From Candidatus Buchananbacteria bacterium RIFCSPHIGHO2_01_FULL_44_11 (lineage in GTDB: Bacteria; Patescibacteriota; Patescibacteriia; Buchananbacterales; UBA6539): a stretch of DNA of 36,066 nucleotides. Shown piece by piece: positions 1 to 36,066 of the stretch. The notes under the pieces were generated by a model. The model saw only the letters and a list, made by a program, of their open reading frames with translations. It made no database searches and was not told the DNA's origin. The stretch's first letter is position 1. The number at the start of each line of letters is the position of its first letter. The translations under genes and the position numbers were made by a program. The DNA is taken from the NCBI GenBank assembly GCA_001817345.1, contig MHIE01000008.1:1-36066 (forward strand). Reading direction: 5' to 3'.

Positions 1-106
1 TATGTTTACCCCGTTATTTTACCATCTTAGGCATTCTGGGGGTGTTACCTATGTATCTCATCATCTGCATACCGTTTTTCATTGTTCAGGACTTGAATTT
101 TTTGTT

Positions 107-213
107 TGTCATTGCGAGCCCCGATTTATCGGGGCGAAGCAATCCCACTGAGAATATACCAAAAAACACTGGATTGCTTCGTCGCTCACTGCCGTTCGTT
201 CCTCGCAATGACA
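107..213. repeat. Imperfect inverted-repeat element with TGTCATTGCGAG...CTCGCAATGACA termini (REP/MITE-like)
   Basis: Terminal inverted repeat tgtcattgcgag (107-118) / ctcgcaatgaca (202-213) with internal gaagcaat...attgcttc pairing; related copy at 2131-2224. Confidence 0.8.
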
Positions 214-360
214 CATTAATAAAGAGTTACCGCTGTTTTTTGCCTTATCGGATTGGCGTTTTCAGAAGGTTGAATTTATTGCTTAATTTTGCTATATTAT
301 AAGCGCCGCTTTTTTAGCTTAATCGCCTTAGAGGCGATTTCTCATTTTTAGCAAAACCCG

Positions 361-2121
361 ATGAAAGATAACACCAGAAAAACTTTTAAGACTTATTGGC
401 AGTATGCCCGGCATTATCGCCTGGCCGGTTTTTTGTTGGTTTTTTTTATTGCCGCCGCGGCCGTCACGGCTGTTGTTATCCCGCTTTTTTTCAAGGATTT
501 TTTTGACGCGTTGGCCAGCGGCCAGCCGGTAGAGGTCGTCAGCCAAAGCTTAATTTCAATTTTAGTCGTGATCGCAATTTTGAATTTGGTTGAGTGGCTT
601 TTTTGGCGAGCCGCGACTTTTTTGGACAGTTACTTTTTGCCCAAAGTGATGGCGGATTTATCCAATCACTGTTTTGCTTATCTCCATCGGCATTCTTTTT
701 CTTACTTTAACAATAATTTTGTCGGTTCTTTGGTCAAGCGCGTCAAGTGGTTTGTCAACGCTTTCAGGATTATCACCGATAAAATCCTCTGGCATCTTTT
801 GCCGTTGACTATCCATATTACCATTATCGATTTTGTTTTGTTTCAAAAAAACGCTTTTTTGGGTTTGGCGGTTTTAATCTGGGTCGTTATCTTTTTAGCC
901 ATTAACTGGGCTTTTACCAAATACAAACTGCGCTACGACATCAAGCGCTCGGAAGCGGAAACCGAAACTACGGCCGTGTTAGCCGATACTATCACCAATC
1001 ACACCAATGTCATGCTTTTTAACGGCTATCGCCGGGAATTAAGCCGGTTTGCCCAGGTGACCGAAGTATTGCGCCGGTTGCAGCGCTTCACCTGGAACTT
1101 AGGCAATATTATTGAAGCGGTTCAGGGATTTTTAATCATTGTTTTGGAAATCGGCGTTTTTTACGGGGCAATCAAACTTTGGCAGCGGGGTATTTTAACG
1201 GTTGGTGATTTTGTTTTAATCCAGACTTACTTGCTCAATATTTTTATGCGGATTTGGGATTTTGGCCGGGTGGTCCGGGAAATTTACGAGCACTTGGCTG
1301 ACGCTGAAGAAATGACCGTGATTTTAAATACCCCCCATGACATTGTTGACGTGGTTGACGCCCAGGAATTAAAAGTTCCGGCCGGCCGGATTGAATTTAA
1401 AAAAGTTACTTTCAATTATCATGCCACCCGGTCGGTGCTTAAAAATTTTAGCTTAGCGGTTAAGCCCAGTGAGCGGTTGGCTTTAATTGGTCCGTCCGGC
1501 GCGGGCAAAACCACGGTAGTCAAATTATTACTCCGGATGCATGACGTCACGGCTGGCCAAATTTTAATTGACGGTCAAGACATTGCCAAGGTGACTCAGG
1601 AAAGTTTGTGGCACAGTGTCAGCTTAGTGCCCCAGGATCCGATTTTATTTCACCAGACTTTGATGGAAAATATCCGTTATGGCCGGCCGGAGGCGACTGA
1701 CGCCGAAGTTTTGGCCGCGGCCCAGGCCGCCCATTGCCATGAATTTATTATTTCTTTGGCTCAGGGCTACGAGACTTACGTCGGTGAGCGGGGGATTAAA
1801 CTCTCCGGCGGCGAACGGCAGCGGGTGGCTATTGCCCGGGCGATTCTGCGCAGTTCGCCGATTTTAATTTTGGATGAGGCCACTTCCAGCTTGGACTCCG
1901 AATCTGAACATTTGATTCAGGACGCTCTAAGCAAGCTGATGGAAAATAAAACCGTGATTGTGGTGGCGCACCGGCTTTCCACAATCAAAAAAATGGATCG
2001 GATTGTGGTCATTGACCAAACCGGCATTGTCGAAGAGGGCAGCCACGAAGTGCTGAGTCAGAAAATTGGCGGCTTATATCAAAAACTCTGGCAACTCCAA
2101 GCCGGCGGGTTTATTAAGTAA
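361..2121 (+). CDS. ABC transporter, fused permease/ATP-binding protein (MdlB/MsbA-like exporter)
   Basis: N-terminal TM helices; Walker A GPSGAGKTT, signature LSGGERQR, Walker B ILILDEATSSLD. Confidence 0.93.
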   Translation: MKDNTRKTFKTYWQYARHYRLAGFLLVFFIAAAAVTAVVIPLFFKDFFDALASGQPVEVVSQSLISILVVIAILNLVEWLFWRAATFLDSYFLPKVMADLSNHCFAYLHRHSFSYFNNNFVGSLVKRVKWFVNAFRIITDKILWHLLPLTIHITIIDFVLFQKNAFLGLAVLIWVVIFLAINWAFTKYKLRYDIKRSEAETETTAVLADTITNHTNVMLFNGYRRELSRFAQVTEVLRRLQRFTWNLGNIIEAVQGFLIIVLEIGVFYGAIKLWQRGILTVGDFVLIQTYLLNIFMRIWDFGRVVREIYEHLADAEEMTVILNTPHDIVDVVDAQELKVPAGRIEFKKVTFNYHATRSVLKNFSLAVKPSERLALIGPSGAGKTTVVKLLLRMHDVTAGQILIDGQDIAKVTQESLWHSVSLVPQDPILFHQTLMENIRYGRPEATDAEVLAAAQAAHCHEFIISLAQGYETYVGERGIKLSGGERQRVAIARAILRSSPILILDEATSSLDSESEHLIQDALSKLMENKTVIVVAHRLSTIKKMDRIVVIDQTGIVEEGSHEVLSQKIGGLYQKLWQLQAGGFIK

Positions 2122-2130
2122 CTAATGAGA

Positions 2131-2224
2131 GTGTCATTGCGAGGACCCCGCTCTGGCGGGGAACGAATCAATCTCATGTTATGTACTGAAGGGATCGCCA
2201 CGGGCTTCGCCCTCGCGATGACAC
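2131..2224. repeat. Second copy of the TGTCATTGCGAG inverted-repeat element
   Basis: gtgtcattgcgagg (2131-) / cctcgcgatgacac (-2224). Confidence 0.8.
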
Positions 2225-2229
2225 TTGAT

Positions 2230-2252
2230 GGGCTTAATGGAGAGCCCTTTTT
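2230..2252 (+). terminator. Rho-independent terminator-like hairpin
   Basis: GGGCT...AGCCC followed by a T-run. Confidence 0.55.
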
Positions 2253-2255
2253 GGT

Positions 2256-2285
2256 TTGACAATCAATTCAATTTGTAGTACAAAT
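2256..2285 (+). promoter_or_regulatory. Sigma70-like promoter overlapping a 15-bp palindrome
   Basis: TTGACA (2256-2261), 17 nt, TACAAA (2279-2284); palindrome ATTTGTA-G-TACAAAT (2271-2285) overlaps the -10. Confidence 0.6.
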
Positions 2286-2350
2286 AAATGATTAGCACTA
2301 AAGCCTGGTGCTGAAACCCAACTCTATAATGGCAAGGAGGCTTGCTGACG

Positions 2351-2680
2351 ATGTCAATGTTTTTGATCCTTAAACCCGGGGAGGTATTCTCAATTCCTTC
2401 CGGTCCAGTGCGCATCGAGCGCTCAACCAAGGTTGGAGAAAGTGGCGAACACGCCAAAACTCCCAATCTTCTCCGTTTGCTGCCGGATCTCGAGGGCAAT
2501 GAGCCGAACCAATTTCGTCTGGCCTTTCAAGGCGACGAGGGTTTGAATGGCGGTAAGGGCAAAGCCCTTTTCGTACCCGAAAATCTCAAGCCGGGTGACC
2601 GGCTCCAGATCGCTTGGGTCGATACCCGCAGCGCCTGCGCTCTTCCGGTCGGCTCGATTCCGCCGCCAATGCTACCATAA
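2351..2680 (+). CDS. Hypothetical protein, 109 aa
   Basis: ORF with aaggagg SD upstream of ATG at 2351, own promoter and downstream terminator; no family recognised. Confidence 0.65.
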   Translation: MSMFLILKPGEVFSIPSGPVRIERSTKVGESGEHAKTPNLLRLLPDLEGNEPNQFRLAFQGDEGLNGGKGKALFVPENLKPGDRLQIAWVDTRSACALPVGSIPPPMLP

Positions 2681-2723
2681 GCGTATCGCCGCTCTATTTT
2701 TTCTGACTCAATTGTCGGTCAAT

Positions 2724-2759
2724 GCCGAGATTCCACCTGGGATCTCGGCGTATTTTTTT
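2724..2759 (+). terminator. Rho-independent terminator
   Basis: GCCGAGAT ... ATCTCGGC then gtattttttt. Confidence 0.8.
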
Positions 2760-2781
2760 AAATTGTGTCATCTTTATTATT

Positions 2782-2909
2782 ATCTCCCCCTTAATATAAG
2801 GGGGAGATAGAGGGGGTTATCCCAGCTCCTCTTGCAGTTTTTCTCAAAGTCCTTTGATAGAAAATGCCATGATAACTCCCCTGAACCCCTCTTAAATTAA
2901 GAGGGAGAT
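2782..2909. repeat. MITE-like inverted-repeat element
   Basis: Left arm atctcccccttaatataagggggagatagagggggttat; right arm is its imperfect reverse complement (ataactcccctgaacccctcttaaattaagagggagat). Confidence 0.65.
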
Positions 2910-3007
2910 TCTTTAATTAACTTTTCGCCATATTTCTTTTTTAGGGAAGAATCCTTGATATTTTGCTGATTTTTTGTTAAAATGCCAGAGTAATTAAAAA
3001 GACTACA

Positions 3008-3691
3008 ATGCTAAAGATCGGTCATCGCGGCGCGGCTGGGCTGGCGCCGGAAAACACCTTATTGTCTTTACAAAAAGCTATTGACCTAGGCGTAGACATG
3101 GTTGAGTTTGACGTCCATCTTTGTCAAAGCGGGGAAGTTGTGATTATTCATGATCAAGAAGTTGACCGGACAACCAATGGCACCGGCCAAGTTACCCAAA
3201 TGACTTTAAGCCAGCTTCAGGCTTTAGACGCCGGCCAGGGTCAAGCAATTCCTACCTTAGCCGAGGCCCTGGATTTAATCAACCGCCGAGTCGGCGTCAT
3301 GCTTGAGCTGAAGGGAGAAAGCACGGCTAAGCCGGTCTATAAAATTCTCCAAAGTTATATTAATCAGAAAAAATATTTTTACGAGGATTTTATCATTGTT
3401 TCTTTTGACCATCATCAGCTGACGGAATTTAGCAGATTGAGCCAGAAATTCAGATTAGGGCCAAGTCTGGAGACAAAGCCCATTGGCTATGCTGAATTTG
3501 CCGCTAAACTGCCGGCGCAATATATCAATTTAGCCTGGCAGTACGCTGATAAGAATTTTGTTATTGACGCCCATCGCCGTCAGCTTAAAGTGATTGTCTG
3601 GACCGTCAATAACCTTGAAGATATCAATCACCTTACCAGTTTAGGTATTGACGGTATCTGTTCGGATTATCCTAATCTTTTCTCGAATTAA
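3008..3691 (+). CDS. Glycerophosphodiester phosphodiesterase family protein
   Basis: IGHRGAAGLAPENTLLS, DMVEFDVHLCQSGEVVIIHDQEVDRTTNGTG motifs. Confidence 0.92.
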   Translation: MLKIGHRGAAGLAPENTLLSLQKAIDLGVDMVEFDVHLCQSGEVVIIHDQEVDRTTNGTGQVTQMTLSQLQALDAGQGQAIPTLAEALDLINRRVGVMLELKGESTAKPVYKILQSYINQKKYFYEDFIIVSFDHHQLTEFSRLSQKFRLGPSLETKPIGYAEFAAKLPAQYINLAWQYADKNFVIDAHRRQLKVIVWTVNNLEDINHLTSLGIDGICSDYPNLFSN

Positions 3692-3706
3692 AATTTTTAA
3701 AAAGAT

Positions 3707-5389
3707 ATGAAGAAATTAATCAAATCAAAAATTTTTTGGGTGGTTTTAGGCGTTGTGATTGTCGGCGGTTTGGTGGCGGCCAGTTTAAACAAGAGCGGCC
3801 AAGTGGAGTACACGACCGAGCCGGCTAAAATTGCCAGTATTGTTCAGACGGTGGCGGCCACCGGACAGGTAAAATCCGCTTCCGAAATTGAACTGAATTT
3901 TAAAAACGCCGGCAAACTCCAAACCGTCAACGTTAAAAAAGGCGATGCGGTGAAGACCAATCAAATTTTGGCTCAACTCAAGGCCACTGACTTACAAATA
4001 TCGGTTGGTCGGGCCCAGGCAGATCTATTGGAAGCCAGAGCTTCTTTGGCTAAAGTCGTGGCCGGGGCCACGCCTCAAGAAATCGCCGTGGCTCAGGCGT
4101 CCCGAGACCAAGCCCAAATTAATTTAATCAGTGTGAAATCGGATTTAACCGCCACAGAAAAAACCTATTTGCAGGTGGTGATTAACAAACAGGAAACCGC
4201 TTTAAGCGAGATTGAAGCCGCGCTAACCCAGGCTAAAATTTCTTTGCAGGTGGTTGACGACGCTTTTAATTTTGAGGGCGACGCCGATAATTTTGCCACT
4301 TACAACAACGCTTTAGAAGTGAAAACTCAAGACAGCTATAATTTGGCTTTGAAGCAGGTTAATGAAGCCGAGACAGACAGTAATCGAGCCCAGCTTGAGA
4401 AAAATGAAATCAACGTCGATCTAGCCATGAATGTCACTTTAAGCGCTTTATCAAGCGTTCGCACGATGGTAGAAAATCTCGGCTCTCTTTTAAGCTACGT
4501 TACCGTTACTTCCGTTTTAACCCAGACCAAGCTGGATACTTTAAAAGCTGATGTCAATAGCGAAAGGAATACCACCAACAGTAGCATTGATTCTCTTCAG
4601 ACGGCGAAGCAGGTTCTAGTTAACGCTCGCCTCGATTATCAGACTAAGGTTGAAGAGGCCCAAAACGCCATCAGCGCGGCGGAAAAAAGTTTAGCCAAAG
4701 CCCAGGCGGATTTGGATCTGAAACAGGCCGCCACCCGATCCGAAGACATTGCTTTGTATCAAGCCCGGGTCCAAAAGGCTTTGGCCGATTTGGCTTTGGC
4801 TCAAGATCGCTACGAAGAAACAATCATCCGGGCGCCAATTGACGGGGTAATCACCGAAATTAATTTTGAAGTCGGAGAACAAACCACGCTTAGCCAACCG
4901 ACCATTGAAATGCTGGCGATCGGTGACAAAGAAATTGAAGTGGACATTCCGGAGTCTGACATCAGTAAAATGTCGGTCGGCAACGAGGTCACTATCACTT
5001 TAGACGCTTTTTCCGACGAGGAAATCTTTGCCGGCAGCGTCACTCACATTAATCCGGCTCAAACCGAAATTCAGGACGTGATTTATTATAAAGTGACGGT
5101 TGGCTTATCGGTTGAACAGCCTCAAAACGTTTCAGTTTTAATTGACAGAATTAAACCCGGTATGACCGCTAACGTTGAAGCGATGACCGCCAAAAAAGAC
5201 AACGTTTTAGTCATTCCCAGCCGGGCGGTGCGAGAAATTGACGGCACCAGACTAGTCCGGGTTTTGGAAAATGGCCAGATTAAAGAAGTCTCGGTGGTTT
5301 TAGGCTTACGCGGTGATGAAGGCTTAGTGGAAGTGGTGTCTGGATTGCAAACCGGTCAGTTGGTGGTTACGGCGACCAAACAAAATTAA
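3707..5389 (+). CDS. Efflux transporter periplasmic adaptor (HlyD/MacA-like)
   Basis: N-terminal TM, lipoyl/barrel-sandwich and coiled-coil layout, IIRAPIDGVITEINFEVGEQ; followed by MacB-like genes. Confidence 0.88.
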   Translation: MKKLIKSKIFWVVLGVVIVGGLVAASLNKSGQVEYTTEPAKIASIVQTVAATGQVKSASEIELNFKNAGKLQTVNVKKGDAVKTNQILAQLKATDLQISVGRAQADLLEARASLAKVVAGATPQEIAVAQASRDQAQINLISVKSDLTATEKTYLQVVINKQETALSEIEAALTQAKISLQVVDDAFNFEGDADNFATYNNALEVKTQDSYNLALKQVNEAETDSNRAQLEKNEINVDLAMNVTLSALSSVRTMVENLGSLLSYVTVTSVLTQTKLDTLKADVNSERNTTNSSIDSLQTAKQVLVNARLDYQTKVEEAQNAISAAEKSLAKAQADLDLKQAATRSEDIALYQARVQKALADLALAQDRYEETIIRAPIDGVITEINFEVGEQTTLSQPTIEMLAIGDKEIEVDIPESDISKMSVGNEVTITLDAFSDEEIFAGSVTHINPAQTEIQDVIYYKVTVGLSVEQPQNVSVLIDRIKPGMTANVEAMTAKKDNVLVIPSRAVREIDGTRLVRVLENGQIKEVSVVLGLRGDEGLVEVVSGLQTGQLVVTATKQN

Positions 5390-5422
5390 TAATACTTAGC
5401 CGTTAGGTTTTTCTCAAGCATT

Positions 5423-6151
5423 ATGCCGGAAGAGATATTAATTAAAATTGAGGACTTAAAGAAAGATTACGTCACCGATGAAGTGGTCACCCAAGTTTTG
5501 AAGGGTGTGGATTTTGAGATTAAACAAGGTGAATTTGTGGCGATTATGGGTCCTTCCGGCTCAGGTAAATCTACCTTAATGCATATCCTGGGATTTTTGG
5601 ACCGGGCCACCGGTGGCCGCTACATCTTTAAGGGTCAGGATGTAACCAGTTTTGACGATAACCAATTGGCCGACCTCAGAAACAAAGAAATTGGTTTTGT
5701 TTTTCAGTCATATAATCTTTTGCCCAAAACCACGGTTTTCGATAACGTCAAACTGCCTTTAACTTACACCCGACAAAGTACCAAAGAACGAGATGACCGG
5801 GCAACTCAAGCCATTACCGCCGTTGGTTTATCGCATCGGATTAAATATCATTCCAACCAGCTTTCCGGCGGCGAGCAGCAGCGGGTGGCGATTGCCCGGG
5901 CTTTAGTCAACAATCCGGCGATTATTTTTGCCGATGAACCGACCGGCAACCTTGATTCCAAGTCCGGCCAGCAAATCATGGAAATTATCCAAGACCTCAA
6001 CGACCAAGGCAAGACGATTATTTTAGTGACGCATGAAAGTGACACGGCCGAACACGCCAAAAGAGTTTTAAAAATTAAAGACGGCATTATTGTCGCCGAT
6101 ATCCAAGTCTTAAAACAGCGGCTGGCTAAGGAAGGGGAGTTAAGAAAATGA
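5423..6151 (+). CDS. ABC transporter ATP-binding protein (MacB/LolD-like)
   Basis: [43 protein letters not shown]. Confidence 0.94.
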
Positions 6152-7395
6152 TTCCGATTTTTTGGGAAAGCTTAAAGAATACGGTTAAAAATCTCCGGGC
6201 GCACAAATTGCGTTCGTTTTTGACTGTCTTGGGTTTAATTATCGGCATTTCCGCGGTGGTCGTAATTTTAGCCGTCGGCGCCGGGGCCCAAAGCTTAATC
6301 ACCAATCAAATTACCAGCACTGGCTCAAATTTAATCGGCATCTTACCCGGCGCCGCTGACGAAAACGGCCCGCCCGCTTCAGCCTTAGGCATTATGGTGA
6401 CTACTTTGAAATATGAAGATGCTGTGGCCCTCAACGACAAAAAGAACGCTCCTCATATTGTTGAGGTCGCCGCTTACGTCCGGGGTTCGGCCACGGTCAA
6501 GTGGCAAAACCGCGACCTGATTACTAATTTTACCGGTACGACCGCCAGTTACATTAATGTTGAAGAGACTGAAGTTTTAGTCGGCCGATTTTTTGACCAA
6601 GCTGAAGAAAAAGGCATCAGCCGGGTGGCGGTTTTGGGCAGTTCGGTGGCTGAAGATTTGTTTGACGGTCAGGATCCGGTCGGTCAAGAAGTCAAAATCC
6701 GGAAAGAAACTTTTAAAGTGATTGGCGTGATGAAAGAGCGGGGGAGCAGTTTTTTTGTCAATCAGGACGACCAAGTATTTTTACCGTTTAAAACTGCCCA
6801 AAAGATTCTTTTAGGCATTGATCATGTAAGCTTCATCCGGGCGAAAGTTGACGATCCGGAAAATATGTCGAGCAGCGTTGAAGACGTCAAAATAACTTTG
6901 CGCGAGCGCCATGAGATTGACCAGGTTGAGGATGACGATTTTTCCGTCCGCAATACCCAGCAGGCCATGGAAGTTTTGCTCCAAGTGACCAACGCCTTGA
7001 AGTTCTTTCTGGTTGCCATCGCTGCCATCGCTTTATTGGTCGGCGGTATCGGCATTATGAATATCATGCTTGTCGCCGTTAACGAAAGAATCAGGGAAGT
7101 GGGGTTGCGCAAGGCGGTCGGCGCCAAAAACTTTAATATTTTATCCCAGTTTTTGTTGGAGACTATGGTTGTGTCTTTAGCTGGCGGCATTCTCGGTGTT
7201 TTGATCGGTTCGTCAATCGCGGTCATTATCGCTTTAGGTGCCAGACTTTTAGGTTACAACTGGGCTTTGGTTATCTCGCCTGGTTCCTTGTTTTTATCCA
7301 CCGGCTTTTCTATTGCCATTGGCCTGATTTTTGGCCTTTATCCGGCGTTTAAAGCGGCGAAATTAAATCCAATCAGCGCTTTGCGCTACGAATAA
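6148..7395 (+). CDS. ABC transporter permease (MacB-type, FtsX domain)
   Basis: N-terminal [50 protein letters not shown]; 4-nt overlap with the ATPase gene. Confidence 0.93.
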
Positions 7396-7397
7396 TT

Positions 7398-8645
7398 ATG
7401 ATTGCTAATTCCCTCAAAATTGCCCTAATGGCTTTAAAAAGAAACCGGGTTAGAACCAGCCTGACTGTTTTAGGCGTGGTCATCGGTATTGCGGCGGTGA
7501 TTACCGTGATGTCGGCCGGTGAAGGCGTCCAGGGCTTTGTGCTAAACCAGGTGGAAACCTTTGGTACCGATTTGATCCAGGTAGAAATTAAAGTGCCTTC
7601 GGCCGGTAAAACCTCAACGGACAACGCCATGGGTTTAGCCAGTGGCATTGAAATTACCACCTTAAAACTTTCTGACCAGGCAGAATTAAATAATTTACCA
7701 AACATTAAAAATTCTTATGCCGCCATTATGGGCCAGCAGCTGGTTTCTTTCGGCGGCCAGAATAAACAAATTTATCTCATGGGCGTTTCGGCCCCATTCA
7801 TTGATATTGATAAAACTAAATTGGCCACTGGCCGGTTTTTTAGCGACGAAGAAGACCGCGGTTTAGCCAATGTCGCAGTTTTAGGGCCCAAAGTCAAAGA
7901 AAAAATTTTTGGCGAGAGTGACTACTTGGATAAATGGATTAAAATTGGCCACCAAAAATTTTTGGTCGTCGGCCTGATGGAAAGTCGCGGTGCGTCATTT
8001 GGTTTTGACATGGATGACATGATTTTTGTGCCGGTCAGGACTTTGCAGAAAAAGATTTTAGGTATTGATCACGTCCAATGGATCAGTTTTCAAGTTTACG
8101 ACAACAGTATTGCTAAACAAACCGCCGAAGAAATGAGCCAAGTTTTACGCGAGCTTCACGATATTGACAATCCAGACCGAGATGACTTTCACGCCACTTC
8201 CATGACCGAAGCTTTGGAAATTTTGGGCTCGGTCTTTTGGGCGATCTCGCTGCTTTTAATCGCCATTGCCAGCATTTCTTTGATTGTTGGCGGGGTGGGC
8301 ATTATGAATATTATGTACGTGTCGGTGATGGAGCGGACTTATGAAATTGGTTTGCGTAAAGCGGTCGGGGCTAACAGTAAAAACATTTTGGCCCAGTTTC
8401 TTTGGGAAGCGATCATTATTACCTTGCTAGGCGCTCTGTTCGGCATCGTGGTGGGCATTTTAATGTCGGCCTTGGTGGCGATCGTCGCTAACAGTCAGGG
8501 CTTTCCCTGGCGATTTGTGGTCACGCCATTCTCTTTGTTTTTATCCTGCGGCGTGGCTATTGTTATCGGCATTGCTTTTGGCGTTTTTCCGGCTAAAACC
8601 GCGGCCAGCCTGGATCCGGTTGAAGCCTTGCGCTATAATCGCTAG
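7398..8645 (+). CDS. ABC transporter permease (MacB-type, FtsX domain), tandem paralogue
   Basis: Same architecture as the upstream permease: [29 protein letters not shown]-term DPVEALRYN. Confidence 0.93.
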   Translation: MIANSLKIALMALKRNRVRTSLTVLGVVIGIAAVITVMSAGEGVQGFVLNQVETFGTDLIQVEIKVPSAGKTSTDNAMGLASGIEITTLKLSDQAELNNLPNIKNSYAAIMGQQLVSFGGQNKQIYLMGVSAPFIDIDKTKLATGRFFSDEEDRGLANVAVLGPKVKEKIFGESDYLDKWIKIGHQKFLVVGLMESRGASFGFDMDDMIFVPVRTLQKKILGIDHVQWISFQVYDNSIAKQTAEEMSQVLRELHDIDNPDRDDFHATSMTEALEILGSVFWAISLLLIAIASISLIVGGVGIMNIMYVSVMERTYEIGLRKAVGANSKNILAQFLWEAIIITLLGALFGIVVGILMSALVAIVANSQGFPWRFVVTPFSLFLSCGVAIVIGIAFGVFPAKTAASLDPVEALRYNR

Positions 8646-8789
8646 TGAGGGATAAATGAACACTGGTGTTCATTTGAACCGAGCGACGCGATTTTATGGG
8701 GCAGTCTTGTAGTGAGCTCGCCGAAGGCGAATTAGACTAGGGCTAAAATCCATACAATCGCTAGTAAGTTATATTTGTTACTATATTTT

Positions 8790-8950
8790 GGGGATCGTCC
8801 AAGCCGGCAGGACGCCACGCTCTGAACGTGGAAATTGAGGTTCTCCGACACTAAATTTGCTATGAGAGCATGCGCCAAAGGCTAGCCAGAGGTCGGCAGG
8901 CGCATCAGCCCCTGGCTGAGATTCGCCTCTGGCGGAGAATCTTCGTCCCC
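8790..8950. ncRNA. Candidate multi-hairpin structured RNA
   Basis: Closing GGGGA/TCCCC with internal stems CGTCC/GGACG, CCACG/CGTGG, ATGCGCC/GGCGCAT, CAGCC/GGCTG, TTCGCC/GGCGGA. Strand not established. Confidence 0.35.
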
Positions 8951-9005
8951 GAGTAAGACCCACGTGAGCGAGTCAAACGAGGAGAAGCGAAAAAAAATTT
9001 AAAGT

Positions 9006-9527
9006 ATGAAGATTTATTTTGCCACTCACGCCACTTCAACGGATAATGAAAATGGTTTAGCGTCCGGTTGGTCTGATCCAAAACTTTCAGCTTTAGGTCA
9101 AAAGCAAGCGAAGGCTTTGGCTAGCTATTTTGAAAATATACCGCTTGACCTGATTTGCGTCTCTGACTTAAAGCGTGCTCAACAAACAGTCCGACTGGCG
9201 TTTGGTGCTAAGTTTCCAGTCTTATTTGATTCTCGGCTGCGGGAAATTAATTATGGCGACTATACCGGCCGGCCGGCGGCTGAAGTTGATTCTCTCAGAT
9301 TAGAGATGATTGATAAACCTTTTCCCGGTGGGGAAAGTTATCAGCAAGCCATGACCCGGCTCCATCAGTTTTATCGTGAGCTAAAAGAAGCCCATTCAGA
9401 GAAAACCGTATTAATTATTGGTCACCGGGCAACCCAATATGGCCTGGATACTCTGGTGCTGGGCAAAGATTTAGTCCAAGTGATCCGGCCCTTGGTTTGG
9501 CAGCCCTATTGGGAATATGATTTTTAG
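9006..9527 (+). CDS. Histidine phosphatase family protein
   Basis: Phosphoglycerate-mutase-like: FATHATSTDNE (R of RHG replaced by T), SDLKRAQQT, IIGHRATQ. Confidence 0.8.
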   Translation: MKIYFATHATSTDNENGLASGWSDPKLSALGQKQAKALASYFENIPLDLICVSDLKRAQQTVRLAFGAKFPVLFDSRLREINYGDYTGRPAAEVDSLRLEMIDKPFPGGESYQQAMTRLHQFYRELKEAHSEKTVLIIGHRATQYGLDTLVLGKDLVQVIRPLVWQPYWEYDF

Positions 9528-9571
9528 CTTTTGGCAATTTGAAGACCGGTTGACAACCTTGTTAATAAAGA

Positions 9572-9600
9572 TTGGCAAAAGATTTAAGTTTTGCTATAAT
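9572..9600 (+). promoter_or_regulatory. Sigma70-like promoter for the HU gene
   Basis: TTGGCA (9572-9577), 17 nt, TATAAT (9595-9600). Confidence 0.7.
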
Positions 9601-9648
9601 AACGGTGGGTAAAACTAACTTTTAAAAATTAATACTTAAAGAGAAATT

Positions 9649-9930
9649 ATGGCTAAAATGACCAAATCTCAGCTTATGCAGGCCTTGGCCGACAAGACCC
9701 AGATGAGCAAAAAGGATGTCATCAACCTGCTGGAGCAGCTAACAACGCTGGCTTACAGCGAAGTTAAAAAGAGTGGTGAGTTCGTTGTGCCTGGCATCGG
9801 CAAGCTTGTCAAAGTCAATCGCAAAGCCAGAATGGGTCGGAATCCGGCCACTGGTGCATCAATCCAGATTCCCGCCAAGACTGTGGTTAAGTTCCGCGTC
9901 GCCAAAGCGGCTAAAGAAGCGGTACTGTAA
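9649..9930 (+). CDS. HU family DNA-binding protein
   Basis: MTKSQLMQALADKTQMSKKDV...GKLVKVNRKARMGRNPATGASIQIPAKTVVKFRVAKAAKEAV. Confidence 0.96.
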   Translation: MAKMTKSQLMQALADKTQMSKKDVINLLEQLTTLAYSEVKKSGEFVVPGIGKLVKVNRKARMGRNPATGASIQIPAKTVVKFRVAKAAKEAVL

Positions 9931-9956
9931 ACAGACGCTTATTTTTAGCAAAAAAA

Positions 9957-9992
9957 TGTAGAAACGCCCCAAAGGGGCGTTTCTACATTTTT
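9957..9992. terminator. Rho-independent terminator, likely bidirectional
   Basis: Perfect 14-bp stem TGTAGAAACGCCCC-AAA-GGGGCGTTTCTACA followed by TTTTT. Confidence 0.92.
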
Positions 9993-10054
9993 GTTTATGG
10001 TTTTCTTTGCTATAATATAGATATCATTAGGCCAAAAAATTTTAAGCTTTTTTT

Positions 10055-11404
10055 ATGGCACAAAGAAAAAATCAGCCCGCGGCCTGGGTGCTAGCGGTCG
10101 ACATGGGTTATGGTCATCAGCGGGCGGCCCATCCTTTAGATTATCTGGCGGTCGGCGGTGAAGTGATCTTAGCCAATACTTACCGAGGTATTCCCAAAAA
10201 AGATCAGCTGGTTTGGGAACAGAGCCGGCGTTTTTATGAATTTATCTCTCGTTTTAAAAACGTGCCGTTAGTGGGTGAAAAAATTTTTGAATTTTATGAC
10301 AAGCTTCAATCAATCCCTCAATTTTATCCGCGGCGCGATTTGTCAAAACCTAATTTTCAGCTTCGCCAAATTTATCAACTCATAAAAAATCAGGACTGGG
10401 GTCGGCATTTGATTAACCGGTTAGCCAAAAATCCTTTGCCTTTAATCACCACTTTTTTTGTCACGGCTTTCATGGCCGAAGAATTTAATTACCCCGGGGA
10501 GATTTATTGTTTAGTGACTGACACTGACATCAGCCGGGCTTGGGCGCCGCTTTACCCCAACCTTAGCCGGATTAATTATTTTGCCCCGAGTTACCGGGTG
10601 GTGGAAAGATTAATTCTTTACGGCGTTTCCGCCGATAGAATTCACCTGACCGGCTTTCCCTTGCCGATGGAAAATATCGGCGGTCTAGAGACAAAAATTT
10701 TGCGTCAGGACATTGCCCGCCGCTTGGTCAATTTGGATCCGGCGGGTCGTTATCGCAATCGTTATCAAGCAATCGTTAAAAAATATTTGGGGATTAAGAA
10801 TCTGCCTCAGAAAAGTGGTCATCTTTTGACCCTGATGTTTGCCGTCGGGGGAGCGGGCGCTCAAAAAGAAATCGGCGCGGAGATTGTCAAAAGTCTAAAA
10901 GTAAAAATCAAACAAAAAAGGATAAAAGTTGTTTTAGTCGCCGGCATTCACAACAGTGTTAGCAGTTTTTTTAGGCAAGTCGCCATTGACAATGGCTTGC
11001 GAGAAGAGATTGGTCATGGTTTGGAAATTATTTTTTCGGGTAATAAAGAAGATTATTTCAATAAATTTGACCAAGCTCTTAGGGCGACGGACATTTTATG
11101 GACTAAGCCTTCGGAATTGTCTTTTTATACGGCTTTAGGTCTGCCGATTATCATTGCGCCGCCGATTGGTTCTCAGGAATTGTTTAACCGCAAGTGGTTA
11201 CGGACCATTGGCTGCGGTGTTAATCAGTATGAACCCGAGTACACTCATGAGTGGCTGTTTGATTGGGTTAATTCCGGCTGGCTGGCCGAAGCGACAATGC
11301 AGGGGTTTATTGAGGCGCCGAAATTCGGCACTTATAACATTGAAAAAATTATCAGTAAAAAACCTGAAGAAGCTAAGGAAGTTAAAACTATTTTGCAGTA
11401 TTAA
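10055..11404 (+). CDS. MGDG-synthase/GT28-like glycosyltransferase
   Basis: N-term VDMGYGHQRAAHPL resembles the MGDG synthase GxGH motif; C-term KPSELSFYTALGLPIIIAPPIGSQE donor-binding-like segment. Confidence 0.6.
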   Translation: MAQRKNQPAAWVLAVDMGYGHQRAAHPLDYLAVGGEVILANTYRGIPKKDQLVWEQSRRFYEFISRFKNVPLVGEKIFEFYDKLQSIPQFYPRRDLSKPNFQLRQIYQLIKNQDWGRHLINRLAKNPLPLITTFFVTAFMAEEFNYPGEIYCLVTDTDISRAWAPLYPNLSRINYFAPSYRVVERLILYGVSADRIHLTGFPLPMENIGGLETKILRQDIARRLVNLDPAGRYRNRYQAIVKKYLGIKNLPQKSGHLLTLMFAVGGAGAQKEIGAEIVKSLKVKIKQKRIKVVLVAGIHNSVSSFFRQVAIDNGLREEIGHGLEIIFSGNKEDYFNKFDQALRATDILWTKPSELSFYTALGLPIIIAPPIGSQELFNRKWLRTIGCGVNQYEPEYTHEWLFDWVNSGWLAEATMQGFIEAPKFGTYNIEKIISKKPEEAKEVKTILQY

Positions 11405-11461
11405 TTAAAAAAAATGGGACTAAGCCGGTGCTTAATCCTCAAGAGAACATTTGCCTCTGTG

Positions 11462-11490
11462 GAGTGCTGTTTAGGCAGCACTCTTTTTTT
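11462..11490 (+). terminator. Rho-independent terminator; its loop holds the stop codon of the opposing gene
   Basis: AGTGCTG-TTTAGG-CAGCACT then CTTTTTTT; minus-strand TAA at 11471-11473 is in the loop. Confidence 0.85.
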
Positions 11491-11878
11491 TGTGCTTGTG
11501 ATGATGATTTTTTTCCCGGCCATTTTTTTTGGCCGGTTTGAGTGAGGGTAAGAGCAGCAAATAAGCCTGGCCGGCTTCAGCTTTTGTTTGGGCAATAAGC
11601 TGGGTGCGCCGGGCGTCGAAATGGATGGCCAGAACCCGGAATCTTCTGCCGGTGAGGGTAAAAGTCTTGCCGTGACGATCTTTCAATTCAGCCAAAACGT
11701 GGTCGACTTCTATTCCGCCCTCGGCGGCAGTTTCAAGAAAGGCTTGAATCATCGCCTTCTCTCCTTCACCCGTCGGACAGGGCCGGTCACGGCCCAGCAG
11801 TAAAGTGCAGGCAACGATTACCCTGTGACCATTGTTGGTGGCACCGCCGTTACGATGCAAGGCAATACCTTTAAACAT
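11471..11878 (-). CDS. Hypothetical protein, 135 aa, Lys/His-rich C-terminus
   Basis: ORF with strong SD (aaggaggg) and promoter TTGACG-18-TATGCT upstream on the minus strand; no family recognised. Confidence 0.6.
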   Translation of the reverse strand: MFKGIALHRNGGATNNGHRVIVACTLLLGRDRPCPTGEGEKAMIQAFLETAAEGGIEVDHVLAELKDRHGKTFTLTGRRFRVLAIHFDARRTQLIAQTKAEAGQAYLLLLPSLKPAKKNGREKNHHHKHKKKSAA

Positions 11879-12103
11879 TATCGGCCTCCCTCCTTGCGTT
11901 TTGACTTTTATTTTTTGATTGATGAGCGGTTTTAAAGCATAGCATATCCCAATTTAGTGCGTCAAACAAAAAACACTTCAATTCAAGAAGCGTTTTTTGG
12001 TCGGGCCACCACACCAACTTTCATTTAATGACGGTGGTGTGTATTGGTGTGATACAAATATTTTTAAACGGATTCGCTTATTTTTTTATAGCAGTTGGTG
12101 TGG

Positions 12104-12180
12104 TGGTCGGGCTGGTGGGATTCGAACCCACGACCTCATCGTCCCGAACGATGCGCGCTAGCCAGCTGCGCTACAGCCCG
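12104..12180 (-). tRNA. tRNA-Pro(CGG), 3' CCA encoded
   Basis: CGGGCTG/CAGCCCG acceptor, CATCG-TTCGGGA-CGATG anticodon arm, GTGGG-TTCGAAT-CCCAC T arm; discriminator A then CCA, followed by a second CCA. Confidence 0.93.
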
Positions 12181-12279
12181 ATTTAAGGAAATTTGTTTGT
12201 CTATAATTAAGCACCTTTACCCGCCGCAGTTCCGATGAAGTCGGAACGTAGGTGGGCGAAGCGTGCTCCGCCCGCTGAC

Positions 12280-12301
12280 GGACAATTACGCTACACCCCG
12301 C
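12280..12301 (-). other. tRNA 5'-end remnant (Pro-like)
   Basis: Minus strand gcggggtgtagcgtaattgtcc resembles a tRNA acceptor/D-arm 5' segment; no matching 3' half nearby. Confidence 0.45.
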
Positions 12302-12365
12302 TAAAGTAACCGAATACAAATTATTCTAGTTCTTTTCTGGTTTTAAATCAAGGCATTAAATTTTT

Positions 12366-12395
12366 GTAAAAAAAGACCGCCTTTGCGGGGCGGCC
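12366..12395 (-). terminator. Rho-independent terminator
   Basis: Minus strand GGCCGCC-CCGCAAA-GGCGGTC followed by TTTTTTT. Confidence 0.75.
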
Positions 12396-12440
12396 ATTGA
12401 GGGCAAATTCATCGCAGGGACGAATTTTCCTCGTTTTGGG

Positions 12441-12881
12441 CTATTCTTCGATTTTCCTCATCTCAAAATAGGCCCAGAATGAAGATCGTTTGATTGTGCG
12501 AGTGTACCGCAAGAGTACACCCGGAACTAACAGTAGCGCCCAAAGAAAGCTGGGCGCGACCTTGGGTAGCGATCCCGGCCATTGGTCGGGATGGATCCCG
12601 TCGGCAAGACACAGGATTCCGCCACATAATGCCCAAAGCAGGGCAGCCCACCCCAAGGGGTAGAGAATGTGGATGACCGGTGTGATTGCCGCGGCCAGGA
12701 AACGCTTGATAGCGCTCCGGTGAAAAACGATGTCCCGACGGAAGAACAGGACGAAGATGGCGGTGGCAGTGGCTGCCCCCAATCCGTATTGGCCCAGATA
12801 AAACGGCAGGCCAACGAGGAACAGGGCGACGGCCAGAACCATAACATCTTCCAGAGTGAACTGGTGCAGTGACTGCTTCAT
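12441..12881 (-). CDS. Hypothetical membrane protein, 146 aa
   Basis: Start MKQSLHQ with aaggag SD; promoter TTGACA-17-TATTAT upstream; several hydrophobic helices; terminator downstream. Confidence 0.65.
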   Translation of the reverse strand: MKQSLHQFTLEDVMVLAVALFLVGLPFYLGQYGLGAATATAIFVLFFRRDIVFHRSAIKRFLAAAITPVIHILYPLGWAALLWALCGGILCLADGIHPDQWPGSLPKVAPSFLWALLLVPGVLLRYTRTIKRSSFWAYFEMRKIEE

Positions 12882-12943
12882 CAGGTTTCTCCTTAGCAGC
12901 GGGAACTGGAGCGAGTATACCCGTGGTTTTAGGGTATGCTGAT

Positions 12944-12972
12944 ATAATAACATATTTAGATAATTTTGTCAA
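12944..12972 (-). promoter_or_regulatory. Sigma70-like promoter
   Basis: Minus strand TTGACA, 17 nt, TATTAT. Confidence 0.7.
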
Positions 12973-13070
12973 TGGTAGGCGGCTTTGACCAAGTGGGTGA
13001 TTAAAGGTAAAATATAATAGCTTTTAAAGGCTTTAAATAGCCTTGGTTTGTCTTTTTTCTTATATTTTTT

Positions 13071-14321
13071 ATGGAAGACCTATTTGATCAACAACTTAAT
13101 CAAGATCTCAAAACTCGTGCGCCTTTAGCCGATCGTCTGCGGCCGCAAACACTGGAAGACTTTGTCGGTCAAAAAGAGATTGTTGGTCAAGGTAAGCTTT
13201 TGCGCCAGGCCCTGGAACGCGATGAAATTCCCTCAATGATTTTTTGGGGTCCGCCCGGAGTGGGTAAAAGTACTTTGGCTCGGATTATTGCCAATTTAAC
13301 CAAGTCAGATTTTGTCCAGTTTTCAGCGGTTGCTTCCGGAGTGAAAGAATTTCGGGCGGTGATTAAAGCCGCCGAAGAACGGCGTAAATTTCATCAGCAG
13401 CGGACCATTCTTTTTATTGACGAAATCCATCGCTGGAATAAAGCTCAACAGGACGGTTTGTTGCCTTACGTCGAAAAAGGGGTGATTACTTTAATTGGCG
13501 CGACGACCGAAAATCCGAGCTTTGAAGTTAATTCCGCGCTTTTGTCTCGTTGCCGGGTTTTTGTTTTGAATCAACTGACCGAACATGATTTGGAACTAAT
13601 TTTAAACCGTTCCTTAAAACAAGGCTTTGGTGACTTGCGGATTGAAGTCAGTGATCAAACGCTGCGTTTTTTGGCCAGCATGGCCAATGGTGATGCCCGG
13701 ATCGCTTTAAACGCTTTGGAGTTTGCCGTCGGCGCGGTCAAGCCGGACGAACGCGGCCGGATTATCCTTGATCAAGAAATTATCAAAGAAGCTTTGCAAA
13801 AATCTCATTATTTGTACGATAAAGACGGCGAGCAGCATTACAACCTGATTTCCGCTTTGCATAAATCGGTTCGCGGCGGCAACGCTGACGCCGCTTTGTA
13901 CTGGTTGGGCCGGATGTTGGAAGCCGGCGAAGATCCGCTTTATGTTGCCCGCCGGCTGATTCGGCTGGCGGTTGAAGATATCGGTTTGGCCAATTCCGCC
14001 GCCCTGGAGCAAGCGGTGGCTTGTTATCAAGGCTGTCATTTTTTAGGCATGCCAGAGTGCGATATTATTTTAGCCCAATGCGTGGTCTATTTGACCAAGT
14101 CAAAAAAATCAGTTGCTATTTACCAGGCCTATGGCCAGGTCAAGCAAGACGTCAAAAATACCATGGATGAACCGGTGCCGCTTCATTTGCGCAACGCGCC
14201 GACAAAATTAATGAAAGAACTAGGCTACGGTCAAGATTATAAATATTCGCCTGATTACGACTGGCGGGAAGATCAGGAGTATTTACCCGATAAATTGAAA
14301 GGTAATAAATATTTACGTTAA
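13071..14321 (+). CDS. rarA: Replication-associated recombination protein A (RarA/MgsA AAA+ ATPase)
   Basis: PLADRLRPQTLEDFVGQKEIVG, WGPPGVGKSTLARIIA, FIDEIHRWNKAQQDGLLPYVE, GATTENPSFEVNSALLSRCRV. Confidence 0.95.
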   Translation: MEDLFDQQLNQDLKTRAPLADRLRPQTLEDFVGQKEIVGQGKLLRQALERDEIPSMIFWGPPGVGKSTLARIIANLTKSDFVQFSAVASGVKEFRAVIKAAEERRKFHQQRTILFIDEIHRWNKAQQDGLLPYVEKGVITLIGATTENPSFEVNSALLSRCRVFVLNQLTEHDLELILNRSLKQGFGDLRIEVSDQTLRFLASMANGDARIALNALEFAVGAVKPDERGRIILDQEIIKEALQKSHYLYDKDGEQHYNLISALHKSVRGGNADAALYWLGRMLEAGEDPLYVARRLIRLAVEDIGLANSAALEQAVACYQGCHFLGMPECDIILAQCVVYLTKSKKSVAIYQAYGQVKQDVKNTMDEPVPLHLRNAPTKLMKELGYGQDYKYSPDYDWREDQEYLPDKLKGNKYLR

Positions 14322-14465
14322 AAAAAATACCATACCGCAGATATACTACGGTACGGACAACAATGCTCGGAAAGGGCTGATTTATGCCGCCACCAAATTA
14401 TTTATTTTTAAGGCAGGCGGCACCCCGCCTGTCCCGCAGAATGCGGTGGCCAACGGCGGTGGCTG

Positions 14466-14828
14466 TCAGCTAGGTACAGTGATTGAGTTCGGGTTGATGC
14501 CCATACCCTTGGCGATGATTTGAATCATCTTGGCATCATCTACACCGTCGAGAGCCGATATGACCACTTTCGCCCCGACAGTACCAACGGCACTGGGGAT
14601 GAACTCAATCTTGATTGTCCCGGCCGGGGATTTGGGGTCTGATGTTACTCTGACCTCAATAATTTCCTCCTTCAGGCGGAAATTATCAATCAGAATCCGT
14701 CTGATTTTTCCCGGTTCAATTGGGCCAGGAGTATGGCAAGCGAGGGTGTAATCCATTTTTCCGTTTGTCGGTAGGCCATTAGGCTGCATCATTGGTGCGG
14801 GGTTATAGTCAGTGCCTCTGGCTGCCAT
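14466..14828 (-). CDS. Hypothetical protein, 120 aa
   Basis: Start MAARGTDYN with aaaggagggg SD; no family recognised. Confidence 0.6.
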   Translation of the reverse strand: MAARGTDYNPAPMMQPNGLPTNGKMDYTLACHTPGPIEPGKIRRILIDNFRLKEEIIEVRVTSDPKSPAGTIKIEFIPSAVGTVGAKVVISALDGVDDAKMIQIIAKGMGINPNSITVPS

Positions 14829-14911
14829 GTTTATTTGCCCCTCCTTTGGGCTAGAAAGAACGTGAAAATCGAATTGAGGTAATGTATTAATAATATATAA
14901 ATATTTTATTA

Positions 14912-15060
14912 TGTCAAGCCCCACACCTTTTGAGCACCGTTTTGGTCAGTTTAGGGGGCAAAAACAAAAAGTCATTTTACCCATAATGTAAGGGATAAAA
15001 AATAGGGAAAATTATCAATGATTATTAGGTAGCAAGTGCTCAAAAGGTGCGGGGTCAAGG
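14912..15060. repeat. About 149-bp non-coding element with ~20-25-bp terminal inverted repeats (MITE-like)
   Basis: tgtcaagccccacaccttttgagcac (14912-14937) versus gtgctcaaaaggtgcggggtcaag (15036-15059). Confidence 0.75.
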
Positions 15061-15090
15061 GTCTTAACTTTAATTAATGATTTTTAACCT

Positions 15091-15537
15091 ATGATTAAGC
15101 AGCTAAGTGTTGGTTTTGTGGTTTTTCGCCGAGCTGGGAAGGGTCTACGTTATCTTTTACTTCATCATGGCGGGGAGTATTGGAATTTTCCCAAAGGGCG
15201 ACAGGTGGCGGGCGAAACTGAGCTGGCCACAGCTTTGCGGGAACTTAAAGAGGAAACCGGCATTGAGCAAGTTAATCTGATTAAAGATTTCCGCTTTGAA
15301 TATGATTATGATTTTGATACTACCGTCCAGAATGGGGTTAAAGAAAAAGTTTATAAACACGCTATTTTCTTTTTAGTCGAAGTTAACGAATCTGAAGTGA
15401 AAATTTCCGATGAACATTTGGATTTCGGCTGGTTTGACTTTAACACAGCGCTGAGCCGGCTATTCTATCAGCCGGGCCAGGATTGCCTTAAAGCCGCTCA
15501 TCAATTTCTTTTGAAACAGCAGGATTTTGTGTTATAA
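15091..15537 (+). CDS. NUDIX hydrolase
   Basis: Nudix box: GRQVAGETELATALRELKEETGIE. Confidence 0.93.
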   Translation: MIKQLSVGFVVFRRAGKGLRYLLLHHGGEYWNFPKGRQVAGETELATALRELKEETGIEQVNLIKDFRFEYDYDFDTTVQNGVKEKVYKHAIFFLVEVNESEVKISDEHLDFGWFDFNTALSRLFYQPGQDCLKAAHQFLLKQQDFVL

Positions 15538-15624
15538 TTTAATTGTCAGTCAGGTTATAGGTTTTTAGGTTGTCAGTTGCAATTAACCTATTACCTAAAT
15601 ACCTAATATCTATTATCTAAGACC

Positions 15625-16671
15625 ATGGACATAAAAAAATATTTTCAGCTGGCGATTGAGCGTAAAGCCTCTGATTTGCACTTAGTCTCAGGTAACCCCG
15701 CCACTTTAAGAGTGAAAGGTCAGCTCGAAGTAATTGATAAAGCCATTATTGAATCCACCGAGCTGGAAACGGCGATTTTTGCCTTAATGAAGTCCGAAGA
15801 TGTTACTGTTTTTAAGGATCGTAAAGAACTTGATTTCGCCTTGGATATTGCCGGCGGTCATTTCCGGGTTAATCTTCATCGTCAGGAGGGCCAACTCGGC
15901 ATTGCCGCTCGGGTCATCCCCGAACGGATTCCTACGCCTAAAGAAATAGATTTTGACGAAACGATTTACAGTTTGACTCATTTGAATCAAGGCCTGATTT
16001 TAGTCACCGGCCCTTCGGGTTCGGGCAAGTCAACGACTCTGGCGGTTTTAATCAATTTAATCAACACTGAGCGTAAGGCTCACATTATTACCATTGAGGA
16101 TCCAATTGAATTTATTTTTAAAGAGAGCCAAAGTATTATTGAGCAGCGGGAACTGGGTCGTGACACTAATTCGTTTGATGAAGCCTTAAAACGGGCTTTG
16201 CGCCAAGATCCAAATGTCATTATGGTTGGCGAAATGCGAGATTTGGAAACCATTTCAGCGACAATTACCGCGGCTGAAACCGGCCACTTAGTTTTATCCA
16301 CGTTACACACTAACACGGCGGCCGAAACGATTGAGCGGATTGTCGACATGTTTCCGGCTCACCGCCAGCAGCAGATTTTAGCTCAATTAGCCTCGGTTTT
16401 GCGGGCGGTGATTTGCCAGCAGATGTTGCCGCGGGCCGACGGCAATGGGGTGGTGGTGGCTAGAGAAATCCTGATTAATACTTCAGCGGTCGCCAATCTA
16501 ATTAGAGAAGACAAAATCGCCTATATTCCTTCGGCGATGCAGACCGGCCGGAGTACCGGTATGATCCCGATGAACGCTTCCGTTAGGCGCCTTTACGAGC
16601 AGGGTTTGATCACTAAACAAACTTATGAAAACAGGGTTCGCGACGGCGAGGCGATTGGCACTTATTATTAG
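15625..16671 (+). CDS. pilT: Type IV pilus twitching motility ATPase PilT
   Basis: [87 protein letters not shown]. Confidence 0.95.
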   Translation: MDIKKYFQLAIERKASDLHLVSGNPATLRVKGQLEVIDKAIIESTELETAIFALMKSEDVTVFKDRKELDFALDIAGGHFRVNLHRQEGQLGIAARVIPERIPTPKEIDFDETIYSLTHLNQGLILVTGPSGSGKSTTLAVLINLINTERKAHIITIEDPIEFIFKESQSIIEQRELGRDTNSFDEALKRALRQDPNVIMVGEMRDLETISATITAAETGHLVLSTLHTNTAAETIERIVDMFPAHRQQQILAQLASVLRAVICQQMLPRADGNGVVVAREILINTSAVANLIREDKIAYIPSAMQTGRSTGMIPMNASVRRLYEQGLITKQTYENRVRDGEAIGTYY

Positions 16672-16710
16672 CCGGTAACTTGTAGCTTGTAGTTAAGCTA
16701 TAATTTACTA

Positions 16711-16752
16711 ACAGCTAACAGCTAACAGCTAACAGCTAACAGCTAACAGCTA
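16711..16752. repeat. Six perfect tandem copies of heptamer ACAGCTA
   Basis: Direct count in sequence; ends 4 bp before the ATG at 16757 and follows TATAAT at 16699-16704. Confidence 0.97.
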
Positions 16753-16756
16753 ACTT

Positions 16757-17089
16757 ATGACTGATGAAAAATGGTTGGACATTATCGCCAAAGTTAAAGA
16801 CAGTTTTCAGATTCTAGAGCACCAAACCCAAGATTTGCCGGAAGACTCAGGTCCAGGTTCGGTGGAGTTTATTGTTTTTGAAGGGCCGCTGGGTAAAATG
16901 AAATTAGAGCGGACGACTAAGCCCTTGGTGACTGATAAAAAAACGATTGGTTCTAGGCGAATCGGTAGTGAAACCAAGGTCGCCTATGTCTATTCCGATA
17001 CTGAGAAAGTCAATAAGTTCAAAGCTTACCAATGGGTTAATGACGACTGGTCAGAGATGGCGATGGAGCGCGGTGACATGATTTTTTAA
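16757..17089 (+). CDS. Hypothetical protein, 110 aa
   Basis: ORF in a co-directional cluster. Confidence 0.75.
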   Translation: MTDEKWLDIIAKVKDSFQILEHQTQDLPEDSGPGSVEFIVFEGPLGKMKLERTTKPLVTDKKTIGSRRIGSETKVAYVYSDTEKVNKFKAYQWVNDDWSEMAMERGDMIF

Positions 17090-17118
17090 TTTAAAATTAA
17101 AAATTAATTTTAAAAAAT

Positions 17119-17454
17119 ATGTGGTTTTTTAAAGAGAAAATTGATACTTCTTTAGTGATGAAATTTGGCTTTTTAGGTGGCATTGCCGAAGCCTTATATT
17201 GTTCGTTAGTGGCTTCGCTGATTATGTTTTTAGATAAAACCATGTCCCAGCCGCCGACGCCGATTTTGGGTTTGGTTTTTATGCTGTTGCTTTTGGTTTT
17301 CAGCGTTGGTGTTTCCGGCCTTTTGATTTTCGGTTATCCAACCTACCTGGCTTTTCAGAAGCGGTTTGCCGAAGGTTTAATGACTGCCATTACGTCTCTA
17401 ATCACCCTAGTGATTATTGGTCTTTTAGTTTTTGTTCTGTTCTCCTGGCTCTAA
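17119..17454 (+). CDS. Hypothetical membrane protein, 111 aa
   Basis: Three hydrophobic segments. Confidence 0.75.
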   Translation: MWFFKEKIDTSLVMKFGFLGGIAEALYCSLVASLIMFLDKTMSQPPTPILGLVFMLLLLVFSVGVSGLLIFGYPTYLAFQKRFAEGLMTAITSLITLVIIGLLVFVLFSWL

Positions 17455-17458
17455 ATTT

Positions 17459-17854
17459 ATGAAAGTGTCTAAAAATTCCAGATTTATTTTGTTTTTGGTT
17501 GTTTTTTTAGTCGTTAGTTTTGCCATTTTTTGGTCTTGGCTGACGTTTAAAAAAATTGACCGGCCGGCTAATCAAGCTCAAGTCCAGGCGGTCAGAAATA
17601 TTGACCTCGAAAAGCAGTATGAGCAATCCCTGAAAGAAATTTTAAAGCCATTTTGGCCGACCAAAGATCCGGCCGGCATCCGGCTTCAGATCATAGATTT
17701 GCGCGCGCCGGCTCGCTACCTTGATTTGCACATTAATTTAGTTCTTGCTTTTGATTTGTTTGAGCAGGGTCAGGCTGAGTCTGATCAAGCAAAAATTGAA
17801 GCCGGCCTAGAACGGCTGACGGGCTTAAAAAATCAATATCCCTGGCTTGAGTAA
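17459..17854 (+). CDS. Hypothetical protein with an N-terminal TM helix
   Basis: Start MKVSKNSRFILFLVVFLVVSFAIFW; preferred over the upstream in-frame start at 17432. Confidence 0.7.
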   Translation: MKVSKNSRFILFLVVFLVVSFAIFWSWLTFKKIDRPANQAQVQAVRNIDLEKQYEQSLKEILKPFWPTKDPAGIRLQIIDLRAPARYLDLHINLVLAFDLFEQGQAESDQAKIEAGLERLTGLKNQYPWLE

Positions 17855-17875
17855 ATTATCTAAATTATTTGATTC

Positions 17876-18508
17876 ATGAAAAACACCAAACAACAAAAAT
17901 TTTGGCAGTCTAATTTCGGTCGGGAATACACAGAAAGAAACAATTACGGCCCCAAGCAGTTGGATGATTTTTATCGCCGGACTTACGGTTTGAGTCGTTC
18001 TCAGATGAACAATGATTTTTTAGTCAAACTTCAAATCGGCAATATTTTAGAAGTTGGTTGCAACACTGGCAATCAGTTGAGGCTGATGCAAAAACACGGC
18101 TTTGACAATTTGCATGGATTGGAGCTGCAGTCCTACGCCGTTAGACGAGCTAAAGAATTGACTCAAGACATTAATATCATTCAGGGCAGTGCTTTTGATT
18201 TGCCGTTTAAAGACAATTATTTTGATTTAGTTTTTACTTCCGGCGTGTTAATCCACATTAACCCTAAAGATTTAAAAAAAGTCATGGCGGAAATTTATCG
18301 GGTAAGCAAAAAGTACATCTGGGGGTTTGAATATTTTAGCGAGAAACATCAGGCAATCAATTATCGCGGTAACGTTGATTATTTGTGGAAAGGCGATTTT
18401 GCCAAAATGTACTTAAAATTTTTTCCCAAGCTGAAATTACTTAAAGAAAAAAAATATAAGTATCTTGCCAGCGATAATCTTGACGTCATGTTTTTGTTGA
18501 AAAAATAG
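17876..18508 (+). CDS. Class I SAM-dependent methyltransferase (pseudaminic-acid-associated methylase-like)
   Basis: ILEVGCNTGNQLRLMQ, GSAFDLPFKDNYFDLVFTSGVLIHINP. Confidence 0.85.
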   Translation: MKNTKQQKFWQSNFGREYTERNNYGPKQLDDFYRRTYGLSRSQMNNDFLVKLQIGNILEVGCNTGNQLRLMQKHGFDNLHGLELQSYAVRRAKELTQDINIIQGSAFDLPFKDNYFDLVFTSGVLIHINPKDLKKVMAEIYRVSKKYIWGFEYFSEKHQAINYRGNVDYLWKGDFAKMYLKFFPKLKLLKEKKYKYLASDNLDVMFLLKK

Positions 18509-18532
18509 GCATCTGATAATTTTTGAAAATAT

Positions 18533-19018
18533 ATGAAGTCAAATTTTAACCATCAAGGCTTAACGGTTATTGAACTCATGGTCGTGATTTTTATTATTGC
18601 TTTGATTGCTACGGTTGGCCTGGTGGCTTGGCAAAATTCTCGGTTTAAGGCTCATGACGCCAAAAGGATTTACGACATCCAGCAATACGCCAAGGCGATT
18701 CGGCTGTATGATTTAGAGAACAAACGCTATCCTCAAGATAGCGATTGCCCGGGTGGATCCTGTACCGGCCAACTGGGCTGGGACAAAAATGCTTCACCGA
18801 ATAACGTTTTAGCGCCTTTCTTTCCGGCCTTGCCGGCTGATCCTTTAGCTAACGGTAACACTGGCCTGAACGATTATTTTTACTATTACCATGAGCGCAA
18901 TCCTAACTGCGGTAACAAACCAACGGTTTCGGTTGAGAATATGGCGACCGGTAACAGTGAATATCATTTCAATCCCTGCGTTGGCGACAGCGCTGATTAT
19001 TTAATTGTGCTTGAATAA
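18533..19018 (+). CDS. Type IV pilin-like / type II secretion pseudopilin-like protein
   Basis: Class III signal-like N-terminus GLTVIELMVVIFIIALIATVGLVAW with E at +5. Confidence 0.87.
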   Translation: MKSNFNHQGLTVIELMVVIFIIALIATVGLVAWQNSRFKAHDAKRIYDIQQYAKAIRLYDLENKRYPQDSDCPGGSCTGQLGWDKNASPNNVLAPFFPALPADPLANGNTGLNDYFYYYHERNPNCGNKPTVSVENMATGNSEYHFNPCVGDSADYLIVLE

Positions 19019-19716
19019 TGGCAAGAATTGAGCAAAATTTTGATCAGTGGCAAAATCAGCCAGCGGCTTATGCGCCTCGGAAACCCAGGCGAAAAATTAG
19101 GCCTAAGGCCACTTGTTGTCTAGTCTTTTTGTTTTTTGTCCTGGTTTTTTTCCTGATCGGCTTGGCGGCTTTGGCTAAAACCGGCTTGGTTCAGATTCCG
19201 TTTTTTTCCGACGTTTTTTATCAAATACCTCAACCGAGTCGTGTGGTTGAAGTTGACGAGGCCGCCCTCGCCGATTTTCAGCAAGGCCTGGACATTCAGG
19301 CCGATCAAGGGGTGGCGACCCTGCGTCTGAGTGAAGAGGAGTTGACTTACATTTTACGTCAGCTGCTAGCCAGCCAAAAAGATCAAATTTTTGCCAGCAA
19401 TGTTCAGGCGGTAATTTCGGAAGAGGGGATTGAAGTTTTTGGCTTGCTTTTAAAGCCGACCAAAGTCAATTTGACGATTGATATTACGCCGCAGCTGGCT
19501 CAGGGTAAGTTGACTTTTGCCCTAAGCCGCGTTAAAGTTGGTGGGTTGTTGGCGCCAACATTTTTGGTCAACTGGCTGAAGTCTAATTTTTTGGATGCTA
19601 AATTAGCCGAGCTTAATCAGCAGTTAAGTCGAGCCGGGCAAATCCAATCTTTTCGTTTAGCTGAAGGTTACCTGGAAATCAGCGGTCAGCTGGATCTAAG
19701 CGGTCTTAAGAATTAA
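19018..19716 (+). CDS. Hypothetical membrane-anchored protein
   Basis: Single TM helix near residues 33-52; TAATG overlap with the pilin gene. Confidence 0.7.
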   Translation: MARIEQNFDQWQNQPAAYAPRKPRRKIRPKATCCLVFLFFVLVFFLIGLAALAKTGLVQIPFFSDVFYQIPQPSRVVEVDEAALADFQQGLDIQADQGVATLRLSEEELTYILRQLLASQKDQIFASNVQAVISEEGIEVFGLLLKPTKVNLTIDITPQLAQGKLTFALSRVKVGGLLAPTFLVNWLKSNFLDAKLAELNQQLSRAGQIQSFRLAEGYLEISGQLDLSGLKN

Positions 19717-19737
19717 TCGAGAATTCAAGATATTTTT

Positions 19738-20496
19738 ATGTTCCCTAATCGTCTTGTCGCCTGGTTGTCCGGTTTGAGCCTTTTAATTTTATTTGAGTTG
19801 GCGCTTACTTGGCCCAAAAATCTTTATTGGTTCGTTGGCTTGTCTTTGCTGCTGCTTTTTTTTAGCGTTTGGCGGCTGGCTGGCCGGTTAACCAAAGCTA
19901 AATTCTGGAATTTTTTAATCACCCCGCTGATTTTTTTATCCAGTGCTTGGTTATTTATTATTTTTCTTGAAGATCACGGAGTTAGGCAGCTGACTATTCT
20001 TATCTCGGTAATTTTGTATTTTGTTTTTCTTAAGGTCGTGTTTTTGTATTTATATCGGCGGCCCAAATACGAAGCCCACACTCTCGGCAATATCTCCAGT
20101 TACATCGGTTTAGTGGCCATATTCTTCTTAACGGCGGGGGTTTTTAGCTTGAGAATTTTTTTAAGTTTTAGCTACTTGCTTTTGGCTTTGCCGATTTTTA
20201 TTCTGACTGCTTTGCTGGTTTATCAGCTATTCTGGGCCAGCCAGGCGCCGATTGCCTCAAGTTTACCCCACGTTTTAGTGATTGCCATTGTCGTGACTGA
20301 AATTTTTGCTGTGGTTAATTTTTTGCCTACCAGTGTCTACGTTAGCGGCTTAATTGTAACGGTTGTTTATTATCTCTTGAGCGGCTTATCCCGTAACTGG
20401 CTGCTTAATATTCGCGAGTCCAGAGTGGTGGTGCGGTATCTGACAATCAGTTTTATTTCCTTAATGCTAATTTTACTTTCAGCTAAATGGATCTAA
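19738..20496 (+). CDS. Hypothetical polytopic membrane protein
   Basis: Multiple hydrophobic helices. Confidence 0.75.
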   Translation: MFPNRLVAWLSGLSLLILFELALTWPKNLYWFVGLSLLLLFFSVWRLAGRLTKAKFWNFLITPLIFLSSAWLFIIFLEDHGVRQLTILISVILYFVFLKVVFLYLYRRPKYEAHTLGNISSYIGLVAIFFLTAGVFSLRIFLSFSYLLLALPIFILTALLVYQLFWASQAPIASSLPHVLVIAIVVTEIFAVVNFLPTSVYVSGLIVTVVYYLLSGLSRNWLLNIRESRVVVRYLTISFISLMLILLSAKWI

Positions 20497-20509
20497 CTTA
20501 GCGTAAAAT

Positions 20510-21673
20510 ATGAAATTTTTTAAAAATGGAAAAAATAAAATCAGCAATGCTAACCGGTTTATTTCCCAGGTCGTGGTTTTGGCAGTGATTTTTGGTTTTT
20601 TTGCCGGCGTGGTCGGGCAAATTTTTGCCGACGTCTATATCAATCCCTGGCCAGAAAGTTTAATTCAATCGCCTGGTGATAATCAAGATAATCCTTTGAA
20701 TCTGCCGGAGCTGCGTCGGGTTAAAAGATTTTTAGGCATTGAGCAGGATTTTGAGGTGGAAAAATCTATCGCCCAGGCTTTACCGGCTATGGTTGGTGTT
20801 TACTTAAAAAAGGCGCCGGGTGATAACGATCCTTTGAGCCAAATTTATCTACCCAAAGACTTACTCGGTAATGGTTTTATTTTAACCAGTGACGGCTGGA
20901 TCTTAACCCATCAATTTGTCGTTCAAGATTTAGCTCAAGATAAGTTTGTTGTTGTTTATAAAAATGAAAAATTCGCCATTGATCAGGTGGTAATTGATTC
21001 AATGAGCGGCATTGCTTTTTTAAAAATTTCGGCCAACAATTTACCGGTCGTGGTTCTGGGCGACTCGGATGAAATTACTCTTGGCCAACTGGCGGTTACC
21101 ATTAATTTCCTTGGTGAGGTCGTTGTCACTAATATCAAGGATTCCTTCTATCAGCCAAAAAATTCTGCCAACGATTTTGTTCTGTCAACTGAACAATATA
21201 GCCAGGCCGTATTGTTGGAAAATGATATTTCTGATTTATATCTCGGTAGTCCCTTGCTGAATTTAGCCGGTGAGGTAACTGGGGTAATTAATCAGATAGA
21301 TTTATCTCAGGGCGTGGTTACGGCCGTGCCAATTAATCAATTCCGGCCAATCACCCTCGGTGTTCTAAAAAATCATTTTGTTAAGCGGCCATATTTGGGG
21401 CTAGTCTATTTGGATCTGTCAAAAATATCCGATTCTAGCCAACCGCAAGGTGCGTTAATATACAAAAAACCTCTGTCAAACACACCGGCGGCGGATGCGG
21501 GTTTAGCGGTCGGAGATATTATTGTTAGCGTTGACGGTCAGCCCGTTGATAGTAATGATAATTTAACCAAATTAATCCAACAGTACCAACCGGGCGATCA
21601 AGTCAATTTAGATATTATCAGGGATGGTAAGCAGCTGGCTAAAATCGTTACTTTATCTTTAATGCCCGAATGA
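20510..21673 (+). CDS. HtrA/DegP-family trypsin-like + PDZ protein, apparently catalytically inactive
   Basis: HtrA fold landmarks (GFILTSDGWILT, LPVVVLGDSDEITLGQ, SPLLNLAGEVTGV) and C-terminal PDZ (PAADAGLAVGDIIVSVDGQPV); His, Asp, Ser positions substituted. Confidence 0.85.
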   Translation: MKFFKNGKNKISNANRFISQVVVLAVIFGFFAGVVGQIFADVYINPWPESLIQSPGDNQDNPLNLPELRRVKRFLGIEQDFEVEKSIAQALPAMVGVYLKKAPGDNDPLSQIYLPKDLLGNGFILTSDGWILTHQFVVQDLAQDKFVVVYKNEKFAIDQVVIDSMSGIAFLKISANNLPVVVLGDSDEITLGQLAVTINFLGEVVVTNIKDSFYQPKNSANDFVLSTEQYSQAVLLENDISDLYLGSPLLNLAGEVTGVINQIDLSQGVVTAVPINQFRPITLGVLKNHFVKRPYLGLVYLDLSKISDSSQPQGALIYKKPLSNTPAADAGLAVGDIIVSVDGQPVDSNDNLTKLIQQYQPGDQVNLDIIRDGKQLAKIVTLSLMPE

Positions 21674-21716
21674 AGTTAATATTCCGCCGTCTTTAGCGGT
21701 TCAAGGCAATCATAAT

Positions 21717-21765
21717 AAATCCCGCCGTTTCTGCATATCCGCAGACAGACAGAAACGGCGGGATT
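21717..21765. terminator. Strong hairpin, possible shared terminator
   Basis: AAATCCCGCCGTTTCTG ... CAGAAACGGCGGGATTT, 17-bp stem between convergent genes. Confidence 0.75.
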
Positions 21766-21819
21766 TAATTTAACAATCAACCATTCCAAAACCGGAAACA
21801 ATCCGAAAGCTTTAGCGTC

Positions 21820-22122
21820 TTAATTATTGGAGTTTGTTTTTTCAGGATCAAAGATTTTTGGGTTGGGGGAAAACAGCTTATTTTTTATTTTCCAGTTATC
21901 CACATACTGACCAATACCGCTTTGGGCCAGTTTATTTTTAACCTTAGTCCGACCCTGAGACCAATAGAGCAGACTTTCAAAATTTATTTTATACCGGTTT
22001 TGAACCACGACGTATTTTAGCTGCTGATCCTTAATTGCCCGCCTGATTGTCTTTTGGTCAACGCCGAATAGTTTGGCCGCCTCAGACACGGTTAATCTGA
22101 TAATTTGCGCCATACTTTTCAT
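21820..22122 (-). CDS. Helix-turn-helix (MerR/excisionase-like) DNA-binding protein
   Basis: LTVSEAAKLFGVDQKTIRRAIKDQQLKYVVVQNRYKI. Confidence 0.75.
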   Translation of the reverse strand: MKSMAQIIRLTVSEAAKLFGVDQKTIRRAIKDQQLKYVVVQNRYKINFESLLYWSQGRTKVKNKLAQSGIGQYVDNWKIKNKLFSPNPKIFDPEKTNSNN

Positions 22123-22145
22123 TTGGTTAAATTTAAATTATGCTA

Positions 22146-22171
22146 TTATGTCTACGATAATCTAGACATAA
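22146..22171. promoter_or_regulatory. Inverted-repeat operator candidate
   Basis: TTATGTCTA-CGATAATC-TAGACATAA, perfect 9-bp arms, just upstream of the HTH gene. Confidence 0.55.
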
Positions 22172-22371
22172 ACCCGATATTCTAATGATAATTTATTTTA
22201 GGTATTAAAGCAATAGGTGCATCATTAGGCCGGCATACGGTAAAATAAAGGCATTGTTTTGTGGCTGAAAATACACTTTAATCTTTATTTTTAATGTTTG
22301 ACTTTAATTAGCTAATTAGGTATAATCATTTTCATTGTGTAACAATCTTTACTATTTTTCGTCATCAATAG

Positions 22372-22938
22372 ATGAAGCCTTTAAAAATACAGGAAAAATT
22401 GCTATTACTTAAAGTAAGGAAGAAAGACCCGGATGCTTTCGGTCAAATTTACGATCTGTACGTTACATCCATTTACAGATTTATTTATTTTAAGGTCGCC
22501 AATCGGGCGGACGCCGAAGATTTAACCTCAGAAGTATTCTTGAAAATTTGGCAGTATTTAATTGACTGCGAAGACGAGATAGATAACCTGCGCGCTTTAA
22601 TCTATAAGTTTGCCCGGAATCTCGTAATTGATTTTTATCGCCAGCGGGCTAAAAGAGAACTAATTGGCGATGAAGAAATGATGCTGAAAGTGGAAGACAG
22701 CCGGCAGCAGAACATCTTAAGCCAGATTGAAACGAAGAGCGACTTAGGCAATATAGAAATCGTTTTAGCCGGTGTCAAAGACGTTTATCGCGAAGTATTG
22801 GTTTTACGCTACATTGAAGAATTATCCATCAGCGAGATGGCTAAAATTTTAGAAAAGTCAAAAGGTTCGGTGCGGGTTTTGTTGCATCGGGCTCTGAAGA
22901 TTGTTCGGGAAGTAGTGAAAAAAAATGAATCAGGCTAA
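22372..22938 (+). CDS. ECF-type RNA polymerase sigma factor
   Basis: sigma2: YDLYVTSIYRFIYFKVANRADAEDLTSEVFLKIWQY; sigma4: YREVLVLRYIEELSISEMAKILEKSKGSVRVLLHRALK. Confidence 0.92.
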   Translation: MKPLKIQEKLLLLKVRKKDPDAFGQIYDLYVTSIYRFIYFKVANRADAEDLTSEVFLKIWQYLIDCEDEIDNLRALIYKFARNLVIDFYRQRAKRELIGDEEMMLKVEDSRQQNILSQIETKSDLGNIEIVLAGVKDVYREVLVLRYIEELSISEMAKILEKSKGSVRVLLHRALKIVREVVKKNESG

Positions 22939-23887
22939 TCAGGCAATAATTGAAAAAATAAAAGAGTTAAAAAAAATTAAACCCCGCTCAGAGTGGCAAG
23001 CTTTGAACAGGGATTTTTTATTGTCCAAAATTACCACCGAAACTAAAACCGAACCGGTTAAGCTCAGTTGGCAAGAATACGGTCAATTTTTCGTTCGGGT
23101 TATTCGCCAGCGGTTTTTTTTGGAGCCGGCGGTGGTTATTCTTTTGGTTTTAAGTTTTTCGGTCGCCAGCAGTTTTGCCGTCAATGCCGCTTTTTACAGC
23201 TTACCCGGCGAACCGCTTTATCGAATGAAGTTGGTTTTGGAAAAAGCCCAACTGGCCATCACTCCGTCTGAATCAGATAAAGTCCAACTCAAAATTGAAT
23301 TTGCCCAAAAGCGCGTTGAAGAATTTGATAAAATCGTTTCCCAAACCGATGTGACGCCCGAAGTCAAGACTGAACAAATCCATTTAGTGATGAAGGAACT
23401 GCAAAAGAATGTCGGATCGGTTAAAGAGCATGTTGATAAGAATACGGCCTCAGACAAAAATGTTTCCGGATCAGATTTAGAAAAAACTTTGCAGATGGCT
23501 ATCGCCATCAATTCCAAAACTGAAGAATTGGCCAAATCCCTTGATGAAAAAATTGGGGGCTTAACCGAAAGTGAAAAAGTTGAAGTCCAAAGCGATTTAA
23601 ATCAGACGGTTGAATCGGTTCAGCAAATCAGTTTGTCCGCCCAGGAGTTAATTAAAGAAAGCCAACCGAACCAAGAGGCAGATGAGCCCCAGACAGCCAC
23701 TTCCACTCCAGACGTGATTGAAAATCAGAACTCTAGTGAGACAGAAGGTCAGGGAGTGGTAGAGGGAGCAGCCACCAGTACGATTAACACCCAAAGTTTT
23801 TCTGAAAGCGGTAGCGATGACTCAGTTCGGGATTCTGAGACTACGCCCGAGACCGTTGAGACCACTGATCAAACTAAACAACCATAA
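22925..23887 (+). CDS. DUF5667-like single-TM protein, possible sigma-factor partner
   Basis: LPGEPLYRMKLVLEKAQLAITPSESDKVQLKIEFAQKRVEEF; overlaps the sigma gene by 14 nt; acidic Ser/Thr-rich tail. Confidence 0.75.
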   Translation: MNQANQAIIEKIKELKKIKPRSEWQALNRDFLLSKITTETKTEPVKLSWQEYGQFFVRVIRQRFFLEPAVVILLVLSFSVASSFAVNAAFYSLPGEPLYRMKLVLEKAQLAITPSESDKVQLKIEFAQKRVEEFDKIVSQTDVTPEVKTEQIHLVMKELQKNVGSVKEHVDKNTASDKNVSGSDLEKTLQMAIAINSKTEELAKSLDEKIGGLTESEKVEVQSDLNQTVESVQQISLSAQELIKESQPNQEADEPQTATSTPDVIENQNSSETEGQGVVEGAATSTINTQSFSESGSDDSVRDSETTPETVETTDQTKQP

Positions 23888-24045
23888 TAATTATTTAAAA
23901 AACCAACAAACGTTTTAAAACGTTGGTTGATAAATGTTCGTTTATTGCCGAACGAAGCGAGCGAAATACAAAAATAAATTTTTGTATTTCCGAGTGAGTG
24001 AGGCAAAAAGAGTGTATACTCTTTATCTTTTTAGAGCAATTAGGG

Positions 24046-24125
24046 CCTGAGACCACCTTAAGTAGGGTGGGCAAAGGTCGGACTCATAATAGAGTGCCTC
24101 CTATAAGAGGAGTGTGGGTCTCAGG
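24046..24125 (+). ncRNA. Candidate structured leader RNA (four-helix junction) upstream of the S-layer-like gene
   Basis: P1 CCTGAGACC/GGTCTCAGG (24046-24054/24117-24125); internal hairpins ACCT/GGGT, GGACTC/GAGTGCC, TCCT/AGGA. Confidence 0.5.
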
Positions 24126-24222
24126 TGCATTTTGCTTCATTGTAGCTTAGCTCGATCGAGGGCTTCAGTGAACCTAACTAAAAAGGCTGAATGAACTTAA
24201 TAAATAAGAAAGGAAAAATTAA

Positions 24223-27200
24223 ATGACGATTAAAAAACTATTGACCTACACAACGGTTATTACCACCATTGTTTGGTCAGTGGGTTTGTTTGCCCTGCCA
24301 TTGAGCGTAGGGGCGGCGGTTTCTGGCGATTTGATCAAGCTCCAGTGTGCTACTGGTGCTGGCGTCAATGACGCATGTAAAGCTGTTTACTACCTTGGTG
24401 GTGACGGCAAACGCTACGTCTTCCCAGACGAAAAAACCTACAAGACTTGGTACAGCGACTTTTCCGGTGTGATGATTGTTTCTAGCACCGAGATGAGCGC
24501 TTACCCAATTGGCGGCAATGTAACTTACCGACCAGGTGTTAAAATGGTCAAAATTACCACTGATCCTAAGGTCTACGCGGTTTCTGCCAATGGTACCCTG
24601 CATTGGGTAACCACGGAAGAATTAGCGGTCGCCTTATATGGTACTGCTTGGGCCACAATGGTTCAGGATGTGTCAGATGCTTTCTTTGTTAACTACACTG
24701 TCGGCAGCGACATTGATGCGGCTGCTGATTACGATAGAGATGCTCAGACGGCGGATGCCACTAGCGTCAATGTTGATAAAGGTTTAGCCGGCGGCGGTAG
24801 CTCTTCTGGCACTGGTTTGACGGTCGCTTTAGCGTCTGACACCCCAGCTTCCATGTTGGCTATTTGTACCGCTATCCGCGTGCCTTTCACTAAGGTTAAT
24901 TTAACCGCTTCGGCCGATGGCGATGTCATTGTTGACTCCCTGATAGTAGAAAGAGCGGGTATAGCCTCTGATGCTAACCTTGGTTCAGTAGCGATTATTG
25001 ACGCTAACACCAATGTCCAGGTTGGCTTAAACCAAAATCTTAATTCCAGTCATCGCGCTAACTTCAATAATGACATTACTATTCCGGCTGGTACCACCAG
25101 ATCACTAATACTGGCTGGTAACATGAACCCATCAACCGCCACTGATTGTACTAGCGGCGCGGGTAACGTTCCGGCTTTGTCATTAGTGTCAGTTACCCCG
25201 AAGGGCAATGTGGCCGTTATTGGCAGCTTTCCCGTGACTGGTAACTACCAAACCATTAATGCCGTGACGATTGGCCAAGTAACGGTGCAACGTGGCGCCT
25301 TTAGTAATGCCACTTCCACCACGGTTAAAGTTGGTCAACTCGGTTACGTTTTTGCTTCTTACAAGATTAGTGCTAATTCAACGGAAAATCAGAAAGTGAA
25401 GCAATTAAAGCTTTACAACGCTGGTACCGCTTCCTTGAGCACTGACCTAGAAAACTTCAAGGTCTATAAAGGCAACGTGACCCAAGTTCCAGTCACCGTC
25501 ACAATTGATGGTAAATACATTACTTTAGACTTCAGCAACAATCCAATTGAGATTGAAAAAGGTAAAAATGAAGAATTTACCGTCAAGGCTGACGTCGTTG
25601 GTGGTTCAACCCGAACCGTCAAGTTCGTGATTTACCGGACCACGGATATTATTGCCCAAGGCACTTCTTACGGCCAATCGCGCGTCGCCGCTTATACCGG
25701 CACTGGCACTGGCGGTACCGGTGAAGTGTTGTCCGACAATCAGTTCACTATCTCGCAAGGCACCTTGCGGGTTGACTCCAACTCCACCGCGGTCGGCTCT
25801 CAGAACGTCGCTTTTGGCGATGGTCAGGTCTTAGGCGCCTGGAGTTTTGTTGTCGCCGGTGAGCCGGTCCAAATCACCCAATTGGTCTTAGCTAACAGCA
25901 GTACTACTGCTGATTCCGAACAATTTGACAATGTCAAATTGGTTGACGGCAACGGCACGACCTTGATGGGTCCTTCCAGCAGTTTAACCAGCGGTTCAGT
26001 GACTTTTTCTGAAACCGTTGAATTGCCAGTTGGTACGACGGTAGTTAAAGTCGTGGCCGACATGGAAACTCAGAATAGTGACGAAGATTTCGCCGCTGGT
26101 GCTACTTTCTATTGGCAGATTACGCCGACCAGCATTACTGCTACCGGCGCTAACACCAATGAAACCATCACCGCTACCCCAAGCGCGGCTGTGACGGCTG
26201 CCACCCAAACCTTTAAGGGTGCAGTCCTAGCTATTACCCGAAACGCTTTACCGGTCAACGGTAATGTCGTGCTCGGTCAGCAAGACTTCAAGTTTGGTTC
26301 CTGGACCTTTGACACCACGGCTTCTGGTGAAGACATCAGAGTCACGGTCATCAAAGTTGGTAACCGCGTGGCGACTACCACTAATGTTGACAACTTAACG
26401 TTGTATGACATGTCCAAGACTTCCCAGAGTGTTTGTCTGGCGGACTACCCCAATGCTTCTTATGATTCCTATGGTTGCGCCATTGAAACTGAAGACGGCA
26501 GTTCCGGTACTTCTACTTTCACCTTATCTGATCCGATGGTTGTTACCAAAAACACCCAGCGAATCGTTGAGTTAAGAGGCGATGTTCGGACAACGGCTGC
26601 CACCTACGTTGGTCACAAAGATGAATTCATGCTATTTGTGACCGGTACAGCCGGGGACGTCATTACTGCCCGCGGCGTGATCACGAACAATACCGTTACC
26701 CCAACCGGTACCGGTGTTACTGGTCAAACCGGTGCTGTTACCACCATTGTGGCGGCCGGCACTTTAACGGTTAATACCGCGGCTTCAACCAATAACAGTC
26801 TGGTGGCAGCCAACTCAACTATTGAGTTGGATCGTCTGAAACTGACTGCCACTAACGAAGACATTGACGTTGAAGAGTTAGCCCTTTGCGTTGGTGATCC
26901 ATCTGACACTAACGGTTCAGAAACCGGCGATGCTGATGATATCACTGAATTCAAGGTCTACAAAGCCACTGATATGACTAATCCGTTAATCACTGGCAGC
27001 GTTGGCAGCGGTAACACTTGCCGCACTTTCACTTTGGTCAAAGGCACTTTAGTGGTGCCAAAAGACAGCAGTGCCGGTGTGGAATTAGTGATTAAGGGCA
27101 CCCTGGCCGATATCGGCACTGGTCTGCCTGGCTTAGCTGGTGCTGACGTTAACGTTGGTATTGGCGGCACCGATGGCATTAAGGGTACTGGTAAAGCTTC

Positions 27201-27954
27201 CAGCACCACGGTCACGGATACTTACACCGCTTCCACCAGTTCACTCTTCAAGCTGGTTATGGGTTATCCTAAAGTCACTTTGAACACTTTGCCTTCCAGT
27301 ACCGGTCTAAGCAACGGTTCAATTGTGGCTGACTTCACTATCTCTAACCCGTCACCCAATCCAATTGCTATCTACCGCGTCAGTTTTGCTCAGGTTACTA
27401 GTACCGATGCTAATATCGGTGTGACCAAAGCGAAATTGGTGGTTCAGTCCGATGGCAGTAAGACGGTTGGCGCGGAAGCGACTTGCGACACCGAGGCCAC
27501 TGCCTTGTCATTCCGGTATCAATCCGCTACCACTAGCGATTGTCTAGATGTTGACGGTTCAACCGTGAGCTATTATGCTTTCGTCTTACAAGATGAAGAT
27601 GACGCCACTAGAACCAGACGGGCTTACCGCATTGGCGGTAACAACGGTTCAGCCAGATTCCAGGTAGTTGCTACCGAAGTGACCGGTGCCGATGCTACGG
27701 CTGATGGTCAGGTGGCTTTCTACCTATCTGGTGATAACGCCACGACTTCGGCTCCGGCTCTGATTGGTGTTGAGAATGTTTCTCATCATTACGGAGCGCT
27801 TGACCAAGGTAACTTTGTCTGGTCTGATCTATGGACCAACGATGCCTGGGATTCCAATTCCGGCAACGCGACAGCGTCCGCTCAGTGGTGGAATGGTTAC
27901 TTAGTTGAAGGTTTGTCTTCAGCTTCTTCCACTCAGCAAGTTATCAAGGAATAA
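24223..27954 (+). CDS. S-layer-like / large secreted surface protein, 1243 aa
   Basis: Signal peptide, N-terminal GGDGKRYVFPDEKTYKTWYSDFSGV...YRPGVKMVKITTDPKVYAV domain seen in CPR surface proteins, long Thr/Ser-rich beta-type body. Confidence 0.8.
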   Translation: MTIKKLLTYTTVITTIVWSVGLFALPLSVGAAVSGDLIKLQCATGAGVNDACKAVYYLGGDGKRYVFPDEKTYKTWYSDFSGVMIVSSTEMSAYPIGGNVTYRPGVKMVKITTDPKVYAVSANGTLHWVTTEELAVALYGTAWATMVQDVSDAFFVNYTVGSDIDAAADYDRDAQTADATSVNVDKGLAGGGSSSGTGLTVALASDTPASMLAICTAIRVPFTKVNLTASADGDVIVDSLIVERAGIASDANLGSVAIIDANTNVQVGLNQNLNSSHRANFNNDITIPAGTTRSLILAGNMNPSTATDCTSGAGNVPALSLVSVTPKGNVAVIGSFPVTGNYQTINAVTIGQVTVQRGAFSNATSTTVKVGQLGYVFASYKISANSTENQKVKQLKLYNAGTASLSTDLENFKVYKGNVTQVPVTVTIDGKYITLDFSNNPIEIEKGKNEEFTVKADVVGGSTRTVKFVIYRTTDIIAQGTSYGQSRVAAYTGTGTGGTGEVLSDNQFTISQGTLRVDSNSTAVGSQNVAFGDGQVLGAWSFVVAGEPVQITQLVLANSSTTADSEQFDNVKLVDGNGTTLMGPSSSLTSGSVTFSETVELPVGTTVVKVVADMETQNSDEDFAAGATFYWQITPTSITATGANTNETITATPSAAVTAATQTFKGAVLAITRNALPVNGNVVLGQQDFKFGSWTFDTTASGEDIRVTVIKVGNRVATTTNVDNLTLYDMSKTSQSVCLADYPNASYDSYGCAIETEDGSSGTSTFTLSDPMVVTKNTQRIVELRGDVRTTAATYVGHKDEFMLFVTGTAGDVITARGVITNNTVTPTGTGVTGQTGAVTTIVAAGTLTVNTAASTNNSLVAANSTIELDRLKLTATNEDIDVEELALCVGDPSDTNGSETGDADDITEFKVYKATDMTNPLITGSVGSGNTCRTFTLVKGTLVVPKDSSAGVELVIKGTLADIGTGLPGLAGADVNVGIGGTDGIKGTGKASSTTVTDTYTASTSSLFKLVMGYPKVTLNTLPSSTGLSNGSIVADFTISNPSPNPIAIYRVSFAQVTSTDANIGVTKAKLVVQSDGSKTVGAEATCDTEATALSFRYQSATTSDCLDVDGSTVSYYAFVLQDEDDATRTRRAYRIGGNNGSARFQVVATEVTGADATADGQVAFYLSGDNATTSAPALIGVENVSHHYGALDQGNFVWSDLWTNDAWDSNSGNATASAQWWNGYLVEGLSSASSTQQVIKE

Positions 27955-27981
27955 TCTAGGTTATTTAACCTAGCTTAGAAA

Positions 27982-28014
27982 AAAGAAAGGCCCCCAAAAG
28001 GGGTCTTTCTTTTT
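27982..28014 (+). terminator. Rho-independent terminator
   Basis: AAAGAAAGGCCCC ... GGGGTCTTTCTTT then TT. Confidence 0.88.
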
Positions 28015-28189
28015 GACTTTTTTTATGCTAAAATAATTTCAGAATTTTTAAGGCGTAGGGACAAAATTTTGTTTCCCTACGCTTCTCCTCCTTAATATTC
28101 TCCCCCTTGTCTTAGGGAGGGGGTTTAAAAAAATGGTTTTAATCAAGCCCCTGCTCACCAGAGCGGTAATATATTAATCTCTCATATCT

Positions 28190-28900
28190 ATGAAAAAAAG
28201 TGTTATCTTTGCTTTAATTATTGTTTTGGTTCTGGCTTTGGCCGCCGCTTTTTTCTTTGTGGTTTTACCCCAATGGCAAAAGAGTAGTTACAAACCAGTA
28301 ACTTTATCAGATTATTTAAATTCCAAACAGGCCGAATATTTAGCCTTGGATTTATCTGAAGGTTCATTAGCTAAAGTGATAGAGCAAATTTTAAAGATTG
28401 AAGCTGAGCTTAAAATCAACCCGAATGATTATCAAAACTGGGTCCAGGTCGGCGTTTTGTACCAGCGCTTGCATGAATACGATTTAGCCAAGAAAAGTTT
28501 TGAAGTCGCCGCTGAAATTTTACCCGGCGAGGGATTAGCTTTTGCCAATTTGGCCGAACTTTATGTTTTTAATTTTAAAGATTTTGATCAAGCGGTAGAA
28601 AATTACAAAAAAGCCATTGCGAACGATTATTGGCAAGTGAGCTGGTATCGGTCGCTGGCGGATTTGTACCGGAGCAAATTTCCCGATAAAATCTCTGAAA
28701 TTGAACCGTTAATGCTTCAGGGTGTAGAAAAAAATCCCGGCACCGCCTCGGACTACTACGGCTATTTACTTACTTTCTTTTGGGAGCAAGGCGAATTTCA
28801 AAAAGCCTTGGATTACGGTAAAAAATTGTTAGCCCTTGATCCGAATAACGACAAATACCAGCAGGCGATTAAGGATTTAGAAGCAGAATTAGCTAAGTAG
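28190..28900 (+). CDS. TPR-repeat membrane-anchored protein
   Basis: N-terminal TM; NPNDYQNWVQVGVLYQRLHEYDLAKKSFEVAAEILP and similar TPR units. Confidence 0.83.
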   Translation: MKKSVIFALIIVLVLALAAAFFFVVLPQWQKSSYKPVTLSDYLNSKQAEYLALDLSEGSLAKVIEQILKIEAELKINPNDYQNWVQVGVLYQRLHEYDLAKKSFEVAAEILPGEGLAFANLAELYVFNFKDFDQAVENYKKAIANDYWQVSWYRSLADLYRSKFPDKISEIEPLMLQGVEKNPGTASDYYGYLLTFFWEQGEFQKALDYGKKLLALDPNNDKYQQAIKDLEAELAK

Positions 28901-28909
28901 TCTTGTTTT

Positions 28910-31219
28910 ATGTTTCAAAGCCGATCGACGGACAAGTTTGAGTTTACCCTGGAAGTAATTCTTTGGGTGCTTTTGGGGGTGATTCTAATCATCCCTTTGC
29001 TGGTTATAGATAAGTTTTATTATCCTTTTATTTTTACCAAAGCTTTGGTCTTTAGGGTCAGCGTTGGATTGCTGTTTTTGGTTTATTTGCTTTTAGCGGT
29101 CAAGTCGAAAAAGTATCGGCCCAAACTCAACGGTCTGACCATAATTTTCACCTTATTTTTGCTCAGTTCTTTTATCTCCTCGGTTTTTGGCATTAATTTT
29201 TATCGCAGTTTTTGGAGTAACATGGAGCGGCAGGAGGGTTTGTTTTTATTAGTCCATCTCTGGCTGTTTTTGCTGGTAATCACTAATTTTTTGCAAGAAC
29301 GCAAAGACTGGCTATTGGTACTTGACCTCTCGGTTGGCGTCAGCGTTTTGACCAGTCTTTACGCTTTGGGCCAATATTTTAACCTGGGATTTTTTGTCGG
29401 TCAGGCCGGGGACCGTCTTGCGGCGACTTTAGGCAATGCCAGCTATTTAGCCGGCTACTTGATTTTTAACCTGCTTTTTGCCGGTTATTTATGGCTCTGG
29501 CGGCGTCATAATATTCTGGCCAAATTTTATTATCCCTTGGCTATTGTCTTGGAACTTTTTATTTTACTTCAGACCGGCACGCGCGGCGGGTTTGTGGCCC
29601 TCGGTGTCATCATTGTTTCCCTGCTTAGCTTTATTGTATTTAAAGGATTGCCTCAGTTAAAAAAAATCAGTTTGGCCGTTTTAGCCGTCTTTATTATTTT
29701 AGTCAGCCTTTTATTTATTAATAAAACCAGTCCGCTGGTAAATCAATTTTCCGCCTTACAGCGGCTGACCAGTATCAGTTTGACCGACCGGACGGTGGTC
29801 ACTCGTTTTATGACCTGGCAAGCCGCTTGGCAGGGTTTTTTAGACCGGCCGGTTTTGGGCTACGGCCAGGAGAATTTCAATTTTGTTTTTAATCAGAATT
29901 TCAACCCGGCTTTTTATGAAGACGAAGGTTCCAGCGTTTGGTTTGACCGGGCCCACAATGTCTTCTTTGATCGGCTGTTGGCCGGCGGCGTCATTGGTTT
30001 GGTTTTATTTTTAGGGTTTATTTTTTATCCGTTTTATCTCTGGCGGCGATCGTTAAAAAAAGAGAAGGGGAGTGAGGTGCCAGCTGATTTTTATCAGTCG
30101 CTGGGTAAATTGTTGTTATTTTTAATCATTGCCGCTTATTTTATTCAAAACCTTTTTGTCTTTGACCATCTGACGACTCACATTTCGTTGCTGCTGAGTT
30201 TATCTTTTCTCTCTTTTACTTTCGCTGACCGAATTTATCTGGAGCGCCATCTTCAGCCGGCCAGAAATTTAGTGGTTTTGTTTTTGATTTCCGCCTCATT
30301 ATTGGTGCCGGCCTTTTATTACGGCTCTTATAAGCCCGCCTTGGCCAGTCGGGACGTGATTAAAGCTCTGATTTTTGAATACGCCGACAATGCCGACCGG
30401 GCGGTCAATTATTACCGTCAGGCTTTGTCGCATGGCACTTACGGTAATCAGGAAATTAGAATTATGTACGCCACTTTTGTCGGTAATGTTTTGTCAGCGA
30501 CGGCTAACGCTGAATTTTGGCAGTCGGCAGTTCAAGACGTCAAACAAGAATTGACCAAACAGCTCCAGGAACAGCCGGATAATGTCGTGAATTATTTAGT
30601 GGCGATGCGGTTTAACAATGCCGCTCGGGTTATTGATCGGTCAATATTATCGCAAAACTTTGACCTGTTTGAAAAAGCCAAAGAATTAAGTCCAGCCCGA
30701 TCCCATCTTTATTACGAAATTGGCTATACCCAGCTATATTTAGGCGCCGATTACAAAAAAGAAGGTAATGAAGTCCTGGCTCAGGGTTTTTTTGCTGACG
30801 CCATTAATAACTTTAAGCGAGCTTTAGATTTAGCGCCTAAGGTAATTGAAGCCAATGCCGCTTATGCTATGGCTTTAATTAACGTTGGTCAGCCTGACTT
30901 AGCTTTAGAACATCTGCAGAAAATGGATCAGGCCGGGATAAATTACCACCGAACCGATGTTTTGATTAACATGGCCGATTCCGCCATTTTTTTCCGCAGT
31001 TACGAATTAATCAAGTTTATTTATATTGATTTGGTGAAATTAGAACCAAGCAACCTTCAGTATTTAATGAATTTAGCCTTAGCCCATGCTTATTTAGGTA
31101 AAGATGACCAAGCCATTGCTTTGGCTAATCAGATCAAGGCGCTAAGCGCTGATAATCAAGCCAGCGTGGATGCTTTTATTCAAGACGTCAGGAACGGTGA
31201 ATTTTCCAACAGCGATTAA
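28910..31219 (+). CDS. O-antigen ligase/polymerase (WaaL/Wzy-like) with C-terminal TPRs
   Basis: Polytopic N-term half, TGTRGGFVALG and RAHNVFFDRLLAGGVIGL motifs; C-term TPR units. Confidence 0.85.
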   Translation: MFQSRSTDKFEFTLEVILWVLLGVILIIPLLVIDKFYYPFIFTKALVFRVSVGLLFLVYLLLAVKSKKYRPKLNGLTIIFTLFLLSSFISSVFGINFYRSFWSNMERQEGLFLLVHLWLFLLVITNFLQERKDWLLVLDLSVGVSVLTSLYALGQYFNLGFFVGQAGDRLAATLGNASYLAGYLIFNLLFAGYLWLWRRHNILAKFYYPLAIVLELFILLQTGTRGGFVALGVIIVSLLSFIVFKGLPQLKKISLAVLAVFIILVSLLFINKTSPLVNQFSALQRLTSISLTDRTVVTRFMTWQAAWQGFLDRPVLGYGQENFNFVFNQNFNPAFYEDEGSSVWFDRAHNVFFDRLLAGGVIGLVLFLGFIFYPFYLWRRSLKKEKGSEVPADFYQSLGKLLLFLIIAAYFIQNLFVFDHLTTHISLLLSLSFLSFTFADRIYLERHLQPARNLVVLFLISASLLVPAFYYGSYKPALASRDVIKALIFEYADNADRAVNYYRQALSHGTYGNQEIRIMYATFVGNVLSATANAEFWQSAVQDVKQELTKQLQEQPDNVVNYLVAMRFNNAARVIDRSILSQNFDLFEKAKELSPARSHLYYEIGYTQLYLGADYKKEGNEVLAQGFFADAINNFKRALDLAPKVIEANAAYAMALINVGQPDLALEHLQKMDQAGINYHRTDVLINMADSAIFFRSYELIKFIYIDLVKLEPSNLQYLMNLALAHAYLGKDDQAIALANQIKALSADNQASVDAFIQDVRNGEFSNSD

Positions 31220-31224
31220 TCGTT

Positions 31225-32928
31225 ATGAAAAAAGAAAATTTTTTGTTAATAGCTATCTTGGTCTTGGCTGCGGTTTTACGGCTTTGGAACCTCACCGTAC
31301 CCGATTTAATGACTGATGACGCGGTTTATTCTCTGCGGGCACTGGGCTGGGTTGATTATTTAGCCAGCACCGCCCAAACCACGCCCTTGCAATGGTTTGG
31401 CAGTATACCCACTTGGGCTAATCTCTCTTTTCATGATGCTCCGCCTTTGGTGTTTTTAATCCAGCACCTCTTCTTTTTTATTTTTGGCGATAATCTTCTT
31501 GGCGCTCGGTTGCCTTTTGTTTTTTTCGGCGTCGGCACGGTTTACCTGGTTTATCTATTGGTTAAGTCTTTGAAATCAGCCGCTGCCGGCCTACTGGCCG
31601 CTTTAATTTTAGCCATTTTTTCTTTGCACATCTGGATCAGCCATCTGGGTTTTTTGGAAGGAGTGGAAATATTTTTTATCACCCTGACGGTTTTTTTTCT
31701 GGTCAAATTCAGCCAGACTAAACAAAAAAAGTTTTTGTACCTATTGGCTTTAAGTTTGGGCTTAACGTTTTTAACTAAGTACACGGCCTTTTTCCTTTTG
31801 CCGGTTATTCTGCTCTATTTTTTATTTTTTGAAAAAGGAATTTTTAAAACTAAAGCTTTTTGGTTGTCAGTCTTATTTTTCATTTTGGTTATTTCGCCGG
31901 TGATTATTTACAACTCAATGGTCTTTGCGACCCGCGGTCATTTTGATGCTGCCTTGTCTTCAATGGTCGGTATGCATCCGACGGATTTTCAGAACCTGAT
32001 CAATCGGGCACCCGGCGGCAATCCGCTGATTAATCTTAGTAACTTGATTAAAGAATTATTTTCTTTAGTCTCTTGGCCGATGCTTGGTCTAAGCTTTATT
32101 GCTTTTTTGTTTTTATTAGTCAGGCTGATAGTAAAAAAAGAAATTGATAAAAGAGGCGATATTTTAATTTTAGCCAGTTTCATTCTTTGCCTGGTGTTTT
32201 TAAGCCTCGGTCGTCTTTCCAGTGCTCATTTTTTATCTCTTTTAACGCCCTGGCTAGCGATTATTTTGGCTTTAGCGGTTTTTGGTTTGGTTGATTTTTT
32301 AGCAGTAAAATGGCTTAATTATGCTAAAAAACTAGTAGTGGTATTACTGATTTTAGTTTTAGGCTTTGAGTTGTTTTACGGCATTAACTCGCATTTCTTG
32401 TCACCGTCGCTAAGTTTTAATCCGCTGGTTTATTCAGCGGCTACGCCTCATCTGAATGAAAATTTGGGTTTTAACCAATTGGATCAATATTTACGTCAGA
32501 ATGTTTTCCCTCAAAACTTAGTTTTTTCGCGGTCAATAACAACCGAAGACTATACTTCAAAAATCGCGGAAAATTTTTTTAAGATTAAAACTTTTTATTT
32601 TATTGATGAAGCGGTTCACTGGTTTGCCTATACCTGGTATTTTGCCCATTATCAGCTTTATTACAGTCTGCCCATTGGTTCATTGTACAATGCCTTTAAG
32701 ACGGCGGGAGGTGAGGATCCAATTGCCATGATGCGCCAACAGGGCATTGAGAATTTTTATTTTATTTATCCGGTGTTGGATTCCGCAGTTGACCCAACCA
32801 AAAACAATCAGCCCTCAAGGCAAATCTCCATTGATTTTGCTAAAACCCTGGAAGAGCGCGGCATCCAACCGGTGGAAATAAAAAACCACTCTGGACAGGT
32901 GGCTTTTAAAGTTTATAAATTTAATTAA
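31225..32928 (+). CDS. GT39/ArnT-like membrane glycosyltransferase
   Basis: LTVPDLMTDDAVYSLRALG (acidic DD near N-term), GARLPFVFFGVGTVYLVYLLVKSL, multiple TM helices. Confidence 0.85.
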   Translation: MKKENFLLIAILVLAAVLRLWNLTVPDLMTDDAVYSLRALGWVDYLASTAQTTPLQWFGSIPTWANLSFHDAPPLVFLIQHLFFFIFGDNLLGARLPFVFFGVGTVYLVYLLVKSLKSAAAGLLAALILAIFSLHIWISHLGFLEGVEIFFITLTVFFLVKFSQTKQKKFLYLLALSLGLTFLTKYTAFFLLPVILLYFLFFEKGIFKTKAFWLSVLFFILVISPVIIYNSMVFATRGHFDAALSSMVGMHPTDFQNLINRAPGGNPLINLSNLIKELFSLVSWPMLGLSFIAFLFLLVRLIVKKEIDKRGDILILASFILCLVFLSLGRLSSAHFLSLLTPWLAIILALAVFGLVDFLAVKWLNYAKKLVVVLLILVLGFELFYGINSHFLSPSLSFNPLVYSAATPHLNENLGFNQLDQYLRQNVFPQNLVFSRSITTEDYTSKIAENFFKIKTFYFIDEAVHWFAYTWYFAHYQLYYSLPIGSLYNAFKTAGGEDPIAMMRQQGIENFYFIYPVLDSAVDPTKNNQPSRQISIDFAKTLEERGIQPVEIKNHSGQVAFKVYKFN

Positions 32929-33216
32929 ACCTGGTAGACTTTTTTAGTTTCAGCAATCATCTTTTCTAAATTGAATTTTTCCTTTACCGCCATTGCCGCT
33001 TGGCGACCCAATGCTGCCGCCAAGTTTTTATTTTGGCTTAACTCTAAAATTACTTCAGCTAGTTCTTTGGGTTCGGCTGGCTTAACTAAAAGGCCGGATT
33101 TTTTGTTTTCAATCATCTCCAGTATGCCGCCGACGTTGGTGCTGACCAGGGGCAAACCGGCCGCCATCGCCTCCAAAATTGAATAGGGAAAGCCCTCTTT
33201 GACTGAAGAGCAAATG

Positions 33217-33770
33217 TAGAAATCAAACGCTTTTAAATATCGCCAGGCATTTTGTTTTGAGCCGAGTAATAAAAAGTTTTTTTCCAGCTGCTGATTTTTA
33301 ATTTCCGCTGTCAGTTTGCTTTTGTTTGGTCCATCGCCAATAACGCCAAAAATAATTTTGTCATTTTTTTCACAAACTAATTTTGCCGCTTCAATCAGAT
33401 ATCCCAGGCCTTTAGTGGGGTAAAAATTGGCAATGGTGCCGATTATTAGGTGGTAGCTGGTAGCTGGTAGCTGGTAGGTTGCCAGCAATTCATTTCTGGC
33501 TTGTTCTAGGCTTAAAAAATTAGGCTGAGCGATACCGTTGTGGATAGTAATTAATTTTTCCGTCGGCACGATTCTATTTTTTATGCCGGTACTTCTGTCA
33601 AACTCGGAAACGCAGATTAATTTGTCTTTAAATCGGCCAGAAAATTTTTCCGCGAATTTGTAAGACCATTTTTGCCAGCCAGGCATTGGCTCGTTAAAAA
33701 CAAAGCCGTGAACGGTGTAAATTATTTTTTTGATTCCGGCGGCCCGGCCGGCCAAACTGCCCAAAACGCC
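33217..33770 (+). repeat. Left arm of 554-bp inverted repeat
   Basis: Reverse complement of 33809-34362; paired positions sum to 67579 at both ends, so no net indel. Confidence 0.95.
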
Positions 33771-33808
33771 GGCCTTACTGCTGTTTAGGTGCAGAATATC
33801 CGGTTTAA

Positions 33809-34362
33809 GGCGTTTTGGGCAGTTTGGCCGGCCGGGCCGCCGGAATCAAAAAAATAATTTACACCGTTCACGGCTTTGTTTTTAACGAGCCAATGCCTGG
33901 CTGGCAAAAATGGTCTTACAAATTCGCGGAAAAATTTTCTGGCCGATTTAAAGACAAATTAATCTGCGTTTCCGAGTTTGACAGAAGTACCGGCATAAAA
34001 AATAGAATCGTGCCGACGGAAAAATTAATTACTATCCACAACGGTATCGCTCAGCCTAATTTTTTAAGCCTAGAACAAGCCAGAAATGAATTGCTGGCAA
34101 CCTACCAGCTACCAGCTACCAGCTACCACCTAATAATCGGCACCATTGCCAATTTTTACCCCACTAAAGGCCTGGGATATCTGATTGAAGCGGCAAAATT
34201 AGTTTGTGAAAAAAATGACAAAATTATTTTTGGCGTTATTGGCGATGGACCAAACAAAAGCAAACTGACAGCGGAAATTAAAAATCAGCAGCTGGAAAAA
34301 AACTTTTTATTACTCGGCTCAAAACAAAATGCCTGGCGATATTTAAAAGCGTTTGATTTCTA
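33809..34362 (-). repeat. Right arm of 554-bp inverted repeat
   Basis: Encodes the same 182 aa as the 5' part of the 32925-33764 ORF, on the opposite strand. Confidence 0.95.
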
Positions 34363-34677
34363 GATAAGCCAGCCAGTCTTTCACCGGGTTGATTTCCCGG
34401 ACTAGATGTTTTAGCGGGTAAGTAACTATACTTTTTTCTTTGAGCAGAGAAAACAGCTCCTGGTTACCGCTGGCGGCGACAGCTATCTCGTAGCCTGACT
34501 GCTTTAGATTGGTCGCCAAATCAAAAATATAGCGCTGAGCGCCGCCAATTTCCGACTGGGTGACTAAATATAAAATTTTTGTAATTTGAGGCATTTTTAC
34601 CTTGACTGATAAGCCATTTTATATAATAATAATAGGGTAAAACTTATTAATAATCAAGTTTGGAATTTTGCTAAAAT

Positions 34678-35634
34678 ATGGTGATTCTTGTCACTGGCGT
34701 TGCCGGTTTTATTGGTTCTTATGTTGCTAAGGCCCTGATTGACCGTGGCGATCAAGTAATTGGCATTGATAATTTTAATTCGTATTACAATCCAAAACTC
34801 AAAGAAGCCAGAATTAACGATTTTTTGGACGGGTATGATTTAAAACTCTATCGTTTGGATTTGGCCGATTTCTCAGGCTTGAAAAAAGTTTTTAGCGAAA
34901 ATCGAATTGATAAAATTTGCCACCTCGGCGCTCAGGCCGGGGTGCGCTATTCCCTGGAAAACCCCGAGCTTTATATCCAATCCAATATCGTCGGCACCCA
35001 TAATCTGCTGGAATTAGCCAAGCAAAATGAAGTGAAGGATTTTATTTTTGCTTCATCCGCCTCGGTTTATGGTGGTAACACTAAAGTGCCTTTTTCTGAG
35101 TCCGACCCTGTCACCAACCCGGTTTCGGTTTACGCCGCTACTAAAAGAACCAATGAACTTCAGGCCCATGTTTATCACCATCTTTTTGGTTTAAACTGTT
35201 TTGGTCTGCGTTTTTTTACCGTTTATGGCCCCTGGGGCCGGCCGGACATGGCCTTTTTTAAATTTAGCCCGTTAATTTCTTCCGGTCAGCCAATTGAGGT
35301 TTATAATCACGGTCAGCATCGCCGCGACTTTACTTATATTGACGATATTGTCGCCGGAGTTTTAGCCGCGGTTGATCGTTGCGCGGGGTATGAAATTTTC
35401 AATTTAGGCAATAACCAGCCGGTCGGCTTAGAAAGACTGATTGAACTGCTGGAAAGTAATCTGGGCAAAAAGGCTAAAAAGAATTATCTGCCGCTTCAGC
35501 CCGGGGATGTGATTGAGACTTACGCCGACATTTCTAAAGCCAAAAAAGTCTTAGGCTACCAGCCTAAGACAAAAATTGAAGAGGGCATTAAAAATTTCGT
35601 TAGTTGGTATAAAGATTATCAAGCTATTCTATAA
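34678..35634 (+). CDS. NAD-dependent epimerase (extended SDR, UDP-glucuronate 4-epimerase-like)
   Basis: TGVAGFIGSYVAKALIDRGDQVIGIDNFNSYYNPKLKEARI; YAATKRTNE; RRDFTYIDDIV. Confidence 0.93.
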   Translation: MVILVTGVAGFIGSYVAKALIDRGDQVIGIDNFNSYYNPKLKEARINDFLDGYDLKLYRLDLADFSGLKKVFSENRIDKICHLGAQAGVRYSLENPELYIQSNIVGTHNLLELAKQNEVKDFIFASSASVYGGNTKVPFSESDPVTNPVSVYAATKRTNELQAHVYHHLFGLNCFGLRFFTVYGPWGRPDMAFFKFSPLISSGQPIEVYNHGQHRRDFTYIDDIVAGVLAAVDRCAGYEIFNLGNNQPVGLERLIELLESNLGKKAKKNYLPLQPGDVIETYADISKAKKVLGYQPKTKIEEGIKNFVSWYKDYQAIL

Positions 35635-36066
35635 ATGAGAATTTTAATTTTTTCTTTGGCTTATCATCCTTTTGTTGGTGGAGCCGAAGTCGCGATCAAA
35701 GAAATCACCGATCGGACTCCTGACGTGGAGTTTGATTTGGTCACGGTTAACTTAGACGGTCAGCAAAAACAGCAGGAACGTCTGGGCAAGGTTAATGTTC
35801 ACCGAGTCGGCCAGGGGAAGGCGAGCAAGTATTTTTTCCCCTGGCAAGGTTTCAAAGTTGCCCGGGAACTTCACTCAAAAAATAAATATGACGCGATTTG
35901 GGCGATGATGGCCAATCAAGCCGGCTTGGCCGCTTTGAAATTCAAGCAAAAGTTTCCCGATGTTAAGTATTTGCTGACCTTGCAAGAAGGGGACTCGGAA
36001 CTTGATATCATGGTCCGGACTTGGTTTATGCGGCCTCTATATAAAGCGATTTACCGCCGGGCCGAT
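35635..36066 (+). CDS. GT4-family glycosyltransferase, 3'-truncated by window end
   Basis: MRILIFSLAYHPFVGGAEVAIKEITDR...; open to the window edge and absent from the ORF track. Confidence 0.83.
   Translation, partial: MRILIFSLAYHPFVGGAEVAIKEITDRTPDVEFDLVTVNLDGQQKQQERLGKVNVHRVGQGKASKYFFPWQGFKVARELHSKNKYDAIWAMMANQAGLAALKFKQKFPDVKYLLTLQEGDSELDIMVRTWFMRPLYKAIYRRAD

Follow-up and report, generated by a model that had tools for sequence, protein, structure and literature searches.

A perfect 554-bp inverted duplication within a GT4 glycosyltransferase gene of a draft patescibacterial genome: candidate template switch or artefact

How did a long and perfect palindrome come to lie inside a glycosyltransferase gene of a patescibacterium, and did the event take place in a cell or in the making of the assembly? 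The window, by which we mean the whole stretch of DNA analysed, is a complete contig (C8) of 36,066 bp from the draft genome, 943,148 bp in 30 contigs, of an uncultured bacterium with a tiny genome; this draft is estimated to be 78% complete with 0.35% contamination. An earlier note on this contig had described the structure as an inverted duplication made by two template switches, and we followed its claims by full sequence comparison, domain searches and alignment to homologues.

A broken gene and its palindrome

The interrupted gene occupies positions 32925–34594 of the minus strand (start codon at 34594, stop at 32925) and was recognised by its Pfam domains and by intact homologues in relatives. 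The part encoding the N-terminus matches positions 1–36 of PF13439, a match that falls below the gathering score when taken alone; the C-terminal part carries positions 87–166 of the same domain followed by PF00534 (5.8e-36), so that the two domains stand in the order expected of a GT4 glycosyltransferase. The nearest named relatives of the protein come from Candidatus Buchananbacteria and other Patescibacteria. We found a related protein in all 54 relatives searched, and all but one of the best matches from its own family and order are open ORFs roughly 370–400 aa long. Here the palindrome cuts the protein short after about 80 residues, the N-terminal ORF reaching its stop codon, directly after LEIKRF, just within the second arm. 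The gene sits in a glycan locus, in which a PMT-like neighbour is retained in several relatives and an epimerase in some. Nothing suggests a function for the palindrome itself, and we regard the locus as a broken gene, not as a system.

The two arms (33217–33770 and 33809–34362) were identical as reverse complements at 554 of 554 positions and are separated by a spacer of 38 nt (33771–33808), just as the earlier note had proposed from partial reading; the divergence between arms that would have spoken against it did not appear in the full alignment. The boundaries are exact, since the flanking bases and the first pair of spacer bases are mismatched. Arm 1 is the native copy: read on the minus strand it shares the reading frame of the gene's C-terminal part, encodes GSLAGRAAG...AFDF and aligns to homologues. 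The spacer is also in native orientation (minus strand), encoding KPDILHLNSSKAG, which is conserved in homologues. Arm 2, on the plus strand, is the inverted copy, and consists of about 540 inserted bp (33809–34348) plus a 14-bp repeat shared with the gene. A 6-bp direct repeat, AAACGC, is present on both sides of the insert, and the whole structure lies 1.7 kb from the contig end.

Across the 943-kb genome, this is the only close inverted repeat (within 2 kb) with arms above 34 bp; chance cannot explain its arms, since those of the next one measure 34 bp. Close inverted repeats longer than 25 bp were absent from the 1.13 Mb of relatives examined, comprising one entire genome, assembled in 5 contigs totalling 1.01 Mb, and a further 120 kb from a second relative. 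A single structure in the genome and none in these relatives rules out wholesale chimerism. The palindrome allele was seen in one genome alone: public genomes, with its own records set aside and no congener among them, yielded no copy from the same species, and a search for its exact flank pattern in viral contigs gave no match.

The junctions and the joined allele

Removing 539 bp leaves 1131 bp, that is 376 aa and a stop codon, and the arithmetic of the earlier note was correct on this point. Its description of the joined product as a normal GT4 sequence, on the other hand, did not survive alignment. The joined protein reads LEIKRL----KPDILH, whereas at this point the homologues are longer by exactly four residues (e.g., FEIKKLIKTIRPDIVH, FEIKKLAKLIKPDILH and FEIKKLLKNFAPDILH). 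The four residues were found in all 20 distinct homologues of the family, obtained from 23 aligned loci by setting aside three apparent duplicates; the sole further locus in the alignment encodes a distant Elusimicrobia protein with 28% identity. The homologues, none of them from a congener, are at most about 59% identical to the GT4 protein. Because the four residues are missing relative to every family homologue, the simplest reading of the alignment is that some 12–13 native bp were also lost at the junction, and that the joined sequence would differ from the original allele.

Two junctions can be placed on the gene. Junction 1 lies within a 14-bp inverted repeat, tagaaatcaaacgc, with one copy in the codons for AFDFY (33217–33230, plus strand) and the other, which contains the junction, in those for LEIKR (34349–34362, minus strand). 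It is the longest inverted repeat in the joined gene, and its length was reached in only 1 of 300 codon shuffles. The repeat looks native, since EIK(K/R) is encoded at the corresponding position in homologues, which also counters the idea that it arose as a by-product of the copying. Junction 2 (33808–33809, minus strand) is where the return would have occurred and where the four residues, or about 12–13 bp, are absent. Thus, of the microhomologies formerly suggested at the two switch points, the native 14-bp repeat at junction 1 stands, while the “aaacgcc” at the return is unproven, because it was deduced by assuming that no bases had been lost. An internally repetitive original containing “aaacgcc” could still account for it.

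Template switching in a cell, assembly error or amplification chimera

The anatomy is best fitted by a double template switch: an inverted copy of a nearby segment, undiverged from its source, stands between collinear flanks, the spacer is native, the gene continues on both sides and one junction coincides with the native 14-bp repeat. To this extent the two-switch signature claimed before is borne out. Read on the coding strand, the nascent 3' end would have left its template at LEIKR and run in reverse through about 540 bp of the gene, starting at AFDFY and heading for the spacer; as template it would have used either its own strand, folded back with the 38 nt as loop, or the sister strand. 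Synthesis would then have rejoined the original template at TTAAACCGG, about 13 bp past the point of departure, with loss of those bases; a return this close to the departure is what one local event would predict. On the other strand the same structure would be read as a fold-back with the 38 nt as its loop, after which synthesis returned at the 14-bp repeat. The sequence reads equally well in both directions, and in either one of the two switches would have used the native inverted repeat. We infer the order of the switches, the microhomology at the return and the occurrence in a cell from this anatomy. Such an event would be recent, because the remainder of the reading frame is still open and alignable to homologues, and the single instance in 943 kb goes against wholesale chimerism. 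Reads carrying junction 1 probably exist, since assemblers usually work with k values above 14 bp and the shared word is shorter than that.

Template-switch mutations of the four-point model, and the quasi-palindromes of E. coli and yeast, resemble this locus in the nearby inverted copy, in one switch at a native inverted repeat and in the collinear flanks. Those catalogued in great apes, however, have a median copied length of 12 and a maximum of 128 (PMC7954356), far below the roughly 540 bp copied here, which counts against an origin in a cell. Weighing these points, we put the probability at about 0.4 that the GT4 gene was broken in the cell by a double template switch, a single and recent event of DNA replication. 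An artefact of amplification or of assembly, the two routes taken together, has a slightly better than even chance, and the earlier note was right to leave both mutation and artefact possible.

The first artefact route is through assembly: scaffolding, local assembly or gap filling would have closed a small gap in the gene by wrongly inserting there a second, inverted copy of the adjacent 540 bp. Apart from the arms, the longest exact repeat in the whole assembly, in either orientation, is 106 bp, and the de Bruijn graph built at k of 107, 127, 149 and 251 branches at the four arm ends and nowhere else, and is unresolvable at the palindrome for each of these values. Of 60 contig ends, 24 fall inside an exact repeat of 30–91 bp that recurs elsewhere in the assembly, or no more than 30 bp away from one. 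With so many contig ends at repeats this short, and with no branch points at these k other than the arm ends, one would expect a contig built from short reads to have been broken by a genuine 554-bp repeat, which an ordinary de Bruijn assembly of such reads could cross only with the help of pair information or long reads. The assembly is scaffolded (with N runs of 8–81 bases), and the 12–13 conserved bp missing at the join fit a badly bridged gap.

Precedents exist as well: the passages of PMC7111523 that deal with metagenome-assembled genomes describe local errors that not a single read supports and artificial repetition of stretches hundreds of bp long, which is akin to what we see in this scaffolded draft, although those passages concern repeats in general and not the inverted, microhomology-bounded form found here. 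A literature search on inverted assembly artefacts yielded just one unrelated paper. Against a bridging error, the words shared at the junctions (14 bp and at most 7 bp) are below the usual k, so that a k-mer collision alone would probably not have made the join, and the genome contains no other error of this type. Taken singly, we consider assembly a somewhat improbable source. If the palindrome is an artefact, the locus offers a simple quality check, by which sole k-mer branch points at tested k of at least 107 would mark a suspect, gene-breaking locus.

The second route is a chimera formed in vitro, by multiple displacement amplification (MDA) or another amplification or library step, early enough for the inverted copy to dominate the coverage. 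Among MDA chimeras, 85% are inverted with an intervening deletion, segments less than 10 kb apart are preferred and complementarity extends up to 21 bp (PMC1855051). The inverted join of nearby segments, the 14-bp complementarity and the small deletion at this locus all agree with that description. Unlike a typical chimera, however, the palindrome requires that one molecule switched twice in succession and came back almost exactly, to within about 13 bp, and only one such structure occurs in 943 kb. The smallest contig measures 5,102 bp and, because contigs under 5.1 kb are absent, the genome looks more like a binned metagenome, for which MDA is uncommon, than like a single-cell genome. The objection that short reads would not assemble across arm ends that are the sole branch points holds here too. 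We judge an amplification chimera unlikely.

A programmed or recurrent on-off switch, in which an invertible or removable element would reversibly silence the glycosyltransferase, can be dismissed as highly improbable: glycan-locus genes are often variable and slippage between the AAACGC repeats could excise the insert in frame, but a simple inversion would have flipped the spacer, which keeps its native orientation next to an added arm copy, the protein left by excision at the 6-bp repeat would lack the four residues of all 20 distinct homologues, and a second allele is not known.

The SbcCD background and other repeats

Should the double template switch be real, the palindrome must also have persisted. 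SbcD is the Mre11-type hairpin nuclease. Its profile TIGR00619 scored above cut-off in none of 18 genomes and in 13 of 14 controls; one weak match, below threshold, came from a class-level relative. The SbcD_C domain was absent from all 35 genomes searched (this one and 34 relatives; 28 of the 35 are of high quality), with a probe that was positive in just 6 of 14 controls. For the genome itself the absence is weak evidence, because the genome is incomplete, and the relatives strengthen it. By these profile searches the lineage seems to be without the SbcCD hairpin nuclease. A weak match to SbcC in another contig (C10:19276-20010) was set aside, as the ORF encodes an SMC protein (AAA_23). No paper on SbcCD in the Candidate Phyla Radiation came up in a literature search.

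E. coli without active SbcCD tolerates a 460-bp palindrome (PMC4245961), and Mre11-deficient yeast shows more inverted duplications at inverted repeats of 3–15 bp (PMC10622511). Given these precedents and the undetected SbcD, persistence of the palindrome in a cell is plausible. The yeast fold-back duplications resemble the locus in having short native inverted repeats at the centre of the fold-back, and the lineage studied here has no detectable SbcD/Mre11; in yeast, however, a whole chromosome arm is duplicated and dicentrics form, whereas here synthesis would have gone back to the original template. A broader claim, that the palindrome is a real two-switch inverted insertion of about 540 bp and that lineages lacking SbcCD generate or withstand long fold-back palindromes of a kind eliminated by other bacteria, appears quite improbable to us. 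If the insertion is real, a wild bacterium apparently without SbcCD would carry the fresh trace of a two-switch template switch of very great length, and whether such lineages accumulate palindromes would become testable.

The SMC protein mentioned above (G000:C10:19261-21630) carries about 24 extra residues immediately ahead of the Walker A motif. We considered a mobile in-frame element, and rejected it: a similar insert occurs in a relative (G002, L129) and the sequence is unrepeated in the genome, pointing to a lineage feature.

Our analysis also identified short tandem repeats. Within the GT4 coding sequence, the heptamer TAGCTGG is present in about 4.4 copies at 33447–33477 (with its copy in the other arm at 34102–34132). 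Most homologues have no insert at this site, and in L068, from another family of the order, an imperfect run of the heptamer AGCTATC occupies it. Adding or removing a single unit would shift the reading frame, and the tract could be of the contingency type. Elsewhere in the window, a perfect repeat of CTAACAG (6.7 copies, 16708–16754) ends two bases before the ATG of an ORF at 16757–17089; it is one of few perfect heptamer tracts in the genome. Finally, many dispersed, partly palindromic repeats are scattered genome-wide, in families such as TGTCATTGCGAGG...GAAGCAATC and CCCCTCTTAAATTAAGAGGGG (examples at C14:2329-2496, C2:11591-11705, C9:4957-5154 and C21:28704-28875), and short pieces of them occur in the window at 172–213 and 2870–2920.
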